64,000 bases of DNA, taken from positions 258,373-322,372 of the forward strand of contig DAIDKE010000001.1 in the NCBI GenBank assembly GCA_027450165.1. Direction: 5' to 3'. Both the position numbers and the translations under genes were made by a program. Positions 1 to 64,000 of the stretch are shown one piece after another (the stretch's first letter is position 1; each line of letters begins with the position of its first letter). The stretch is from Candidatus Saccharimonadota bacterium (lineage in GTDB: Bacteria > Patescibacteriota > Saccharimonadia > Saccharimonadales > Saccharimonadaceae). The notes beneath the pieces are model-generated. The model did not search any database. It was not told the DNA's origin and worked only from the letters and a program-made list of their open reading frames with translations.

Positions 1-1
1 G

Positions 2-886
2 AAGTCGCAGCACGGCTGGATGGTCGACCGGGTGTTTATCTATGACGAAGAAAATTTGGTTGGGGCTGCTCAGCTGTTAATTCGTCGCTTGCCGCAACCG
101 CTTAAGGCATTTGCCTATGTGCCGCGGGGGCCGATCATGGGCGAGGGCTGGCAGCCGGCTTATCTTGATGAATTGGCGGCCTATGTAAAGCGACACTTCA
201 AGGCCGTGGCGGTATCGGTTGAACCGGACAGTGAAGAATTTGAGATACCAAAGGGTTGGGTCGAGAGTCGTAATCGAATTTTGCCAGCTCGTACGGTTCT
301 ACTAGATCTGACTCAGAACGACAGCCAGCTGTTGGCCGATATGGCCAAGAAGACTCGTCAGTATATCCGTAAATCTTCGGCCGATGGGGTGGTGATTCGT
401 TCGGTTAAAACTAGGGAAGAGCTGGACCGCTGCTTAGATATTTACCGTGAAACAGCTGGTCGGGCGCAGTTTGCGCTGCATGACGAGCAGTATTACATTG
501 ACGTTTTTAACTCTTTGCAGGATCATTCACCAATTTTTGCGGCATATCATGACAACGAGCCGGTGGCCTTTTTGTGGCTGGCGATCAGCGAGCGAACAGC
601 TTACGAGCTGTACGGCGGTATGAGCGAGCTAGGTTCTGATCTGCGCGCCAATTACGCCCTGAAGTGGTACGCCATTCGCAAGATGAAAGAGTGGGGGCTG
701 GAGCGCTACGACTTTGGTGGTTTGATTAACGACGGCATTAACACCTTTAAATTGAGTTGGGCGGTGGGTGATACAAATTTGGCGGGAACGTTTGATAAGC
801 CGCTATCAAGTTTTTATTCGCTGTGGAGCAGGGGACTGCCGGGCGCCAAAAAATTCATGCAGCGTTTGCGGTCGCTTTTTAAGTAA
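2..886 (+). CDS. FemAB/FemX-like peptidoglycan peptidyltransferase (5' end cut by window)
   Basis: The reading frame is open to the window edge, with in-frame codons KSQHGW before the first ATG at position 20, so the gene almost certainly starts upstream. The protein resembles the FemAB family: GNAT-type enzymes that use aminoacyl-tRNA to add amino acids to the peptidoglycan stem or cross-bridge at the inner face of the membrane. Visible family features are the central AKKTRQYIRKS segment followed by the second acyltransferase-like half with ALHDEQYY, then YELYGGMSE and the late YDFGG motif. The substrate amino acid cannot be read from the sequence. It is convergent with tsaD, with the palindromic element at 896-1165 lying between them. 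Confidence 0.85.
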   Translation, partial: KSQHGWMVDRVFIYDEENLVGAAQLLIRRLPQPLKAFAYVPRGPIMGEGWQPAYLDELAAYVKRHFKAVAVSVEPDSEEFEIPKGWVESRNRILPARTVLLDLTQNDSQLLADMAKKTRQYIRKSSADGVVIRSVKTREELDRCLDIYRETAGRAQFALHDEQYYIDVFNSLQDHSPIFAAYHDNEPVAFLWLAISERTAYELYGGMSELGSDLRANYALKWYAIRKMKEWGLERYDFGGLINDGINTFKLSWAVGDTNLAGTFDKPLSSFYSLWSRGLPGAKKFMQRLRSLFK

Positions 887-895
887 TTCTTTCAT

Positions 896-1165
896 CCTGG
901 CCGGCGTAACTTCTCTCCAAGGGTACGCTTTTTGATATGACTTCCACAGGAAGTCGATATCAAGCGCTCGGCTGAAATCCGTGGGTACAGCCACGGATTT
1001 CACAGCCCCTTGTCGAAAAGTTACGCCAGCCAGGACCCAAGCTTACCCAAGCAAGGGATTGTAAAATCGGTTGTTATAACCGATTTTAGCCAAACGCTTA
1101 AATAGACCTCCGATGGAGGTCTATTTAAAAAGTGTGCCCTTGCGCGGGTGAGCTTGGGTCCTGGC
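896..1165. repeat. Composite palindromic element: two tandem three-way-junction folds
   Basis: The 285-bp gap between femX and tsaD is almost entirely inverted repeats. Unit 1 is closed by a 17-bp arm, 896-912 (CCTGGCCGGCGTAACTT) with 1018-1034, with one mismatch. It has an inner CAAGGG/CCCTTG helix (918-923/1007-1012) and two hairpins, about 927-967 and 970-1006. Unit 2 is closed by 1029-1048 with 1146-1165 (20 bp, one G-T), again with an inner CAAGGG/CCCTTG helix (1052-1057/1137-1142) and two hairpins, about 1061-1089 and 1099-1127. The two outer arms share 1029-1034, so they cannot both form completely. No U-tracts flank it. It could be a structured RNA, a cruciform or repetitive element, or an unusual bidirectional terminator. 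Confidence 0.75.
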
Positions 1166-1171
1166 GGTAAT

Positions 1172-2254
1172 CTATTTTGCCCAAGCAGTCTTAGTCATCG
1201 ATAAACTAGGGATAACTTCGACATCAAAGGGACTAGTTGGCTGCATTTTCTGAGCGTAGTAATAACCGAGTGTCGCGATCATGGCGGCGTTGTCGGTGCA
1301 GAGTGACATTGGGGCGTACTCGATTTTAATTGGTAAACGAGCTGATAGCTGACGGCGTAATTCGGCGCTAGCAGCCACACCGCCGGCGATCACAACCGAT
1401 GCTGGCGCGTAATCTTGAAAGGCTTTTTCGGCTTTATCTACCAGAGTCTCAACCGCAATATTCTGAAAACTGGCCGCGAAATCGGCCCGCTGGGCGTCAT
1501 TTAAACGGCCTGCTAGCTCGTGTGATGGAAAGTCTGTGTCGACGCCTACTTCAGCCTGAACGGCCCGCAGAACGGCCGTCTTGAGGCCAGAGAAGCTAAA
1601 ATCATAAGCACCTTGCATGTGGGCTTTTGGTAAATGATAGGCTTTAGGGTTGCCGTTTTCGGCGGCTTTAGCGATTGATGGTCCGCCCGGATAACTCAAG
1701 CCAAGGATCTTAGCAACCTTGTCGAAGGCTTCGCCGACGGCGTCATCTTGGGTCTGACCAAGTAACTCAAAGTTACCGTGATCGTGAAATAGAACAAGTT
1801 GTGAGTGACCGCCGCTGACAATTAAAGCGAGCATTGGAAATTTAGGCTGTTCGGATGGCAGTTGTAGGCTTAAACCATTGCGCTGCTCGGTAATAAAGTT
1901 GGCGTAAACGTGTCCTTCGACGTGATGAACAGGGTAGAGCGGCTTGTTTTTGGTCAAAGCCAGAGTGCGGGCGGCCAGCGTGCCAACCAGCAGGGAACCG
2001 ATCAGTCCAGGCGCGTAGGTGACGGCGATGGCATCGATATCATCCCAGGTGAGGCTGGCATCGGTTAGGGCGCGGTCAATGACGGGGTTAATCATTTCGA
2101 TATGGCTGCGTGCGGCGACCTCTGGCACTACGCCACCGTAAACGGTATGAATATCGATTTGTGAGTGGACGACATTACTTAAAAGGACGCGGCCGTCTTC
2201 GACCACGCTGGCGGCTGTTTCGTCGCAACTGCTTTCGATTCCCAAAATTTTCAT
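1172..2254 (-). CDS. tsaD: tRNA N6-adenosine threonylcarbamoyltransferase TsaD
   Basis: TsaD transfers the threonylcarbamoyl group from TC-AMP to A37 of ANN-decoding tRNAs (t6A), working with TsaB and TsaE in the cytoplasm. The 360-residue protein starts with the family signature MKILGIESSCDETA. It has the metal-binding HVEGH motif at residues 111-115, the SGGHSQL motif and a C-terminal ASK-fold glycine motif (VIAGGVAAS). Length is normal for the family. The start ATG has no Shine-Dalgarno. A perfect TATAAT on the minus strand (2262-2267) ends 7 nt before it, so the mRNA is probably leaderless. No tsaB, tsaE or rimI neighbours are in the window. Confidence 0.97.
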   Translation of the reverse strand: MKILGIESSCDETAASVVEDGRVLLSNVVHSQIDIHTVYGGVVPEVAARSHIEMINPVIDRALTDASLTWDDIDAIAVTYAPGLIGSLLVGTLAARTLALTKNKPLYPVHHVEGHVYANFITEQRNGLSLQLPSEQPKFPMLALIVSGGHSQLVLFHDHGNFELLGQTQDDAVGEAFDKVAKILGLSYPGGPSIAKAAENGNPKAYHLPKAHMQGAYDFSFSGLKTAVLRAVQAEVGVDTDFPSHELAGRLNDAQRADFAASFQNIAVETLVDKAEKAFQDYAPASVVIAGGVAASAELRRQLSARLPIKIEYAPMSLCTDNAAMIATLGYYYAQKMQPTSPFDVEVIPSLSMTKTAWAK

Positions 2255-2261
2255 TACGGTA

Positions 2262-2267
2262 ATTATA
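2262..2267 (-). promoter_or_regulatory. -10 box for tsaD, leaderless geometry
   Basis: TATAAT on the minus strand with a 7-nt spacer to the ATG at 2254. The expected transcription start falls at or next to the start codon. There is no SD. Confidence 0.6.
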
Positions 2268-2377
2268 GCGTTTTTTGACCGATAAGTCCATTGTTAACAG
2301 ATGTAGATTTATAATACTTGCATTATACTTAAATAAAGCTTAAACTAAATATCAAACCAACTAGACAAGGATTAGCC

Positions 2378-5116
2378 ATGACCAAATTCGGTAAGGTGTG
2401 TTTAATCTTGGGGTTAATGGCGGCTGCGACAATTTTTAATATTTGTATAAATCCGGCTACGGCGGGCGCGGCTGATGGTTATTGGTCGACAGCGCCGCCC
2501 AAATTTTTGTCTTTTATACCCGATCAAACTTTGCCAAATTGTAATGGCACTTTGCTGCAGGCTAGTGTTGATGGGGTGGGCGATGGCCTACCAATCTGTC
2601 TGGTTGATACACAGCCGACAAGTGGTCTGCGCTGGGGATATTATCTGAATTATGGTCTGCCACAGCCGGTCATTAGTTTTAATTACGAGGCAAAATTTTA
2701 CGCAATCACCGGCTTGTCATATGTTCCGAGGGCGACGGACTATGTCGCCGCAAGCGATAGCCTGTTTGTGGGTAATGCTAACACGAGTGGTCGTCTTACA
2801 ATTTATGAACATGTGACTCGGCGCTTAAAACGACGTACTAATCTGGCGCAAACTTATTTTGAATTTGACGGTTCGGCACCGGAATACGTCAGTGCGATGG
2901 CGGTGGTCGGTGATATCGGGGTGTCTAATAACGGACGTTATGTTGTGTTTGAGATGCGTGAAAGCGGTTTTGCGCTGCTGGACCGTAAGGCTATGACGAT
3001 AAAACAAATTTCAACTCAAGCCGTTCATTATGGCTGGGGGAGTGATCCGGCGGTAGAGCTAGCCGTTTCGGATGATGGAGGGTTGGTGGTCGAAGCTGGT
3101 TTAAACACACCATTTAATGTGTGGGCGGTTAGTGAGAGCTGTGGAATGCCGATTGAACCGGGTGGTGTTGCGCCGCCGGTGAATGCGAATTGTCCGAATG
3201 TCAACTTGCCGTATGCTGATTTTTTGACGACCGCCAGCGTATTTTACGCGCCAGTTTTTAATGACAGTAATACGATCCTAAGGTTTTATTTGCGTGGCTA
3301 CGATGGCCGCAGCGGTTACGTAACCCTTGCGTCGGCCGGTTCAAGCAATAAGATGGCTTATTTGGCGCTCGGTGACTCGTATACCAGTGGCGAAGGCGAG
3401 CTTGACAATAAATTTTACAAGTCAGGCACCGACTCGGAGTTTGAAAAGTGTCATTTGAGCCTAAGGTCGTACCCGTTTTTATATGGTCAAAATTTAGGTT
3501 TGCCGGGCGTGGGCGTAAATAGCGTGGCCTGTTCGGGTGCGCGGACTACCGATATTTTGGGCTCCAATGATGACTACTGGGGTCAGGGTAAGCGCCTGGG
3601 CAGTGGTGGTTTAAATCTAACGAATGATGATCGACTGTCTTACCAAGCGCAGGCGTTGGATGATTTTACTCCGGGTAGAGTGCGCCAATTGTCTTTTGTC
3701 GCAAAATATACGCCAAATTTGGTGACGGTGGGGATTGGCGGCAATGACTCGGGGCTGTTCGGCAAACTGGCGGCCTGCGCTATGCCGGGCGAGTGCGAGT
3801 GGGTGAGTGACAAAGGCAAGGCTCAGACTTACCAAGAAATTAACAGTCTTGAGCCAAAACTTGTTGATACTTACCAAAAAATTAAGCAAGCCTCACCGTC
3901 CAGTCGGGTTTTTGCTGTCAATTACCCACAAGTGATTAATCCCGAGGGGCACTGTGACGCCCTAACCTCGGCTATGTTTAACGCCAATGAACGACGGCTG
4001 ATTAACGAAAGTATTGCGCACATCAATGACGTGATCGATTGGGCGGCTACTAAGGCTGGCGTGGGTGTCTTTGATATCGAAGCCAGCTTTGTGGGCCACA
4101 GACTATGCGATGATAGTAGTCAACTGGCGGTTAGTAGCTTGCGTATTGGCAATGACTTTGGGCCGGGCGACAGCAAATTACTACACTTGCTTGGCAACGA
4201 GACATTCCATCCGACGCCTTACGGTCAGCAGTTAGTAGCGGCTGCGCTTTATGCCCAGATGTCGCAGCTTGAACAAGCAACTTCGAACAAACCCAAGGAT
4301 AATCAGTCAGCAGCTGACAGTGATTATTGGCCACAGGGCATAACTTACCCGCAGTCTAGAAATGTTGAATTAACCACAACACCACAAATAGAAAGCCTTA
4401 ATATGTCATTTGGGGTTCAGCTGCCGGCCAATTCGCTAGCACCCGCATCTGAGGCTAGTGTTACGATTGACGACTCGGCGTCGCTAAGTGCGCCGGCAAA
4501 TCAGGATGGAGCTTTTGCGGTCGACCTAGCTTTGCCGGACAATTTTAGTGAAGGTGTTCATACGGTTCACATTGAGGGCGAGTCGCCGAGTGGCGACCGA
4601 ATAGATAATTACGAGATGGTTAGCTATAATCCACCGAACGAGTCTGACGATAATGCGGTTAACGATATTGGCGACGGTGATAATGTTGATCAAAATAAGT
4701 CGGACGACAACAATCAAAGCAGCGACACGACGGACAAAGGATCAACTGACGACCAGCGGACCATAGAAGTTAATCCGGCACCGCCCAGTGGCGGGTACAA
4801 TCAATTCGTCAGTATCTTACCTTGGGGTTGGCGTATGCGAATTGATGCCCTACGGCCTGCAGCACTATCGGGGCGTGACGTCCTGCCAGATGATTCGCCT
4901 AGCTTTGTGACCGATGGCCAAAAAAACATAAAATCGGCCGGCGCTAAACCGGTCTCAGCAAAATCAAGTCAAGCCGTACTTGGCTGGAGTACATCTCGAG
5001 CGATAACCTGGCGCAGCTGGCTGTTCGGACCAATCTATTGGTATATGCCGTTTTGGCTGGCGTCGTCTGATCAACCAGGTATAATGAGTCCATGGCTAAT
5101 TTTCGCTCACTTGTAA
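2378..5116 (+). CDS. Large secreted SGNH/GDSL-family hydrolase
   Basis: The protein has 912 residues. It begins with a signal peptide or membrane anchor (about residues 1-32, hydrophobic core LILGLMAAATIF, then ATAGAADG), so it acts outside the cytoplasm. Residues about 40-325 look beta-rich and repeat-like and may be a propeller. The SGNH hydrolase domain follows: block I GDSYTSGE near residue 332, VACSGARTTD, block III GIGGNDSG near 454, and a C-terminal FHPTPYG (His about 611), giving a plausible Ser-His catalytic pair. A beta domain and an Asp/Asn-rich linker (about 750-790) follow, then a hydrophobic C-terminus. The substrate (lipid, acetylated sugar or peptidoglycan O-acetyl) is unknown. 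SD AAGGA lies before the ATG. The 3' end overlaps the next gene by 25 bp. Confidence 0.8.
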   Translation: MTKFGKVCLILGLMAAATIFNICINPATAGAADGYWSTAPPKFLSFIPDQTLPNCNGTLLQASVDGVGDGLPICLVDTQPTSGLRWGYYLNYGLPQPVISFNYEAKFYAITGLSYVPRATDYVAASDSLFVGNANTSGRLTIYEHVTRRLKRRTNLAQTYFEFDGSAPEYVSAMAVVGDIGVSNNGRYVVFEMRESGFALLDRKAMTIKQISTQAVHYGWGSDPAVELAVSDDGGLVVEAGLNTPFNVWAVSESCGMPIEPGGVAPPVNANCPNVNLPYADFLTTASVFYAPVFNDSNTILRFYLRGYDGRSGYVTLASAGSSNKMAYLALGDSYTSGEGELDNKFYKSGTDSEFEKCHLSLRSYPFLYGQNLGLPGVGVNSVACSGARTTDILGSNDDYWGQGKRLGSGGLNLTNDDRLSYQAQALDDFTPGRVRQLSFVAKYTPNLVTVGIGGNDSGLFGKLAACAMPGECEWVSDKGKAQTYQEINSLEPKLVDTYQKIKQASPSSRVFAVNYPQVINPEGHCDALTSAMFNANERRLINESIAHINDVIDWAATKAGVGVFDIEASFVGHRLCDDSSQLAVSSLRIGNDFGPGDSKLLHLLGNETFHPTPYGQQLVAAALYAQMSQLEQATSNKPKDNQSAADSDYWPQGITYPQSRNVELTTTPQIESLNMSFGVQLPANSLAPASEASVTIDDSASLSAPANQDGAFAVDLALPDNFSEGVHTVHIEGESPSGDRIDNYEMVSYNPPNESDDNAVNDIGDGDNVDQNKSDDNNQSSDTTDKGSTDDQRTIEVNPAPPSGGYNQFVSILPWGWRMRIDALRPAALSGRDVLPDDSPSFVTDGQKNIKSAGAKPVSAKSSQAVLGWSTSRAITWRSWLFGPIYWYMPFWLASSDQPGIMSPWLIFAHL
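5080..5085 (+). promoter_or_regulatory. -10 box for the MurE-like gene, leaderless geometry
   Basis: Perfect TATAAT inside the 3' end of the hydrolase gene, followed by exactly 6 nt (gagtcc) and the ATG at 5092, placing +1 on the start codon. No SD is present. Confidence 0.6.
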
Positions 5117-6408
5117 AAAAATTTATTCCAACTAACTTATTTAAGAAAATTGAACCCTACGGGCATTTGGTCGAAGCGGTAGCGGCAAACGTGCGCTATG
5201 GTTTTCCGTCGCGAGGCATGCATATTATTGGCGTGACCGGAACGAACGGCAAAACCACTACCACCTCACTTATTCAGCGAATGTTGCATGAGGCTGGCTA
5301 TAAAGCTGCGCTCATGAGCACGGTTCAGTACGGCGTTGGCCTAGATATCACGCCCGAACCTCAGCATATGACAACAGCTAGTGCGCCGCTTTTACAGCGT
5401 CGGCTGCGTCAATTTAAGCGAGCTGGTGCCGAGTGGGTAGTGGTCGAGACGTCGAGCCACGCTTTGGCCCAGCACCGCATATGGGGGATTCCGTATGAAA
5501 TCGCCGTCATGACCAACATAACTGGCGACCACCTGGATTATCATGGTACTTTTGCTAACTACCTTGAGGCCAAGCGGCGACTGTTTGCGATAACCGCGCG
5601 CAATCATGGCCTTGGTATTATTAACGCTGATGATAAGAATGTTGATAAATTTACATCAACAACCACCAATAATATTACTTACGGTATCAAGCACGGTGAT
5701 TTGCGGGCGACCAAGTCGGATATGCAGGCCGATCATTCGACGTATGTGGCAAAAATTGGCAACGATCAATATAACATCACAGTTAATCTTCCTGGTGAAT
5801 TCAATATTTATAATAGTTTGGCGGCTGCGGCAACTGGCCGAGCTATTGGTTTAACAAAGTCGCAAATTGAAAAAGGAATTGCCGCGACCAAGAGTGTTGA
5901 GGGCCGCATGATGATGGTTGACGAAGGTCAGAAGTTTAGTGCTGTCGTTGACTACGCCAGCACGCCAGACGCTTTTGAACGCTTTTTTGAAGCAATCAAA
6001 CCATCAACCAAGGGTAAGCTAGTCGTGGTTTTTGGCTCTGCTGGCCGACGCGACGAGGCTAAGCGATCAGTCCAAGGCGAGATAGCCGCTAAATATGCCG
6101 ATGAGATTGTCGTGACCGAAGAAGATGACCGCGATATTGATGGAAACAAAATTATGGATGAGATTGCGGCTGGCGCTGAACGCGGCGGTAAGGTCAGGAA
6201 TAAAGATTTGTTTTTGATTTTAGACCGCGAAGAAGCGATCGGCTTTGCCTTAACCAGGGTTGCGAAAGCTGGTGACTTGGTAGCCTTTTTGGGCAAGGGC
6301 CACGAAAAAACTATTGAACGGGCCGACGGCGAATACCCGTGGAACGAGCCAGAGATAGTTCGCGAGGCTATTAAGAATCTATTATCAGAAAAGCCGAAGA
6401 AACGGTAA
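5092..6408 (+). CDS. MurE-like Mur ligase lacking the N-terminal uridine-binding domain
   Basis: This is a cytoplasmic ATP-dependent amide ligase of the Mur family, closest in motifs to MurE, which adds the third residue to UDP-MurNAc-Ala-Glu. The P-loop GVTGTNGKTTT is at residues 47-57. It is followed by the MurE-type ETSSHALAQHR, TNITGDHLDYHG and the C-terminal domain (DYASTPDAFERF, VFGSAGRRDEAKR). Classical MurE has about 100 residues before the P-loop that bind the UDP moiety; here there are only 46. At the amino-acid selectivity motif (DNPR in DAP-type MurE) the sequence reads EEDDRD. Donor and acceptor specificity are therefore uncertain, and a Mur-like ligase with a different substrate is possible. 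Confidence 0.8.
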   Translation: MANFRSLVKKFIPTNLFKKIEPYGHLVEAVAANVRYGFPSRGMHIIGVTGTNGKTTTTSLIQRMLHEAGYKAALMSTVQYGVGLDITPEPQHMTTASAPLLQRRLRQFKRAGAEWVVVETSSHALAQHRIWGIPYEIAVMTNITGDHLDYHGTFANYLEAKRRLFAITARNHGLGIINADDKNVDKFTSTTTNNITYGIKHGDLRATKSDMQADHSTYVAKIGNDQYNITVNLPGEFNIYNSLAAAATGRAIGLTKSQIEKGIAATKSVEGRMMMVDEGQKFSAVVDYASTPDAFERFFEAIKPSTKGKLVVVFGSAGRRDEAKRSVQGEIAAKYADEIVVTEEDDRDIDGNKIMDEIAAGAERGGKVRNKDLFLILDREEAIGFALTRVAKAGDLVAFLGKGHEKTIERADGEYPWNEPEIVREAIKNLLSEKPKKR

Positions 6409-6436
6409 TAGCGATAATCTTGTTGTAAATTGAAAT

Positions 6437-6496
6437 GCCCCGCATCCTGGTTGAGAGGATGCGGGGCGCCAGCGATACGCGGTGTTCATCGCTGGC
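6437..6496. terminator. Two adjacent GC-rich hairpins after the MurE-like gene
   Basis: The first stem is GCCCCGCATCC (6437-6447) with its complement at 6457-6467. It is immediately followed by GCCAGCGAT (6468-6476) pairing with 6488-6496. They lie between the ends of the convergent MurE-like gene and the 6529-6852 gene. They probably act as a 3'-end or termination structure, although no strong U-tract follows on either strand. Confidence 0.55.
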
Positions 6497-6528
6497 CCTC
6501 CGGTCTTGCGACGCGGAAGTATGTGACG

Positions 6529-6852
6529 TCACACCATCGACTCGTACGAGACGTAGACCTTGTCGTCGACGACAGTGACCGAGATGTAGCCATGCTCGCT
6601 GTTGGAGAGAAATAGCTCGATCGGCAAGCCTTGGTCATCAAGCCCTATCTGGGCCTTTGCAAAGCTCGCCACGATCAGAGCTTCTCGTGTCGTTGAACCG
6701 CCTTCGGCGATTGCGGCGTTGGGCGGTAGCTCGATTCCAAGCAGCAGGCTGCCGAGTTCGTGCTGACGCTCCATGGCGTAGTCCTGGAAGGCTCGCGCCG
6801 ATGCGAGTGGCTTTGCGCCGATGCTCTTTACCAGGCATTTTACGGTTGCCAT
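6529..6852 (-). CDS. Small GC-rich hypothetical protein
   Basis: The 107-residue soluble protein (MATVKCLVKSIGAKPLAS...) has no membrane segment and no motif I recognise. It looks alpha/beta, ending in beta-strand-like GYISVTVVDDKVYVSYESMV. Codon use (ATC, CTC, GTC, CGT/CGC, GCC) is more GC-rich than in the flanking murE and groES genes, and antisense frames are open. This resembles the membrane-protein cassettes at 45, 56 and 57 kb. It is monocistronic: on the minus strand a TATAAT about 45 nt upstream (complement near 6895-6900), SD AGGTGG directly before the ATG, and two GC hairpins downstream. No function is assigned. Confidence 0.6.
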   Translation of the reverse strand: MATVKCLVKSIGAKPLASARAFQDYAMERQHELGSLLLGIELPPNAAIAEGGSTTREALIVASFAKAQIGLDDQGLPIELFLSNSEHGYISVTVVDDKVYVSYESMV

Positions 6853-6955
6853 GATCCACCTGACTGTCGTAGTTTGGATGAACCAATCACTATTATTATA
6901 TCAATTTGATGTTGTAATGAGCAGCTTGCTAAAACAAAAATTGTGCATTGTCAAT

Positions 6956-6982
6956 TTAGCACTCTGGGCTTGCAAGTGCCAA
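6956..6982 (+). promoter_or_regulatory. CIRCE operator (HrcA binding site)
   Basis: TTAGCACTC (6956-6964), 9-nt spacer, AAGTGCCAA (6974-6982). This matches TTAGCACTC-N9-GAGTGCTAA with two mismatches in the right arm. It overlaps the -35 box of the groES promoter, so HrcA binding should block transcription until heat stress. Confidence 0.88.
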
Positions 6983-6998
6983 AATTTTTCTTTACAAT
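6970..6998 (+). promoter_or_regulatory. groES-groEL promoter
   Basis: -35 TTGCAA (6970-6975), 17-bp spacer, -10 TACAAT (6993-6998). The start is expected near 7005, giving a leader of about 24 nt with SD AAGGAGG before groES. Confidence 0.75.
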
Positions 6999-7028
6999 TA
7001 AGACTGTTAAAAACAAGGAGGAAAAGCG

Positions 7029-7292
7029 ATGGCTACACCAATTAAACCTCTGGCTGACCGGGTCGTGGCTGTGCGCGAAAAAGCGCAAGCAAAAACCGCC
7101 AGCGGACTTTACCTGCCAGACAATGCCAAAGAAAAACCAGTTGTTGCCAAGATTGAGGCAATTGGACCAGATGTCAAGCAACTTAAGATTGGCGATAAAA
7201 TTATTTACAAAGAATACTCGACAACCGAACTAAAAGTTGATGACAGCGAATACTTAATCGTAAAGGAAGAGGATGTCCTTGCGACACTTTAG
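7029..7292 (+). CDS. groES: Co-chaperonin GroES
   Basis: This is the 10-kDa lid of the GroEL chaperonin, a cytoplasmic heptamer that caps the folding chamber. The 87-residue protein has the family layout: IKPLADRVVAVREKA at the N-terminus, the mobile loop region KTASGLYLPDNAKEKP that contacts GroEL, and a C-terminal YLIVKEEDVLATL. SD AAGGAGG lies 7 nt before the ATG. It is the first gene of the CIRCE-controlled groES-groEL operon. Its stop codon TAG overlaps the AGGAG ribosome-binding site of groEL. Confidence 0.97.
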   Translation: MATPIKPLADRVVAVREKAQAKTASGLYLPDNAKEKPVVAKIEAIGPDVKQLKIGDKIIYKEYSTTELKVDDSEYLIVKEEDVLATL

Positions 7293-7301
7293 GAGTTTTT
7301 A

Positions 7302-8975
7302 ATGGCCAAAAAAGTTTTTTACGATGATGAAGCCCGCCAGCGTGTTTTGGGCGGGGCTAAAGCTTTATACGATGCCGTTAAGGTGACCTATGGCCCGAAG
7401 GGTCGTAATGTGGTGATCGGTAAAAGCTATGGTGGTCCGACGGTTACTCACGATGGTGTGACGGTGGCTGAATCGATTGACCTTGAAGAAAAAGATGAAA
7501 CTTTGGGCTATAAAGTTGGCGCCGAGTTGATTAAGCAGGCTGCTAAAAACTTGAACAAAGCGGCTGGTGACGGCACAACGACTGTAACGGTTCTTACTTA
7601 TAACATTTTGAAAGAGGCTAATCGTTTGATTGCGGCTGGCCACAACCCAATGGAGCTGCGCCGCGGCATCGAAGAGGCTGGCGCGCTAGTTGTTAAAGAA
7701 TTAGACAACCTAACCGAAAGCATTGAAGGTAATAGTGCCCGAGTTGCCGAGGTTGCGACAATTTCGGCTGGCGATGAAACGATCGGCAAGCTGATCGCTG
7801 ATGTTATTGAAAAGGTTGGTAAAGACGGCGTCGTGACCGTTGAAGCTGGCCAAGAACTCGAGATTAAGTCCGAAGTTGTTGAGGGCTTTAGCCTAGACCG
7901 TGGTTGGTCGAGCGCCTTTTTTGTAACCGATGCTTCACGGCAAGAAGCGGTTTATGAGAAGCCGGCGATTATTGTGACCGACAAAAAAATTTCCAGCGCC
8001 CAGGAATTTCTGCCATTGATCGAGAAGTTGGTTCAGGCTGGTCAAAAGGATATTGTCTTATTTGCTGATGAGGTTGAGGGTGAGGCGTTGAGCGTCCTGA
8101 TTTTGAACCGCCTAAAGGGCGTGCTGAATACGGTTGTCGTTAAGGCGCCAGCCTTTGGCGACCGTCGCAAAGAAGTTTTTGATGATATTGCGGTGCTGAC
8201 TGGCGCCCAAGTGATTAGCGCCGATCGTGGCATGTCATTTGATGATGTTTCGCTCGAGGTAGTGGGCAGTGCTCGCAAGGTGATTGTTGGTAAGGATGAT
8301 ACGACGATTATTGAAGGCGCCGGTAAAGCGGACTCTCTTAAGGCTCGGATTACCCAAATCAAAGCTCAGGCCGAGACTGCGCCGAGTTCATATGACCGCG
8401 AAAATTACGAAAAACGAGCCGCGGCTCTTAGTGGCAAGGTGGCGGTCATTAAAGTCGGTGGTGCTACCGAGACTGAAATCGACGAGAAGAAGTTCCGTGT
8501 TGACGATGCCGTGGCAGCTACCAAGGCTGCTTTAGCCGAGGGTATTGTACCGGGCGGTGGTGTAGCGCTTGTTAATATTGCTAACGAAATTCTTAAGAAA
8601 GATTTTGGAACAACGAAGGGCCGCTTGGTCAGTTTGGGCGTGGCCGGTACGGCTGGTGTAAGGCTACTACTTGAGGCCCTGAAACAACCATTTATGCAGA
8701 TTGTCAGCAATTCTGGCCTCAACGCCGAAGCGTTATTGGCGCAGGTCGAAGCTGGTAAGTCGGGCTTTGGCGTCAACGTGAATACTCCGGAAGCTGGCGT
8801 GATTGACGTCAAAAAAGCTGGCGTGATTGATCCAACTCGGGTTACTAAAGAAGCGGTTCAAAATGCCGTATCGATCGCTTCGACGGCCGCGACTATGGGC
8901 GCCTTGGTGGTTGATATTCCAGAACCAGAAGCTCCGGCGGCTCCAGCCGGCATGGGTGGCGGCATGGGCTTTTAG
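7302..8975 (+). CDS. groEL: Chaperonin GroEL
   Basis: This is the 60-kDa ATP-driven chaperonin that forms a double heptameric ring and folds cytosolic proteins. It has 557 residues and the usual domain order of equatorial, intermediate and apical halves: VTYGPKGRNVV near residue 30, the ATP-binding GDGTTTVTVL near 86, the apical segment with VEGFSLDRGW, and the late EGIVPGGGVAL motif. The C-terminus has a short Gly-Met tail, MGGGMGF, as in typical GroEL. It sits 9 nt after groES in one operon and is followed by a strong bidirectional terminator. Confidence 0.98.
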   Translation: MAKKVFYDDEARQRVLGGAKALYDAVKVTYGPKGRNVVIGKSYGGPTVTHDGVTVAESIDLEEKDETLGYKVGAELIKQAAKNLNKAAGDGTTTVTVLTYNILKEANRLIAAGHNPMELRRGIEEAGALVVKELDNLTESIEGNSARVAEVATISAGDETIGKLIADVIEKVGKDGVVTVEAGQELEIKSEVVEGFSLDRGWSSAFFVTDASRQEAVYEKPAIIVTDKKISSAQEFLPLIEKLVQAGQKDIVLFADEVEGEALSVLILNRLKGVLNTVVVKAPAFGDRRKEVFDDIAVLTGAQVISADRGMSFDDVSLEVVGSARKVIVGKDDTTIIEGAGKADSLKARITQIKAQAETAPSSYDRENYEKRAAALSGKVAVIKVGGATETEIDEKKFRVDDAVAATKAALAEGIVPGGGVALVNIANEILKKDFGTTKGRLVSLGVAGTAGVRLLLEALKQPFMQIVSNSGLNAEALLAQVEAGKSGFGVNVNTPEAGVIDVKKAGVIDPTRVTKEAVQNAVSIASTAATMGALVVDIPEPEAPAAPAGMGGGMGF

Positions 8976-8991
8976 TTAAGCACTGCCTATA

Positions 8992-9027
8992 AAAATACTC
9001 CTCGAATTTTCGGGGAGTATTTTATTT
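8992..9027. terminator. Bidirectional intrinsic terminator between groEL and the 9041 gene
   Basis: Stem AAAATACTCC...GGAGTATTTT (8992-9023) with T-rich tracts on both sides, serving groEL on the plus strand and the convergent 9041-9535 gene on the minus strand. Confidence 0.85.
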
Positions 9028-9040
9028 TTGGAGCAAAGTT

Positions 9041-9535
9041 CTAGGCCGCTTGGTCGTCGGCTGGCGATAAGTAATCGATCTCTTTGATGATATCAAGTAA
9101 AGCTTCGGCGCGGCGTGTTTCGTCGGTAATCGCCTGGGCGGCCTCGTGGGCCGGGCCGATCAACGACTTGTCGTCGGTACTGCGAATCAAAAGCAGGTAA
9201 GCGTCAAACTTTTCGTCGGCCGGCAGGTCTAGCTTATCAACCAGCGGCTTAAGTTCGTCGATGGCATTCTTTTTGATGCCCGATAAATCGTTGCCGCCAG
9301 ACGCGGCCGATAAATCACTCGGCTGAACTAGTGGAGCAGTCGTGACATCGGCTACTGGTGCGTCGGGCAGAGTTGGTGTGGGCACTGCTGCAGGCGCGGC
9401 CATCGGCGCTGAAGTGGGCGTTTCTTCGAATTGCATCGGCGCTGGGTCGGGCGCGTCAACGACACCGGCCAAAGCCTGTGCTAGTTCTTGGTCGTCGCTA
9501 ATCGGTTGCGTTGATTGTGTTGGTTGAATATCCAT
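9041..9535 (-). CDS. Conserved-looking hypothetical protein, Pro/Ala-rich N-terminus with helical C-terminus
   Basis: The 164-residue protein has two parts. Residues 1-85 are low-complexity and rich in Pro, Ala, Thr and Asp (for example APMAAPAAVPTPTLPDAP), probably disordered. Residues 90-164 look like a compact helical bundle (NAIDELKPLVDKLDLPADEKF, then ITDETRRAEALLDIIKEID). It has no signal peptide, membrane segment or recognised domain. SD-like AGGGTGGG precedes the ATG. It is transcribed alone between groEL and the divergent sugar isomerase gene. The helical part could be a protein-interaction domain, but I assign no function. Confidence 0.65.
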   Translation of the reverse strand: MDIQPTQSTQPISDDQELAQALAGVVDAPDPAPMQFEETPTSAPMAAPAAVPTPTLPDAPVADVTTAPLVQPSDLSAASGGNDLSGIKKNAIDELKPLVDKLDLPADEKFDAYLLLIRSTDDKSLIGPAHEAAQAITDETRRAEALLDIIKEIDYLSPADDQAA

Positions 9536-9618
9536 AGCCCACCCTAAAAATAATGCTTATGATTCTGATAAAAACAGTGTATCATATGTATATAAAACTG
9601 TTCAACAGGTGGGATAAA

Positions 9619-10659
9619 ATGCTAGACGATCAAAACGTAATTAAACAACGTGACCCAAGCGGCGCGTTAAGTGTCGCAGCTGCCGAGTGGCAGCAGACTC
9701 AATTTCAACCAGAAGTTGTCAATGGTGACAACGATGGCCGTGAACTAAAATCAATTGTTTTAACCGGAATGGGCGGCTCGGCTTTGGCGGCTTTGTTGCT
9801 CAAGACTTGGCTGAAAGACCGGCTAAGCCTGCCATTTGAAATTGTTCGTACCTACGACCTGCCAGAATACGTTAATCAAAACACCCTAGTTATTGCCAGC
9901 AGCTATTCGGGTAACACCGAAGAGACGCTGAGCGGCTTGGCTCAGGCTCGGGCCCGAGGCGCACAAATTGCTATTTTAGCTTCAGGCGGACAGTTGGTCG
10001 AAACGGCAAATGCCGAGCAGATTGCTTACGTCGAATTGCCGGGTGGTCTGCAGCCACGCATGGCGATGTTCTACAACTTAAACGCCCTGGTGACTTTACT
10101 AGCACATTTTCGTGTGGTGCCAATTGAGACTTTGGGCGAAATTCTGTCTGTTGGTGACTGGCTGAAGTCGGAAACCGCCAAATGGCTGCCAACCACACCT
10201 ACGGTTAATAACTATGCCAAGCAAATCGCGCTTGAAGCAGCCGGTAAATCGGCCGTATTTTACGGTGGTACGCTGACCGCGCCGGTTGCCTATAAATGGA
10301 AAATTAGTTGGAACGAAACCGGTAAAAATCTGGGCTTTTGGAATGAGTTTCCAGAGTTTAATCACAATGAATTTTTGGGCTGGACATCGCACCCGGTCGA
10401 AAAGCCGTTTGTCGTCTTCGATATCATTAGCAACCTAGAGCATCCGCAGATTTTGAAGCGTTTTGAGATTTCTGACCGTTTGCTTAGCGGTAAGCGTCCA
10501 AAATCAATCCGCATTGAGCTGCGTGGCGACACACCGATCTCGCAGATGCTATGGGGTTGTATTTTAGCCGACTTTGCCAGCATGTACCTAGCCGTTTTGA
10601 ATGGTGTTGACCCGGTACCAGTAGAACTAATCGAACGCCTAAAACAAGAACTGCGTTAA
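9619..10659 (+). CDS. SIS-domain bifunctional phosphoglucose/phosphomannose isomerase-like protein
   Basis: It probably interconverts glucose-6-P or mannose-6-P and fructose-6-P in the cytoplasm. The layout is that of the PGI/PMI type: an N-terminal SIS domain with TGMGGSALAALL and ASSYSGNTEETL (phosphosugar-binding Ser/Thr motif), then a second SIS/C-terminal half with WKISWNETGKN and EFNHNEFLGW, the latter carrying the catalytic His region of this family. I chose the ATG at 9619 because AGGTGGG lies just upstream; the frame continues to 9553, but that part is not typical for the family. Length is 346 residues. It ends directly against the convergent ABC permease gene with no gap. Confidence 0.85.
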   Translation: MLDDQNVIKQRDPSGALSVAAAEWQQTQFQPEVVNGDNDGRELKSIVLTGMGGSALAALLLKTWLKDRLSLPFEIVRTYDLPEYVNQNTLVIASSYSGNTEETLSGLAQARARGAQIAILASGGQLVETANAEQIAYVELPGGLQPRMAMFYNLNALVTLLAHFRVVPIETLGEILSVGDWLKSETAKWLPTTPTVNNYAKQIALEAAGKSAVFYGGTLTAPVAYKWKISWNETGKNLGFWNEFPEFNHNEFLGWTSHPVEKPFVVFDIISNLEHPQILKRFEISDRLLSGKRPKSIRIELRGDTPISQMLWGCILADFASMYLAVLNGVDPVPVELIERLKQELR

Positions 10660-11892
10660 TTAACTGTAGTAACGCAAAGCTTCAATCGGGTCGTGACGAG
10701 CGGCCCGAATTGCTGGGTAAATGCCAAAGATCGTGCCAATTACAATTGATATCCCAAGCGCGATGACCGCGATTTGCCAAGTGAAGCTCGGGTAAAATGG
10801 CAAAAATGTGCTGGCCGCAAAGGCCAAGCCGTAGCCTAGACCGTAGCCCAAAAAGCCACCACTCAAGCTAAGCGCCAGTGATTCAATCAAAAATTGCCAA
10901 ACTATGTCGGTTGTGTGGGCGCCGACAGCCTTGCGTATGCCGATCTCGCGGGTGCGCTCGGCTACGTTAACCAGCATTATATTCATAATACCAACTCCAC
11001 CAACCAACAGCGAGATAGCTGCAATTGCTGTTGTAACGCTCACAACGGCGTAGAATAACTGGCTGGTCGGACGCGAAATATCGTTACTGGCTAAAACGGT
11101 GAAATCTTTATCGCCAAGGTGCTGATGTGTAAGAGTTCTGTTGATGGCGCTGACGACGCCCGGAAGGTTAGCAACCGAGTCGCTTCTAACATTAATTTGT
11201 TGAATCTGCGCCAAACCATCGCTTAGGGCGTAGGCAACCGACTGGCCGATAATAATGGCGTTATCAAGATCGACATTATTGTAGTTAATCGGCTGATTGG
11301 TGGACTTCAAAACGCCAATAATCGTGAATGCCTCACCACGAATATAAACGGTTTGGCCCAAGGCATCAATGGTCCCAAAAACAGCTCGTGCCAAACTTGG
11401 GCCAACCACCGCCGTTTCCTTGCTGATCGATGAATCCAAAAACTCGCCACTATCAATTTTTAGGTTGTCGATCGATGCTAGCTCTGGGGTGGTTACGACA
11501 ATTGGTGTGCCAACCGGCGCCGTGTGCTCGGCCGCAATATTACCATTCAAAATACTGATTGGGGCAACCGCTTTAACGTGGGGCAACTTGGTAATGGCCT
11601 CAACGTCACCACTGGTCAGGGTGCTAGTGACAAAACCTTGGTGCTGCGGAATTGTAATATCATTCAAGAAATTGTTATTGCCAGCGCCGGGTCGAATAAC
11701 CGCCAGGTTGCCGCCTAAGGCGTCAATTTGTTTTGTTACGATTTGGCCGGCGCCACTGCCGAGCGACAAAATAGTTGTAATACTTGCAACACCAATCATA
11801 ATGCCTAGAATCGTTAAAAGAGTCCGTGACCGGCTGGAGCGCAGCGATTGACGGGCGTTTTGAACATGCGATGAAAGCAAAAAGCGGCTCAT
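10660..11892 (-). CDS. MacB/FtsX-type ABC transporter permease
   Basis: The 410-residue membrane protein belongs to the MacB/LolCE superfamily: an N-terminal transmembrane helix (LLTILGIMIGVASITTIL), a large extracytoplasmic MacB-PCD-like domain (about residues 45-260), then three C-terminal helices of the FtsX domain with the conserved RTREIGIRKAVGA coupling motif. It forms a mechanotransmission exporter with the ATPase encoded just upstream. The start ATG overlaps the ATPase stop codon (ATGA), and SD GAGGAG lies within the ATPase 3' end, so the two are translationally coupled. The exported substrate is unknown. Confidence 0.92.
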   Translation of the reverse strand: MSRFLLSSHVQNARQSLRSSRSRTLLTILGIMIGVASITTILSLGSGAGQIVTKQIDALGGNLAVIRPGAGNNNFLNDITIPQHQGFVTSTLTSGDVEAITKLPHVKAVAPISILNGNIAAEHTAPVGTPIVVTTPELASIDNLKIDSGEFLDSSISKETAVVGPSLARAVFGTIDALGQTVYIRGEAFTIIGVLKSTNQPINYNNVDLDNAIIIGQSVAYALSDGLAQIQQINVRSDSVANLPGVVSAINRTLTHQHLGDKDFTVLASNDISRPTSQLFYAVVSVTTAIAAISLLVGGVGIMNIMLVNVAERTREIGIRKAVGAHTTDIVWQFLIESLALSLSGGFLGYGLGYGLAFAASTFLPFYPSFTWQIAVIALGISIVIGTIFGIYPAIRAARHDPIEALRYYS

Positions 11893-12815
11893 TGGTGATA
11901 CTCCTCGGCGCGCCGGGCGGGCGTGCGTTTTTTGGCAATTTGTTGACGTTTGCGGCCGAGCGCTTTTAGCTGTCGGCGGTTAGCCGGGGCCAGCTTCGTC
12001 ATCGGTTTAGTATCTGGCTCGGCGTTAAGCTTGGCAAGCTTACTAGTCACCGGGTCGCTGACGGTTACTTTTTGGCCCATTGGTCGCTTGAAGTCGACCG
12101 ATGGCTTGCCGATCAATACGTCGGTATCGCTGGCGATCTTGCCATCAAGCATGGTAATAACGCGGCTGGCATAAGTGGTCAGGTCGGGGTTGTGGGTGAC
12201 CATGATGATAGTGTTACCGCGGCGATGCAAATCAGACAGCTCTTCCATAATAATGTGGCTGGCCCGCGAATCAAGGTTGCCGGTTGGTTCATCGGCCAAA
12301 ATAATTGATGGATTATTAACCAGTGCTCTGGCGATGGCCACGCGCTGCGTTTGTCCGCCTGAAAGCTGATAGGGCAGATAATATTCACGCTCGTTGAGAT
12401 GAAAGGTTGCTAGCATTTCGCTAGCCTTTTTCATGCGCTTGAGGTGGCTCATGCCACCTTTGTAAGTTAAAGGAAGGGCGACGTTCTCGATAACCGTCAG
12501 CCGGCTGATCAAATTAAAGCTTTGAAAAACAAATCCAATTTGCTGCGAGCGAATGCGCGCCAAGCGGCGCTTGGACAATGAACTAACTGGTTGACCCTCG
12601 AGCTCGTAATCGCCCTCAACACTTGTGTCGAGCAGACCCAGAACATTTAAAAGGGTAGTCTTGCCGCTGCCGCTCGGACCCATAATAGTCACAAATTCAC
12701 CCTTATTGATCGTCAAATCAACGCCATCAAGAGCATACTGCTCGGCGTCGCCAATACCAAAACGCTTTTTGAGATTTCTTAAAACAATTACGGGCGTGTT
12801 TTGGCTGTTTTCCAT
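11889..12815 (-). CDS. ABC transporter ATP-binding protein, MacB/LolD type
   Basis: This is the cytoplasmic ATPase of the exporter encoded with the downstream permease. It carries Walker A GPSGSGKTTLLN, the Q-loop FQSFNLI, the signature LSGGQTQRVAIARAL, Walker B IILADEPTGNLD and the H-loop VTHNPDL. After the NBD (about residue 225) it has a C-terminal basic extension of about 80 residues rich in Lys/Arg that standard LolD/MacB NBDs lack. I start it at MENSQNTPVIV (12815) rather than the longer frame to 12854. There is no SD, and AT-rich -10-like sequence lies immediately upstream, so a very short leader is likely. Confidence 0.9.
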   Translation of the reverse strand: MENSQNTPVIVLRNLKKRFGIGDAEQYALDGVDLTINKGEFVTIMGPSGSGKTTLLNVLGLLDTSVEGDYELEGQPVSSLSKRRLARIRSQQIGFVFQSFNLISRLTVIENVALPLTYKGGMSHLKRMKKASEMLATFHLNEREYYLPYQLSGGQTQRVAIARALVNNPSIILADEPTGNLDSRASHIIMEELSDLHRRGNTIIMVTHNPDLTTYASRVITMLDGKIASDTDVLIGKPSVDFKRPMGQKVTVSDPVTSKLAKLNAEPDTKPMTKLAPANRRQLKALGRKRQQIAKKRTPARRAEEYHQ

Positions 12816-12867
12816 GTCTATATTATTATGCACTGTGACCGCTGTCGGTTTCAACTATAAAGTCTGC

Positions 12868-12873
12868 TAAAAT
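12868..12873 (+). promoter_or_regulatory. -10 box of tRNA-Ser
   Basis: TAAAAT ending 10 nt before the mature tRNA 5' end. No clear -35 is seen. Confidence 0.5.
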
Positions 12874-12883
12874 AGTTGAGTCT

Positions 12884-12971
12884 GGAGGGGTGCAAGAGCG
12901 GTTGAATTGGCACGCCTGGAACGCGTGTATAGTGCAAACTATCCAGGGTTCGAATCCCTGTCCCTCCGCCA
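12884..12971 (+). tRNA. tRNA-Ser (anticodon GGA)
   Basis: An 88-nt class II tRNA. The acceptor 5' strand GGAGGGG pairs with TCCCTCC, followed by discriminator G and encoded CCA (12969-12971). The anticodon loop is CTGGAAC, giving anticodon GGA (reads UCC/UCU). The long variable arm TATAGTGCAAACTATC is typical of tRNA-Ser, and the T-arm contains GGTTCGAATCC. It ends 5 bp before the convergent DUF1048 gene. Confidence 0.96.
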
Positions 12972-12976
12972 AGAAA

Positions 12977-13312
12977 TTATTTTTTGAGTTTTTTAGCGAT
13001 GTCTTGATTCAACTGCTGGCGTTTTTTCTCGTGGTAAGATTTTTCGCCACGTACCAAATCATCGACAAAAGCTGCGACGTCAGAACCGGTCACTTCAATA
13101 ACGCTGCGGCCGCTAGCGGCTGCTTCTTCGAATAATTCAACCAAGGCCTTGAAAGGTGCGATCGTTTCGGTTCCGGCGCTAGTCCAGATATATTTTTTAA
13201 TTTCGTTGTAGGCAGTAGCGTAATCTTTCGGTAGCGCTTTAGCCCGAGCCTCAAGCTGCTTCCATTCTTTTTTATCTGCAAAATCACCAATAACTTTTCC
13301 CAAAAAACTCAT
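12977..13312 (-). CDS. DUF1048-family protein
   Basis: This 111-residue, mostly helical soluble protein (MSFLGKVIGDFADKKEWKQL...) matches the DUF1048 family, which is typically encoded directly after a PadR-type regulator, as here. The PadR gene ends 2 nt upstream, and SD AAAGGAG lies inside the junction. The biochemical role is unknown; family context suggests it works with, or is controlled by, PadR in a stress or envelope response. The C-terminus is strongly basic (HEKKRQQLNQDIAKKLKK). Confidence 0.82.
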   Translation of the reverse strand: MSFLGKVIGDFADKKEWKQLEARAKALPKDYATAYNEIKKYIWTSAGTETIAPFKALVELFEEAAASGRSVIEVTGSDVAAFVDDLVRGEKSYHEKKRQQLNQDIAKKLKK

Positions 13313-13314
13313 TG

Positions 13315-13635
13315 TTATTTCTCCTTTAATTCATTAATTTTTGATGCGACAAAGTCCCAGCGGTTCCAAAAAGTTGCTAGCTCTTTGCGGCCGGCATCAT
13401 TAAGGGCGTAAAATTTGCGCGGCGGACCGAGCTCGGACGGTTTTTTCTCAATATCTACTAGCTCGTTTTTTTCGAGTCGGAGCAGGATAGTGTAGACCGT
13501 ACCTTCGACGACATCGCTAAAACCGAGCCTACGCAGCTGCTGTGTAATTTCGTAGCCGTAGGTCTCGCCGCGATCGATAATTTCGAGCACGCAACCCTCG
13601 AGTACGCCTTTGAGCATTTCAGTAATATTTTCCAA
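13315..13635 (-). CDS. PadR-family transcriptional regulator
   Basis: A 106-residue winged-helix repressor. The PadR domain covers nearly the whole protein: MLKGVLEGCVLEIIDRGE, GYEITQQLRRLGF, EGTVYTILLRLEKNELV (recognition helix and wing) and GPPRKFYALNDAGRKEL. The start is a TTG (13635) preceded by AAAGGAG, which fits the family N-terminus better than any internal ATG. It is the first gene of a two-gene operon with DUF1048. An inverted repeat just upstream is a likely autoregulatory operator; the ligand is unknown. Confidence 0.92.
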   Translation of the reverse strand: MENITEMLKGVLEGCVLEIIDRGETYGYEITQQLRRLGFSDVVEGTVYTILLRLEKNELVDIEKKPSELGPPRKFYALNDAGRKELATFWNRWDFVASKINELKEK

Positions 13636-13654
13636 TTATTTCTCCTTTTCGTGG

Positions 13655-13683
13655 TATGTAGTATCACTTACTACCACTACATA
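13655..13683. promoter_or_regulatory. Candidate PadR operator
   Basis: Perfect 8-bp inverted repeat TATGTAGT (13655-13662) and ACTACATA (13676-13683), spaced 13 bp, about 20 bp upstream of padR. Related AGTAGTGA/TCACTTACTA half-sites lie nearby. PadR operators commonly carry ATGT...ACAT arms, as seen here. Confidence 0.6.
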
Positions 13684-13754
13684 GTATCGCAGAGTAGTGA
13701 CACTGTCAAGCATAATTCTTGTCAGATATAGCACGAGCATGTTAGCGTAGGACT

Positions 13755-14336
13755 ATGGAAAATACAATTGAGCGCCACCCCAAGCGCAGGCTAGGTCTTT
13801 TATCGGTATTAATTTTGGTGTTATTGGCCTCTGTGGCTAGTGTAATTTGGCAAAAAGTTAGTGCTCAGGCAGCGGCCGACGCCAACCGGCCGATGTTCTC
13901 GTTTACCGGTGCGACCGGTTGGTGGCAGGGGGCAACCGATAAAACATCGATGTCGCTGTTTAACTACAATAAAACCTCGAATAGCGGCGGCGGTCAGTGT
14001 TATGTGTCGGTCGATTACAAGTCGGGCTCGATTAATATCGATAACGAACTCGAGCGAACCTACAACAAATTAACCAGTTCAAAATATACAGTTACCCAGA
14101 TCGGCACCAAGCAGGCAACGATCCAATCCACTAGCGGTAACCGTCAGTATGTGATGCATCAATCATCGGTAACCTCGCCGGCCGATGCTAGTCAATTGAT
14201 GGGCGGCCAGGAGTATGGCTTTGTCCAGCTAAGTGGCGGGTATTTATATATTGTCGGCCTTTGTAATACTCCGGACCAGCTGCCACAAACCTATCCAGCG
14301 CTGACGGCTATGAAATTTGAAACAACTAAAAAGTAG
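13755..14336 (+). CDS. Hypothetical exported or membrane-anchored protein
   Basis: The 193-residue protein has a basic N-terminus (RHPKRR) and a single hydrophobic helix (about residues 14-33, LLSVLILVLLASVASVIW). Residues 45-190 probably form an extracytoplasmic beta-rich domain (GQCYVSVDYKSG, YTVTQIGTKQATIQ, EYGFVQLSGGYLYIVGLC). Two cysteines (one in GGQCYV, one in GLCNTP) could form a disulfide. No family is recognised. There is no SD; a weak TAGCGT (13743-13748) sits exactly 6 nt before the ATG. It is divergent from the padR operon. Confidence 0.7.
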   Translation: MENTIERHPKRRLGLLSVLILVLLASVASVIWQKVSAQAAADANRPMFSFTGATGWWQGATDKTSMSLFNYNKTSNSGGGQCYVSVDYKSGSINIDNELERTYNKLTSSKYTVTQIGTKQATIQSTSGNRQYVMHQSSVTSPADASQLMGGQEYGFVQLSGGYLYIVGLCNTPDQLPQTYPALTAMKFETTKK

Positions 14337-14340
14337 CAAA

Positions 14341-14386
14341 ACGCTATATATAGCGTTGTAAATAATAAACATGACGCTATAGGTGT
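14341..14386. promoter_or_regulatory. Distal pair of NrdR-like boxes
   Basis: ACGCTATATATAGCGT (14341-14356) is a perfect palindrome matching the NrdR box consensus. ACGCTATAGGTGT (14374-14386) is an imperfect second copy. The centres are about 31.5 bp apart, the three-turn spacing typical of paired NrdR boxes. The first palindrome could also act as a 3' hairpin for the upstream gene. Confidence 0.5.
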
Positions 14387-14434
14387 TATTTGTGACTTAA
14401 ATCATGTGTAGTCAAAAATACACAATCAAAAGTC

Positions 14435-14463
14435 TTGTCATGCCACATATAGTGGCCTATAGT
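14435..14463 (+). promoter_or_regulatory. nrd operon promoter
   Basis: -35 TTGTCA (14435-14440), 17-bp spacer, -10 TATAGT (14458-14463). The spacer contains an NrdR-like box. The start is expected near 14470, giving a leader of about 160 nt. Confidence 0.75.
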
Positions 14464-14488
14464 CATACATAAGCACTACATATGTAGT
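14443..14488. promoter_or_regulatory. Proximal pair of NrdR-like boxes over the nrd promoter
   Basis: CCACATATAGTGG (14443-14455) lies between -35 and -10. ACTACATATGTAGT (14475-14488) lies just after the start site. The centres are 32.5 bp apart. The position predicts NrdR repression of the operon by steric block when dATP/ATP-loaded NrdR binds. Confidence 0.65.
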
Positions 14489-14520
14489 ACTGTCACCAAA
14501 ATACACATTATGCAACTAGG

Positions 14521-14596
14521 AATATCGGCCGCTACATCGGTATTCTTGGTGCACCCCCAAACGGGGACGGGAGGTGTGCATATTTTGGCCGAATAT
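14521..14596 (+). promoter_or_regulatory. Structured 5' leader of nrdA
   Basis: Within the roughly 160-nt leader, ATATCGGCC (14522-14530) pairs with GGCCGAATAT (14587-14596, one bulge). Inside is a hairpin built on TGCACC/GGTGTGCA with an inner CCCC-AAAC-GGGG stem-loop (14555-14566). I do not recognise it as a known riboswitch class. It could be a regulatory RNA or simply a stabilising structure. Confidence 0.5.
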
Positions 14597-14630
14597 AAAC
14601 CAAAACACCTGTAGCATAGGGGATTTCAGA

Positions 14631-17048
14631 ATGACCGAGATTCACGTGGTAAAACGCGACGGCACCCGCGAACCATTCGACGCTAACAAAATTAATCTTG
14701 CGCTTGTTCAGGCTAGTGAGGGACTGCCAGATCAGATTAGCAAGGTTGTCCAGGTAGCTAGTGAGCTGCAACTGACATTATTTGATGGTATCACCAGTGA
14801 ACAACTTGATGAGGCGGTGATTCACACAGCGTTGCAAAACGTCAAAGACGATCCTGATTTCGACAAAATTGCGGCGCGCTTGCTTTTGAAGAATATTTAC
14901 AAAAATATCCTTGGTGATTATTCGAGCGCCGAGGAGCTAAAGAAACTGCACGCGCAGGCCTTTCCGGGCTTTATTAGCCAAGGCGTAGCCGATGGTCTGC
15001 TCGACAAGCGAATGAGTGATGGCCGGTTTAATCTTAAGAAATTAAGCAAGGCGCTGGAGCCGGAACGCGACGACCTGAGCAAATATTTGGGCGTGATTAC
15101 CAACAAAAACCGTTATGCCTTGCGCAAACAAAGTGGCGAACCGATTGAAGTGCCGCAGTTTACGCATATGCGTATTGCGATGGGGCTGAGCTTTAATGAA
15201 CCGGATCCAACAGCTGCAGCAATTGAATTTTACGAACACATGAGCCGACTGGAATACGTCCCTGGCGGCTCGACTCGGGTTAATGCCGGCGGGACCTTCC
15301 CGCAATTGTCGAACTGTTTCGTGCTGGAAGTGCAAGACGACATGGAGTCGATTGCTAAAAGTATTCGCGACACGATGTGGATCGCCAAGGGTACCGGCGG
15401 CATTGGTATTAGCATGAATAAACTGCGCGCAGCTGGTAGTCCTGTCAAAACGACTAACACTGAATCGACCGGCCCAATTCCATTCATGAAGATGATCGAT
15501 ACGGCGCTATTTGCCGTTAGCCGCAAAGGTAAAAAAGCCGGCGCCGCCGCGCTTTATATGGAAAACTGGCACTTAAACTTTCCGCAATTTCTTGATCTGC
15601 GCCAAAATTCAGGCGACCCATATTTAAGGACGCGGTTTGCTGACACAGCAGTGTTTATTAGCGACGAATTTATGAAGCGCGTCGAGAAAGACCAAGATTG
15701 GTATATGTTTGACCCGGCCGAAGTGTCTGACTTGCCAGAGCTTTATGGTGCTGAATTTAGCAAGCGCTACAAAGAATACGTTAAATTGGCTGATGCTGGA
15801 AAAATGCGCGACTTTGCCAAGATTCCAGCTCGCCAGCAGTTTAGGGCAATTCTAACTGAGTTGCAGGCCAGCAGTCACCCGTGGCTAACCTGGAAAGACA
15901 CGATTAATGTCCGGGCACTCAACAACAATACTGGCACGATTCACTTAAGTAACTTGTGTACTGAAATTACCCTGCCACAAGATAAAGACAATACGGCCGT
16001 TTGTAATTTGATCAGCATCAACCTGTCGGCCTATTTGGATGTTGAGGCGCGCACTTGGGACTGGGACCGCATGGCGGCCGCCACCAAGTCGGCTATTCGT
16101 CAGCTGGATAACTTGGTCGATATTACCGATACGCCAATTCCTGAAGCCCGGCGCTCCAATCAAGAGAACCGCGCTTTGGGCCTGGGTATTATGGGCTTTA
16201 CCGACGTCACCGAAAAACTGGGTTATAGCTACGAGTCCGAAGAAGCCTATGACCTGATTGACCAACTAGCCGAATTCATCAGTTACCACGCTATCGAAGA
16301 ATCAACTGAGCTAGCCAAGATTCGCGGTGCTTACCCGAACTTCAAGGGTAGTGGTTGGAGCCACGGTTTAGTGCCACTCGACACCGAAGACCGGCTGGCC
16401 GAAGACCGCAAGGTTGCTGTTAAAGTTGATCGTAAATCGCGTTTGGACTGGGATAAATTACGCGCCAAGGTTAAAAAGGGCATGCGCAATGCTACCCTGA
16501 TGGCCGTAGCGCCAACGGCTAACATTGCTCATATTGCCGGTACCACACCTGGACTCGACCCGCAGTTTGCCCAAATTTTTAGCCGCACGACCTTGAACGG
16601 TAAGTTTCTAGAGGTGAATACAAATCTTGTTCACGATCTTAAAAAGCTTGGTATTTGGGACCAGGTTAAAGAAGATGTGCTGGTGAATCAGGGCGACATT
16701 CAGATGATTGACGCTATTCCGGATCACATCAAAGACGTCTACAAGAATAGTTTCCAATTAAGCCCTTACTCGTTTATCGAAGTGGCGGCGCGGGCCCAAA
16801 AATGGGTCGACCAGGCGATTAGCCGGAACATGTACTTAGAGACCCGTGACATCGACGAATATGTCAAAATTTATGCCGAAGCCTGGCGGCGCGGTTTGAA
16901 GACGACTTATTACCTGCATGTTAAACCAAGGCACCAAGCCGAGCAAAGCACGACCAAGGTCAACAAGGCCGACGATGTCGCTAAAGCCAGTGGTGGTGTT
17001 CGCAAAGTTGGTTTCGGATTTGCTAAGAAAGAAGGCACGGTCGTATGA
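14631..17048 (+). CDS. nrdA: Class I ribonucleotide reductase large subunit NrdA, lacking its C-terminal redox tail
   Basis: It reduces ribonucleotides to deoxyribonucleotides in the cytoplasm, together with NrdB. The 805-residue protein has an N-terminal ATP-cone (VVKRDGTREPFDANKIN, residues about 4-95), the first active-site Cys in LSNCFVLEVQDD, the NLCTEI motif (Asn-Cys-Glu radical and catalytic residues) and the second redox Cys in VCNLISINLSAYLD. The two tyrosines of the radical relay lie in the C-terminal third. The protein ends GFGFAKKEGTVV with no Cys pair; a separate small gene 52 nt downstream supplies a CEGCQ tail. I start at 14631 because GGGGA precedes it; the frame extends upstream into the structured leader. 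Confidence 0.95.
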   Translation: MTEIHVVKRDGTREPFDANKINLALVQASEGLPDQISKVVQVASELQLTLFDGITSEQLDEAVIHTALQNVKDDPDFDKIAARLLLKNIYKNILGDYSSAEELKKLHAQAFPGFISQGVADGLLDKRMSDGRFNLKKLSKALEPERDDLSKYLGVITNKNRYALRKQSGEPIEVPQFTHMRIAMGLSFNEPDPTAAAIEFYEHMSRLEYVPGGSTRVNAGGTFPQLSNCFVLEVQDDMESIAKSIRDTMWIAKGTGGIGISMNKLRAAGSPVKTTNTESTGPIPFMKMIDTALFAVSRKGKKAGAAALYMENWHLNFPQFLDLRQNSGDPYLRTRFADTAVFISDEFMKRVEKDQDWYMFDPAEVSDLPELYGAEFSKRYKEYVKLADAGKMRDFAKIPARQQFRAILTELQASSHPWLTWKDTINVRALNNNTGTIHLSNLCTEITLPQDKDNTAVCNLISINLSAYLDVEARTWDWDRMAAATKSAIRQLDNLVDITDTPIPEARRSNQENRALGLGIMGFTDVTEKLGYSYESEEAYDLIDQLAEFISYHAIEESTELAKIRGAYPNFKGSGWSHGLVPLDTEDRLAEDRKVAVKVDRKSRLDWDKLRAKVKKGMRNATLMAVAPTANIAHIAGTTPGLDPQFAQIFSRTTLNGKFLEVNTNLVHDLKKLGIWDQVKEDVLVNQGDIQMIDAIPDHIKDVYKNSFQLSPYSFIEVAARAQKWVDQAISRNMYLETRDIDEYVKIYAEAWRRGLKTTYYLHVKPRHQAEQSTTKVNKADDVAKASGGVRKVGFGFAKKEGTVV

Positions 17049-17100
17049 TAGTAACTAATAACCAAACCAAAACCAAATAAAAGTCTAGGGGGACAAAATC

Positions 17101-17280
17101 ATGGGTATTAAGGCATCAACAATCATCAAAGACGATATGACACTTGAAGAAAAATTAGCAGCCATCGACAAAATGATGGCCGACGCTGTAGCGGCTGCGG
17201 CCGAAACTAGTGATAATAGCGGCAATGCAGCGGCACCAATTGACCCGGCCGATTTAACAATGTGCGAAGGTTGCCAGTAG
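17101..17280 (+). CDS. Stand-alone NrdA C-terminal redox-tail peptide (CEGCQ)
   Basis: A 59-residue gene between nrdA and nrdB. It has its own SD (AGGGGGA, 7 nt before the ATG) and stops 30 nt before nrdB. The protein begins MGIKASTIIKDDMTLEEKL, has an Ala-rich helix (about residues 17-36), a flexible linker, and ends LTMCEGCQ. In ordinary class I NrdA the last residues are a CxxC tail that re-reduces the active-site disulfide and is reduced by thioredoxin or glutaredoxin. Here NrdA lacks that tail and this protein ends in exactly such a motif, so I infer it works in trans. No frameshift joins the two genes: 52 non-coding nt and a new RBS separate them. Confidence 0.85.
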   Translation: MGIKASTIIKDDMTLEEKLAAIDKMMADAVAAAAETSDNSGNAAAPIDPADLTMCEGCQ

Positions 17281-17310
17281 GCTTAATTGAGTTAAGAGAG
17301 GGGAGTAATT

Positions 17311-18306
17311 ATGGCAGGTATTTTAGGTTCCGGTGTGCAAGATGGTTTGTTGCTCAAACCAATTCATTACCAGTGGGCAATGGATCTATATGACCAAGCG
17401 GTGTCAAACACTTGGTTTCCGAATGAAATCCAGTTGGTTCAGGATTTAAGTGACTGGAAAAAAATGTCTGATGAAGAGCGACACGCCTTTACGTTTTTGG
17501 TCAGCTATTTTAACCCGAACGAACTATTGGTTAACAAAGCACTGGCGTTTGGCGTTTATCCATACGTCAACGCGGCCGAGTGTCACTTGTATTTGGCCAA
17601 GCAGATGTGGGAAGAGGCCAATCACTGTATGAGTTTTGAGTACGTGCTTGATACTTTTCCGGTTAACCGCGAAGAGGCATACAATGCCCACGTTGACGAG
17701 CCATCGATGCGTGCCAAGGAAGAATTTGAGACCAAATATATCAAGCGCATGACCGAGGACAAGCTAGACATTAATACGACCGAAGGCAAGAAGGATTTCA
17801 TCCGCAATTTGATTGCCTACAATATCATTCTTGAGGGAATTTGGTTCTATTCGGGCTTTATGGTGGCGTTGTCATTTAGACAACGAAATCTATTGCGTAA
17901 CTTTGGTTCACTGATGGACTGGATTATTCGCGATGAAAGCTTGCACCTGAAATTTGGCATGAATTTGATTTTAACGACGCTTGAAGAAAATGAAGATCTG
18001 CAGACCCCAGAATTCGCCGACGAAATCAAACAGATGATTTTAGGTGCCGTTGAAATGGAAGAGCAGTACAACAAAGACTTGTTACCAAAAGGTATTTTGG
18101 GTTTGAACGCCGACTATGTTAACCAGTACGTTAAATACCTAACCGACCGCCGTCTAGAAGAGCTTGGTTTTGGGGCGCACTACAACGTTTCGAACCCGGC
18201 TAAATGGATGGCCGCCGCCAACGACACGCTCGAACTGGTCAACTTCTTTGAAAGTACTAACACCAGCTACGAAGTGAACGCCGTTAAGGATAAGAAGAAA
18301 GACTAA
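17311..18306 (+). CDS. nrdB: Class I ribonucleotide reductase small subunit NrdB, probably subclass Ic (Phe at the radical site)
   Basis: This is the radical-generating ferritin-like partner of NrdA. The 331-residue protein shows the six metal ligands: Glu in NPNELLVNK (equivalent to the first ligand, Asp84 in E. coli), E and H in EANHCMSF, Glu in ILEGIWFY, and E and H in RDESLHLKFG. The residue four after the first His, normally the radical Tyr122, is Phe (EANHCMSF). Glu as first ligand plus Phe at the Tyr site is the pattern of Chlamydia-type class Ic enzymes, which use a Mn/Fe cofactor instead of a tyrosyl radical. SD GAGGGGAG lies before the ATG. It is last in the nrd operon. Confidence 0.95.
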   Translation: MAGILGSGVQDGLLLKPIHYQWAMDLYDQAVSNTWFPNEIQLVQDLSDWKKMSDEERHAFTFLVSYFNPNELLVNKALAFGVYPYVNAAECHLYLAKQMWEEANHCMSFEYVLDTFPVNREEAYNAHVDEPSMRAKEEFETKYIKRMTEDKLDINTTEGKKDFIRNLIAYNIILEGIWFYSGFMVALSFRQRNLLRNFGSLMDWIIRDESLHLKFGMNLILTTLEENEDLQTPEFADEIKQMILGAVEMEEQYNKDLLPKGILGLNADYVNQYVKYLTDRRLEELGFGAHYNVSNPAKWMAAANDTLELVNFFESTNTSYEVNAVKDKKKD

Positions 18307-18326
18307 GGTCTACATAGCTAATTAAT

Positions 18327-18353
18327 AAAAGCCCGCTGGTCGGGCTTTTATTT
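18327..18353. terminator. Bidirectional terminator between nrdB and the lectin-pilin gene
   Basis: Stem AAAAGCCCG (18327-18335) and CGGGCTTTT (18341-18349) with T-rich flanks on both strands. The stop codon of the minus-strand gene lies inside it. Confidence 0.85.
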
Positions 18354-20336
18354 TGCGACTCGAAAACCAACATTAGGACTGGTACCCGAGGAAGTCAGGT
18401 ACAGTGAGGCCGCAAATATACCGCTACCCGAAGAGTCGCTGTAGCCGCCTCCGCGCTCAAACGGGTGGTTGCCTGCTGTCTCAGCGTAATTACTATACAT
18501 CATGCCAAAACCTTGCGCAGATCCCCAAGTTGCCGCCTGGTTTGAGATGGTTACCGGTCGATCGGCCATTGGAAGACCATTCCATAACATGTTGATGTTA
18601 CTAATCTCTTTCCATACATAACCGGCGTCGCTAGACAGGCCCGGCTGAGTATTGTTAACGGTAGACCCACTGGTCCATTCCCAAACGTTGCCCGCAAAGT
18701 CCCAGATTACCTGGCCGTTAGTTAATATCAGGGTTCGTTTTTGATTTCCTCCAGTGTTAGTTTCGTTGGTGTAACCCAGGCTATCGTTAGATGAGGCCGC
18801 CAATGCGCTGGCGGGGGCGTTGTCGTTGTGCCCGCTATATATATAGCCCGAGCCAACCGCCCCACCCGACCAGTTACTTGCTACACTCGAAACATTAGCA
18901 GCAATCGTCATCCACTCGGCGTCTGACAGTAGATGACAACCGGAACATGCGGCGGCCGACGTTGTTAGGGCGGATGTTTGGGTTATTGATCCCCACGGAA
19001 TGCCAGTTGCAGTTGAAACCGCGTTGCCATTGCCGTCATTTTTTGCCTCGTACTTCATAACACAAAAACCAACCGTACCAAACCGCGCATCGCCAGGGAC
19101 CGGAATAAAGCCAGTTGGACAGCTGGATGGCTGAGCTAGCTGTTCAGGCTGGCTATCAACACTTTTGGCGACACGAAAACCAATCCACGAGGCCGTACTG
19201 GTTGGTGCGCTGCCAGTATATAACTCAAGTACGCCACCGTAACCGCCGTCACCATAGTCTCCGCCGCGCGCAAACACCCGAGGTATAGAATCGGTGTAAT
19301 TACTGAAAAGTTCACCTATGCCTTGCGAAGAAGTCCAGGTTGCCGCTTGAGAAGATATTGCGCTAGGCCTACTTAGATTAGGTAGTCCATTCCACAACAT
19401 TGAGCTATTCGACCACTCCTTCCAGACATAAGTACTGTCAGTAGATACTCCGGGCTGCTGGCCGGCGCCTATTGTGGCATTCGTCCATTCGTGAACATTG
19501 CCAGCCAAGTCCCAGATAATTTCGCCGTTGGACAGTGTTAACGTGCGCCGATTATTGTATTGGGCGCCGCTACCGGTACCACCGGTGATGCCATTCAAGC
19601 CATCTGCATCATTATTACTGGCCGCCAGAGCACTACTCGGATTGCCATTAACGTGCCCATTGTAAATATAGCCTGAACCAACCGCGCCACCACTCCAGTT
19701 ACTTGGCACCGATAGTACATTGGCGGCAAGCGTCATCCATTCGGCCTCAGATATTAGGTGACAAGTAGGACAGGCTGCTGCCGAAGCCGTCACGGCATCA
19801 TTCTGCGAAATATTCACCCACGGCGTACCGGCGGCTTGGCTAATCGCCTGGCCGTTGACGTTCTTGGCTTCATACTTCATAACGCAAAAAGTCGGTGTAT
19901 CAAAACGCGAATCGGCCGGCACAATTATGTAGCCAGCGCCACAAGCATCTTGCGAGTAGCTCCAGGCGCTATAGGCAATTTGCGACTGTGGGCTCTGGTT
20001 GCCATACTGCAGCAAAACGTCTATCTTTGACAGCGTTGATATCGCGCCGCTTTTCGGACAAGAAACGGTCACCGAAATCGTTACGTTCACCAAACCAGTT
20101 ACCGTAATCGGCGAATTAGTCAGCGGCGTACTGGCCACGCATGGCGATGGCACCGATGTTCGGTAGCGCTCCAAATAATCCTGCGCCGTGTTTTGGGCAA
20201 TCACCTGCGCCTTGGTCTGGCCATCAACTCGAATAACCGTCGTGTATATCTGATAGCCGGCAATTAAAAAGATTGCGGCCACAAACAAAGTCACCAACAA
20301 CTCGATAATAGTAAAACCACCCTGTTTATGTCGCAT
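18348..20336 (-). CDS. Type IV pilin-like protein with two FGE-sulfatase/C-type-lectin-like domains
   Basis: The 662-residue protein starts with a prepilin signal and pilin helix (GGFTIIELLVTLFVAAIFL, residues about 6-24; cleavage after the first Gly pair and N-methylation of Phe expected by analogy). After a 100-residue pilin-like part there are two copies of a domain of about 250 residues, each with FCVMKYEAKN, CxxCHL followed by AEWMT, GEIIWDLAGNVHEWT or its counterpart, and a final WIGFRVAK/VGFRVAK. These are hallmarks of the FGE-sulfatase (C-type-lectin) fold, used for ligand binding in many surface proteins. It is probably a minor pilin adhesin at the cell surface. It overlaps the upstream pilin gene by 11 bp, so they form one operon. 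Confidence 0.85.
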   Translation of the reverse strand: MRHKQGGFTIIELLVTLFVAAIFLIAGYQIYTTVIRVDGQTKAQVIAQNTAQDYLERYRTSVPSPCVASTPLTNSPITVTGLVNVTISVTVSCPKSGAISTLSKIDVLLQYGNQSPQSQIAYSAWSYSQDACGAGYIIVPADSRFDTPTFCVMKYEAKNVNGQAISQAAGTPWVNISQNDAVTASAAACPTCHLISEAEWMTLAANVLSVPSNWSGGAVGSGYIYNGHVNGNPSSALAASNNDADGLNGITGGTGSGAQYNNRRTLTLSNGEIIWDLAGNVHEWTNATIGAGQQPGVSTDSTYVWKEWSNSSMLWNGLPNLSRPSAISSQAATWTSSQGIGELFSNYTDSIPRVFARGGDYGDGGYGGVLELYTGSAPTSTASWIGFRVAKSVDSQPEQLAQPSSCPTGFIPVPGDARFGTVGFCVMKYEAKNDGNGNAVSTATGIPWGSITQTSALTTSAAACSGCHLLSDAEWMTIAANVSSVASNWSGGAVGSGYIYSGHNDNAPASALAASSNDSLGYTNETNTGGNQKRTLILTNGQVIWDFAGNVWEWTSGSTVNNTQPGLSSDAGYVWKEISNINMLWNGLPMADRPVTISNQAATWGSAQGFGMMYSNYAETAGNHPFERGGGYSDSSGSGIFAASLYLTSSGTSPNVGFRVAK

Positions 20337-21393
20337 ATTCTATAGTATATACGAGCACCCAGTAGGTGTCTAACCTATAACGCCGGACCTGTTGAGGTAG
20401 AGTTATTGACAGGGCCGTTCCATATCCAATTTGAGCTTGAGCCATCGGCGTAATTATAGAGAGTCGAGCCATCAGACCCGTGCCATCTAAGGTGTCACCG
20501 GGCTGGGCGATCGGTGAGCTTGAAATCGTGTCTGCGCCTAATGACAAGGAGGCGGCGGTGGCGGGTGCCGTGGCAACTAATGATACTCGCACCCAAGTCC
20601 CGCTTGGTAGGTTTGTCGTCGTACCAACTGGGTGCGCTATAATTGCGCCGGTAGAGTCGTGCCACTGTAGTTGAATTCGCGCCATCCACGTAGCTCCAGC
20701 GGTAGCGCGCATGTAGCAGGAGATGGCATAGGCCTGGTTTGGTGCAACCGGAAAGCCGGTTGTCGCCGTACTAGCCCATGCAGCGGCAAAGTTAAAACCG
20801 GCGTCACCCATATTACCACCCGGACTCGACGTCCATGACTTACGTATATAAGATGTTATCCCGACAGGACCATCGGATTTGCCGGATTGGACGCTTGTTA
20901 CGCCAGCGCCGCCGGTACCGCTACCGTACCAGTGGATACCCCAGTGGAGTTCATAGGATACGGTAGCTAGTGCTGTGGCTCGAGGGTCGTTAGCTAAATT
21001 GGTGACTGGTGCTAAGCCGCCGACACCGTGACCGGGGCAGCCACCTGCTTGTGGACGTTTGTTAGTATTTGAAGCGAAGTAGGATGAAGTGTTTTTTGTG
21101 ACGGTTAAGCACCAGGTCTGTGGGTTAATTGTGTTATTGACGCTGTACTGGTATGAAACATCATCATGGTTACTGAGGTTGATGTCAGATAATGTGTTCG
21201 GATAGCTTCGGTTATTTGCCGAATATATACCTATAGCATCGACAGCCTGAGTTATATATTGCTGTGCGGCATTGTCGTTGGCGCGCTTTGTGACGCCTTG
21301 ATAACCGAGTGTGACAATTGTCGCCAAGATAGCAATTACCGCCACCACAATAATTAATTCAATCAAGGTGAAACCGCGTCGCATTTGTTCCAT
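20326..21393 (-). CDS. Type IV pilin-like protein with C-terminal jelly-roll-like domain
   Basis: The 355-residue protein has a canonical prepilin N-terminus (MEQMRRGFTLIELIIVVAVI; processing expected between Gly8 and Phe9) and a pilin globular part to about residue 130 with two cysteines (TWCLTVT, AGGCPGHG). A domain of about 200 residues follows (SYELHWGIHWYG, ISCYMRATAGATWMARIQLQ, LADTI-like stretch) with the beta-sandwich pattern of carbohydrate-binding modules. It is probably a surface pilus subunit or adhesin. It is the first gene of the two-gene pilin operon and divergent from zwf. No prepilin peptidase or pilus ATPase is in the window. Confidence 0.85.
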   Translation of the reverse strand: MEQMRRGFTLIELIIVVAVIAILATIVTLGYQGVTKRANDNAAQQYITQAVDAIGIYSANNRSYPNTLSDINLSNHDDVSYQYSVNNTINPQTWCLTVTKNTSSYFASNTNKRPQAGGCPGHGVGGLAPVTNLANDPRATALATVSYELHWGIHWYGSGTGGAGVTSVQSGKSDGPVGITSYIRKSWTSSPGGNMGDAGFNFAAAWASTATTGFPVAPNQAYAISCYMRATAGATWMARIQLQWHDSTGAIIAHPVGTTTNLPSGTWVRVSLVATAPATAASLSLGADTISSSPIAQPGDTLDGTGLMARLSIITPMAQAQIGYGTALSITLPQQVRRYRLDTYWVLVYTIEYAT

Positions 21394-21428
21394 AATTTAC
21401 TACATATCATAGCATAGGCACAAGCTCG

Positions 21429-21457
21429 TTGACAGCATGGTACGCTATAAATAATAT
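21429..21457 (+). promoter_or_regulatory. zwf promoter
   Basis: -35 TTGACA (21429-21434), 17-bp spacer, -10 TAATAT (21452-21457). A second -10-like box TATAGT (21480-21485) ends 7 nt before the ATG and could give a leaderless transcript. Confidence 0.6.
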
Positions 21458-21492
21458 AGCAACGCTTCATAATAAAGAGTATAGTAGAACAT

Positions 21493-22698
21493 ATGAGTAC
21501 AAAATTGGTTGTTTTCGGTCTGACCGGTGACTTGTCGCGTCGTAAATTACTGCCGGCCTTGGAGCATATTTTCGCAACTGGTGACTATGAAGATTTGACG
21601 GTCGTTGGTGTGTCGCGGCGAGCCGTGGATGTGAGTGAGCTGTTAACTTCATCGCTTGGTGACGATAAATTGGCCGCTAGGTTTAGTTTTGTGACGATGG
21701 ACTTGGCGGAGGCGGGTGATTATGGCCGACTTAAGCAAAGTCTGGATCTAAGGCCCGACGATCAAGCTTTAATATATTTGTCGGTTCCGCCTAGTGCCTC
21801 GGCTGATATTGTCGACTTTTTGGGTCAAGCAGGACTAAATACGCCAAACGTAAAATTATTGTTCGAGAAGCCATTTGGTTTTGATTATGATTCGGCGCGC
21901 GATTTTTTGGATCGCACGGCGCAGCATTTTAGCGAAGATCAAATTTATCGAATCGATCACTATATGGGTAAAGATGTGGCGACACGCCTGGTGGCTCTGC
22001 GCAAATCGGCCGAAACACATCATCATAGTTGGGGAAATCACTCGATTGCTAGTGTTGAGGTAGTGGCGTCAGAGACATTAGACATTGAAGGTCGGGCGGT
22101 TTTTTACGAGCAAACTGGTGCCCTGCGTGACTTTTTGCAGGGGCATTTAATGGAATTGTTGTCGCTAGTTTTAATGCCAGTACCGGTTGATTTTGACGAA
22201 ACCCAGCTAGCTCATTACCGCCTACAGGCATTGGAACAGCTGCAGCCAGCCGACCCAGCTAAGGCGGTTCGAGCCCAGTACGATGGCTATCAGCGAGATG
22301 TTCAAAACCCGGGCAGTACTACCGAAACCTATGCCAGTGTTCAGTTGCAAAGCGACGACCCTAACTGGAGCGGTGTCGAACTGCGCTTGACTACCGGCAA
22401 GGCGCTTGACCGAAAACTGTCGGCCGTGGTGATTAACTACAAAGACGGCAATTACGAGGTTTTTGACGAAGCTAGAATTACGGTCGACGGCCGCAAACTC
22501 GATGCTTATGAGCGAGTTATTCTAGAAGCAATTGCTGGTCGCAAAGCAATTTTCACAACCGGTCCAGAGGTTTTGCGTTCTTGGCAAATTTTGGCGCCGG
22601 TTCAAGAGGCTTGGGCACTTGACGACCAACCAATCGCCAGCTATCCACAGGGGTCGAGCAGCGAAGCCATTCTAGCTAATACCTTACAGGTAGCGTGA
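21493..22698 (+). CDS. zwf: Glucose-6-phosphate 1-dehydrogenase (short form)
   Basis: It oxidises glucose-6-P to 6-phosphogluconolactone with NADP+ and opens the oxidative pentose phosphate branch. It shows the Rossmann motif FGLTGDLSRRKLLPAL at the N-terminus, the conserved FEKPFGFD and the active-site signature RIDHYMGKD with the catalytic His region, followed by YEQTGALRDFLQGHLMELL. At 401 residues it is about 80-90 shorter than typical Zwf, mostly through a reduced C-terminal beta domain, but catalytic motifs are intact. There is no SD. It supplies NADPH in a cell that also carries the PGI/PMI-like isomerase. Confidence 0.93.
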   Translation: MSTKLVVFGLTGDLSRRKLLPALEHIFATGDYEDLTVVGVSRRAVDVSELLTSSLGDDKLAARFSFVTMDLAEAGDYGRLKQSLDLRPDDQALIYLSVPPSASADIVDFLGQAGLNTPNVKLLFEKPFGFDYDSARDFLDRTAQHFSEDQIYRIDHYMGKDVATRLVALRKSAETHHHSWGNHSIASVEVVASETLDIEGRAVFYEQTGALRDFLQGHLMELLSLVLMPVPVDFDETQLAHYRLQALEQLQPADPAKAVRAQYDGYQRDVQNPGSTTETYASVQLQSDDPNWSGVELRLTTGKALDRKLSAVVINYKDGNYEVFDEARITVDGRKLDAYERVILEAIAGRKAIFTTGPEVLRSWQILAPVQEAWALDDQPIASYPQGSSSEAILANTLQVA

Positions 22699-22712
22699 AA
22701 TAAACAACACCA

Positions 22713-22730
22713 GGCACTATATATAGCGCC
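22713..22730. promoter_or_regulatory. NrdR-like palindrome upstream of pyrG
   Basis: GGCACTATATATAGCGCC is a near-perfect palindrome and almost identical in its core to the box at 14341-14356 in front of nrdA. It lies about 18 bp upstream of the pyrG -10 box (TACAAT, 22748-22753). It could be an NrdR site or a 3' hairpin of zwf. Confidence 0.45.
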
Positions 22731-22779
22731 GAAGTCTATTATGGTGCTACAATGAAGTTCCATGGAGGTGAAACAAACC

Positions 22780-24366
22780 ATGGGGCAAAAACAAAAATTT
22801 ATTTTCGTAACTGGGGGTGTTCTATCGGGCGTCGGTAAGGGTATAACCGCCGCCAGTATTGGTGCCGTTTTGCAGGCCAAAGGGCTTGCCGTCTCCATTC
22901 AAAAGTGTGACCCGTATCTCAATGTAGATGCGGGCCTTTTGAATCCAAAGGAGCACGGTGAGTGTTTTGTGACGCGCGACGGGGCTGAGACCGACCTGGA
23001 CCTGGGGCATTATGAGCGCTTTTTAGATATCGAACTTGGCCGCGACAATATTACTCTTTCGGGGAAATTATTACGTCAGTTAATTGAAGATGAGCGAGCC
23101 GGTAAATTTGGCGGCCACACCGTTCAGCTAATCCCGCATTTAACCAACGCCATTCAAGATGCGATTAGTTTGGCGGCCGACGGCAGCGATATCCATATTG
23201 TAGAAATTGGCGGTACGGTGGGCGACTACGAAGGTTTAAGTTACATTGAGGCGATCCGCGAATTTTCGACTCGTGTCGGCCGCGAAAACTGCATGTATGT
23301 TCATGTTGTTTACGTGCCGTTTATTGGTACCAGCAAAGAATTTAAGACCAAACCGGCCCAAAACGCTTTGAACGATTTGCGCGGTTTCGGAATTGTGCCG
23401 GACTGTGTCGTGGTGCGCACCGACGATCCGGCGCCTGGCAATGTTGCCGCTAAAATTGCACTGTTTAGCGGTGTGCCGGAATCGGCGGTAATTTTACTGC
23501 CTAATGCCAACTCCGTCTACCAGGTGCCGCTCACGATTGCCGCCAGCGGTATTAACGAGGTGCTGGAGCGTTTTACTGGCAATCGCAAAAAGCCCAACCT
23601 ATCTAAGTGGGAAAAATTAGTCGAAAAACAGTCGCTAACACCATCTAAAAAGGTGCGAATCGGCATGGTGGCGAAGTATATGGACAACGAAGACACCTAT
23701 ATTTCGGTACTCGAAGCGCTCAAGGCGGCCGCCTGGCAAGAAGGCGCCCAGTTGGAGACGGTTTGGATTAATGCCGAGGAAGCTTGCGAAGATGACTTTA
23801 AAGCCGTCGATGGTCTGCTGGTGCCAGGCGGTTTTGGCCCGCGCGGTATCGAGGGTAAGGTTGGGGCGGCCAGCTACGCTTTGGAAAATCAAGTTCCATA
23901 CCTGGGTCTTTGCCTAGGCCTGCAGGTGGCGGTTGTTGCCGCTGCTAGGAGGGCCGGTCTAACTGATGCTAATTCGACCGAATTCGCGCCAGACGCCAAA
24001 AATAACGTAGTTTATATCATGGATGGTCAACAGGGCAAAGAGTCGACCGGTGGCACAATGCGCCTTGGCGATTACCCGGCCAAGTTAGCAAAAGGTTCCA
24101 AGGTCGCTAAATTATACGGATCAACAGAGGCGATCGAGCGTCACCGCCATCGCTACGAGGTCAATCAAAAGTTTACCGACCAGATAAAAAAGGGTGGCCT
24201 AATATTTAGCGGTACATCACCAGACGGAAAATTGGTCGAATATGTTGAGGCGACTGGTGATGGTTTCTTTGTCGCAACCCAAGCGCATCCGGAGTTTCGC
24301 TCGCGGCCGAATCGGCCACATCCGTTATTTAGCGGCTTTATTAGAGCTGCGTCCGATAGGTCATAG
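22780..24366 (+). CDS. pyrG: CTP synthase
   Basis: It converts UTP to CTP using ATP and glutamine. The N-terminal synthase domain shows FVTGGVLSGVGKGI (P-loop), CDPYLNVDAGLL, HGECFVTRDGAETDLDLGHYERF and EIGGTVGDYEG. The C-terminal class I glutamine amidotransferase has PGGFGPRG, the nucleophile region YLGLCLGLQ and a late HPEFRSRP with the catalytic His and Glu. I start at 22780 because GGAGGTG (22765-22771) is a strong SD with good spacing; an upstream in-frame ATG (22762) overlaps that SD. Length is 528 residues, normal for the family. It supplies CTP to RNA synthesis and, through RNR, dCTP. Confidence 0.97.
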   Translation: MGQKQKFIFVTGGVLSGVGKGITAASIGAVLQAKGLAVSIQKCDPYLNVDAGLLNPKEHGECFVTRDGAETDLDLGHYERFLDIELGRDNITLSGKLLRQLIEDERAGKFGGHTVQLIPHLTNAIQDAISLAADGSDIHIVEIGGTVGDYEGLSYIEAIREFSTRVGRENCMYVHVVYVPFIGTSKEFKTKPAQNALNDLRGFGIVPDCVVVRTDDPAPGNVAAKIALFSGVPESAVILLPNANSVYQVPLTIAASGINEVLERFTGNRKKPNLSKWEKLVEKQSLTPSKKVRIGMVAKYMDNEDTYISVLEALKAAAWQEGAQLETVWINAEEACEDDFKAVDGLLVPGGFGPRGIEGKVGAASYALENQVPYLGLCLGLQVAVVAAARRAGLTDANSTEFAPDAKNNVVYIMDGQQGKESTGGTMRLGDYPAKLAKGSKVAKLYGSTEAIERHRHRYEVNQKFTDQIKKGGLIFSGTSPDGKLVEYVEATGDGFFVATQAHPEFRSRPNRPHPLFSGFIRAASDRS

Positions 24367-24369
24367 TTA

Positions 24370-24398
24370 TTGACATTTTGAAGCATAAGTGATATAAA
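24370..24398 (+). promoter_or_regulatory. Promoter of the 24428 small gene
   Basis: Perfect -35 TTGACA (24370-24375), 17-bp spacer, -10 TATAAA (24393-24398). The leader is about 24 nt, AT-rich and without an SD. Confidence 0.75.
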
Positions 24399-24427
24399 TT
24401 AAGTATAAATTTAATCAAAAAACAAAT

Positions 24428-24631
24428 ATGCCAGAAGAAAATATCGAAGCCGAATCAGCTGAGCCAGAAATCTTAAACCCACAGTTTAACCTGTTTGGTG
24501 AAACTCACACCGACGATTTGCAGGTGCTGGATTATTTGCTACGCAATATCAAAGGCTTAAGTCCGGTGGCTGGTGAGCCGATTGACGGCGTGCCTGACGT
24601 TGATGACATTATCGAAGCCATGAAGTCTTAA
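24428..24631 (+). CDS. Small acidic hypothetical protein
   Basis: A 67-residue, very acidic protein with a disordered N-terminus (MPEENIEAESAEPEILNPQ) and a probable helix (DDLQVLDYLLRNIKGL). It has no transmembrane segment or cysteines. It is driven by a near-consensus promoter directly upstream, suggesting high expression. It lies between pyrG and argS. No family is recognised; the short helical segment could bind a partner protein. Confidence 0.65.
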   Translation: MPEENIEAESAEPEILNPQFNLFGETHTDDLQVLDYLLRNIKGLSPVAGEPIDGVPDVDDIIEAMKS

Positions 24632-24658
24632 TTAGTCGCTACAGCGCATCTGTTGATA

Positions 24659-24664
24659 TATAAT
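24659..24664 (+). promoter_or_regulatory. -10 box for argS, leaderless geometry
   Basis: Perfect TATAAT, 7 nt before the ATG at 24672, with no SD. Confidence 0.6.
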
Positions 24665-24671
24665 GTAATCA

Positions 24672-26363
24672 ATGGATGGAGCAACTATCGCTAAAGCTGT
24701 TAAGGATTTATTTGACGTCGAAACGACAGTTAATTTAACTGTGCCGGCGGCCGAGTTTGGTGACTATGCCACTAATATTGCTTTGCAGCTGGCCGGACGC
24801 TTAAAGCAGAACCCGCGTGAAGTAGCTGAAAAACTCGCCGAAGCTTTGCGAGCGAGCGGCGACTATAGTGAAGTATCGGTGGCCGGGCCTGGCTTTATTA
24901 ATTTGCGTGTTTCGGCACGGTCTTTGGCGCGCCAGCTTGAGGATAATTGGAACGAGCATTACGGTGAAAACAGTGACGGTGCCGGCAAGACGGTTGTTGT
25001 GGAATATCCAAGCCCAAATATGGCCAAGCCATATAGTGTTGGACATCTGCGCAGCGGTAATCAAGGCTGGGCGGCCAAACGTTTAATGGAGGCAACCGGC
25101 TGGAAGGTTATTACCGACAATCATTTAGGCGATTATGGTGCGCCTTTTGGTATTTGGGTGACTGGTTTTTTGAAGTTCTCGTCGAACGCCAAACTTAAAA
25201 AAGGCGGCGTTTATGAACTTGGACGAGTTTATATTGCAACCAGAAAAGCCCTTAAAGACGAAGCGGCTGTCGGCGGCCATGAGCTAGCCGATGAAGTTCA
25301 GAATTGGTTACTCAAACTTGAGCAGGGCGACGAAGAAGCGGCCCATTACAGCGAGATGTTTAATGAAATTTCACTAAAACATATTCATGAGGTTATGGGC
25401 CGGCTACGAATCTCGACAGAATACGAGCTGGGCGAAGCATTTTTTGCACCGCGCGGTAAGGCGGCCGTTCAAGAGCTTCTGGATAAGGGCGTGGCCAAGC
25501 AAAATGACGACGGTTCGGTGATTGTGCCGCTTGATGACTATGGTTTTGACGTGCCGCTGCTGGTTCAAAAAAGCAATGGCGCTGCACTTTATGCGACAAC
25601 CGACCTAGCGACACTTTTGTACCGCGAGCAAGAATGGCAACCAGAAAAAGTGATTTATGCGGTTGGCGCCGAACAGCAATTTTACTTTGCCCAACTTGCC
25701 GCTCTGGCTAAAAAGCTAGGTCTGAAGCTCGAGTTGGTTCATTTGTGGTTTGGCGCGATCGACCAGTTGAACGAAGACGGTACACGCGAAAAGATGAGCA
25801 GCCGCAAAGGTGTAGTGCTAATGGAAGAGTTGCTTAACGAGGCCGAAAAACGAGCCAGCGAGGTGGTGCGTGGCCGCGAAGTTTCGGACGAGGACGTCAA
25901 GCGGATCGCGCTTGGAGCAATTAAGTTCAGTGATTTTGCGGCCGATCGACGAACTAATATTTTGTTCGACTGGGACAATATCTTTGCTTTGACCGGATTT
26001 AGCGGGCCTTATGTTCAATATGCGGCCGTACGCGTGAATCGTATCTTGTCGCTTGCCGGCAAGGCGGCGGTTGAAATGAGTGATGATTATGACTATGCGC
26101 CCGAAAAAGCTCTGATAGTTAAGTTGCTTGAGTATCCAAAAATTGTTCGGCTGGCGGCGAATGAGCTAGAGCCCCACAAGATTGCTGGCTTTTTGTATGA
26201 GCTGGCGCGCGAATTAAATCGTTATTACGAAGCAACGCCAGTGGCGACTAATAATGTGACCGATTTGGAAAAACAGGCGCGGCTTGGTTTGCTGCAAAAG
26301 GTGTCTCACGTGTTTGATCACGGCTTGAGCCTGTTGGGCATTGAAGTGCCGAGCGCGATGTAG
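24672..26363 (+). CDS. argS: Arginyl-tRNA synthetase
   Basis: It charges tRNA-Arg with arginine in the cytoplasm. The 563-residue class I synthetase has the N-terminal Add-1 domain (residues about 1-95), the HIGH-type signature in SPNMAKPYSVGHLRSG, the TDNHLGDYGAPFG motif specific to ArgS, the KMSSRKG loop and the C-terminal anticodon-binding DALR domain (FDWDNIFALTGFSGPYVQYA onwards). Size and motifs are normal. It appears to be transcribed from its own leaderless-type promoter and is followed by mscL after 28 nt. Confidence 0.97.
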   Translation: MDGATIAKAVKDLFDVETTVNLTVPAAEFGDYATNIALQLAGRLKQNPREVAEKLAEALRASGDYSEVSVAGPGFINLRVSARSLARQLEDNWNEHYGENSDGAGKTVVVEYPSPNMAKPYSVGHLRSGNQGWAAKRLMEATGWKVITDNHLGDYGAPFGIWVTGFLKFSSNAKLKKGGVYELGRVYIATRKALKDEAAVGGHELADEVQNWLLKLEQGDEEAAHYSEMFNEISLKHIHEVMGRLRISTEYELGEAFFAPRGKAAVQELLDKGVAKQNDDGSVIVPLDDYGFDVPLLVQKSNGAALYATTDLATLLYREQEWQPEKVIYAVGAEQQFYFAQLAALAKKLGLKLELVHLWFGAIDQLNEDGTREKMSSRKGVVLMEELLNEAEKRASEVVRGREVSDEDVKRIALGAIKFSDFAADRRTNILFDWDNIFALTGFSGPYVQYAAVRVNRILSLAGKAAVEMSDDYDYAPEKALIVKLLEYPKIVRLAANELEPHKIAGFLYELARELNRYYEATPVATNNVTDLEKQARLGLLQKVSHVFDHGLSLLGIEVPSAM

Positions 26364-26391
26364 TTTAATGACCTTAAATAGTAAGGGAGTG

Positions 26392-26829
26392 ATGATGACC
26401 GAGAAAAAAACGACCACACCTAAACAAAATCCTAAGCGCAAAACTATCGTAAAAGAAGTGATTGTTATGCCGGCGGTGGCCGTGGCGGGCAAAGAAGCCA
26501 AAGGTTTCATTGGTTTTGTGCGCGAGCAGGGTGTGGTTGGCCTGGCGGTTGGTCTAGCGATTGGTACGGCGGCCGGGGCGGCGGTCAAACAAATCGTCAC
26601 GGGTTTTATTAATCCGATTGTCGGTTTTTTGATCGGCGGAATTGATTTGGCAGCGCTGCAATGGGTGATTGTCAAGCCGGGCCCAAGCAGTAAGACTGGT
26701 TTGATCATCGGCTGGGGCGCGATTTTATCGGCGATTATTACACTACTGGCTACGGCTCTGGTGATTTATTGGTTGGTGCATGTCATGCGTCTAGATCGGT
26801 TAGATAAAAAGAAAGAAGAGGATAGCTAA
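26392..26829 (+). CDS. mscL: Large-conductance mechanosensitive channel MscL
   Basis: This is an emergency osmotic release valve in the cytoplasmic membrane, acting as a homopentamer. After an unusually long basic N-terminal extension of about 35 residues (TTPKQNPKRKTIVKEV) it shows the MscL pore helix GFVREQGVVGLAVGLAIGTA with the glycine-rich packing face, a periplasmic loop, and the second helix WGAILSAIITLLATALVIYW, ending in a charged cytoplasmic tail (DRLDKKKEEDS). SD AAGGGAG lies before tandem ATGs at 26392 and 26395. The stop codon abuts the orn start with no gap. Confidence 0.85.
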   Translation: MMTEKKTTTPKQNPKRKTIVKEVIVMPAVAVAGKEAKGFIGFVREQGVVGLAVGLAIGTAAGAAVKQIVTGFINPIVGFLIGGIDLAALQWVIVKPGPSSKTGLIIGWGAILSAIITLLATALVIYWLVHVMRLDRLDKKKEEDS

Positions 26830-27396
26830 ATGGCTATGGATAAAAAAATGGCAAATGCCAAGGTCGATCGAGTGTTGTGGATTGACCTAGAAATGACCGG
26901 TCTTGACCCGGATAAAGATCCAATCCTAGAAGTAGCTGCGATTGTAACTGATTGGGATTTTAATGAAATTGCCACCTACGAGGGCATTATACGCAGCGAC
27001 GACATGACGCTGCAGGATCGAATTACGCAAAATGCTGTATTTTGGGACAAAAATCCAGAGTCGCGCGATAACCTATTGAAACAAAACGCCGACGGTAAGG
27101 ATGTTTTGATTGTCGAAGATGAATTGATTGAGTTTATTGATCGCAACTTCACGCCAGGTTTGCCGGTTTTGCTAGCCGGTAACTCGATTCATATGGACCG
27201 GCGTTTTATTACTACTCAATGGCCAAGGCTAGATGCTCGCTTGAACTACCGCATGCTCGACGTGAGTGCCTGGAAGGTTGTTTTTGAAAACAAATACAAC
27301 CAGCATTTTATGAAGCCAGAAGACCACCGGGCCTTGGCCGATATTCGTGGTAGCATCGACGAACTGAAATATTACTTGGCTAAGGTTTCAATCTAG
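26830..27396 (+). CDS. orn: Oligoribonuclease
   Basis: A DEDD-type 3'-5' exonuclease that degrades 2-5-nt RNA fragments left by other nucleases, here probably RNase J and PNPase, also encoded in this window. Exo I is WIDLEMTGLDPDKDPILEVA (Asp, Glu), Exo II is GNSIHMDRRFI, and Exo III is HRALADIRGSIDELKYY (His, Asp). The length of 188 residues is normal. It starts immediately after the mscL stop codon, so translation is probably coupled. Confidence 0.96.
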   Translation: MAMDKKMANAKVDRVLWIDLEMTGLDPDKDPILEVAAIVTDWDFNEIATYEGIIRSDDMTLQDRITQNAVFWDKNPESRDNLLKQNADGKDVLIVEDELIEFIDRNFTPGLPVLLAGNSIHMDRRFITTQWPRLDARLNYRMLDVSAWKVVFENKYNQHFMKPEDHRALADIRGSIDELKYYLAKVSI

Positions 27397-27407
27397 ACGG
27401 AGCCAGC

Positions 27408-28637
27408 ATGGAAGTCCGCACGCCTCCGCACAAACGACATATTGTCAAATGGCTGGTGGCGATCTTGTTGGTTTTATTGCTGGTTGCTTTAGGTTGGTTT
27501 GTCTGGGAGTTTCCGCATGGCACAAAACTTAGTCCGGCTAAAGATGTAAAAACGACCAAAACCGTAAAGCCGGCGACTGTTTCGATGATTACGTCGAACG
27601 ATTTGTTTACCGGCAATTCGTTTTGGGGACGTTATATCAATGACTGGTCGATGGCTAGCTCACTAAAAACCGCCTATCCATTTTCGCGTTTGAATGAATT
27701 TCAGCGCCAAAACTATGATGCTTGGGTGACTGGTCTGGAGTGCCCGACCGTGCCGGGGGTTAATATTTCGTCGGCCGAGATGGACGCTACGCTAAGTTTT
27801 AACTGCTCGCCGGACTATCTGCCGGAGTTTGCCAAATGGTTTAATATTGTCACGCTGGCCAATAACCACACCGACAACCAAGGTGTCGATGGTTTTGCTA
27901 CCACGCAATCGGAATTAACCAAAAACAACATTCAGTATTTTGGCCACTACGATCCGTATCAGCTGAGCGACATTTGCGAGGTCATTGCTTTGCCGGTAAC
28001 GGTCACAAGAAGCGACAAATCAACCAGTAAAGGCCAGCTGCCGGTGGCGATGTGCGGCTATCATGGGGTCTTTAAAATTCCGCCTGAGTCATCGCTAGCT
28101 CTCATGGAGCAATACGCCAAATACATGCCAGTGTTTGCATTGCCGCACATGGGTGTCGAATATCAACCGGCGCCCGATCAGCTGAAGCAGGCGACTTACG
28201 AATCGATGATTGATCATGGTGCCGATGTGGTGCTGGGTGACCATCCGCACTGGGTGCAAAATACCGAGGCCTACAAAGGCCACCTGATTGTTTATTCAAT
28301 GGGTAATTTCATGTTTGATCAACAAGATACGGCCGAAGTTACGCGATCGGCGGCTATCAACGTACAGCTTAGCATTGATGCCAAAAACGACTCCCAGCTT
28401 GATAAGTGGTTGGCAATTGGCGCAACCTGCGGTGGTTATCACGATGACTGCTTGGCGCAAATCGAAAAAGCTGGCCTGACTAAGCTGCCGGTTACTTATA
28501 AGTTCGGGGTTGTTGGTACCAATGATGCCGATAAAATCACTAAACCGGCAACGGCCGAACAAACGGCTTCGATCATGCAGCGATTAAATTGGTCAAACAC
28601 GATGAGTAAGCTGGACGCGCCGTATTCTAGTCTGTAA
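27408..28637 (+). CDS. CapA/PgsA-family metallophosphatase-like membrane protein
   Basis: The 409-residue protein has a single N-terminal membrane anchor (about residues 14-34, VKWLVAILLVLLLVALGWFVW) and an extracytoplasmic domain of the bacterial capsule synthesis CapA family (calcineurin-like fold). Recognisable motifs are VTGLECPTVPG, TLANNHTDNQGVDGF, FALPHMGVEYQPAP, GDHPHWVQNTE and VYSMGNFMFDQQ. CapA proteins take part in poly-gamma-glutamate or capsule formation, or have phosphatase-like roles on the cell surface. No pgsB or pgsC partners are visible here. It is 11 nt after orn. Confidence 0.88.
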   Translation: MEVRTPPHKRHIVKWLVAILLVLLLVALGWFVWEFPHGTKLSPAKDVKTTKTVKPATVSMITSNDLFTGNSFWGRYINDWSMASSLKTAYPFSRLNEFQRQNYDAWVTGLECPTVPGVNISSAEMDATLSFNCSPDYLPEFAKWFNIVTLANNHTDNQGVDGFATTQSELTKNNIQYFGHYDPYQLSDICEVIALPVTVTRSDKSTSKGQLPVAMCGYHGVFKIPPESSLALMEQYAKYMPVFALPHMGVEYQPAPDQLKQATYESMIDHGADVVLGDHPHWVQNTEAYKGHLIVYSMGNFMFDQQDTAEVTRSAAINVQLSIDAKNDSQLDKWLAIGATCGGYHDDCLAQIEKAGLTKLPVTYKFGVVGTNDADKITKPATAEQTASIMQRLNWSNTMSKLDAPYSSL

Positions 28638-28640
28638 ACT
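28635..28640 (+). promoter_or_regulatory. -10 box (TAAACT) for the MmcQ-like gene, leaderless geometry
   Basis: TG-TAAACT with exactly 6 nt to the ATG at 28647. The same hexamer and spacing are found before polA and the 33044 gene. Confidence 0.5.
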
Positions 28641-28646
28641 AAAAGC

Positions 28647-28994
28647 ATGTTAACGCATAAACAAATCGAAGAATATCTACTCAGTTTTCCGAATGTCCGT
28701 CTGGATTATCCATTTGGCGAGGGTACCAGTGTCTACAAAATTGGCCACAAAGACGTTGATGAAGGTAAAATGTTTGCTCTGATTGCCGACGGCAGTAAGC
28801 CAGTGCGACTCAGTTTAAAGACCGACCCGCTGCTCAGTAAAAATTTACAAGAAAAATATGAATCAGTTATGCCGGGCTATCACTTGAATAAAAAGCACTG
28901 GATTACGGTTCTTTGCAGTGGTCAGCTGGCGGACGACGAAATTAAAGACTTGATTCGTCTAAGCTACAATTTAGTGTCTGGCGTTAGTAGCTAG
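28647..28994 (+). CDS. MmcQ/YjbR (DUF419) family protein
   Basis: A 115-residue soluble protein with the MmcQ/YjbR double-wing fold: the start MLTHKQIEEYLLSFPNVRLD, YPFGEGTSVYKIG, KMFALIADGSKPVRLSLKTD and the conserved PGYHLNKKHWITV near the C-terminus. The fold is DNA-binding-like, but the biochemical function is not established in the family. Length is typical. It is convergent with the next gene and overlaps it by 11 bp. Confidence 0.92.
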   Translation: MLTHKQIEEYLLSFPNVRLDYPFGEGTSVYKIGHKDVDEGKMFALIADGSKPVRLSLKTDPLLSKNLQEKYESVMPGYHLNKKHWITVLCSGQLADDEIKDLIRLSYNLVSGVSS

Positions 28995-29601
28995 ACGTTT
29001 CGTGATAGTTTGCGAAAGCGTCGCGGGCTAGCTTGAGATTGTTGTAGGTATCGCTCAGAAACTTTTTTAGCACCTTGTCGCCGCTTGATTGGTAGATCTT
29101 CTGCATCAAACTTAGTGAGATCGAGAGCTGGTAATTCATTTGTGTGGCGTATGTCCGGTCAAAAACGGCATTTAAGCGAGCGTCTTCGAGCGCCGCACTA
29201 ATAGCGTCGGCATTAGTTTTTTCTTGTTTGGCCTGAGAACCGGTTAGCTGCTTGGTGTTGATACTGTAGCCAACTAACAGTTTAGACAGACTGGTATTAG
29301 CTTGCTCCAGGTTCAGATTAAGCGAGCTATTTGTAGCAGACAGCGAGCTGCTTTTAATGTTTGGCTGAGCATTGGTAACGATGGTTGCCGTGTATTGCAG
29401 TCGGGCGGCCAGTTGTTCAAGCGGCGCGCGGCGACTGGCGGCGATTGAGTTAGCGACTATCGAGGCGATCACAACAAGCACAAAGGCAGCTACTCCAACC
29501 AAAATCCACAGGCGTGGGCCGCCCAGTTTGACGCTGAGACGTTTTTGCGGCGTCGGAGCGATCTGATTTAGATAATCAATCGGTGTTTGATTTGGTTGCA
29601 T
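28984..29601 (-). CDS. Hypothetical single-pass membrane protein with helical extracytoplasmic domain
   Basis: 205 residues from the ATG at 29601. A short cytoplasmic N-terminus (TPIDYLNQIAPTPQKRL) precedes one transmembrane helix (about residues 28-52, LWILVGVAAFVLVVIASIVAN). The rest is a long, probably coiled-coil helical domain (RAPLEQLAARLQYTATIV, NSSLNLNLEQANTSLSKLL, ADAISAALEDARLNAVFD). I recognise no family. The frame extends upstream to 29631, but the 29601 start gives the more typical short tail before the anchor. Confidence 0.7.
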   Translation of the reverse strand: MQPNQTPIDYLNQIAPTPQKRLSVKLGGPRLWILVGVAAFVLVVIASIVANSIAASRRAPLEQLAARLQYTATIVTNAQPNIKSSSLSATNSSLNLNLEQANTSLSKLLVGYSINTKQLTGSQAKQEKTNADAISAALEDARLNAVFDRTYATQMNYQLSISLSLMQKIYQSSGDKVLKKFLSDTYNNLKLARDAFANYHETSSY

Positions 29602-29679
29602 AACTATCGTTAATTTAAACATAACCACCACAAAATAAAAAGTGACCGCTTGTGCTTTGGTGTCTGCCGACTACAGATA

Positions 29680-29685
29680 TATAAT
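29680..29685 (+). promoter_or_regulatory. -10 box for dnaG, leaderless geometry
   Basis: Perfect TATAAT, 6 nt before the ATG at 29692. A weak -35 TTGGTG (29657-29662) lies 17 bp upstream. Confidence 0.65.
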
Positions 29686-29691
29686 GAAGCT

Positions 29692-31431
29692 ATGCAGGAT
29701 GCCAAAGAGGAGGTTCGTTCGCGGCTGAACATTGAGGACGTTATTGGTGAATACGTCCAGTTAAAGCGTGCCGGGCGAAACTTCAAAGGACTTAGTCCGT
29801 TTAGCGGTGAAAAAACGCCTAGTTTTTACGTTAGTCCTGATAAAAATATTTGGCACGACTTTTCATCAAACAAGGGTGGAGACGTCTTTAGCTTTGTCAT
29901 GGAAGTTGAAGGGATTGATTTTCGCCAGGCGCTGGAGCTTTTGGCGCGCAAGGCTGGCGTTGATTTAAGTGTCTATGATACGGCCGGCTCGCAAAGAGTA
30001 GCGCAATTAAAAAAGCGTCTACACGAGGCGCATCGTTTGGCGGCTCAATATTATCAGCAAAGCCTGGTTCAAAATCAGCGGGCGTTGGAATATGTTTTTA
30101 AAAAACGAGCTCTTAGTAAAGAAATTGTCCAAACTTTTGGTATTGGTTATGCGCCAGACCGCGGCGATGCGCTGGTGCAGTTTTTGACAAAAAAAGGTTT
30201 TAATAAACAAGAGCTGCGCCAGGCGGGGCTGGTCAATCGATACGACAGCGATTTATTCCGTGGCCGTATGATGATTCCGCTCAGCGACCCGACCGGGCAG
30301 GTGATTGGTTTTACTGGTCGAATTGTCAGCGACGACCCGAACGCGCCTAAGTATTTAAACACGCCACAGACGCTGCTTTATGACAAAGGCCGGCACGTCT
30401 TTGGCCTGGCTCAAGCCAAAGAGGCGATTCGGCAACAAGATTATAGCGTAGTGGTTGAGGGTAATTTGGATGTCGTCAGTAGCCACCAAGCCGGTATTAC
30501 CGGAGTTGTGGCGACCGCCGGCACGGCCTTAACCGAACACCATTTAAAGGCGCTTGGACGGCTAAGCAACAATATTCGTTTTGCGTTTGACGGCGACCGG
30601 GCTGGCATAGCCGCCACTGAACGCGCCATCCCGATGGCTCAAGAAGTTGGTGTCGACGTGATGGTTATTAGCTTACCCGAAGGTTCAAAAGATCCCGATG
30701 AACTGATTAAAAAAGATCCCGGTTTGTGGCAAAAGGCAATTGACGACGCCGAACCGGTGGTTGATTGGATTTTGCGTCAATATTCAAAACGTGAAGACCT
30801 CAGCACAGCAACTGGCAAGCGGCGCTATTCTACGGCCGCAATGAACGTGATTCGCTCGCTGAAAGACCCGGTCGAGCAGGACCATTATTTGCAGCTGATC
30901 GGTAGCCAAACCGGTTCTTCGCAGGGCGCCCTGAAAGATAAGCTAGCTGGCACTGCCGTCTCAGAAGCGCCGAAACTTAAGCCGATCGTCGCACCGACGG
31001 ATACGGAACTGGTTATCGATAATTATATCTACCAAGACAACCTGTTGGCAGCATTGTTAGTCGATCCTGCTACGCACGATTTGCTGGCTGGTATTAACGC
31101 CGAAATGTTTAGTAACGAAGCTCGCCGGGCGGTGGTTGATTACGTCCTAGCGAACCAGGGTAGCCCGGTCTTGGATACACCGGCCGACTTGCAAAAATTC
31201 GACACCTATGTAAAAATATTATTATTGAAAGCCGACACGCGTTTTGCCGATTGGAGCGACCAAGATCGCTACCTGGAAACGGCACGCTTAGTCCGCCAAG
31301 TTATAACCGAACACCGTCAAAAACAAAAAAACGAGTTAAACCGTGATTTGCGTGCCGCCGAAGAGATTGGCGACGAGGCAAAAGCGTCTGAAATTCGTGC
31401 TAAGCTCAACAAACTTATAAAGGAGACCTAG
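29692..31431 (+). CDS. dnaG: DNA primase DnaG with a degenerate, ligand-less zinc finger
   Basis: It makes RNA primers at the replication fork. The 579-residue protein keeps the CHC2-type N-terminal fold outline ([18 protein letters not shown]...GEKTPSFYV...GGDVFSFVM), but all four zinc ligands are replaced: Ser35, Ser38, Asp56 and Ser59 in place of Cys, His, Cys and Cys. The RNA polymerase core is intact ([29 protein letters not shown]), as is the TOPRIM domain ([25 protein letters not shown]). A C-terminal helicase-binding-like helical domain follows. I start at 29692, not the upstream TTG. rpoD follows after 4 nt, as in the classic macromolecular synthesis operon. Confidence 0.95.
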
Positions 31432-31435
31432 TATC

Positions 31436-32446
31436 GTGGCAGATGATAACGATCAAGTATTGGACGAAGAAGTAACTAATAGTGTTGCCGACGACGCCGA
31501 CCTAACGGTGGCGCCGCTGGGTGATATTGATGAACCGGATCTTGAGGATCTAGAAGAAGAACTTGGCGACGACGAGGATTTGTTAAGCCAGGAACAATAT
31601 TTTGATGACGCCAGCGACGACAGCGTGCGGCTTTATCTGCGTGAAATTGGTAAGATTCCACTTTTGACGCCGGAAGAAGAGTTGGCGCTAGCTCAGCGCG
31701 TAGTTGCCGGCGATAAAAAAGCCAAAGACAAAATGGCTGAGGCTAACATGCGTCTGGTGGTGTCAATCGCCAAGCGTTACAGTGGCCGCGGTTTGGACTT
31801 TTTGGACTTGATTCAAGAGGGTAATACCGGTTTGTTGCGCGCAGTCGAGAAGTTCGACCCAGACAAGGGCTTTAAGTTTTCGACCTACGCGACGTGGTGG
31901 ATTCGTCAGGCGATTACTCGCGCCATCGCCGACCAAGCGCGCACGATTCGTATTCCGGTGCATATGGTTGAGACAATCAACAAATTGCTGCGTACCCAGC
32001 GACGCATGACGCAGGAGCTTAACCGCGAGCCAACCATTGAAGAGCTGGCCAAAGAACTCGAAATGGAACCGGACAAGGTTGAATACGTCATGAAGATCAA
32101 GCAAGATATTACTTCGCTTGATGCTGGTGTCGGCCGCGATAATGATGAAGATGATTCATTGCTGCGCGACTTTATTGAAGACGAAGACAGCGTGACACCG
32201 GAAGAATCGGCCGCTTCGCAGCTACTAAAAGAGCAGGTTAATTCGGTGCTATCAACACTTTCGGACCGCGAGCAAAAGATTATCAAGATGCGTTTTGGTC
32301 TAGAAAACGGCAAGAGTCATACGCTTGAAGAAGTTGGCCAGGAGTTTGCTGTTACTCGAGAGCGTATTCGCCAAATTGAAGCTAAGGCTTTAGCGAAGCT
32401 ACGCAAGCACAAAGACGCTAAGAAGCTGCACGAATACTTGAATTAA
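31436..32446 (+). CDS. rpoD: Primary sigma factor RpoD (sigma-70)
   Basis: This is the main promoter-recognition subunit of RNA polymerase. From a GTG start it has 336 residues: an acidic N-terminal tail (about 1-60) instead of a full region 1.1, then region 1.2 ([22 protein letters not shown]), region 2 with the -10-binding signature [23 protein letters not shown] and [10 protein letters not shown], region 3 with [14 protein letters not shown], and region 4 with the HTH that reads -35 ([22 protein letters not shown]). It matches TATAAT-type -10 boxes seen across the window. It is co-transcribed with dnaG. Confidence 0.97.
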
Positions 32447-32472
32447 CGAAACAGCCTTCTCAGGCTGCTTCG
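32447..32472. terminator. Hairpin at the end of rpoD
   Basis: CGAA-ACAGCCT, loop tctc, AGGCTG-CTTCG. No strong U-tract. It overlaps the stop codon of the convergent kinase gene (32460). Confidence 0.5.
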
Positions 32473-33044
32473 TAGAAGCCAATTTGTTTGGCGATCTCGT
32501 CGATTTGGTCGTGGAAGTGGTCGAGGTCGCCGGTATTTGTGACGTAAAAGTCGGCAATGGCGATTGGGCCGCCTTTTTCAAGATTCTCAATTTCCGACCA
32601 GTCGCGCTGGGTAGCTTCTTGCTCGGTAAACGGTCGTTCTGGTCGTTCGGCCAAGCGGCGATAACGCAGGTGTTTTGGCGCCACAATTGCTACGACCGTA
32701 AGTTCACCCGGAAAAGCGTGTTTCATGGCTTTGTATTCCGTCCAGCTGTAAATACCATCGGCAACAATGCGGCGCTGGCCAACGGCTATTAAATCGTTAA
32801 TTTCGGTGATAATTCGCTTCACCACAAAATCTTTGCCTTCTTTGGCGCGGATTTGTTCACGAAAAATCTGTTGGCTCTCGGGAGTAATTTCGATTCCGGC
32901 ATCGTTCATGGCTTTATAAATAACGCCGCCAAAGTAAACTTTTGGATAATCTTTGCTGGTTAAATATTCAACGGCGGTACTCTTGCCGGAGCCGGTTAGG
33001 CCGACAAAGGCGATGATTTTTGCGGGACGTTCAGTTTCTGTCAT
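32460..33044 (-). CDS. P-loop nucleotide kinase-like protein (dephospho-CoA/adenylate kinase fold)
   Basis: A 194-residue P-loop protein with Walker A in IIAFVGLTGSGKSTAVEYL and the VYFGGVIY substrate-side segment. IVADGIYSWTEY follows the P-loop kinase pattern, as do an Arg-rich lid-like RYRRLAERPERPF and the late IADFYVTNTGDLDHFHDQI, which resembles dephospho-CoA kinase and archaeal-type AAA_18 kinases. The substrate is uncertain (a nucleotide, CoA precursor or other small molecule). The start is preceded by TAAACT 6 nt upstream and lacks an SD, so it is probably leaderless. It is divergent from polA. Confidence 0.8.
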   Translation of the reverse strand: MTETERPAKIIAFVGLTGSGKSTAVEYLTSKDYPKVYFGGVIYKAMNDAGIEITPESQQIFREQIRAKEGKDFVVKRIITEINDLIAVGQRRIVADGIYSWTEYKAMKHAFPGELTVVAIVAPKHLRYRRLAERPERPFTEQEATQRDWSEIENLEKGGPIAIADFYVTNTGDLDHFHDQIDEIAKQIGFYEAA

Positions 33045-33050
33045 ATTTTA

Positions 33051-33056
33051 AGTTTA
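33051..33056 (-). promoter_or_regulatory. -10 box (TAAACT) for the 33044 kinase gene, leaderless geometry
   Basis: On the minus strand TAAACT, 6-nt spacer TAAAAT, then the ATG at 33044. Confidence 0.5.
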
Positions 33057-33108
33057 ACCCACAGGTGGACAGCGAGCAAATTCCTTATTATATGACGGCT
33101 TAAAGTGT

Positions 33109-33114
33109 TAAACT
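33109..33114 (+). promoter_or_regulatory. -10 box (TAAACT) for polA, leaderless geometry
   Basis: TAAACT with exactly 6 nt (tgtagt) to the ATG at 33121. No SD. Confidence 0.5.
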
Positions 33115-33120
33115 TGTAGT

Positions 33121-35646
33121 ATGACAAAGCGTTTGGCGGTGATTGATGGCAAGTCGGTTTTTTACAGGGGTTATTATGCCATGCCGAATCTTTCGCTTTC
33201 GGACGGTACGCCGACGGGTGGTGTGTATGGCTTTGCGACGCTAGCGATTGAACTGATAAAAAAACTTGAGCCAGACTATGTGGCGGTGGCGTGGGACAAG
33301 CCAAAAACCAACATTCGCAAGCGCCGCGAGATCTATCCGGAGTATAAAGCCGGCCGTAAACCAGCGCCGCCGGATTTCTATGAGCAAATCCCAATCTTAA
33401 AAGAATTGCTCGATGCATTTGGCTGGCCATTTTATGAACTCGACGATTACGAGGCGGACGATATTTTGGGTGCTTTCGCCAAACAAGCGACCGAGCGGGG
33501 AGTCGAGGCCGATTTACTGACTAGCGACCTGGATGCTTTGCAGTTGGTCGGCCCAAGTACCAAAGTCTACGCCATTAAAAACGGGCTGAGCAATATTGAA
33601 GAGTTCGATATCGATTATTTTGAAAAAAAATACGGTTTGCAAGTTGAACAATTTTTAGATCTGAAATCGCTCAAGGGCGACTCGTCGGATAATTTGCCGG
33701 GTGTGCCGGGGATTGGCGAAAAAACGGCCATTGCCTTGCTGCAGGAATTTGGCACATTGGATAACGTTTACGCGCACCTGGATGACATTAAGCCGAGTGT
33801 CGCTAAAAAGCTAGCCGACGGCAAAGAACTGGCTTATATGACCAAAGAAGTTGGTCGGATTTGGGTAGATGCGCCGGTGGAACTCGATTGGGATGTGGCG
33901 AGCATTGACGATATTGATTTGCCACGGGTGGCACAAATTTTAGAGCGATTAGAGTTCCATTCACTGGCGCGACGACTGCCAAAATATATGCAATATCAGC
34001 CCGAAACCCTCGCTGAAGACTTGCCGCTCGACAAAGTTGCGCTTATTGATTGGCCTGTAACCTTGCAGCTCGATGGTCCGTTTTTAGTTTATATTGATGG
34101 TGATGAGCTATGGTTCACGAGCGACGGCAAGCGAGCGGCCAAAATAGCCATTGATAAGCTCGACAAGGCGACGCTGCGCGCTTTTGCCCTTGGTTCGCTG
34201 GTGGCTTACGACGTGAAAGACCTCTATCACCAATTGGCGGCGCATAATAAATTTATTCAATTTGATGACGTTCACGATATTCGTCAGGCGGCGTTTTTGC
34301 TAAATCCACTGCAGCGTGACCGTTCGATTGCGGCCCTAACGACAGTTTCGGGCGATGAAGCGGCCGAACTGATAGCTGGTTTGTGGGCGGTCTATCAGCG
34401 TCAAAAAGAAGCTTTCGTTAAACAAGAAAAACTGCATCGCGTCGCCCGGGAGCTCGATTTCCCGCTAACCTATGTGCTGTTCAAGATGGAGCATGCCGGC
34501 ATGTTAATTGATCCGTCGGTTTTAGCCAAAATGAGCGACGAGCTGGGCCGTGAGCACGCCGAACTAGAAAAGCAGATGTACGACATGGTCGGCTACGAAT
34601 TTAATATTGGCAGTCCGGCGCAGTTGTCGGAGGTTTTGTTTACCAAGCTTCAGCTGCCAACGGCCGGAATCAAGCGCGGTAAAACTGGCTATAGCACTGG
34701 CCAGGCCGAGCTAGACAAGCTGCGTGGCCAGCATCCAATTATCGAATTAATTGAAAAAACGCGCGAGCTCGCTAAGCTAAAAAATACCTACACCGACGCT
34801 TTGCCGAAGCTGGTTGATGGTAATAATCGGATTCACACCACCTTTAATCAAGACGTTGCTAGTACTGGTCGCTTAAGCAGCACCAATCCTAATTTGCAGA
34901 ATATTCCAATTCGCTCCGAACAGGGCAAAAAAATTCGCGAAGCTTTTATACCAACCAAGGGCAAGGTTTTTGTAAGTGCCGACTACTCGCAGTTCGAACT
35001 GCGACTGGCGGCTGAGCTGGCTGGCGACGAACAGCTGATCAACGATTTTAACGGCGATATTGATATTCATACTAAAACCGCCAGTGACGTTTATGGCGTG
35101 CCGATGGCCGAGGTGACTAAAAATCAACGCCGCGACGCCAAGGTGATTAACTTTGGTGTACTTTATGGCATGAGCCCGCACGGACTAATGGCCCAGACTG
35201 GTATGACTTTTGGCGAGGCCAAGAAGTTTATTGATCAATATTTTGAACTGCGCGCGCCGATCCGTAAGTTTATTGATGCCACGCTGGAGCAGGCTCGAAC
35301 TGATGGTTACGTTGAAACCTACTTTGGCCGCCGACGTCCAACTCCGGACATTCACAGCAGCAACTTTGCCGTTCGCTCAGCGGCCGAGCGGGCCGCGGCC
35401 AACATGCCAATTCAGGGCACCGAGGCCGATTTGATGAAAAAAGCTATGCTTGAAGTCGACCAAAAACTCGACGGTTTGGCGGTGCAATTGTTACAAATTC
35501 ACGACAGCATTCTAGTTGAATGCGAGCCAGGCGATGCCGATAAAGTTGCGCAAATTTTGAAGTCTACTATGGAGGCGATCGCGCCAGAGTTAAAGGTTAA
35601 ATTACGTGTTGATGTTAGTACCGGTAAAGATTGGGGGGAATTATGA
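33121..35646 (+). CDS. polA: DNA polymerase I
   Basis: It fills gaps and removes primers. The 841-residue protein has an N-terminal 5' nuclease (LAVIDGKSVFYRGYYAM, DYEADDILGAFAKQA, LKGDSSDNLPGVPGIGEKTA). Residues about 300-450 correspond to the 3'-5' exonuclease but lack recognisable DxE catalytic motifs (YIDGDELWF, VAYDVKDLYH), so proofreading is probably absent. The polymerase domain is intact: DYSQFELRLAAELAG (motif A), RRDAKVINFGVLYGMS (motif B) and QIHDSILVE (motif C, with Ser where many have Glu). The stop TGA overlaps the start of the HAD gene (ATGA), and the terminal GGGGGGA is that gene's SD. Confidence 0.97.
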   Translation: MTKRLAVIDGKSVFYRGYYAMPNLSLSDGTPTGGVYGFATLAIELIKKLEPDYVAVAWDKPKTNIRKRREIYPEYKAGRKPAPPDFYEQIPILKELLDAFGWPFYELDDYEADDILGAFAKQATERGVEADLLTSDLDALQLVGPSTKVYAIKNGLSNIEEFDIDYFEKKYGLQVEQFLDLKSLKGDSSDNLPGVPGIGEKTAIALLQEFGTLDNVYAHLDDIKPSVAKKLADGKELAYMTKEVGRIWVDAPVELDWDVASIDDIDLPRVAQILERLEFHSLARRLPKYMQYQPETLAEDLPLDKVALIDWPVTLQLDGPFLVYIDGDELWFTSDGKRAAKIAIDKLDKATLRAFALGSLVAYDVKDLYHQLAAHNKFIQFDDVHDIRQAAFLLNPLQRDRSIAALTTVSGDEAAELIAGLWAVYQRQKEAFVKQEKLHRVARELDFPLTYVLFKMEHAGMLIDPSVLAKMSDELGREHAELEKQMYDMVGYEFNIGSPAQLSEVLFTKLQLPTAGIKRGKTGYSTGQAELDKLRGQHPIIELIEKTRELAKLKNTYTDALPKLVDGNNRIHTTFNQDVASTGRLSSTNPNLQNIPIRSEQGKKIREAFIPTKGKVFVSADYSQFELRLAAELAGDEQLINDFNGDIDIHTKTASDVYGVPMAEVTKNQRRDAKVINFGVLYGMSPHGLMAQTGMTFGEAKKFIDQYFELRAPIRKFIDATLEQARTDGYVETYFGRRRPTPDIHSSNFAVRSAAERAAANMPIQGTEADLMKKAMLEVDQKLDGLAVQLLQIHDSILVECEPGDADKVAQILKSTMEAIAPELKVKLRVDVSTGKDWGEL

Positions 35647-36236
35647 TTAAAGCCGTTATTTTTGATTGTTTTGGGGTATTAATTAGCGGTGTTATGGAGG
35701 GCATTGTGCGCGAACTGCAAGCTGAAGGCCGCGACGCTGATGCCGAAGAAGTTCATAGCCTGATGCACGTTGCCGATAAAGGAATTATTACACTCGACGA
35801 GCAAATGGAGCGTCTTAGTCAACTATTAGACAAGCCGGTTGAAGAGCTGTGGCAACGCCTGGAAGTCGGTGAGGTGCCAAATGAAGAACTGATGCAATAT
35901 ATTGAGTCGCTCCGCTCGCGCTACAAAACGGCACTCATGAGCAATATTGCTGGTCGACGACGGATTAGCATTCGGCTGCCAGACGGCATGCTCGATAAAC
36001 TATTCGACGTTGTGGTGCTTTCGGGCGAAATCGGCCACGTTAAACCAGAACCAGAAATTTACGATATAACACTTCAAAAACTTGGTGTCGCGGCCAACGA
36101 AGCTGTCTTTACGGACGACCTGGAAATTAATTGTCACGCCGCCGAGGAGCTTGGCATCCGTTCAATCCAGTTCTTTACAGCCGGTCAGTTTAAGCAGGAG
36201 TTTGAGGCGCTTGAGGCGGAGCTCAATGGAAATTAA
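35643..36236 (+). CDS. HAD-superfamily hydrolase
   Basis: A 197-residue haloacid dehalogenase-like phosphatase. Motif I is [12 protein letters not shown], where the second catalytic position (normally Asp in DxD) is Cys, as in dehalogenase-like or atypical members. Motif II is ALMSNIAG, motif III Lys is in [11 protein letters not shown] and motif IV is [11 protein letters not shown] small helical cap lies between residues 15 and 80. The substrate is unknown. SD GGGGGGA lies within the polA end and the start overlaps the polA stop by 4 nt. The 3' end overlaps dut by 11 bp, forming a polA-HAD-dut chain. Confidence 0.88.
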
Positions 36237-36681
36237 AATCGCCAAAATAAATTCGGCCGCCATATTACCAGAGTATCAGTCGGCACATGCTGCCGGCCTG
36301 GACATCCACGCCTGTTTGAGTGAGCCAAAAACTTTGCAGCCCATGGAGCGGGCCATGATTCCAACCGGGCTGACAGTCGAATTGCCAGAGGGCTACGAAA
36401 TGCAAATTCGAGCCCGCAGCGGACTAAGCATTAAACACGGCATCACCATGGTTAACGGCATTGGTACGATTGACGCCGACTATCGCGGCGAGATTGGCGT
36501 ATTGTTAATTAACTTATCGCAGGAACCTTTTACGATTGAGCCCGGTATGCGTATTGCCCAAATGGTAATCGCTAAGTACGAAAAGATTCGCTGGCTTGAG
36601 GCCGAAGAACTGAGCGAAACCGAGCGCGGCAAGGGTGGTTTCGGCAGTACCGGAATTGACAGGCGGGTTCAAAGCACCTAA
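36226..36681 (+). CDS. dut: dUTP diphosphatase
   Basis: It hydrolyses dUTP to dUMP, keeping uracil out of DNA and feeding dTMP synthesis. The trimeric dUTPase motifs are present in order: [11 protein letters not shown] (motif 1), [14 protein letters not shown] (motif 2), [17 protein letters not shown] (motif 3, catalytic Asp), GMRIAQMVI (motif 4) and the C-terminal [10 protein letters not shown] (motif 5). I start at 36226 ([18 protein letters not shown]) because longer frames start inside the HAD gene. 151 residues. It is functionally paired with the UDG gene elsewhere in the window. Confidence 0.96.
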
Positions 36682-36684
36682 AGT
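36679..36684 (+). promoter_or_regulatory. -10-like box (TAAAGT) before the 36691 gene
   Basis: TAAAGT overlapping the dut stop codon, 6 nt before the ATG at 36691. No SD. Confidence 0.4.
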
Positions 36685-36690
36685 TATAGC

Positions 36691-37296
36691 ATGGCTAGTT
36701 ACAGATATCGCAGCTCAAGAATTTTACCAGTTATATTAATCATAGTTATTGTCATTATCACGGTTGTGGCGATCGTGGCGCTTGGGCGGGCCCTGTTCTT
36801 TGTGGGCAACTCAGCTCCGACCACCAGCCAGACTCAAGACGCTGGGCGCCAAGCCCTGCTAAACACCGGTGGCGACCATAGCGTGCAAATGACGGTTCGC
36901 GGACCAATCGTTGCCAACGAGAATTTTAACTCTTACCGCATCACCATTTCACCAACCGGCCGCAGCTTCATCAGCTATGTCGGTTACCAAAACAACCTGG
37001 TTGACGAAACGAACCTCGATAACAATACCGCCGCCTATACACAATTTGTTTATGCACTCGACAAGGCCAATTTGGCGAAGGGCACCGATGATCAGTCGGA
37101 CGTGCGCGGTATTTGTGCCGTCGGCCGACTTTACCAGTTTGATATTTTGCAAAATGGCAAGTCGGTTAAAACTCTTTGGACGTCAACCTGCGGCGGTTCG
37201 CCTGGCAACCTACGAGCCAACGTCGAGCAGCTATCGTCGCTATTTAATGTTCAGATTCCGAATGCCAATAAATTGATTAACAAACTTGCGCTTTAA
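36691..37296 (+). CDS. Hypothetical membrane-anchored protein
   Basis: The 201-residue protein has a short basic N-terminus (SYRYRSSRIL), one transmembrane helix (about residues 12-36, VILIIVIVIITVVAIVALG) and an extracytoplasmic domain of about 160 residues. The latter contains MTVRGPIVANENFNSYRI and a Cys pair (RGICAVGRLYQF, WTSTCGGSPG) that may form a disulfide. No family is recognised. It lies between dut and mutM, and its end is followed by mutM's SD (AAGGAG). Confidence 0.72.
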   Translation: MASYRYRSSRILPVILIIVIVIITVVAIVALGRALFFVGNSAPTTSQTQDAGRQALLNTGGDHSVQMTVRGPIVANENFNSYRITISPTGRSFISYVGYQNNLVDETNLDNNTAAYTQFVYALDKANLAKGTDDQSDVRGICAVGRLYQFDILQNGKSVKTLWTSTCGGSPGNLRANVEQLSSLFNVQIPNANKLINKLAL

Positions 37297-37305
37297 GGAG
37301 CCTAA

Positions 37306-38175
37306 ATGCCGGAGTTACCCGAGGTCGAGACTGTCGTTCGCGGCTTGAACAATTTAATTGTTGGCAAGAAATTTCGCCGCGCTAGTTTTGATAACCAAAA
37401 AAGCTTTCCCAATGCCCCCAAAGACGTCGAGCAATTTTTAATCGGCGCTAAAGTGACTCATGTTCGCCGCCGCGCCAAAGTGATTTTGATTGAACTAGAT
37501 ACCAGCTACACCTTAATGGCCCACCTTAAAATGACCGGCCAGTTCGTGTACGTCGGTACTGATGAACGTTTTGGTGCCGGGCACCCCAACGATAGTTTAA
37601 TTGGCCAATTACCAGACAAATCGACGCGGGTTCAATTTGAATTTAATGATGGCACACACCTATATTTTAACGACCAGCGCAAATTTGGCTGGGTTAGGCT
37701 AATCCCAACACCAGAAATTCCGAACATCGATTTTATGAAAAAAGTTGGCCCCGAGCCGCTTGACGCTAATTTTACGGCCGTTAATTTTCGTGAGCGTTTT
37801 CAGCGGCGGCCTCGCAGCAATATCAAAGCCGCCTTGCTTGACCAGACGGTGATTGCCGGCATCGGTAATATATATGCCGACGAATCGCTATGGGGCGCCA
37901 AAATTCATCCGCAGCGCCTAGTTAGTAGTTTGAGCGATCACGAGTTTGATGATTTATATCGCGAAGTTCGTGCCGTTTTGACTTTGTCGATTGAAAAAGG
38001 CGGCAGCAGCAATCGTAATTACGTCAACGCTAGCGGCCAAAAGGGTAAATACATGGACTTCGCCAAAGTTTTTCGTCGCGAAGGCTTGCCGTGCCCGCGT
38101 TGTGGTACAACTATTGAAAAAATCCGCGTAGCTGGCCGCGGCACACATTATTGTCCGCATGATCAGGTGTTATAA
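37306..38175 (+). CDS. mutM: Formamidopyrimidine-DNA glycosylase (Fpg/MutM)
   Basis: It excises oxidised purines such as 8-oxoG and nicks the abasic site. The N-terminal MPELPEVETVVRGL carries the catalytic Pro2 and Glu3; Lys in LMAHLKMTGQF, the DNA-intercalation region and the helix-two-turn-helix LLDQTVIAGIGNIYADESLW are intact. The C-terminal zinc finger reads CPRCGTTIEKIRVAGRGTHYCPHDQ: the last ligand, normally CPxCQ, is CPHD, so the fourth Cys is missing (the adjacent His or the Asp might substitute). 289 residues. SD AAGGAG. holA follows after 2 nt. Confidence 0.96.
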   Translation: MPELPEVETVVRGLNNLIVGKKFRRASFDNQKSFPNAPKDVEQFLIGAKVTHVRRRAKVILIELDTSYTLMAHLKMTGQFVYVGTDERFGAGHPNDSLIGQLPDKSTRVQFEFNDGTHLYFNDQRKFGWVRLIPTPEIPNIDFMKKVGPEPLDANFTAVNFRERFQRRPRSNIKAALLDQTVIAGIGNIYADESLWGAKIHPQRLVSSLSDHEFDDLYREVRAVLTLSIEKGGSSNRNYVNASGQKGKYMDFAKVFRREGLPCPRCGTTIEKIRVAGRGTHYCPHDQVL

Positions 38176-38177
38176 AT

Positions 38178-39083
38178 ATGCTGCGACTTTTAACTGGCGA
38201 TAATAGTTTTGAAATCGAACGTGAAGTGGCTAGGTTGGTAGCGGCGTTCGACGGCCAGCCAGAGCGCCTGGACGGTGTCGAACTAACGCTCAAAGATTTA
38301 CCTGATCTACTAATGGGCCAAAGCTTGTTTAGCACCAAACGGCTAGTCATCATTCGCGGCCTATCAGAAAACGGGGAAGTCTGGAATAAATTGCCCGATT
38401 ACCTGGCGCGCTTATCCGATGATATTGAATTGATTTTAGTCGACACCAAACTAGACAAGCGCACCAATGCCTATAAAGCACTCAAAAAGGACGCCGAAAT
38501 ACAAGAATTTACGGCGTGGTCCGATGGTGATTATTTGGCGGCCGAGACCTGGCTAATCAAAGAAGCCAAACATAACAATTTAGTGTTGGACAAAAAATTA
38601 GCACAACTCATCGTCCGCCGGGTTGGCGTCGATCAGTGGCAGTTGGCGACGGCGCTTGAGAAGCTGTCGTTGGCCGGCGAAGTTAACGAGACGCTAGTCA
38701 AAGATCTTATTGACGCTAATCCATCGGAAAATATCTTTAGCTTGCTCGAAACCGCAATCAAGGGCGATGGACGTGCTGTTCATCAAATGCTTGCAACACT
38801 GGAGTTAACCGAGGATCCATATAAATTACTGGGCCTTTTGTCGTCACAAGCTTTTCAACTAGCGGCAATTGGTTTGGCTGGTACGGACGATAACCCAGTA
38901 AGTGATTTAAAACTGCGTCTGCCGCCATTTGTTGCTCAGCGCCTAAAGGCTCAGGCGCGTGACTTGGGTCGGACTGGGCTAGCCAGATTGGTTCATGCTC
39001 TTGCCGAGGCCGACGCCGACATAAAATCCTCGTCCGTGAATCCATGGACGAGGATTGAAATGGCTTTACTAAAAATTATTTAG
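38178..39083 (+). CDS. holA: DNA polymerase III delta subunit
   Basis: This is the clamp-loader subunit that opens the beta sliding clamp. The 301-residue protein follows the HolA layout: N-terminal LLTGDNSFEIEREVARL, LLMGQSLFSTKRLVIIRGL, the clamp-contact/AAA+ core without a functional P-loop (as is normal for delta), the ENIFSLLETAIKGDGRAVHQML helical module and a C-terminal collar domain ending NPWTRIEMALLKII. It overlaps the convergent rpsT gene by 8 bp. The codons near 39025-39056 also form the rpsT terminator hairpin. Confidence 0.9.
   Translation: MLRLLTGDNSFEIEREVARLVAAFDGQPERLDGVELTLKDLPDLLMGQSLFSTKRLVIIRGLSENGEVWNKLPDYLARLSDDIELILVDTKLDKRTNAYKALKKDAEIQEFTAWSDGDYLAAETWLIKEAKHNNLVLDKKLAQLIVRRVGVDQWQLATALEKLSLAGEVNETLVKDLIDANPSENIFSLLETAIKGDGRAVHQMLATLELTEDPYKLLGLLSSQAFQLAAIGLAGTDDNPVSDLKLRLPPFVAQRLKAQARDLGRTGLARLVHALAEADADIKSSSVNPWTRIEMALLKII
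39025..39056 (-). terminator. rpsT terminator embedded in the holA coding region
   Basis: AATCCTCGTCC (39025-39035) and GGACGAGGATT (39046-39056) form a perfect 11-bp stem with a 10-nt loop. On the minus strand it is followed by TTTTAT, as expected for an intrinsic terminator of rpsT, yet it lies inside the last codons of holA. Confidence 0.75.
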
Positions 39084-39465
39084 CGGCTTTTTTGGCAGCC
39101 GGTTTTTTAGCGGCAGGCTTAGTAGCGGTCTTAGCGGCTGGCTTTTTAGCAGCGGCTTTAGGTGCAGCGGCCTTGGCTGGGGCGGCTTTAACGGCAGCTG
39201 GCTTCTTGGCGGCGCTTAGCTTCACGCCGGCTGCTTTAGCTTGCTTGGCCAGGTTGCTCTTGCGGCGAGCAGCGGTACGCTTGCTGATCAGGTTCTTTTT
39301 AACAGCAGTGTCGAGCTCGCTCTGAGCCTTGGCTAGGGTAGTGGCGGTTGGCTTGGCGACCAAACTGCGCACAGCTTCCTTGATGTTGCGCTTGGTGGCA
39401 ACGTTGCGCTCGCGGCGTTTAACGGTTTGCTTGGCTCGCTTGATAGCGGATTTGATAATTGGCAT
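39076..39465 (-). CDS. rpsT: Ribosomal protein S20 with a long Lys/Ala/Pro-rich C-terminal tail
   Basis: This is a 30S subunit protein that binds 16S rRNA near helices 9 and 44. Residues 1-83 match ordinary S20 (MPIIKSAIKRAKQTVKRRERN, then KRTAARRKSNLAKQAKA). Ordinary S20 is about 85-90 residues. This one continues for about 45 more residues of low-complexity KKPAAKAAPKA-type repeats, resembling histone H1 tails, for a total of 129. SD AGAGGAACC lies before the ATG. It converges with and overlaps holA by 8 bp. Confidence 0.95.
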   Translation of the reverse strand: MPIIKSAIKRAKQTVKRRERNVATKRNIKEAVRSLVAKPTATTLAKAQSELDTAVKKNLISKRTAARRKSNLAKQAKAAGVKLSAAKKPAAVKAAPAKAAAPKAAAKKPAAKTATKPAAKKPAAKKAAK

Positions 39466-39629
39466 GTGGTTCCTCTGAGAGTTATTTTATATAGGTATAA
39501 TCAAGGGGTAATTATAGCCGAAAAGGCCTAAGTTGTAAAGTGTTAAGGCGACTTTTGTTGACGGGCAAAAAACACTTATGGTATAGTAGTGAAAAAGTCG
39601 GTTTAACCGGAAAATAAACAATCACCAAC

Positions 39630-41381
39630 ATGGACGACATCAAAAACAAGCAGCAAGTAGTTGATAAGATCAAGGGTTCGACCAATATCTTAATAACGGT
39701 CTCAAATAGTCCGTCGGTCGACGCTCTGTCGGCCATGCTCGGCCTGTCGCTGTTGCTCGATAAGCTCGACAAGCACGCTACCGCCGTCTTCAGCGGTGAG
39801 GTGCCGCCAGCAATTAACTTTTTGCAGCCCGAAAAAACCTTTGAAAACACTACTGACAGTCTGCGCGATTTTATAATTGCTCTTAACAAAGAAAAAGCCG
39901 ACCACCTGCGCTACAAAGTCGAAGGTGATATGGTTAAGATCTTCATTACGCCATACCGCACGACGATTACGCAAAACGACCTAGAATTTAGCCAGGGTGA
40001 CTACAACGTCGAACTGGTCTTAGCGCTGGGTGTTGATAATCAAGATCACCTAGACGCCGCGCTCGAATCTCATGGCCGTATTTTGCACGATGCAACGACG
40101 GTCACAATCACGGCCGGTGAGCAAACTAGCGATTTAGGCGGCATTGACTGGCACGATTCCAGCGCCAGCAGCCTAAGTGAAATGGTTACGACGCTAGCCG
40201 ATTCGTTGAAGGACGAAAAAGGTAAAAGCTTATTAGATGATTCAATTGCAACGGCCTTTTTGACCGGTATTGTGGCGGAAACCGACCGCTTTAGCAATTC
40301 ACGCACCACCTCAAAAGTCATGACGGTTGCTTCGCAGCTTATGGCCGCCGGTGCTGACCAGCAATTAGTTGCTGCCAAACTTCAAGAAAATCACGAAATT
40401 CAAGATAATAAACGCGACAAAACAGAGCTAACTGTTGATCGTAGTGAACCCGAACAGCCAAAAGAGGCCGCCGAGACCACCAGCGGTTTATCGCCAGACT
40501 TATTGAATATTGCTCACGATCAAACGGCCACCCTGGCCGACATTGATCGAGCCGTTAAAGAAGCTGAGCAGCAAGAAGCAGCTGAAGAAGCCAACCGGGA
40601 ACTCGAGTCGGTTCAGGAACCAAAGGCAGAACCGCCAGTTGAGCCACAGCCCGAGGCTGCCGAAGTCCATCCGGCATACGCCGTCGAGGAACCGCAGCCA
40701 GCAACCCCAGCGCCAGAATCAACCGCCGCCGCAACTAGCGAACTGCCAGACGGCGAACCGTCTTTAGGCGGGACTCTTAACGCTACCACCGAGGAGGCTG
40801 CCGAAGATTCGCGCAAGGCTCTCGACGATGATCGTAATAAGACTATTTTGACCCATTCATCCTATATCGATACACCGCCAGCTCCAATCAACGCCGCCAG
40901 CGGCGGATCGGGTGAAGCTTCAAGCGATGCTGGAGCCGGATTATACAGCCCGTCACCAACTGAAGAGCTAGAGGGTCCAAAGCCAGAACTGGTGATTACG
41001 CCGCCCGACGACCTAACCCAGGCCGCCTCACAGCTAGCGCAGCCAGCCGCACCGGTGGCAATTAATCCGGTGTATGCCTTTGATCAAACGCCGCAGCCGT
41101 CGCCAATGCCGGGCCCTGTGCCGACCCCTTCCAGCCTAGGCCTACCGATGCCGCCAGCGACGCCCGATTTCTCGGCACCGCCAGTGGGCGCGCCAATTAA
41201 CCCTGTTTATGCACCAGAAGCCCCAGCGGCAGCGCCAGAGAGGTTAGGTGATATCTTCCCGGCTGGCGCACCAACGCAACCAGTCGTGACGCCACCGGCC
41301 CCAATTACGCCGCCAAATTCAACAATTCCACCGGCTAACGACCCCGGTCAGTTCCAGATTCCTGGCGCGCCACAGCAATAG
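39630..41381 (+). CDS. DHH/DHHA1-like phosphoesterase-related protein with long Pro-rich tail
   Basis: 583 residues. Residues about 1-260 follow the DHH-family fold outline (NILITVSNSPSVDALSAMLGL at the first motif, GGIDWHDSSASSLSEMV where the DHH motif should be, then AFLTGIVAETDRFSN), but several catalytic Asp/His are not conserved. It may therefore be a catalytically weak or inactive member. Residues about 270-583 are low-complexity, rich in Pro, Glu, Ala and Thr, with repeated NPVYAxD/E motifs (INPVYAFDQTP, INPVYAPEAP, VHPAYAVEEP), probably disordered. A -10 (TATAGT near 39582) and a leader of about 40 nt precede it. The function is unknown. Confidence 0.7.
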   Translation: MDDIKNKQQVVDKIKGSTNILITVSNSPSVDALSAMLGLSLLLDKLDKHATAVFSGEVPPAINFLQPEKTFENTTDSLRDFIIALNKEKADHLRYKVEGDMVKIFITPYRTTITQNDLEFSQGDYNVELVLALGVDNQDHLDAALESHGRILHDATTVTITAGEQTSDLGGIDWHDSSASSLSEMVTTLADSLKDEKGKSLLDDSIATAFLTGIVAETDRFSNSRTTSKVMTVASQLMAAGADQQLVAAKLQENHEIQDNKRDKTELTVDRSEPEQPKEAAETTSGLSPDLLNIAHDQTATLADIDRAVKEAEQQEAAEEANRELESVQEPKAEPPVEPQPEAAEVHPAYAVEEPQPATPAPESTAAATSELPDGEPSLGGTLNATTEEAAEDSRKALDDDRNKTILTHSSYIDTPPAPINAASGGSGEASSDAGAGLYSPSPTEELEGPKPELVITPPDDLTQAASQLAQPAAPVAINPVYAFDQTPQPSPMPGPVPTPSSLGLPMPPATPDFSAPPVGAPINPVYAPEAPAAAPERLGDIFPAGAPTQPVVTPPAPITPPNSTIPPANDPGQFQIPGAPQQ

Positions 41382-41387
41382 GCCTGC

Positions 41388-41393
41388 TATAAT
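41388..41393 (+). promoter_or_regulatory. -10 box for truB
   Basis: Perfect TATAAT ending 9 nt before the ATG at 41403 (6 nt before an in-frame TTG at 41400). The leader would be 0-3 nt. Confidence 0.55.
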
Positions 41394-41402
41394 TAGCGCT
41401 TG

Positions 41403-42089
41403 ATGAATGAAAACCAAGTAATTTTGATTGATAAACCGGCTGGCATGACCAGTTTTGGCGTCGTGGCGCGTGTCCGCCGCATTTTAAGTCAGCAATTCGG
41501 CCACAAGGTCAAAGTCGGTCACACCGGCACGCTTGACCCCTTTGCGACCGGGCTGATGATTATCGTCAGCGGCAAAGAAACACGCAACGCCATGACCTAT
41601 ACCAAGTTAGACAAAACCTACGAGGCTGTGATTCGTTTAGGTCAAACTAGCACCACCGGCGACCCGGAAGGCGAGGTGAGTGACGCATCGGATCGTCAGC
41701 CATCTATGGAAGAAATTGCGGCCGTTCTAGACCAGTTTAAAGGTCAGATTACTCAAACCCCGCCGCAATTTAGTGCCATTAAAATCAACGGCCAACGGGC
41801 CTATGATTTGGCGCGCAAAGGCCAAACCGTCGAAATCCCAACGCGCCAGGTGAATATTTACACACTAGAACTGCTTAGTTACGATTATCCGTTACTCAAA
41901 ATTCGCACTCACGTTTCGAGCGGCACCTACATCCGCTCACTAGCCGAAGACATCGGCCAAGCTCTCGGTACCGGCGCCTACTGCCAGGAGCTACGCCGGA
42001 CAGTTATCGACCAATGGAAGGTCGAAGATTCGCAGACCCTTGATGAGTTTATGGGCGGTATGGCTTTTCAGGATAGTCGTAAAACTTAG
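41403..42089 (+). CDS. truB: tRNA pseudouridine(55) synthase TruB
   Basis: It isomerises U55 in the T-loop of tRNAs. Family motifs: ILIDKPAGMTSFGVV, the catalytic-Asp motif GHTGTLDPFATGLMI, TYEAVIRLGQTSTTGDPEGE, TQTPPQFSAIKINGQRAYDLAR and SSGTYIRSLAEDIG. 228 residues, a short form without a long PUA extension. No SD; the leader is at most a few nt. The 3' end overlaps the convergent membrane protein gene by 41 bp. Confidence 0.96.
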   Translation: MNENQVILIDKPAGMTSFGVVARVRRILSQQFGHKVKVGHTGTLDPFATGLMIIVSGKETRNAMTYTKLDKTYEAVIRLGQTSTTGDPEGEVSDASDRQPSMEEIAAVLDQFKGQITQTPPQFSAIKINGQRAYDLARKGQTVEIPTRQVNIYTLELLSYDYPLLKIRTHVSSGTYIRSLAEDIGQALGTGAYCQELRRTVIDQWKVEDSQTLDEFMGGMAFQDSRKT

Positions 42090-44805
42090 CAGTTGTGCCT
42101 GTTTCTGAAATCTCTTTAATACGCTTACGGATTTCGTTATCAAGATCACCATTAACGTCTTTCTCTAGGATTTCAGTGGCCATGGCCTGATCGATAGCAC
42201 CCGAGTCAATTGCAGTATTCTGTGAACCGGTGTTCATCTTAATAAAGGCCGATGGTTTAACTTTCTGCCAGACAGAAATGTCACTGGCAATATCGACAAT
42301 ATGTCGCTTTTGCGCATCGAATGTCCAGTTGGCAAGATCGGCACCACCGCCCATCAAGTCACCGATAGTACCGGCATGTGTACGAACTTCGATAAGCTCA
42401 TCATCAGATAGACCATCCTGAATGTAATCGATTTGCTTGCGCAGCATATCTTGGCCAAAGGCTTTCTTTGAGGCGAGGATTTCCATGTAGGCTTCGATCG
42501 CTACTGTGTCGTGCTTTACGACCGCTTCGCGCATCAGGTCAACAATCTTAGTTGGATCAATTGCAGCAGAGGTTTCTTTAACAGCCTTAACACCTTCAAG
42601 TCGGGCGCGCTCCAATATAGCCTCTGCTGATGCACGAACGTGGAGAATTCCAGAATCTGGTATAACACCGGTGTCTTTGTTGATGCCGCTAATGCCGGCC
42701 GCCCTACGGGCCAACGCCTCGCTGTCCTTAAGCTCGTTGGCAAAGTTAATGTCTTGCTGGCCAGTTGCGGCACCTTTGGCTGCACTTGCTACACGTAAGT
42801 CGCGTAGAGCGGCCTTCGCGATTGCCTGCTCGCGACGGGCGGCTGCGGCGATGTGTCGGTATCCAGCCGGCAGATCGGCTACATCAGGTCTGCCGAGTAA
42901 TTCCTCGAAGTCTTGTGCGTGGATTGCTTTAGCGGCCTCAATCTGTTTCTCAAGGCTTTCGTGGTTCAAACGGGTGGTTGTAACGAGTGGGTTGTGGTTC
43001 TGCTCCCAATTCAAGTTGGCCTGCAACTCGGCATTTTCAACCTCAAGCTTGGCGTGGCGAATGCTGGTGTCTAGCTGACGAATAGCTGCGTCTGTGGTTT
43101 TAGCCTGGTTGTAGCGCAGGTTAGACGTGTTTTCGCCAAGAGTCTTGCGGTCGCCAGCTAAACGGCTACGCTGATCTATGTCGCTGTAGTCTAAGCTGTT
43201 GGCCCAACGAGCGTCAACCATAGCACCATTGGCATTGCGCCAGCCTTCGCGACGACGTCGGTTGTGGTCTCGGCGCTGGGCGTTGCGGACTAAGAATTGA
43301 CGGCGGCTTGGGTTGTCGATTGCCAGGCGTCGTACGCGTTGATTTTCAGCGCGATCTTTGGCGAAGTTGCGCGTCGAGCCGACAATCTTGCTGCCACGAC
43401 CCTGAATCATCTTGCCGATATTGCTTAACATAGAGCCACTAAAGCGCATCAGGAATGGCGTAATAAATAGCGGCGCTACTTTCACTAACATACCCAAGAC
43501 GATCATGTTAATTGAGGTCGCTGTCTGAATAATCGCGTCGCCGGCCAGCTGCGAACCACCAAACAAGATCGAAAATGCCGGGAATATGATCAACATGTTC
43601 ATAAACAGGCTGCGCCACTTCTCGAACCATTTTTCGGTGTTTGGCAGTAAGTAGGCAACGAACGCCAACGGGGCGATAAGTGTTAAGACAACAATAATCG
43701 CCTGTCGTGCCGCCAGGACGACCAAGGCCACCAGCACGGCCAGCAGACCACTAACCAGAGCCGGCAGCAGCAGAATAACTGAACCGCCAACGCCGAAGGA
43801 AGACAGAGTAGTTACCAACGCAATCGAACCGGCCGCAGTAGCCGTACCGCCCGCTAAGATAAATCCGGTAATACTAGACCAAGACATCGTGTTGCTCCAG
43901 CCGTTGTTGCTGCCAACCAATGAATTACGAATGTTCATGAAGATATCTTGAATCGAGTAGCCTAGAATATTTGATATATCAACAGCGATTGAGCAAATAA
44001 AGTACGACACATTCACCAAAATAGCCGCGATAATCAACCGCGGCAGTAATTTACGAAGCCCGTAGGCACTTACTCCCACGCCGGTGACTTGCGAGTAAAT
44101 GATCATCAAAAAGGCGATCACAAATGCCACGTTAGCAATGCTGCGCATATATTCCCACCCGCGCAGTAGTGGTGTATCTTGGCCGGTTTGTAATGGCTGC
44201 ACTTGTAAAAAGCCGGTCAAAACATTAAAGACCGTATCCATACCCTTAGCAATAAAGTTCGAGATTGGACAAACGATCCAGCCGATGCCACCATCGACCT
44301 GACATGAAGAGCCGCTACTTGCCGACGTTGTACCGGCTTGTTGGGGGTCGATGGCAATATCTACAGGATCTGTTGGGTCCTTAAAACTGCTGATGCTGAC
44401 ATAGGTATAGGTTAGGTATTTGGCGCGTGACGCCGTTTTAACGTCGACATCCGAAGCAAAGAAAATCACGTGCATCTTCTGCGGCGGACCAGTAGTAGTC
44501 GTGCCGGTTGTTGTACTAGCCGGGGCAGAGTCAATGTAAGTGTATACCTGCGTACCTTTTAGGAGTTTTAGCGCAGCTACGGTTTGGTCATCGGCTGGAC
44601 CGCTATAAGTGTTACCTTGATAAGTAATCGATCCATTATCCCAAGTTGCCTGGTCGCTAACCGCATGAGCCGTACTAGTGGGAATCGTCGCCAAAACCAG
44701 CAAAACTGCCATCAAGGCAGTTAACACAAACATAAGTAACCTTCGCATCGGTGTTGCCACCGGCGAAGTGGACCGGGCTGTATCCCACATATCGTTTATA
44801 ATCAT
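42049..44805 (-). CDS. Multi-pass membrane protein, VirB6/TrbL-like (type IV secretion type)
   Basis: 918 residues from the ATG at 44805. It has a signal peptide (MRRLLMFVLTALMAVLLVLA, cleavage near STAHAV), an extracytoplasmic domain of about 150 residues, then 6-7 transmembrane helices (for example VAFVIAFLMIIYSQVTGVGV, LIIAAILVNVSYFICSIAV, LIAPLAFVAYLLPN) with the pattern of VirB6/TrbL channel proteins. A cytoplasmic C-terminal region of about 400 residues is strongly alpha-helical/coiled-coil (RRREGWRNANGA, QLDTSIRHAKLEVENAEL). Start candidates are 44805, 44790 and 44748; a longer frame runs into the neighbouring gene's terminator and is rejected. No VirB4 or VirD4 gene is nearby. Confidence 0.75.
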   Translation of the reverse strand: MIINDMWDTARSTSPVATPMRRLLMFVLTALMAVLLVLATIPTSTAHAVSDQATWDNGSITYQGNTYSGPADDQTVAALKLLKGTQVYTYIDSAPASTTTGTTTTGPPQKMHVIFFASDVDVKTASRAKYLTYTYVSISSFKDPTDPVDIAIDPQQAGTTSASSGSSCQVDGGIGWIVCPISNFIAKGMDTVFNVLTGFLQVQPLQTGQDTPLLRGWEYMRSIANVAFVIAFLMIIYSQVTGVGVSAYGLRKLLPRLIIAAILVNVSYFICSIAVDISNILGYSIQDIFMNIRNSLVGSNNGWSNTMSWSSITGFILAGGTATAAGSIALVTTLSSFGVGGSVILLLPALVSGLLAVLVALVVLAARQAIIVVLTLIAPLAFVAYLLPNTEKWFEKWRSLFMNMLIIFPAFSILFGGSQLAGDAIIQTATSINMIVLGMLVKVAPLFITPFLMRFSGSMLSNIGKMIQGRGSKIVGSTRNFAKDRAENQRVRRLAIDNPSRRQFLVRNAQRRDHNRRRREGWRNANGAMVDARWANSLDYSDIDQRSRLAGDRKTLGENTSNLRYNQAKTTDAAIRQLDTSIRHAKLEVENAELQANLNWEQNHNPLVTTTRLNHESLEKQIEAAKAIHAQDFEELLGRPDVADLPAGYRHIAAAARREQAIAKAALRDLRVASAAKGAATGQQDINFANELKDSEALARRAAGISGINKDTGVIPDSGILHVRASAEAILERARLEGVKAVKETSAAIDPTKIVDLMREAVVKHDTVAIEAYMEILASKKAFGQDMLRKQIDYIQDGLSDDELIEVRTHAGTIGDLMGGGADLANWTFDAQKRHIVDIASDISVWQKVKPSAFIKMNTGSQNTAIDSGAIDQAMATEILEKDVNGDLDNEIRKRIKEISETGTTAKFYDYPEKPYRP

Positions 44806-44860
44806 AGCATTTATCTGGCAAAAAAGCAACTTATTAATAGGGGTAGTTTCGAAGAAGTGA

Positions 44861-44909
44861 CCGGCTGCCAGCCGGGGCCGGGCGGAGTTTTTTAGGCTCT
44901 GCCCGGCCC
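44861..44909. terminator. Hairpins after the 44916 gene (loop TTTTTTAGG)
   Basis: GGGCCGGGC-g-GAG (44875-44887), loop TTTTTTAGG, CTC-t-GCCCGGCCC (44897-44909). It is followed on the minus strand by a second small stem CCGGC/GCCGG (44861-44875). The TTTTTAGG loop is shared with the three hairpins at 56-57 kb. Confidence 0.7.
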
Positions 44910-44915
44910 GTCGGC

Positions 44916-45464
44916 TCACATGGAGTGGTAGAAGTTGTAGCTGGCGTCGGACGCCAGCATGAACATCCCGATCAGGCTGACGGCGAACATCACCATCAGC
45001 CATCCCGGCCTACCACCGCGCAGCAAGCGGTAGATAACGACCATATAGGCCGTCAGCGGAACCGCTTCCAGCCCCAGCCCCAGCGGACCGAGCCCCGTCA
45101 TGAACATGTGCCAACGCCAACTGACATGGATAGCGTTGATGATCAACGCCGCCAAGACGTAAAACACGGCGAACACGAGCAGGACCAGCGGCCAAACACG
45201 GGGCGGAACAACGTTGTACCGCCTGGCAATCCATTGGTACCAGGTCAGAACCAGCAGCGGGCCCGGGCTCATCGGCCAGAGGGCTCGCCAAACGTGAGTT
45301 CCGCCACCGATCAGGTGGAGTGTGATCATCACTGCTGCAGTGATGCTGATCGCGAACATCAGCGCCATGACCCTGAAGTTTTCGCGGCGTTCTTTGTCGG
45401 TCTTCCCCGGTGTGCCCGCCGTGGCGGGGTTGTAGGGAAGGCGCGGCTCCACGTTGTTGTGCAT
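44916..45464 (-). CDS. GC-rich multi-pass membrane protein, unknown function
   Basis: 182 residues from MHNNVEPRLPYN, chosen because GAAGGG lies 6 nt upstream; an alternative GTG start is at 45518. A charged N-terminus of about 35 residues precedes five probable transmembrane helices (FRVMALMFAISITAAVMI, SPGPLLVLTWYQWIA, VWPLVLLVFAVFYVLAALI, MFMTGLGPLGLGLEAVPL, WLMVMFAVSLIGMFML). Codon use is markedly GC-rich, like the 56-57 kb cassettes, and the 3' end carries the same kind of GC hairpin with a TTTTTAGG-type loop. No family is recognised. Confidence 0.7.
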   Translation of the reverse strand: MHNNVEPRLPYNPATAGTPGKTDKERRENFRVMALMFAISITAAVMITLHLIGGGTHVWRALWPMSPGPLLVLTWYQWIARRYNVVPPRVWPLVLLVFAVFYVLAALIINAIHVSWRWHMFMTGLGPLGLGLEAVPLTAYMVVIYRLLRGGRPGWLMVMFAVSLIGMFMLASDASYNFYHSM

Positions 45465-45635
45465 ATCAAGCCCTTCTATGGGTCGAGTACGGTCACTTCT
45501 TCGAGTTTTGGGGTGCACCGGCGGTATTGATTAACACACCTCTCCGGAACACCCATATTTTACCATAAAAGTGCAAAAAAGTAAATACTCTTGTTAAGAT
45601 ATAAACCACCCCTTGAACAAATAGGCTACATCTGC

Positions 45636-45641
45636 TACAAT
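45636..45641 (+). promoter_or_regulatory. -10 box for rpsO
   Basis: TACAAT ending 9 nt before the ATG at 45651. The leader would be at most about 3 nt and there is no SD. Confidence 0.5.
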
Positions 45642-45650
45642 CAGTTCCTG

Positions 45651-45917
45651 ATGATTACAACAGAGAACAAAGCCAAGGCATTTGCTTTGACACAAACGCA
45701 CAAGAACGATGTTGGTAGCGCCCAGGCGCAGGCATCGGTTTTGACGACGCGTATCAAAGAGGTGACCGAGCACCTGAAGGCCAACAAGCACGACCATATG
45801 GCGCGCCGTGGTTTGATTCAGATGGTAGGTAGGCGCAAGCGCTTGCTGAAATATCTCGAAGCCAAAGACTTTGAAACTTACAAATCGACCGTCGCCAAAC
45901 TAGGACTCCGCAAATAA
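45651..45917 (+). CDS. rpsO: Ribosomal protein S15
   Basis: A 30S subunit protein that binds the central domain of 16S rRNA and forms an intersubunit bridge. The 88-residue helical protein has the family pattern: TENKAKAFALTQTHKNDVGS, QASVLTTRIKEVTEHLKANKHDH, RRGLIQMVGRRKRLLKYL. The frame extends upstream to 45591, but the family start and the -10 box place initiation at 45651. The stop codon is inside the terminator stem. pnp lies 1.9 kb downstream, separated by an ABC exporter. Confidence 0.97.
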   Translation: MITTENKAKAFALTQTHKNDVGSAQAQASVLTTRIKEVTEHLKANKHDHMARRGLIQMVGRRKRLLKYLEAKDFETYKSTVAKLGLRK

Positions 45918-45933
45918 TCTGCGGAGTTTTTAG
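45905..45933 (+). terminator. rpsO terminator
   Basis: ACTCCGCA (45905-45912) and TGCGGAGT (45920-45927) followed by TTTTTA. The stop codon lies in the loop. Confidence 0.85.
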
Positions 45934-45979
45934 TTACCGAGCTTGAATAAAAAATTTCGTCAGCGCTACCGGCAAGTGC

Positions 45980-45985
45980 TATTAT
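45980..45985 (+). promoter_or_regulatory. -10 box (TATTAT) for the 45993 ABC gene, leaderless geometry
   Basis: TATTAT with 7 nt to the GTG start at 45993. No SD. Confidence 0.4.
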
Positions 45986-45992
45986 TATATTT

Positions 45993-46898
45993 GTGACGAA
46001 TATAGTACTTGAGGTAGAAAATTTAACGAAGCGTTTTGGCAACAATACCGCCATTCGCGATGTCTCGTTCAAGATCAAAACAGGTGAGGTTGTTGGTTTT
46101 GTCGGCCTTAACGGCGCCGGTAAAAGCACCACTATTAATGCTATTTTAGGTTTTATCCGCCCAACCGACGGTAAGATCGAAATTTTCGACCAACCAGTTA
46201 CACCTGAAAACGCTTTTCGGGGGCACCAAAGTATCGGTTTTGCTAGCGGCGACATGGCCCTTTTCGAGAGCTTAACCGGTGAACAATATTTGCAGTTCGC
46301 GCTGCATCAATACAAGGTGCGCGATCGAAGTCGTCTCAATGAACTGATTGAAATTTTTAAACCAGACCTGGCCAAAAAAATCGGTGAGCTATCGCGCGGC
46401 AACCGCCAAAAAGTCGCTTTAATTGCGGCTTTTATGGCTAGCCCTAAACTGGTTGTTCTTGACGAACCATCGAGCGGACTTGATCCACTGATGCAACAGC
46501 GCTTTTTGGAACTGATTCGCGCCGAGCAAGAACGTGGCACGACCATCTTTATGTCATCGCACTACTTGAACGAAGTGGTCGATGTCTGTACGCGGATTGT
46601 TTTGATCCGCTCTGGTCAAATTGTGCGTGATTTTCCGGCCAAGGAGCTGTCGATTAATGGTGGTAAAGCGGTGAAAGTCGTTTCGCGTCACAAATTGCCT
46701 GGGCTAAAAGGTGCCGAAGACGTCAAACTCGAAAAGACCGCCAACGGCACCGAGGTCAGCTTTATATATAAAGGTACGCCGACCGCCCTTCAGGCTTGGC
46801 TTGGCAGTTTGCCGCACCTGGTTGATTTTTCGGTCAATGACAATACTGTCGAAATGGCGCTAGAAGATTTGTACGAAAAGGAGTCGCCAGATGCGTAA
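45993..46898 (+). CDS. ABC-2 type transporter ATP-binding protein
   Basis: The cytoplasmic ATPase of a two-gene exporter. 301 residues from a GTG start: Walker A GLNGAGKSTTINAIL, Q-loop region GFASGDMALFESLTGEQYL, signature LSRGNRQKVALIAAFM (SRGNR replaces the usual SGGxx), Walker B LVVLDEPSSGLDPLMQQ and H-loop MSSHYLNEV. A C-terminal domain of about 70 residues (VVSRHKLPGLKGAEDVKL) is typical of drug, polysaccharide or lantibiotic exporters. It overlaps the permease gene by 8 bp. Confidence 0.93.
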   Translation: MTNIVLEVENLTKRFGNNTAIRDVSFKIKTGEVVGFVGLNGAGKSTTINAILGFIRPTDGKIEIFDQPVTPENAFRGHQSIGFASGDMALFESLTGEQYLQFALHQYKVRDRSRLNELIEIFKPDLAKKIGELSRGNRQKVALIAAFMASPKLVVLDEPSSGLDPLMQQRFLELIRAEQERGTTIFMSSHYLNEVVDVCTRIVLIRSGQIVRDFPAKELSINGGKAVKVVSRHKLPGLKGAEDVKLEKTANGTEVSFIYKGTPTALQAWLGSLPHLVDFSVNDNTVEMALEDLYEKESPDA

Positions 46899-47685
46899 TA
46901 TTTTCCTGAAGACGATTTACGATAAGCGCTGGTTTATCCTTGGCTGGACGGCCGGCATGGCGTTTTTTGCCTACTTAATGGTGGCCTTTTTCCCAACCTT
47001 CAAACCCAACGGGCTAGTGCAGTCGATGTTTGCCAACATGCCCAAAGAGCTTCAGGGGCTAATCGGTAACCTACAGGACATGACCAAACTCTCGACCTAT
47101 TTGGCCGGCCAATTATTTAATATCCGCATGCCAATGTTTATCAGTGTGATGGCGATCATTTTGGCCGGTAGTTTAACGGCCGGCGAAGAGGATAAAGGTC
47201 TGCTCAGGACCCTGTCGGCCTTGCCGGTATCGCGAGTCAAGATTTACGCTGAAAAGTGGCTCGCGGCGGTGGTGATTTGCGCCATTACACTTGTCGGCTT
47301 GATCGCTGGTACCTATATCGGCAGCTGGCAAATCGGCGAATCGATCGAGTTTGGCACTTTAATGACGCTCAACGGACTATTGTTACTACTAATGGTGGCG
47401 TTCGTTAGCCTGATTTTTGCCATCGGCACAATTAGTGGCAAGCGCAGTTTTACAACCGGTATCGGCACGATTGTCGCAGCGGTGAGCTTTGTGTTGACCA
47501 CTTTTGCGGTATCGGTGGACTGGCTAAAGTTTTGGGATAAGTTCTCGATCTTCCATTATTTCCCGGCGCCAGACATAGCCCGGGGGACTATCAAGGTTAG
47601 CGACTGGGCAGTTTATGCCGTCGTGATTGTTGTTTCGCTGACGGTTTCGTATCTGATTTTCCGCCGCCGCGACTTAAAAGGCTAA
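46891..47685 (+). CDS. ABC-2 type transporter permease
   Basis: The 264-residue membrane partner of the preceding ATPase. It has six probable transmembrane helices (WFILGWTAGMAFFAYLMVAF; MPMFISVMAIILAGSLTAGE; WLAAVVICAITLVGLIAGT; LNGLLLLLMVAFVSLIFAIG; GIGTIVAAVSFVLTTFAV; AVYAVVIVVSLTVSYLIF) and the ABC-2 feature GEEDKGLLRTLSALPVSRVK, which couples to the ATPase. The substrate is unknown. The operon ends at a small hairpin (47678-47694). Confidence 0.9.
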   Translation: MRNIFLKTIYDKRWFILGWTAGMAFFAYLMVAFFPTFKPNGLVQSMFANMPKELQGLIGNLQDMTKLSTYLAGQLFNIRMPMFISVMAIILAGSLTAGEEDKGLLRTLSALPVSRVKIYAEKWLAAVVICAITLVGLIAGTYIGSWQIGESIEFGTLMTLNGLLLLLMVAFVSLIFAIGTISGKRSFTTGIGTIVAAVSFVLTTFAVSVDWLKFWDKFSIFHYFPAPDIARGTIKVSDWAVYAVVIVVSLTVSYLIFRRRDLKG

Positions 47686-47703
47686 AACTAGCCTTACCGG
47701 TGT

Positions 47704-47822
47704 TATAATATAGCTTAAGGCCAGCCGCGATTTAAGTGGTGGATACAGCTATTTGTTTTGAGCAACAAATTGCTACACCCGTTACTTATTCGCCTTAACA
47801 AGCTGGCCGGTAAGGAGTTTTT
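47704..47822 (+). promoter_or_regulatory. Promoter and structured leader of pnp
   Basis: -10 TATAAT (47704-47709) gives a leader of about 107 nt. GGCCAGC (47719-47725) can pair with GCTGGCC (47802-47808). TTAAGGC (47715-47721) can instead pair with GCCTTAA (47792-47798); the two helices share 47719-47721 and exclude each other. A small internal hairpin AGCAA/TTGCT lies at 47761-47774. SD TAAGGAG is at 47811-47817. PNPase mRNA leaders are commonly self-regulated through such hairpins. Confidence 0.55.
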
Positions 47823-49931
47823 ATGATTATAAACCCTAATGGTAAAGAGATTATCTCGGTTACCACTGATCTTTGTGGCCGCCCGCTAACGCTCGAAGTC
47901 AACCGGGTTGGTTTCCGTACCACCGGTAGCGTCTTGGTTCGCTACGGCGACACCGTGGTGCTTGGTTCAGCCCAGGTCGGCTCGCGCCCAGTTGTGCTAG
48001 ACTACTTTCCGCTAAGCATCGACTATGAAGAAAAGTTTTATGCAGCCGGTAAAATCAGTGGCAGTCGCTTTATCAAGCGCGAAGGTCGTCCAAGTGACGA
48101 CGCCATTTTAATTGGCCGTTTGATCGACCGCCCGATTCGTCCGCTGTTTCCGAAGGGCTACCGCCAAGAGGTGCAGGTTGTCACCACTGTGCTGAGTATG
48201 GACCCAGCCTTCCGCCCAGACGTTGTGGCCATGATTGCCGCTTCAAGCGCTTTGATGTTGACCGGTACGCCGTTTGATGGCCCGGTTGCCGGTCTGCGTG
48301 TCGGCCGAGTAAATGGTGAGTTCAAGGCCTTTTTGACGGCTGAAGAACGCGCCACTAGCGATCTTGATCTTGTTGTTGCAGCCCGTGAAACCGGTATTAC
48401 CATGGTTGAAGCCGGGGCTAATGAAGTTCCTGAAGAAGTCATTGCCGACGCCATGGCCTGGGCCTTTAAAGCCTTGCAGCCAGCGATTGAACTGCAAAAA
48501 CAATTAGTTGCTAAAGTTAAACCAGTTGCTCAGGAATACACCCTGGTGCTGCCAGATCCTGAAGTTCAGGCCAAGGTTGATAAGTGGGTAGAAGGCAAGC
48601 TCGGCGCTACCATTCGCAAGCCATACCCAGAGCGCAATGAATTGATTAACGAAATTCGCTGGGCTTTTCACGAAGCTATGACCAAGGAAATGGGTGAGGA
48701 ATATGCCGCCCTGCGCGACGCTTACGACGAAGCCTTTACGCTAGCTGTGCATCACGACGTTCGCGACGGTATTGTCAAAGACGGCCTGCGCCCAGACGGC
48801 CGCAAACTCGATGAAGTTCGACCACTTTCAAGTGAAGTCGGTGTTTTGCCGCGCGTTCACGGCTCCAGCCTGTTTACCCGTGGCGTAACCCAGGGTATGA
48901 ACATCGTAACCTTGGCACCGCTCAGCTATGCTCAATTAGTTGACACTATGGAAAACACCGATGTCGAACGTCGCTACATGCACCACTACAACGCGCCAAG
49001 CTACACCGTCGGTGAAGTTGGCCGCCTAGGCAGCCCAGGCCGCCGCGAAATCGGCCACGGCTACTTGGCCGAGCGTGCTCTATTGCCAGTTCTGCCAGCC
49101 GAAGAAGATTTCCCGTACGCCATTCGCAGTGTTACCGAAATCATGAGCCAAAACGGCTCGACCTCAATGGCCGCTACCTGTTCAAGCTGTATGGCCTTAA
49201 TGGATGCCGGTGTGCCTTTGAAGGCGCCGGTTAGCGGTATCGCTATGGGCCTAATGATGGACGGCGACAAGCCTTACATTCTAACTGACATCGCCGACGC
49301 CGAAGATTTTGCCGGTGACATGGACTTCAAATCAGCCGGTACTGCCAACGGTATCACCGCTCTGCAGATGGACATGAAGGTTCACGGTTTGCCAGTTGAA
49401 GTGCTACGCGACGCTTTGATGACTGCCAAAGCTGGCCGCGCCTTCATCTTGAAGCACATGCTAACGACCATCGCCGAACCGCGCAAGACCCTAAGTCCAT
49501 ACGCGCCACGCATCGAAAAGATCAAGATTAACCCAGACAAAATCGGTGCTGTCATCGGTAAGGGTGGAGAAGTAATTAACAAGATTACCGCCGAAACCGG
49601 TGCTGAAATCGACATCAAAGACGACGGCTTAATCACCGTCGCTGCCGCCGACACCGCCAAGATCGAACAGGCCCTGGAATGGATCCGTAGCCTAACCGAA
49701 GAACCAGAAGTCGGCAAGATTTACGACGGTACCGTTGTGACCATCAAAGACTTTGGTGCCTTCGTCAACATCATGCCAGGCGTTGACGGTATGGTTCACA
49801 TCTCACAGCTCAGCGACAAACGCGTCGAAAAAGTCGAAGACGTCTTAACCCTAGGCCAAAAAGTGAAGGTCAAACTCGTCGCCATCGACGAAAAAGGCCG
49901 CTTGAGTTTGAGCATCAAAGACGCTAAATAA
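47823..49931 (+). CDS. pnp: Polynucleotide phosphorylase
   Basis: A trimeric 3'-5' phosphorolytic exoribonuclease central to RNA decay. 702 residues with the normal domain order: first RNase PH core (GSVLVRYGDTVVLGSAQ, FPLSIDYEEKFYAAGKI, FIKREGRPSDDAILIGRLIDRPIRPLFPKGYR with the FFRR-type RNA-binding part), a helical linker, the second catalytic PH core (DGRKLDEVRPLSSEVGVLPRVHGSSLFTRG), then KH (IGAVIGKGGEVINKITAETG) and S1 (GKIYDGTVVTIKDFGAFVNI) RNA-binding domains. SD TAAGGAG. It is followed by a terminator. Confidence 0.98.
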   Translation: MIINPNGKEIISVTTDLCGRPLTLEVNRVGFRTTGSVLVRYGDTVVLGSAQVGSRPVVLDYFPLSIDYEEKFYAAGKISGSRFIKREGRPSDDAILIGRLIDRPIRPLFPKGYRQEVQVVTTVLSMDPAFRPDVVAMIAASSALMLTGTPFDGPVAGLRVGRVNGEFKAFLTAEERATSDLDLVVAARETGITMVEAGANEVPEEVIADAMAWAFKALQPAIELQKQLVAKVKPVAQEYTLVLPDPEVQAKVDKWVEGKLGATIRKPYPERNELINEIRWAFHEAMTKEMGEEYAALRDAYDEAFTLAVHHDVRDGIVKDGLRPDGRKLDEVRPLSSEVGVLPRVHGSSLFTRGVTQGMNIVTLAPLSYAQLVDTMENTDVERRYMHHYNAPSYTVGEVGRLGSPGRREIGHGYLAERALLPVLPAEEDFPYAIRSVTEIMSQNGSTSMAATCSSCMALMDAGVPLKAPVSGIAMGLMMDGDKPYILTDIADAEDFAGDMDFKSAGTANGITALQMDMKVHGLPVEVLRDALMTAKAGRAFILKHMLTTIAEPRKTLSPYAPRIEKIKINPDKIGAVIGKGGEVINKITAETGAEIDIKDDGLITVAAADTAKIEQALEWIRSLTEEPEVGKIYDGTVVTIKDFGAFVNIMPGVDGMVHISQLSDKRVEKVEDVLTLGQKVKVKLVAIDEKGRLSLSIKDAK

Positions 49932-49947
49932 AAAGCTCGATTAGTTA

Positions 49948-49980
49948 AAAGATGCGGTCCTAGCGACCGCATCTTTATTT
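49948..49980 (+). terminator. pnp terminator
   Basis: GATGCGGTC (49951-49959), loop ctagc, GACCGCATC (49965-49973), then TTTATTT. Confidence 0.85.
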
Positions 49981-49989
49981 GGCCGTGGG

Positions 49990-50018
49990 TTGACTTTTTA
50001 GAGTAAAAATGATATATT
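49990..50018 (+). promoter_or_regulatory. Promoter of the FHA-domain gene
   Basis: -35 TTGACT (49990-49995), 17-bp spacer, -10 TATATT (50013-50018). The leader is about 28 nt, AT-rich and without a clear SD. Confidence 0.75.
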
Positions 50019-50052
50019 TAAGATCAATAAAACGTTCAAAATAAAAACTATT

Positions 50053-51762
50053 ATGCCCGAAGTACTTACTCTCAACCCTGATTTCCAAGAAGGAAAACGC
50101 GACGATTGCGGCGGCAAGCGGGTTGAGCTATTGAATGGCGAAAGTGTTGTACTAGACCAAGCCGACGATAAATGGCCATTACTTGACGGCTCCGGCGCCG
50201 CTATTGCAGCGGTTATTTACACTTCAGCCAATAAAAATTCGGTCAAGGCCGACATGTTGATGGTAATCGACCTATCGAATACTCCGATCGAAAACGGCTA
50301 TCGTAGTTTTATGGGGCAGCCCATTTCGCCGGGTGTGGATTCGTTGCTGATTAATAAAGACGCCTTCAAGACGCAGACGCAGCTTGGCTACAAGGGTTTG
50401 CGGCGGGGCTCGAGCTATGTTTACGGGCGCGGCAAAAATGACGAACGGTTTACTGGCCAAAGTCGAGAAACTTCCCGAAACCATTTTGAAATCGGCTACG
50501 ACCAACAGGGCGGGTTAATCGTTCGAGACCTTAATTCGACCAACGGCACGGTTGTAATGACTGGTCAGACCGGTATCAACTTCGTTGAGGATTATCTAGT
50601 CGCCCATCAGGAAGATATTCCCGATTGGTTTGCCGGTGTCGCGACCACTAATCGCAAAGCCAATGAGCCTGTCAACCAAGCTGAAGTTATCCCCGAAGGC
50701 CAAGTGCGTGTAATTAGTGAAACTGAGCTAGCAAATATTAAACACGATCTCGTGACATATGATAACCGGGATGAAAACCATCGGTTAGGAGATGTTACGC
50801 TTGAAATAGCGCGTTACTATCCGGAATTTGCACCAATTGTCGGCATTGAGCTTGATGGTCAAAAGTTTGCCTTTGGGCCGCTATTCCGTGATAGCAGCGA
50901 CCGATTGCATAGCGTAGCATATACGCCAGACCCAGACCACCCAGGCCACTACCGTTCGCGGTTGTTCTATCGCTCAAGCAGCGATGGTGGTTGGCGAGTA
51001 ACACCTGGAGTTTATGACAAGGGTGATGATACTGGGCTCTTTAGCAAAGGCGAGCCGGACGCAGCACGCGGTGGTGAATACGTTTGGCTAACGAAGCCAG
51101 ACCGCAGAATTGTCGATTTGCTTGAGAATCTAGAAACCACTACTGGTGACATTCTGGACAAGCGTTATTCACACAACACAATTAGCGAATTGTTTGCCAT
51201 GAGTCGTATGAACCAAGAGGGTATGAATGACTTTGATCGCCAGGCGCAACCAGTTTATATTGATGGCGGCAAGTATGTCTATGATAGTTACTTCCCAGGA
51301 AGAGGCTATCTGAAGTCGGCCGATCAGGCTCGGTTTGATTTGGCAAACATGCAATTACCCAAAGGTTTTGAACCTGATTTTACCACCGGACCGGCATATA
51401 GTTACAAAACACGCCATACAATTGGTGGGCAAATGTCAGTCGAGGTATTCAATGCTCATTATAATGGCCGACCAATTGAATGGCATGTCGCGACCGACCA
51501 GAATGGTTCGGTTTGGATTGATAGGATTTTATTGAAAGATAGCGAGCTGACTGATTACGGCACGCCAAAAGAGGTTATTGCGGCTGGTGCACTGGCAACG
51601 AAACCCTATGAATACCGTTCGGCGCAGCAAGGGGTTGAACGAGGCGTCGACTATGCGGATAATCTACCGTCGCCATATAACGGCAGTTACGTCTCGATGT
51701 CGCCGCTCATTAGGGATATGCCGTGGTATCAGCACTATTCATCTGCTCGCTCTAAAAATTAG
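50053..51762 (+). CDS. FHA-domain protein of unknown function
   Basis: The 569-residue soluble protein has a forkhead-associated domain at about residues 95-175: GSSYVYGRGKNDERF (GR motif), ETSRNHFEI (SxxH) and LIVRDLNSTNGTVV (NG motif). FHA domains bind phosphothreonine peptides, so a Ser/Thr kinase partner is implied, but none is in the window. Residues about 180-569 have no recognised domain; they include EVFNAHYNGRPIEWHVATDQNG and many Tyr/Asp-rich segments. It has its own consensus-like promoter. The C-terminal part may be an enzyme or a binding domain. Confidence 0.75.
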   Translation: MPEVLTLNPDFQEGKRDDCGGKRVELLNGESVVLDQADDKWPLLDGSGAAIAAVIYTSANKNSVKADMLMVIDLSNTPIENGYRSFMGQPISPGVDSLLINKDAFKTQTQLGYKGLRRGSSYVYGRGKNDERFTGQSRETSRNHFEIGYDQQGGLIVRDLNSTNGTVVMTGQTGINFVEDYLVAHQEDIPDWFAGVATTNRKANEPVNQAEVIPEGQVRVISETELANIKHDLVTYDNRDENHRLGDVTLEIARYYPEFAPIVGIELDGQKFAFGPLFRDSSDRLHSVAYTPDPDHPGHYRSRLFYRSSSDGGWRVTPGVYDKGDDTGLFSKGEPDAARGGEYVWLTKPDRRIVDLLENLETTTGDILDKRYSHNTISELFAMSRMNQEGMNDFDRQAQPVYIDGGKYVYDSYFPGRGYLKSADQARFDLANMQLPKGFEPDFTTGPAYSYKTRHTIGGQMSVEVFNAHYNGRPIEWHVATDQNGSVWIDRILLKDSELTDYGTPKEVIAAGALATKPYEYRSAQQGVERGVDYADNLPSPYNGSYVSMSPLIRDMPWYQHYSSARSKN

Positions 51763-51768
51763 TTGATG

Positions 51769-51774
51769 TAAAAT
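51769..51774 (+). promoter_or_regulatory. -10 box (TAAAAT) for the DUF167 gene, leaderless geometry
   Basis: TAAAAT with exactly 6 nt (agtggt) to the ATG at 51781. No SD. Confidence 0.55.
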
Positions 51775-51780
51775 AGTGGT

Positions 51781-52008
51781 ATGACGTTGCGTATCACAAT
51801 CACCGTCAAGCCAAACTCTAAGCAAGTTCCGCTAGTCGTTAATAACGGTGGCGAGATAACGGTTTATGTGCGCCAACAAGCCATCGGCGGCCGCGCCAAT
51901 GAAGCGGTGATTGAGCTGCTGGCCGAGTATTATGATGTGCCAAAGACAAGGGTGAAGATTGTAAAGGGGCATGGAGCGCATCGAAAAGTGGTGGAAATAG
52001 ACAAATAA
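51781..52008 (+). CDS. DUF167 (YggU) family protein
   Basis: A 75-residue protein covering the complete DUF167 fold: ITVKPNSKQVPLVV, the conserved GGRANEAVIELLAEYYDVPKT helix and IVKGHGAHRKVVEI. The family is widespread but its function is not established; family members often sit near pyrroline-5-carboxylate reductase or YggT genes, which is not the case here. It marks the left edge of the accessory region. Confidence 0.9.
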   Translation: MTLRITITVKPNSKQVPLVVNNGGEITVYVRQQAIGGRANEAVIELLAEYYDVPKTRVKIVKGHGAHRKVVEIDK

Positions 52009-52024
52009 TAAGAATCGAATCTTA

Positions 52025-52040
52025 AAGTAAGCGCTTACTT
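52025..52040. repeat. Perfect 16-bp palindrome
   Basis: AAGTAAGCGCTTACTT is fully self-complementary. It lies between the DUF167 gene and the convergent KTSC-like gene. It could be a protein-binding site or part of a weak terminator. Confidence 0.6.
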
Positions 52041-52070
52041 GGGCTTGCGTATTAAAACTGGATTTTTCGT

Positions 52071-52298
52071 TTAAACTTTTGAGCTATATTTTGGTTTATG
52101 GGTGGAAATGTATGAATTTAAACCGTAGCCCTGCTTAGCCAGACTCTTCATTGTTTCTACACTGGTGCTGCCCGCACTCGCGTAGGTATATGTATAGGTA
52201 GTCCATCGCCCCGATTTAAATCTTACTATTATAAAATCACCACCGATTTGATAAGCGGATACCCCTGAATCGCCGTGTAGGTTTTTGTATACTTCCAT
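52071..52298 (-). CDS. KTSC-domain-like small protein
   Basis: A 75-residue protein with a KTSC-like pattern: an N-terminal YQIGGDFIIVRFKSGRWTTYTY beta-hairpin, a central VETMKSLAKQGYGLNSYI helix and C-terminal KPKYSSKV. KTSC proteins are small, often mobile-element-associated, and of unclear function. SD AAGGAG lies 5 nt before the ATG. It is last in a minus-strand cluster of three small genes. Confidence 0.7.
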   Translation of the reverse strand: MEVYKNLHGDSGVSAYQIGGDFIIVRFKSGRWTTYTYTYASAGSTSVETMKSLAKQGYGLNSYISTHKPKYSSKV

Positions 52299-52331
52299 GT
52301 TAACTCCTTGTTATTAAATATTAACTTGACT

Positions 52332-52568
52332 TTATAAGACGTCACTACTACCAATTAGGTGTGACAAGCCGCTAAATATAATCCCTTTATTTTTCCACAA
52401 AACAGCTATCCCGCCGATTGAAGCTAAGCAGCTGGCTGAACTAAATCCATGCAGCGGTAAAAATATCGCCTTCAAGGCCTCTACGGCTAATATACTTTTG
52501 AATTCCCGCACCGTGTTTAGTGCTTGCCATAGCAAATTCAGGGCATCATGAAACGTTACGATCTGCAT
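52332..52568 (-). CDS. Small hypothetical protein, partly hydrophobic
   Basis: A 78-residue frame that starts 3 nt after the stop of the upstream Cys-rich gene (TAA AAT ATG), suggesting coupled translation; it has no SD of its own. It has an amphipathic N-terminal helix (FHDALNLLWQALNTV) and two hydrophobic stretches (AIFLPLHGFSSASCL, IGGIAVLWKNKGIIFSGL). No family is recognised. It may be a real coupled gene or a non-coding stretch. Confidence 0.45.
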   Translation of the reverse strand: MQIVTFHDALNLLWQALNTVREFKSILAVEALKAIFLPLHGFSSASCLASIGGIAVLWKNKGIIFSGLSHLIGSSDVL

Positions 52569-52571
52569 ATT

Positions 52572-52787
52572 TTAGCCGTGATTGCTTTCTGGGCAGCAGT
52601 AGGCGCAGCCGTCAATTTTCCAGTATGGAAATTTTAGCCTCGCGATACTTATGGCGGCGAAGCTTGACACTAAATACCCAAGGTATGTCCTATTTGATAA
52701 GTCTGGCATCCAGCGACATCCTTCGGCGTGGACCTCGTGGTCGCCATTGCTTTGCGCGTTATCGTTAATATAGTAGTGCTTGTACAT
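52572..52787 (-). CDS. Small Cys/His-containing protein
   Basis: A 71-residue protein starting MYKHYYINDNAQSNGDHEVH. His and Cys are arranged HEVHAEGC near the N-terminus and CAYCCPESNH at the C-terminus, a spacing compatible with a small zinc-binding fold. I have seen similar short proteins with the NAQSNGDHEVH pattern in unrelated bacteria, which suggests horizontal spread, but no function is known to me. SD AAAGGA lies 6 nt before the ATG. It is the first gene of the minus-strand cluster. Confidence 0.7.
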   Translation of the reverse strand: MYKHYYINDNAQSNGDHEVHAEGCRWMPDLSNRTYLGYLVSSFAAISIARLKFPYWKIDGCAYCCPESNHG

Positions 52788-52815
52788 GTTAAATCCTTTC
52801 GTACAGCGTTAATAG

Positions 52816-52904
52816 TTGTAATTCGGTCGATTTACGCTATACTGAAAGGCACAAATGGGGTACTAACTTATTTGTACGATAGTCGCTCGAAAGGGCGATT
52901 TTTT
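52816..52904 (+). ncRNA. Candidate short structured RNA (promoter 52816-52843, RNA about 52850-52904)
   Basis: -35 TTGTAA (52816-52821), 16-bp spacer, -10 TATACT (52838-52843). The predicted transcript of about 55 nt starts near 52850. It contains a hairpin ACAAAT/ATTTGT (52851-52856/52870-52875) and ends in an intrinsic terminator TCGCTC-gaaa-GGGCGA followed by TTTTTT (52883-52904). It holds no credible open frame. It lies between two divergent small operons in the accessory region. Confidence 0.5.
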
Positions 52905-52981
52905 CGTATAGGCCGGGACGAAACCCTCCCGTTCGATTTCGCACCCCCGCCACGCGCGATTTCTTAATTTGACTGTACTAC

Positions 52982-53020
52982 GTGAAATTGTAATAGTCAA
53001 TATATTTTATGTGAAATTGT
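52982..53020 (+). promoter_or_regulatory. Direct repeats upstream of the Panacea operon (candidate operator)
   Basis: GTGAAATTGT occurs at 52982-52991 and again at 53011-53020, 29 bp apart, just upstream of the -35 box. This is a plausible binding site for the HTH antitoxin encoded first in the operon. Confidence 0.45.
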
Positions 53021-53029
53021 CAAAAATAC

Positions 53030-53059
53030 TTTACATCCAGCGCCCATAAGTCGTATAAT
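53030..53059 (+). promoter_or_regulatory. Promoter of the Panacea/toxin/DUF2130 operon
   Basis: -35 TTTACA (53030-53035), 18-bp spacer, -10 TATAAT (53054-53059). The leader is about 30 nt with SD GAGAGGA (53080-53086). Confidence 0.7.
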
Positions 53060-53095
53060 AAGTATGTAAACACCAAAGCGAGAGGATGATATTCC

Positions 53096-53773
53096 ATGAG
53101 CAGACGGATAGCAGATAACATAGCAAAGGCGCGTACGGCCCGCGAGTTAACGCAAGAGCAGGTCGCTAACTTTTTAGGTGTTAGTCGAGCGACGTATCTC
53201 AATATAGAAACTGGAAAAAGTAAGCCCAACGTTGACATCATGGAGCGTTTAGCAAGTAAGCTCAACGTGCCGGTGGCTGAGTTTTTTGACGAGCCTCGCA
53301 ACAACGAGAAGTTTGAACAGATGTATTTTTATATTCTTGGCCACTTCAAAGGTGGGGTTCCAAAGACCAAACTAGCAAAGCTTTTGTATCTGGCAGATTT
53401 TAGCTATTTCTATGATTTTCTGGTGCCTATGAGCGGCGTGCGTTACGTTCGTCGGTCGTATGGTCCAGTAGCAGATATATTTTTTGAAACGACGGAGAAT
53501 CTATTTGATAATGGCAAGATCAATATAAAGCCTCTTGACCGTGCTCTTATGATAAGCTCTATAACTTACAAGCCAAATGACAATCTTTTGAACAGCGCAG
53601 AGAAGAAGCGCTTAGACGAGATATGTGAGCTTTGGAAAGATAAAGACACACAAGAGATCGTCAATTATACACATGGCCAAAAACCATGGAAGGCATGTCT
53701 TGATGGGGAGTACATACCGTATAGTCTGATAACACAGGAAGACCCCGACCATGTTTACACACCTGTTGCCTAA
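53096..53773 (+). CDS. HTH-Panacea antitoxin (XRE HTH + DUF4065)
   Basis: 225 residues. Residues about 5-63 form an XRE-type helix-turn-helix (ELTQEQVANFLGVSRATYLNIETGKSKPN). Residues about 75-215 match the Panacea/DUF4065 (SocA-like) domain: FKGGVPKTKLAKLLYLADFSYF, RYVRRSYGPVADIFFETTENL and DEICELWKDKDTQEIV. Panacea antitoxins neutralise very diverse toxins encoded beside them, and an HTH fusion usually gives autoregulation. It overlaps the next gene by 23 bp and heads a three-gene operon. Codon use is lower in GC than the core genes, consistent with transfer. Confidence 0.88.
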   Translation: MSRRIADNIAKARTARELTQEQVANFLGVSRATYLNIETGKSKPNVDIMERLASKLNVPVAEFFDEPRNNEKFEQMYFYILGHFKGGVPKTKLAKLLYLADFSYFYDFLVPMSGVRYVRRSYGPVADIFFETTENLFDNGKINIKPLDRALMISSITYKPNDNLLNSAEKKRLDEICELWKDKDTQEIVNYTHGQKPWKACLDGEYIPYSLITQEDPDHVYTPVA

Positions 53774-54188
53774 AGACGATACGCCGTTCGGTGTCATTTA
53801 TTCTGACCACGCTAAAAATCATTATTTGAAGCAGTTGCAGAAAGATAATCCAGGCAAGCAATGGGAAGTTACGAGCGAGGCTATTAGCGAAGACCTTTCT
53901 CGTATATCATATTCCGCGCAAGATATGCAGCAAACACAGCAGGTTGACGAGCTTTATCATAAAGATGATTTTTGGATTTTCAAGTACGATTTTAGAATAG
54001 CCGGAAGAAGGGAGTCTACAAAAGATGCTGGCTACCGTTGCGTTGTATTTCTGGATAATTCTAAAAAGATTATAGAAATTTTGATGATTTTTCATCATAA
54101 GTATTTACCTAAAAATACTAGCGAAACCCAGTTTATAGATAAAATGTTAATAGATAACTTTAAGGATTATTTGGAGAAATGTAGATGA
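53751..54188 (+). CDS. Putative toxin paired with the Panacea antitoxin (possibly RelE/ParE-like)
   Basis: A 145-residue soluble protein whose start lies inside the antitoxin 3' end (23-bp overlap, AGGAAG upstream). The C-terminal half has the alternating strand pattern of RelE/HigB-type toxins: [11 protein letters not shown], then Arg-rich [21 protein letters not shown], then [14 protein letters not shown]. Sequence similarity by eye is weak, so the class is an inference; position next to Panacea is the main support for toxin identity. Its stop overlaps the DUF2130 start (ATGA). Confidence 0.6.
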
Positions 54189-55357
54189 ACGAAATAATCT
54201 GCCCACACTGTCACAAAGCGTTTAAAATTGACGACACTGCATTCGCGGAAATTCTAAAACAGGTACGCGACAGTGAGTTTGAGAGAGAAATTCACGAACG
54301 CATTGAAGGAGCAGTGGAGTTAGCGAAGGCCAATACGAAGAACGAGCTTCAAACAGACGCGTCCAAAAAAGATGCTGAAATCGCAAAACTTCGGGTGAAG
54401 CTTGAGTCTATTGAGACTGAAAAAGAGTTGGCCGTTAACAAGGCTGTTAACACTGTAGAAAGACAGCGTGATGAATTGTCGGGCCAATTAGAAATAATGG
54501 ATCGAGAGCAAAAAATACGTGAATCATCACTTAAGGAAAAATACGAAATCGAGTTGAAGTCTAAGGACGAGATCATCGAGCGTTATAAAGATATGAAGGT
54601 TAGGCTGTCAACCAAGATGCTTGGCGAGACGCTAGAGCAGCATTGCGAGATAGAATTTGAAAAACTACGCGCTACAGCTTTTAAAAATGCTGAATTCGGC
54701 AAAGATAATGACTCAAGCTCCGGTAGTAAAGGTGACTATATTTACCGCGAGTATGATGAAGCCGGCAATGAAATCATCAGTATTATGTTTGAAATGAAAA
54801 ATGAGGGTGACGAGACGGCCGCCAAACATAAAAATGAAGATTTTCTAAAAGAACTCGACAAAGATCGCAATGAGAAAAAATGCGAATATGCGGTACTAGT
54901 AACTCTGCTTGAAGCGGAAAACGATCTATATAACACCGGCATAGTAGATGTCTCGCATAGATACGACAAGATGTACGTCATACGCCCGCAGTTCTTCATT
55001 CCTATGATTACACTGCTTCGTAACGCCGCTCTTAACTCACTAAAATACAAGGCCGAACTTGCTTTGGTGCGCTCGCAAAATATCGATATCACGACTTTTG
55101 AGGATGATCTAGAGGCTTTCAAGAATGGTTTTGCTAGGAACTATGACCTTGCGGGTCGGAAATTTACGTCTGCAATTGAGGACATAGAAAAGACCATTAA
55201 ATTATTGGAAAAAACCAAGGCGGAGCTAATGTCATCTGAAAATAATTTGCGTCTAGCGAATGACAAAATTCAAGACGTTACGGTTAAGCGCCTAACGCGC
55301 AATAATCCAACGATGGCCGCAAAGTTTGCTGATCTAGACGACGATAAGTCTGCTTGA
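54185..55357 (+). CDS. DUF2130 protein: Zn-finger start, coiled coil, PD-(D/E)XK-like nuclease domain
   Basis: 390 residues. The N-terminus has a CPHC motif (residues 6-9). Residues about 25-145 form a long coiled coil ([38 protein letters not shown]). The conserved DUF2130 core has [50 protein letters not shown] and [15 protein letters not shown]. Asp in GDYIYR with E-x-K in FEMKNE fits a PD-(D/E)XK nuclease core; this is inference from the motif. A second helical segment closes the protein. Start and toxin stop overlap by 4 nt, so all three genes are one translation-coupled operon. Confidence 0.88.
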
Positions 55358-55398
55358 TACGCGAAGCATAAGAATACGGTAGCTGTAATGTGGGCTGC

Positions 55399-55404
55399 TA
55401 TAAT
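55399..55404 (+). promoter_or_regulatory. -10 box for the UDG gene, leaderless geometry
   Basis: Perfect TATAAT with exactly 6 nt (attctc) to the ATG at 55411. No SD. Confidence 0.65.
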
Positions 55405-55410
55405 ATTCTC

Positions 55411-55986
55411 ATGACCAAGTCCTCTCAGCTCGCCGCTCTCAAATCCGAGATCATCTCCAAAAACATCTGCCCAGACCTAGCCGCTCAAGCTCACAATCTC
55501 GTCATGGGCGACGGCAATCTCGACGCTGAAATTGTTTTTATTGGTGAGGCACCCGGCAAAAACGAAGACCTGCAGGGTCTGCCGTTTGTTGGCGCGGCGG
55601 GGAAGTTCCTCGACGAAATGCTAGCCACTGTAAATCTCGAGCGCAAAGACGTTTACATCACCAACATCGTCAAATATCGTCCACCGAACAATCGCGACCC
55701 GCTGCCCGAAGAAAAGCAGGCTTTTTGGCCATATCTCGCCAAGCAGCTGAACATTATTCAGCCCAAGATTATCATCACGCTTGGCCGGCACAGTATGGAG
55801 TATTTTTTGCCTGAACAAAAAATTAGTGCTATTCATGGCCAGCCAAAACGCATCACGTTCGGCGACCATAAAGTCGTTATTTTACCTCTGTTTCATCCGG
55901 CGGCCGCGCTTTATAATGGCGGTATGCGCCAAACCCTGATGGACGATTTTCTCAAAGTTCCAAAAGTGCTTGAACAAATAAAATAA
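55411..55986 (+). CDS. Family-4 uracil-DNA glycosylase lacking most Fe-S ligands
   Basis: It removes uracil from DNA. The 191-residue protein has family-4 motifs FIGEAPGKNEDLQGLPFVGAAG (motif 1), YITNIVKYRPPNNRDPLP and the final LFHPAAALYNGG (catalytic His motif). Classical family-4 enzymes bind a 4Fe-4S cluster through four Cys. Here only one remains (C20 in KNICPDL); the CRPP Cys is Tyr (KYRPP), the Cys before the next helix is Phe (KQAFWPYL), and the first N-terminal Cys is absent. Translation starts at 55411, right after the -10 box, not at the upstream GTG. It complements dut in keeping uracil out of DNA. Confidence 0.93.
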   Translation: MTKSSQLAALKSEIISKNICPDLAAQAHNLVMGDGNLDAEIVFIGEAPGKNEDLQGLPFVGAAGKFLDEMLATVNLERKDVYITNIVKYRPPNNRDPLPEEKQAFWPYLAKQLNIIQPKIIITLGRHSMEYFLPEQKISAIHGQPKRITFGDHKVVILPLFHPAAALYNGGMRQTLMDDFLKVPKVLEQIK

Positions 55987-56002
55987 CAGCCCTATGGCTG
56001 TT
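55985..56002. terminator. Bidirectional terminator between UDG and the 56070 cassette
   Basis: AACAGCC (55985-55991), loop ctat, GGCTGTT (55996-56002). On the minus strand it is followed by ATTTTATTT after the 56070 gene. Confidence 0.7.
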
Positions 56003-56026
56003 GGAAATAAGTGCAGATTTGTTCTT

Positions 56027-56060
56027 CGGGCGGCGGCGCTTTTTAGGGCGCCGCCGCCCG
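56027..56060. repeat. Cassette hairpin copy 1 (loop TTTTTAGG)
   Basis: A perfect 13-bp stem CGGGCGGCGGCGC/GCGCCGCCGCCCG around TTTTTAGG (CCTAAAAA in the sense strand of the minus gene). It is identical over 34 bp to 57269-57302. It lies 9 nt beyond the stop codon of the 56070 gene. Confidence 0.9.
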
Positions 56061-56069
56061 GGTGAAGCT

Positions 56070-56552
56070 TCACTCGACCCGGACGACCGTCATAGTGATG
56101 GTCGTGTTCTTCAGTAGCCGGCTGGCCGAGTCGAGGAGATCCTCGGGCGTGAGCGCGGCTGCCTCGTGAGCGGTCCCGAGCACCTCCATCTCGATGTCCG
56201 CGTAATCGGCCGGATGACCGGCGTAGAAGCGCCGGACGAACCAGCGTGATCCGAGCCATGCCAGCCACTTCTCGCTGCGGCAGAAGATCTTGGCGTCGGT
56301 CTGTATCGGTCCGAGCAGCAGGACATTGGGCATGTCAAGCGTCCAGATGTCAAACTGCTCAGACGCGGTGCCGTACATGCTGTAGTACTTCCGCTGGACC
56401 AGCACAATGTTCTCGGCCGCCAGGTAGCGGTCGCGCCGGTGTGCCTTGATGGTCTTGTTCATGTCGCTGATGGCTGCCGGCAGGAAGATCGCGAGCAGCG
56501 CCGCGACACTTCCGGCGACGATCGCCAGCGTGAAAAGAACGGTACGCCACAT
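56070..56552 (-). CDS. Cassette membrane protein A (TM + KxHRRxRxLAAE motif)
   Basis: The 160-residue GC-rich protein has an N-terminal transmembrane helix (VLFTLAIVAGSVAALLAIFL, residues about 5-26), then the motif IKAHRRDRYLAAENIVLVQ (about residues 36-54) shared in form with the two neighbouring cassettes, then a cytosolic domain of about 105 residues (VLLLGPIQTDAKIF, WFVRRFYAGHPADY) ending TITMTVVRVE. SD AAGGAG. Minus-strand promoter TTGCTA-N16-TATAAT (-10 at 56649-56654) and a leader of about 90 nt. The stop is TGA followed by AGCTTCACCCGGG. No family is recognised. Confidence 0.75.
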   Translation of the reverse strand: MWRTVLFTLAIVAGSVAALLAIFLPAAISDMNKTIKAHRRDRYLAAENIVLVQRKYYSMYGTASEQFDIWTLDMPNVLLLGPIQTDAKIFCRSEKWLAWLGSRWFVRRFYAGHPADYADIEMEVLGTAHEAAALTPEDLLDSASRLLKNTTITMTVVRVE

Positions 56553-56648
56553 GGTGAGCTCCTTGCTCGATGGGTGGGTGTGGGGTTTTGAAGCTTGCTA
56601 CTCCATGGAGGGGATGCGTTATCCAGCCTAACCTCAGAGTTAACACTA

Positions 56649-56654
56649 ATTATA
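56649..56654 (-). promoter_or_regulatory. -10 box of cassette A
   Basis: TATAAT on the minus strand, followed by TAGTGTTAACTCTGAGGTT. The same TATAATTAGYGT...CTCTGAGGTT block precedes cassette C. Confidence 0.65.
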
Positions 56655-56723
56655 ACATATTTAATAAAAATAGCAATAAAATAACAGCCACGTCGGCTGC
56701 TAAAAATCAGTTTAGGGTTGTGT

Positions 56724-56757
56724 CCGGAGGGTGGCGTTTTTAGGCGCCACCCTCCGG
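56724..56757. repeat. Cassette hairpin copy 2 (different stem, same loop)
   Basis: CCGGAGGGTGGCG (56724-56736), loop TTTTTAGG, CGCCACCCTCCGG (56745-56757): a perfect 13-bp stem with a different sequence from copies 1 and 3 but an identical loop. A terminator-like stem AGCC/GGCT lies at 56687-56701. Confidence 0.9.
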
Positions 56758-56765
56758 GTGTAGCT

Positions 56766-57107
56766 TCAGGCTGTCATGCGAGCGAAAGTCCGCCCTCTGT
56801 CAGCCTTGATGAGTGCCAGCGCGTTCTTCTCGGTGCTGCAGCACTCGTCGATGCCGCCGAGCTTGCGCTGGTTGACGAAGTACTTCCAGGGCGAGTTCGC
56901 CAGCCGCACCAGCCACGCATGGTGGATCATGAACAGGTTGACCTCCCTAGAGGCCTTGGTGCCGCGGTTAGCGACGACGCCGGCCGCCGCCAGCCGTTCC
57001 TTTCGGTGCATCTTGATGGCCGATTTGAGGTAGGCGATCCGGATGGCGAACAGCACGATGGCGATGATGCCATAATCGACGATCATCTCAATGGTTTGCG
57101 TTGACAT
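56766..57107 (-). CDS. Cassette membrane protein B
   Basis: 113 residues from MSTQTIEM, chosen because CGGAGAAG lies right before the ATG; a longer frame to 57152 covers the leader. One transmembrane helix (IVDYGIIAIVLFAIRIAYL, residues about 9-27) is followed by AIKMHRKERLAAAGVVANRG, matching the motif in cassettes A and C, then a short basic domain with HHAWLVRLANSPWKYF and a Cys pair (DECCST). Codon use is GC-rich. The stop region TGAAGCTACACCCGGA matches the A and C cassettes. Confidence 0.72.
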   Translation of the reverse strand: MSTQTIEMIVDYGIIAIVLFAIRIAYLKSAIKMHRKERLAAAGVVANRGTKASREVNLFMIHHAWLVRLANSPWKYFVNQRKLGGIDECCSTEKNALALIKADRGRTFARMTA

Positions 57108-57196
57108 TCTTCTCCGTTGCAAGAGTGCCGACGGGTGTTGTGAAGCTAGCACTCACAGGGGTTACGTCGTTGTAACCGCGTCTGAGAGTGAGAGCA

Positions 57197-57202
57197 ACTA
57201 TA
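57197..57202 (-). promoter_or_regulatory. -10 box of cassette B
   Basis: TATAGT on the minus strand, followed by TGCTCTCACTCTCAGACG, a diverged form of the cassette A/C leader. The leader also contains GCTTCACAACACCC. Confidence 0.55.
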
Positions 57203-57232
57203 ACATTTAGAGTGTAATAAAGCAATAAAAAA

Positions 57233-57247
57233 CAGCCCAACAGGCTG
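57233..57247 (-). terminator. Terminator of cassette C
   Basis: CAGCC (57233-57237), loop caaca-type, GGCTG (57243-57247), followed by TTTTTT on the minus strand. Confidence 0.75.
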
Positions 57248-57268
57248 CAAATATAGGTGATTGTGTAC

Positions 57269-57302
57269 CGGGCGGCGGCGCTTTTTAGGGCGCCGCCGCC
57301 CG
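57269..57302. repeat. Cassette hairpin copy 3 (identical to copy 1)
   Basis: A 13-bp perfect stem, loop TTTTTAGG, identical over 34 bp to 56027-56060, located 9 nt beyond the stop codon of the 57312 gene. Confidence 0.9.
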
Positions 57303-57311
57303 GGTGAGGCT

Positions 57312-57869
57312 TCAGTAGATCGCTTGGCGCTGGTGCTCGATCCTGTGAGCCAGGTGCTCGACATCGATGCCAGCCGTCGCCAACTGCGCCATGCAGTCGT
57401 CGAAGGACCTGCCGGTCGTCTCTTTGTCAAGAAGGCTGGCGAAGTGGATTGCCTGGTTCTCGAGCGGGCTGCGCCGCTCGACGTCCAACGACACCTCGTC
57501 GTCCGACAGCATTACCAGCAGGTTGAACTTGCTGGCGGTCAGCTGCTCGTCGCACCTGATGAGCTTGCGGCAGGTGGGACCGGCCGACCTGTCCATCAGC
57601 ACGAATAGCATGCACTGCGACAAGTTGACGTTGTCGGAGCCGTACTGCGACCAGTCCCACTCCATCTCGATCAGGTTGCTGTACTGCTTGTAGAGCGGCA
57701 CGATGTACTCGGCCGCCAGCTGGCGCTCTTGCCGGATCTGCTTGATCCTTCGCAGGCGGTGCCTGGCCAGCGCCTTGACGACGACGACTATCAACCAGGT
57801 TAACCCCGACCCGGCGACCGTGATAGCCGCCACGCTAAGAGCCCAAAGCCCCCAGAAGTTCTGCACCAT
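57312..57869 (-). CDS. Cassette membrane protein C
   Basis: The 185-residue GC-rich protein has an N-terminal transmembrane helix (LSVAAITVAGSGLTWLIVVVV, residues about 11-31), then a basic RRIKQIRQERQLAAEYIVPLYKQY segment matching the motif of cassettes A and B, then a cytosolic domain of about 120 residues (LSQCMLFVLMDRSAG, KFNLLVMLSDDEVSLDVERR) with three Cys. AAGG lies just before the ATG. Promoter -10 TATAAT at 57953-57958 on the minus strand, with a leader of about 85 nt containing GCTTCACAAACATC. The 3' end is TGAAGCCTCACCCGGG. No family is recognised. Confidence 0.75.
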   Translation of the reverse strand: MVQNFWGLWALSVAAITVAGSGLTWLIVVVVKALARHRLRRIKQIRQERQLAAEYIVPLYKQYSNLIEMEWDWSQYGSDNVNLSQCMLFVLMDRSAGPTCRKLIRCDEQLTASKFNLLVMLSDDEVSLDVERRSPLENQAIHFASLLDKETTGRSFDDCMAQLATAGIDVEHLAHRIEHQRQAIY

Positions 57870-57952
57870 GCCCCCTTGGTTTAGGCGATGTTTGTGAAGC
57901 GTGCTCTCGTAAGGGGTAGGCGGTAGCCCGACTCAACCTCAGAGTGACGCTA

Positions 57953-57958
57953 ATTATA
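57953..57958 (-). promoter_or_regulatory. -10 box of cassette C
   Basis: TATAAT on the minus strand followed by TAGCGTCACTCTGAGGTT, nearly identical to the cassette A leader start. Confidence 0.65.
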
Positions 57959-58000
57959 CCACTTTTACCTCAATAAATCAAGTTAAAGCGCCTGAAGCCA

Positions 58001-58029
58001 TTGATTTAGCGCACACTTTTTGCTATACT
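58001..58029 (+). promoter_or_regulatory. RNase J promoter
   Basis: -35 TTGATT (58001-58006), 17-bp spacer, -10 TATACT (58024-58029). The leader is about 100 nt with SD AAAGGAG. Confidence 0.75.
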
Positions 58030-58134
58030 GAGAACAACTTGAGCCGAGGGAACTTCAGAATTGTGTCATTTACAGCCCTCACCTTGAACTAGATTTTATT
58101 AAAATTTTTATTAAACAAAGGAGCATAACAATTT

Positions 58135-60285
58135 ATGGGTCAACGACGACTCTCTACGCCGCAAGCTGACGATATGTCTAAGCAGCCGCGCAACCAGCAG
58201 CAACGGCCAAAATCAAATAACACCGTTTTAGCAAACACTCAAACCCGCCGCGGGGAAGTATTCCGCGCTCAGCGCCGCACCAGCGAGGGCGTTAACGCTC
58301 GTGCCAGCCAGCACATTATTAACGTGCCGGTTAACAAGTCGATTTACAACGGTTACGACGGCCATCAATTTAGCTTGGCTGAGCAGAAAAAACAGCCGGT
58401 CAATCGCGGCCCAAAGCTGCGTATTATTCCGATTGGTGGTGTCGGCGAAATGGGTATCGGCAAGAACATGACCGCCATCGAGTACGACAACGACATTATT
58501 ATTGTCGACATGGGCTTTTTGTTCCCAGGCGCCGACTATCCTGGCATTAACTACATCGTGCCAGACATTACTTATCTGGAAGAAAACAAGCACAAAATCC
58601 GCGGCCACGTCTTTACGCATGGTCACCTGGACCACATTGGTGCGTTCCGTCATCTTATCGACAAAATTCCAGCGCCGGTTTACGGTAGTAAATTTACCGT
58701 CGCTATGTTGCAGCGCACCATGGAAGAAGCAACTAGCGGTTTTGAGCCGGACTACCATATTCTGGACCCTGAAGCGCACGAGCGCGTTCAGGTTGGCGAT
58801 AGTTTTTCAGTTGAATTAGTCCGCGTTAACCACTCAATTCCAGACGCTACCGCCGCCGTTATTCGAACCCCAATGGGTGTCATTATCAGTAGTGGTGACT
58901 GGCGTTTTGAGGAGCGTCCAGTTGATGGCCGCAAGTTCGATATTGATCGTATGACCGAGATCGCTACCAAAGAAGGTGTCCTGGCGTTCCTAAACGAATC
59001 GACTAACTGTGAGTCTGAGGGCACGCACACCCACAGCGAGTTTGATATTCAGCAAAGCTTTGGCCAGGTGATGGATAAATATCCAAACGGCCGCATTATT
59101 ATTAGCTGTTTCTCGAGCCAGCTGCACCGCATGCAATTGATTCTCGACGAAGCCAAACTGCACGACCGCAAGGTGGCGTTTGCTGGCTTTAGCATGATTC
59201 AGAACCTCGAAGTCGCTCTACGTACCGGTATTATTAAGGTTCCGCGCGACGTCGTCGTCAAAATGGAAGACATCATTAAATTGCCTGATGGCAAAGTGAC
59301 GGTTGTTTGTACTGGTTCACAAGGTGAGTTTAGCGCCGTATTGAACCGCATGGCCACTGGCGCTCACAAATACATCAAGATCAAGAATTCCGACGTGATT
59401 GTTTTTGCTTCGAACCCAATTCCTGGTAACGAAAAGTACGTTGTCCGCACTGTCGACGGTTTGATGCGCGAAGGCAGTGACGTTATTCAAAACGGCAAAA
59501 CACACTTAACTGGCGTTGGCCCGCTGCACCTTTCGGGTCACGGTTATTACGACGACCACGTTAAGCTTATTCGGGCTCTAAATCCTAAATATTACATTCC
59601 GAACCACGGTGAGTTTCACATGCTGGTGCACAACGCCGAGCTAGCCGAAAAAGAAGGCGGTATTCCACGCAAGAATATCTTTGTCTGTGACCCAGGCGAT
59701 ATCGTTGAGATTACAGCCGACGGCGCTCGCAAGGCTGGTCGTGTTCAGGCTGGCGGCATTATGTATGACGACACCGGCGCCATCGTGTCGGAGGTTGTTC
59801 TAAAAGACCGCGTCCACATGGCTACTGAGGGTATGTTTGTGGTTGTGCTGACCGTTTCGCGCGGCAGTGGCCGCTTACTGACCAGCCCGGACATCGTTTC
59901 ACGCGGCTTCATTTACCTGCGCGATAGTGAAGAACTGATGGGCCTGATTCGTCAGTACCTCAAGCAAAAAGTTGCTCGCACCTTCAACGGCCGCAAAGTT
60001 GACCTCGACGTCGTCAAAAAAGAAATTAAAGATGAGATAACACACATTTTGTACGACCAAACGCGCCGTACGCCGATTGTTATACCGGTCATCAACGAAG
60101 TAGGGTCGGGCGGCAAACCGCAGAACAACGACCAGCCAGAAGCTAATCGCCAGTCCGGCGATGGTAATCGGACGCACTTCAACCGCAACCAGCAACCTCA
60201 GCCGAAGCAATTTCCACCGCGCCAGGTTCCCGACACTGAGGTCGCCGAACCACATCTGAACAAATTTGCTCAGCGCGATTACTAG
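58135..60285 (+). CDS. rnj: Ribonuclease J with N- and C-terminal disordered extensions
   Basis: A metallo-beta-lactamase/beta-CASP ribonuclease with endo- and 5'-3' exonuclease activity, a main RNA-decay enzyme. 716 residues. A disordered, Gln/Arg/Asn-rich N-terminus (about 1-90) is followed by the catalytic core IIPIGGVGEMGIGKNM, IVDMGFLFPG, FTHGHLDHIGAF (HxHxDH, residues about 162-167), the beta-CASP domain (FSSQLHRMQLI, CTGSQGEFSAVLNRMATG) and LSGHGYYDDH. The RNase J C-terminal domain (ILYDQTRRTPIVIPVI) is followed by a basic Asn/Gln-rich tail. SD AAAGGAG. It acts with PNPase and Orn, also in this window. Confidence 0.96.
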   Translation: MGQRRLSTPQADDMSKQPRNQQQRPKSNNTVLANTQTRRGEVFRAQRRTSEGVNARASQHIINVPVNKSIYNGYDGHQFSLAEQKKQPVNRGPKLRIIPIGGVGEMGIGKNMTAIEYDNDIIIVDMGFLFPGADYPGINYIVPDITYLEENKHKIRGHVFTHGHLDHIGAFRHLIDKIPAPVYGSKFTVAMLQRTMEEATSGFEPDYHILDPEAHERVQVGDSFSVELVRVNHSIPDATAAVIRTPMGVIISSGDWRFEERPVDGRKFDIDRMTEIATKEGVLAFLNESTNCESEGTHTHSEFDIQQSFGQVMDKYPNGRIIISCFSSQLHRMQLILDEAKLHDRKVAFAGFSMIQNLEVALRTGIIKVPRDVVVKMEDIIKLPDGKVTVVCTGSQGEFSAVLNRMATGAHKYIKIKNSDVIVFASNPIPGNEKYVVRTVDGLMREGSDVIQNGKTHLTGVGPLHLSGHGYYDDHVKLIRALNPKYYIPNHGEFHMLVHNAELAEKEGGIPRKNIFVCDPGDIVEITADGARKAGRVQAGGIMYDDTGAIVSEVVLKDRVHMATEGMFVVVLTVSRGSGRLLTSPDIVSRGFIYLRDSEELMGLIRQYLKQKVARTFNGRKVDLDVVKKEIKDEITHILYDQTRRTPIVIPVINEVGSGGKPQNNDQPEANRQSGDGNRTHFNRNQQPQPKQFPPRQVPDTEVAEPHLNKFAQRDY

Positions 60286-60301
60286 ACGCCACGCGCTCAG
60301 C

Positions 60302-60330
60302 TTGCAAAATGTTGTAATTTTTGTTATAAT
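60302..60330 (+). promoter_or_regulatory. ftsK promoter
   Basis: -35 TTGCAA (60302-60307), 17-bp spacer, -10 TATAAT (60325-60330). A second TATAAT (60349-60354) lies nearer the gene. Confidence 0.65.
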
Positions 60331-60366
60331 AACTCTGTTGTATAAGCGTATAATATAAAAATAGTT

Positions 60367-62631
60367 ATGGCAAAAAAGAAAAAATCAACTCGCAGCCGCA
60401 AAGCGCCAGTCAAGCAAGTTCCGCAACACAGCCTGCCAAGCGGTTTTTGGGCGCAAGTTGGCGCGCTGCTTTTGATCGCTTTTTCGCTAATTTTGGTTGT
60501 GTCGTGGTTCGGCGCCGGTGGGCCTGTCCTGAATTGGCTGAATAAGGCCACTTTAGGTGTCATTGGCTATGCGATATACGTCGTCCCGCTGCTATTTATT
60601 TATGTGGCGGTCGAGGTTTTTCGGGCCGAAGACAATCGTTTGCCGTTTGTTATGAAGTTCGCGACCGGCCTGTCGCTGCTATGGTTTTCGGGTCTATTCG
60701 GCCTACTGCACAACGCCGACGGCAGTTCGACCGGTGGTTACATTGGTGATTTGATCAACAGCGGCATGTTGCAGCTAGTCAACCGCGGTGTGGCGGCCTT
60801 CGTCTATATATTATTGGTCTTAATCACGGTTTTATTCATCGTTCGCGTCTCGCCAATTACGATTATTCGCAAACTATGGCAGCTGTCGCGTAGCAATACC
60901 GAGGAACAAGAGGCCAACGTTAAAGTTATGCGCAACGCCGCCGCCATTGATAGCACCGGCAAGCCAATTGCCGACTTTAAGCTGAACGCTGGTGTGCCAA
61001 CGCTCGATGCCAAAGATTCTAAGGACAAAGGTTCGCACCTATCGACCCTGCGCAACAGTATTGGGCGCGATAAGGCCGCCGAAGAGCAGAGTGCCTTGGT
61101 TACCGTTAGCGATCCGAACTGGCAGGCGCCAAGCGTCGATTTACTCGAGAAAAAGCAATCGCCAGCCGATGCTGGTGACGTTCAGCAAAACGCCCAGATT
61201 ATTAAAGATACCTTGGGTGAGTTTAATATCGATGTCGAAATGGAAGGCGCCAACATTGGTCCAAAGGTGACTCAATATACTTTGCGTCCACCTAGCGGTG
61301 TGAAATTGGGCCGCATCACGGCGCTTGAAACCAACCTGGCCCTGAACCTAGCGGCTTCAAGCCTACGTATTGAAGCGCCGATTCCTGGTCAAAAAGCCGT
61401 CGGTATTGAAGTGCCAAACCGCAAAGCGGCTGATGTTCGTTTGTACGGCGTTCTAACCAGCTCACAGTGGCACGGTGCGCACGATCCGCTCAGTTTTGCG
61501 ATTGGTAAAGACATTTCCGGCCAGGCCGTCGTGGGTGAGCTAAGCCGCATGCCGCACCTGTTGATCGCTGGTCAAACTGGCTCTGGTAAGTCGGTTATGA
61601 TTAACACCATGCTGGTGAGTTTGCTGTACCACAACAGTCCGAGCGACATGAAAGTGATTTTGGTCGACCCTAAGCAGGTCGAAATGGCGCCATACGAAGA
61701 TATTCCACACCTGTTAACACCAGTGATTACTGAACCGGAAAAGACTATTAGCGCGCTGAAGTGGGCTGTCAACGAGATGGAGCGCCGCTACCGTTTGCTA
61801 GCCGAGCATAAAGTTCGCGACATTCGCTCGTACAACCAAAAGATTGGTGCTGCTGGTCACAAGATTAGCGTGGCCGACGAAAGTGGTGCTGTTCAGCAGC
61901 ACGAAAACGGTGCCATGCCGTATATTGTGATTGTGATCGACGAGTTGGCTGACCTGATGATGGTGGCTGCCCGTGACGTCGAAGCCTTGATCGTCCGTTT
62001 GGCGCAGAAGGCGCGTGCCGTTGGTATTCACTTGGTCCTAGCGACCCAGCGTCCATCGGTTGACGTTATTACTGGTCTGATTAAGGCCAACATTCCGGCG
62101 CGTATCGCCTTTACGGTGGCCTCGCAGATTGACTCGCGCACCATTTTGGACCAAATTGGCGCCGAGAAACTGCTTGGTCAAGGTGATATGTTAATGTTAA
62201 CCGCCGATATGAATAAGCCAAAGCGTATCCAGGGTGCTTGGGTGACTGACCCCGAAGTGATGCGCATTACCGACCACTTGCGCATGCAGTCGCCGCCACA
62301 GTACAACGACGAAGTAGTTTCACAGCCGGTACAGCTGAATGGTAAGGGCGGTGTGGTGATGGACTTCGATAACGACAATGGTGGTGACTCGATGTATCGC
62401 GACGCCGTACAGGTCGTGGTTGATAGCGGCAAGGCTAGTGCGAGCTTGCTGCAAACTCGTTTACGCATCGGTTATGCCAGAGCGGCGCGCATTATTTCAC
62501 AGATGGAAGAGCAGGGTATTATCGGTCCAGCTGATGGTGCCCGGCCGCGTGAAGTGCTGATTTCGAGCGTCGACCAAGTCTTTGGCGGCGGCGAAGCCGA
62601 CGATACTCTGAACGACGAAGAATTAGTTTAA
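60367..62631 (+). CDS. ftsK: DNA translocase FtsK/SpoIIIE
   Basis: It pumps chromosome DNA through the closing septum. 754 residues: a basic N-terminus, four transmembrane helices (about residues 28-165, for example VGALLLIAFSLILVVSWFG and LLVLITVLFIVRVSP), a linker, the alpha/beta motor with FtsK core PPSGVKLGRITALE, Walker A GQTGSGKSVMINTM (about residue 402), VILVDPKQVEMAPYE, the Walker B region IVIVIDELADLMM and AIVRLAQKARAVGIHLVLATQRPS. The C-terminal gamma winged helix (ASLLQTRLRIGYARAARII) reads KOPS-type sites. The linker is short, as in SpoIIIE-type proteins. Confidence 0.97.
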   Translation: MAKKKKSTRSRKAPVKQVPQHSLPSGFWAQVGALLLIAFSLILVVSWFGAGGPVLNWLNKATLGVIGYAIYVVPLLFIYVAVEVFRAEDNRLPFVMKFATGLSLLWFSGLFGLLHNADGSSTGGYIGDLINSGMLQLVNRGVAAFVYILLVLITVLFIVRVSPITIIRKLWQLSRSNTEEQEANVKVMRNAAAIDSTGKPIADFKLNAGVPTLDAKDSKDKGSHLSTLRNSIGRDKAAEEQSALVTVSDPNWQAPSVDLLEKKQSPADAGDVQQNAQIIKDTLGEFNIDVEMEGANIGPKVTQYTLRPPSGVKLGRITALETNLALNLAASSLRIEAPIPGQKAVGIEVPNRKAADVRLYGVLTSSQWHGAHDPLSFAIGKDISGQAVVGELSRMPHLLIAGQTGSGKSVMINTMLVSLLYHNSPSDMKVILVDPKQVEMAPYEDIPHLLTPVITEPEKTISALKWAVNEMERRYRLLAEHKVRDIRSYNQKIGAAGHKISVADESGAVQQHENGAMPYIVIVIDELADLMMVAARDVEALIVRLAQKARAVGIHLVLATQRPSVDVITGLIKANIPARIAFTVASQIDSRTILDQIGAEKLLGQGDMLMLTADMNKPKRIQGAWVTDPEVMRITDHLRMQSPPQYNDEVVSQPVQLNGKGGVVMDFDNDNGGDSMYRDAVQVVVDSGKASASLLQTRLRIGYARAARIISQMEEQGIIGPADGARPREVLISSVDQVFGGGEADDTLNDEELV

Positions 62632-62651
62632 GTTTATTTTAAGAAAAACCC

Positions 62652-62680
62652 TTGCGTAAAGTGTAAAGATGCGCTATAAT
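62652..62680 (+). promoter_or_regulatory. rpsF operon promoter
   Basis: -35 TTGCGT (62652-62657), 17-bp spacer, -10 TATAAT (62675-62680). The start is expected near 62687. Confidence 0.8.
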
Positions 62681-62686
62681 TAGCTG

Positions 62687-62735
62687 CGTTATCAACTCAG
62701 CTTGCGGGCAGACCAATGCGCAAGCATCCATAACG
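62687..62735 (+). promoter_or_regulatory. Structured rpsF leader (candidate S6:S18 autoregulatory site)
   Basis: CGTTAT (62687-62692) pairs with ATAACG (62730-62735), and GCTTGCG (62700-62706) pairs with CGCAAGC (62719-62725), with an asymmetric internal loop and loop ggcagaccaat. Many bacteria regulate rpsF-ssb-rpsR operons by binding of the S6:S18 complex to such a leader. Confidence 0.5.
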
Positions 62736-62752
62736 GATTCCAAAGGAGGAAT

Positions 62753-63115
62753 ATGAAGGACTACGAACTAACCGTTCTGATCCACCCAGATCTCGAGGCC
62801 GACCTTGAGACGCCTCTCGCCAAGGTGCGTGACATTATCACGAGTGCTGGCGGTAAAATTACCAAAGAAGACAACTGGGGTAAGAAAAAACTAGCTTACC
62901 GCATCAAGAACCAGGACTTCGCAGTATATGTATACTTCGATCTAAGCCTGCCAGCTGATGCACCACTCAAGATCAGCAACACCTTTAACATCACCGACGA
63001 AGTCTTGCGCTACTTGCTAGTCAAGGTAGACGAGAAAGCTTTGCGCGCTCTAGAAGAGCAAGCTAAGCGCCAAGCGGCAGATGCAGATAAAGAAGAAACT
63101 AACGAAGAGGAATAG
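62753..63115 (+). CDS. rpsF: Ribosomal protein S6
   Basis: A 30S platform protein that binds 16S rRNA as a heterodimer with S18. 120 residues: MKDYELTVLIHPDLEADLE, the conserved WGKKKLAYRIKNQDFAVYVYFDL strand pair and EVLRYLLVKVDEKAL, with an acidic C-terminal tail (ADADKEETNEEE). SD AAAGGAGG. It is the first gene of rpsF-ssb-rpsR-efp; ssb starts 3 nt after its stop codon. Confidence 0.96.
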   Translation: MKDYELTVLIHPDLEADLETPLAKVRDIITSAGGKITKEDNWGKKKLAYRIKNQDFAVYVYFDLSLPADAPLKISNTFNITDEVLRYLLVKVDEKALRALEEQAKRQAADADKEETNEEE

Positions 63116-63118
63116 GAA

Positions 63119-63565
63119 ATGGCACGCAGTATCAATCAAGTTATTTTGCTCGGCCGTCTAACACGCGACCCTGAGCAGCGCTCAACCAGTAGTGGTAAAA
63201 CCATCGCAACCTTCAGTATCGCTGTCGATCGGGCAACTCAAGATGATACGGCGGACTTTTTCGAAATTACAGCTTGGGAAAAACTAGCTGAACTAGTTAT
63301 GCAGTACCTATCAAAAGGTCGCCGCGTGCTAGTCCAGGGCCGTTTGCGCCAAGACAGCTGGGACGACAAAGAAACCGGTAAAAAGCGCTCAAGCGTGGGC
63401 GTAACTGCTACCGACGTTACTTTCCTTGATGGCCCAAGCGACGGCGCTCGACCAAGCTCTAGTGCACCATCTGGCTCGAACTCCGGTTCAAGCAAGAAAA
63501 CCGAAGATGTCGTAATTGAAGACATCGACGACAAACCAATTGATTTAAGTGAAATTCCATTCTAG
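63119..63565 (+). CDS. ssb: Single-stranded DNA-binding protein
   Basis: It coats single-stranded DNA in replication and repair. 148 residues: an N-terminal OB fold (SINQVILLGRLTRDPEQRST, GKTIATFSIAVDR, ADFFEITAWEKLAELVMQYL, GRRVLVQGRL), a Ser/Gly-rich linker (PSSSAPSGSNSGSSKK) and an acidic tip DKPIDLSEIPF that matches the protein-interaction tail DDDIPF of SSB. It is encoded between the S6 and S18 genes, as in many bacteria. Confidence 0.97.
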   Translation: MARSINQVILLGRLTRDPEQRSTSSGKTIATFSIAVDRATQDDTADFFEITAWEKLAELVMQYLSKGRRVLVQGRLRQDSWDDKETGKKRSSVGVTATDVTFLDGPSDGARPSSSAPSGSNSGSSKKTEDVVIEDIDDKPIDLSEIPF

Positions 63566-63574
63566 GAGTAAATA

Positions 63575-63775
63575 ATGGCAAAACGATTTAAGAAAGACAC
63601 ACCACTGTATTTTGACTACAAAGACGTCAAAACTTTGCAGCGTTTCATCAACACCTACGGCCAAATTGAACCAGTCGGTAAGACCGGTCTTAGCGCCAAG
63701 CAGCAACGCCAACTAGCTGTTGCTATTAAGCGTGCTCGTCATCTTGCATTACTACCATTTGTCGCACAGGGTTAA
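63575..63775 (+). CDS. rpsR: Ribosomal protein S18
   Basis: The 30S partner of S6. The 66-residue protein has [47 protein letters not shown] and a short end VAQG. It lacks the Cys-containing N-terminal motif of zinc-binding (C+) S18 forms, so it is a C- type. SD TAGGAG lies before the ATG. It is the third gene of the operon. Confidence 0.96.
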
Positions 63776-63781
63776 TAGGCC

Positions 63782-64000
63782 ATGGCTTATTCGCCGACAG
63801 ATCTGAAAAAAGGCGTTGTCGTCCAACTGGACGGCAAACCTTACCGTGTCGTTGACTATGCCCAAAAGGTAATGGGCCGCGGCGGCAGCATTGTGAACGT
63901 CAAACTGAAGAACCTGATTGACGGTTCGGTTATTCCGAAGACTTTTAAGGGTCAGGACAAAATTGATCCAGCCGAAGTAACCAATCAGACCGTGCAGTAT
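63782..64000 (+). CDS. efp: Elongation factor P (3' end beyond window)
   Basis: EF-P rescues ribosomes stalled on polyproline. The visible 73 residues (MAYSPTDLKKGVVVQLDGKP...) cover domain I and the start of domain II (VNVKLKNLIDGSVIPKTF). The tip of the functional loop reads MGRGGS, with Arg33 at the position of the modified residue (Lys34 in E. coli, Arg32 in Pseudomonas). The Arg type is the form rhamnosylated by EarP in some bacteria; whether this one is modified cannot be seen. The gene starts 7 nt after rpsR and runs off the window. Confidence 0.95.
   Translation, partial: MAYSPTDLKKGVVVQLDGKPYRVVDYAQKVMGRGGSIVNVKLKNLIDGSVIPKTFKGQDKIDPAEVTNQTVQY

Follow-up and report, generated by a model that had tools for sequence, protein, structure and literature searches.

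A probable free redox tail of split class I ribonucleotide reductases in Saccharibacteria and Microbacteriaceae, with stand-alone copies on phages and plasmids

With each turnover of a class I ribonucleotide reductase (RNR), two active-site cysteines become joined in a disulfide. A C-terminal cysteine pair reduces it and is in turn recharged by thioredoxin or glutaredoxin. As it is known, this redox tail forms the flexible end of the large subunit, NrdA, and remains tethered there. The 64,000-nucleotide stretch of Saccharibacteria DNA analyzed here (the window) encodes an NrdA without such a pair, raising the question of what reduces its active site. We consider it highly probable that a small protein encoded by the next gene serves a split, Ic-like class I RNR in trans as a diffusible redox tail, and that phages and plasmids bring the same minimal accessory gene, with catalysis, docking and any benefit to phages being inferences. 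In the list of open reading frames, nrdA, the tail gene and nrdB follow one another in that order as one operon, with the features below.

14342 to 14357, no strand assigned: NrdR-box-like palindrome ACGCTATATATAGCGT (sequence, consensus scoring and inference)
14442 to 14457, no strand assigned: NrdR-box-like palindrome, first of a pair (sequence and consensus scoring)
14473 to 14488, no strand assigned: NrdR-box-like palindrome, second of the pair (sequence and consensus scoring)
14631 to 17048, plus strand: nrdA, class I RNR large subunit, 805 amino acids, without a C-terminal cysteine pair (open reading frame and domain matches)
15315 to 15317, plus strand: codon of Cys229, half of the active-site disulfide (invariant in 28 NrdAs; role from general knowledge)
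15957 to 15959, plus strand: codon of Cys443, the thiyl-radical cysteine (alignment of 28 NrdAs; role from general knowledge)
16002 to 16004, plus strand: codon of Cys458, the other half of the active-site disulfide (alignment of 28 NrdAs; role from general knowledge)
17010 to 17024, plus strand: GFGFA motif close to the C-terminus of this split NrdA, common to split and fused homologues (NrdA alignment)
17087 to 17093, plus strand: Shine-Dalgarno-like AGGGGGA, lying 7 nt ahead of the ATG of the tail gene (sequence)
17101 to 17280, plus strand: tail gene, encoding a free NrdA redox-tail protein of 59 amino acids with an N-terminal helix and PxDPxxxxxCxxCQ (conservation, selection and profile search)
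17263 to 17274, plus strand: CEGC, the redox pair Cys55 and Cys58 of the tail protein (sequence conservation)
17311 to 18306, plus strand: nrdB, class I RNR small subunit, Ic-like (family match and alignment to Chlamydia R2)

The window NrdA meets the class I description in its PF02867 barrel, PF00317 domain, ATP-cone, catalytic cysteines and YY radical-transfer pair, with NF005101 (PRK06539) as its best match in Pfam and NCBIfam; what it does not meet is the cysteine pair at the end of the same chain. Only three cysteines are present in the whole protein, at positions 229, 443 and 458; the same three are invariant across 28 aligned NrdAs, and we take them to be the equivalents of the class I catalytic trio. 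The C-terminus, KVGFGFAKKEGTVV, is free of cysteine, and none follows the YY pair in this or any other split NrdA examined. The preliminary description, which noted an NrdA ending without its usual cysteine pair, was therefore correct on this point, as it was in giving the next gene its own ribosome-binding site and an MCEGCQ terminus. That NrdA has no cysteine beyond the catalytic three speaks for its needing a tail from elsewhere.

The tail gene begins 52 nt past the nrdA stop codon, and its product carries PIDPADLTMCEGCQ, with the C-terminal stretch APIDPADLTMCEGCQ. No Pfam or NCBIfam family matched this 59-residue frame, and the free tail peptides as a group matched no Pfam, NCBIfam or useful PHROG family; phrog_14482 aligned weakly, and with the N-terminal helix only (E 8e-4). 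AlphaFold modeled the window protein with an overall pLDDT of 64 and placed a helix at residues 15 to 39 with a pLDDT near 72. Downstream, NrdB has Chlamydia R2 (1syy) as its closest solved structure, and alignment to 1syy and its F-to-Y form, 2ani, puts a phenylalanine at the position of the radical tyrosine of most class I enzymes and a glutamate as the first metal ligand, for which reason we call it Ic-like. Upstream of nrdA, the paired palindromes are spaced about 31 nt apart, and similar NrdR-box-like pairs, about 32 to 33 nt apart, precede most homologous nrdA genes. The genome also encodes a class III RNR (NRDD) outside the window (G000:C1:99458-101176), so the split enzyme may be non-essential here under anaerobic conditions; class III RNR is absent from 12 relatives with the split enzyme.

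The small protein can be identified as the NrdA redox tail because relatives carry its motif fused to the NrdA C-terminus. In Demequina, other Micrococcales and two other Patescibacteria, NrdA ends in CPVDPMERLQCESCQ, CPIDPQERLQCDSCQ or close variants. The Demequina protein (L074; NF005101/PRK06539) is an ordinary class I NrdA with the same terminal motif, CPVDPMERLQCESCQ, but there the tail is covalent and tethered by a linker, whereas that of the window is free. A profile built from free viral peptides alone matched the last 15 to 17 residues of 16 fused NrdAs (E 2e-11 to 5e-5), with no matches in split NrdAs and none in shuffled NrdAs. These matches support the earlier proposal that the small protein is a displaced redox tail, its catalysis remaining an inference. 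An AlphaFold model of a fused homologue, made from an alignment of 23 rows, had a pLDDT of 62 with much of the barrel below 50 and did not show docking; neither this model nor that of the tail itself was good enough to inform on it.

The separation is a conserved trait of Saccharibacteria. Whether other nrd operons of the group keep it had been raised in the preliminary description, and they do: the tail gene lies between nrdA and nrdB at 65 of 68 loci and after nrdB at the other three (3/68), with one unrelated gene standing between nrdB and the tail gene at L006, L008 and L009. Conservation of the frame across these loci excludes a chance open reading frame. The tail gene is under purifying selection (pN 0.22 versus pS 0.73 in 69 sequences), as estimated from a set picked by a pattern requiring CxxC and with synonymous sites near saturation. 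Among 61 Saccharibacteria relatives, 19 have both NrdA and the tail, none has NrdA only, one has the tail only and 41 have neither; the single tail-only genome is 67% complete.

A different possibility is that the tail is really fused, with the apparent split arising from a sequencing error or with frameshifting or readthrough of the nrdA stop codon yielding one chain. Some Microbacteriaceae loci have an arrangement that would suit this, with the tail in frame behind a single stop codon (L093 and L097), and many others in that family have tails overlapping nrdA by ATGA or TGATG. Across the 65 Saccharibacteria loci, however, the tail occupies all three frames relative to nrdA (24, 23 and 18 loci) and starts 3 to 285 nt past the nrdA stop, with one exception; since all three frames are used, frameshifting or readthrough cannot explain the split. 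Tails are also found after nrdB, one gene beyond it, before nrdA, on other contigs, on plasmids and on phages. The preliminary description would have been undone by homologous operons with a fused tail and a sequencing error here, yet the homologous Saccharibacteria operons are all split. We thus reject sequencing error, frameshifting and readthrough on the tail frames and separate locations, and leave a single fused chain with next to no credibility.

The split extends beyond what the preliminary description covered, to a Microbacteriaceae version, to copies far from nrdAB and to phages and plasmids. The sampled Microbacteriaceae NrdAs have no fused tail, and at most loci a gene for a peptide of about 25 residues, without the N-terminal helix, overlaps or follows the nrdA stop. 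NrdA and the tail occur together in 109 of 250 Microbacteriaceae genomes, with none having NrdA only, three the tail only and 138 neither (Fisher 2e-68, a value that overstates independence, as the genomes are related). Most genomes have a second tail copy, and three to six copies occur in some. In three genomes examined, this second copy is far from nrdAB, beside MaoC-like and MurB genes. Two of these (G336 and G337) have their sole tail copy distant from nrdAB or on another contig; each also encodes a second RNR barrel protein, which leaves no proof that their distant copies work with the split enzyme. In a sampled Clavibacter genome, we found a single PF02867 match and no class III RNR; with no other RNR found there, the split enzyme must work in vivo. 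One genome of the family (G629; L234 and L235) has six free tail genes, including two pairs 4 to 5 kb apart in opposite orientation, which are perhaps on mobile elements.

How often the tail became detached is less clear. Fused forms were seen only in lineages other than Saccharibacteria, and in a tree of NrdA, made by a quick method and with some long branches, they are basal. The Saccharibacteria split clade adjoins an actinobacterial clade that mixes split (Microbacteriaceae) and fused members, and two splits cost the same as one split and one re-fusion. We favor independent splits in Saccharibacteria and Microbacteriaceae because the anatomy differs between them and because an early-branching member (L071) has a fused-like tail, …FACPIDPAERALCDSCQ, but the tree alone does not settle this. 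A further, distant NrdA lineage is also split (G174, L267), with a tail frame after nrdB ending in GDPNLNVCESCQ, while members of its family are fused and end in GDPNLNICESCQ. The redox tail has been detached in at least two lineages and probably three. In another Patescibacteria lineage (L268, G268:C2), a class I NrdA at 3097-5886 ends without cysteine, and no tail was found for it, with no separate tail gene seen nearby. A tail-free solution may therefore exist, and this lineage may represent either a further split or a different route of re-reduction.

Free tail peptides are also encoded on plasmids of Clavibacter, Leifsonia and Gryllotalpicola and by the phages CMP1, CN1A, phiPsal1 and Pan2; four tail-bearing plasmids and these four phages, searched whole, contain no RNR large subunit. 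The Clavibacter plasmid records entered the analysis as a count only, and the plasmids read in detail came from Leifsonia and Gryllotalpicola. One of the plasmid copies, of 33 residues, bears the annotation 'ribonucleotide-diphosphate reductase subunit beta'. The tail of Pan2, a cyanobacterial (Pseudanabaena) phage, is MDDFDTIDGFACPNDPADLVSCESCQ (L257:5002-5085) and suggests that split RNRs extend to another group of hosts. Searching IMG/VR with DNA patterns, the first of 52 bits and with an estimated number of chance matches in the collection far below one, we identified at least 238 viral contigs, at least 230 of them with the actinobacterial-type tail and eight with the Saccharibacteria type. 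In two viral scans, the tail frames were short and closed in 118 of 120 and 79 of 79 cases, and no fused NrdA was seen. A pattern that made no demand for cysteine recovered 120 copies, and both cysteines are kept in every one of them (120/120). No RNR large subunit was found on 19 of 20 tail-bearing viral contigs searched whole, although these may be fragments, as many viral records are. The Saccharibacteria-type viral copies retain the N-terminal helix of the bacterial proteins, and their contigs also encode endolysin, terminase, portal or DNA polymerase exonuclease proteins.

A few phages encode the tail together with nrdA and nrdB; their NrdAs are tail-less as well, and in some the tail gene is directly upstream of the phage nrdA/nrdB. 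On six other viral stretches (L329, L353, L452, L460, L461 and L495), the tail lies beside a phage nrdB that is 76 to 77% identical to that of the window, with nrdA absent from the stretch. One phage NrdA (L317:9955-13314) has a probable intein at the catalytic cysteine (SNLC ... GQ/CTEITLP), and a free tail gene is immediately upstream of it.

Encoded on its own, at about 22 to 76 residues, the tail probably works as a diffusible component, one that a virus can deliver without the enzyme. A diffusible tail has no need to sit beside nrdA, which would account for phages and plasmids carrying it alone, and in doing so they would probably increase or safeguard the output of dNTPs from the tail-less RNR of the host. 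The mobile copies might instead differ in role, for example by acting as decoys and so inhibiting the host RNR or redirecting it, while the bacterial copy remains a redox tail. Phage copies are often next to genes of lysis or packaging instead of replication, which would be compatible with such a role. These copies nevertheless keep CxxC and the remaining motif, match their host type in having or lacking the helix and, in some phages, directly precede phage nrdA/nrdB genes in which nrdA is split too. A decoy role is therefore an outside possibility that we cannot dismiss, and a supply of redox tail to the host enzyme remains our preferred reading.

Under our proposal, NrdA would have retained its barrel and three catalytic cysteines while losing the covalent C-terminal CxxC tail, and the separate small protein would supply the missing part. 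Resting directly on the sequences are the homology to fused tails, the split, the joint occurrence with NrdA, the scattered genomic positions, the conserved cysteines and the presence in viruses and plasmids; the redox reaction, the docking and any gain to phages and plasmids are inferences. At each turnover, a Cys229-Cys458 disulfide would form. The free tail would enter the active site by its PxDPxxxxxCxxCQ end, reduce this disulfide with its CxxC and then leave, to be recharged by a thioredoxin- or glutaredoxin-type reductant that has not been identified. In Saccharibacteria, the conserved N-terminal helix probably docks the tail to NrdA or NrdB, as the preliminary description had suggested, although this is inferred and neither AlphaFold model showed it. 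The peptide would thus differ from NrdH and small glutaredoxins, the small redox proteins encoded in nrd operons: NrdH has a thioredoxin fold and serves as the reductant by which the tail is recharged, whereas the window peptide is inferred to be the tail itself.

The nearest known arrangement is the class II RNR of Pseudomonas aeruginosa, in which the catalytic chain, NrdJa, and the thiol-exchange chain, NrdJb, are encoded by separate genes, and which has been called the only split RNR known outside viruses (PMC4520616). Work on this enzyme bears on the alternative that the peptide has left redox catalysis and now regulates RNR assembly or activity, with the disulfides reduced directly by a small thiol or thioredoxin. 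Dithiothreitol slowly reduces the active-site disulfides of P. aeruginosa NrdJ without a tail, yet NrdJb, which mediates disulfide exchange, is required in vivo (PMC4520616). Expression from a separate, multi-copy gene would also fit regulation, but both cysteines are invariant in the viral set that was not biased toward cysteine, and the entire motif of the fused tails is retained. We regard a purely regulatory peptide as very unlikely and continue with the redox tail.

The window RNR resembles NrdJab in that the large subunit's redox cysteines sit on a conserved polypeptide of their own. NrdJab is, however, an AdoCbl-dependent class II enzyme whose NrdJb has 229 residues and folded domains (PMC9669993), whereas the window encodes a class I NrdA with an adjacent nrdB and a tail of 59 residues rather than about 230; it does not meet the description of the NrdJa/NrdJb family. 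The NrdJab genes also form one operon, while the free class I tails (22 to 76 residues) are often away from nrdA and on phages or plasmids. In phage Aeh1, a class I large subunit is likewise in two chains, NrdA-a and NrdA-b, which reassemble into an active enzyme (PMC2988022). That break was caused by insertion of the homing endonuclease gene mobE and detaches no redox tail; a split of this type is ruled out in the window, where the 52-nt gap contains no endonuclease gene. Phages are known to carry auxiliary RNR genes for whole subunits (PMC3653736), whereas the free-tail phages carry only a tail of about 22 to 60 residues. We found no paper describing a detached class I RNR tail, and no close precedent for a stand-alone tail on phages or plasmids, in the open-licence literature; most subscription journals were outside the search.

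More broadly, and with less assurance than for the tail itself, we lean toward viewing the class I tail of 22 to 76 residues as a shared commodity, encoded apart from nrdA and often in multiple copies, with host-matched phage and plasmid copies controlling dNTP supply and ranking among the smallest phage metabolic genes known. A detached tail makes the idea of a freely exchanging peptide cofactor testable, along with its minimal length and docking code. It also brings to light a class of small genes, most of them lacking annotation, that occur in bacteria, on plasmids and in hundreds of viruses, and offers a simple marker tying such viruses to hosts with a split RNR. For some of these bacteria, the only RNR found would depend on this very small part.
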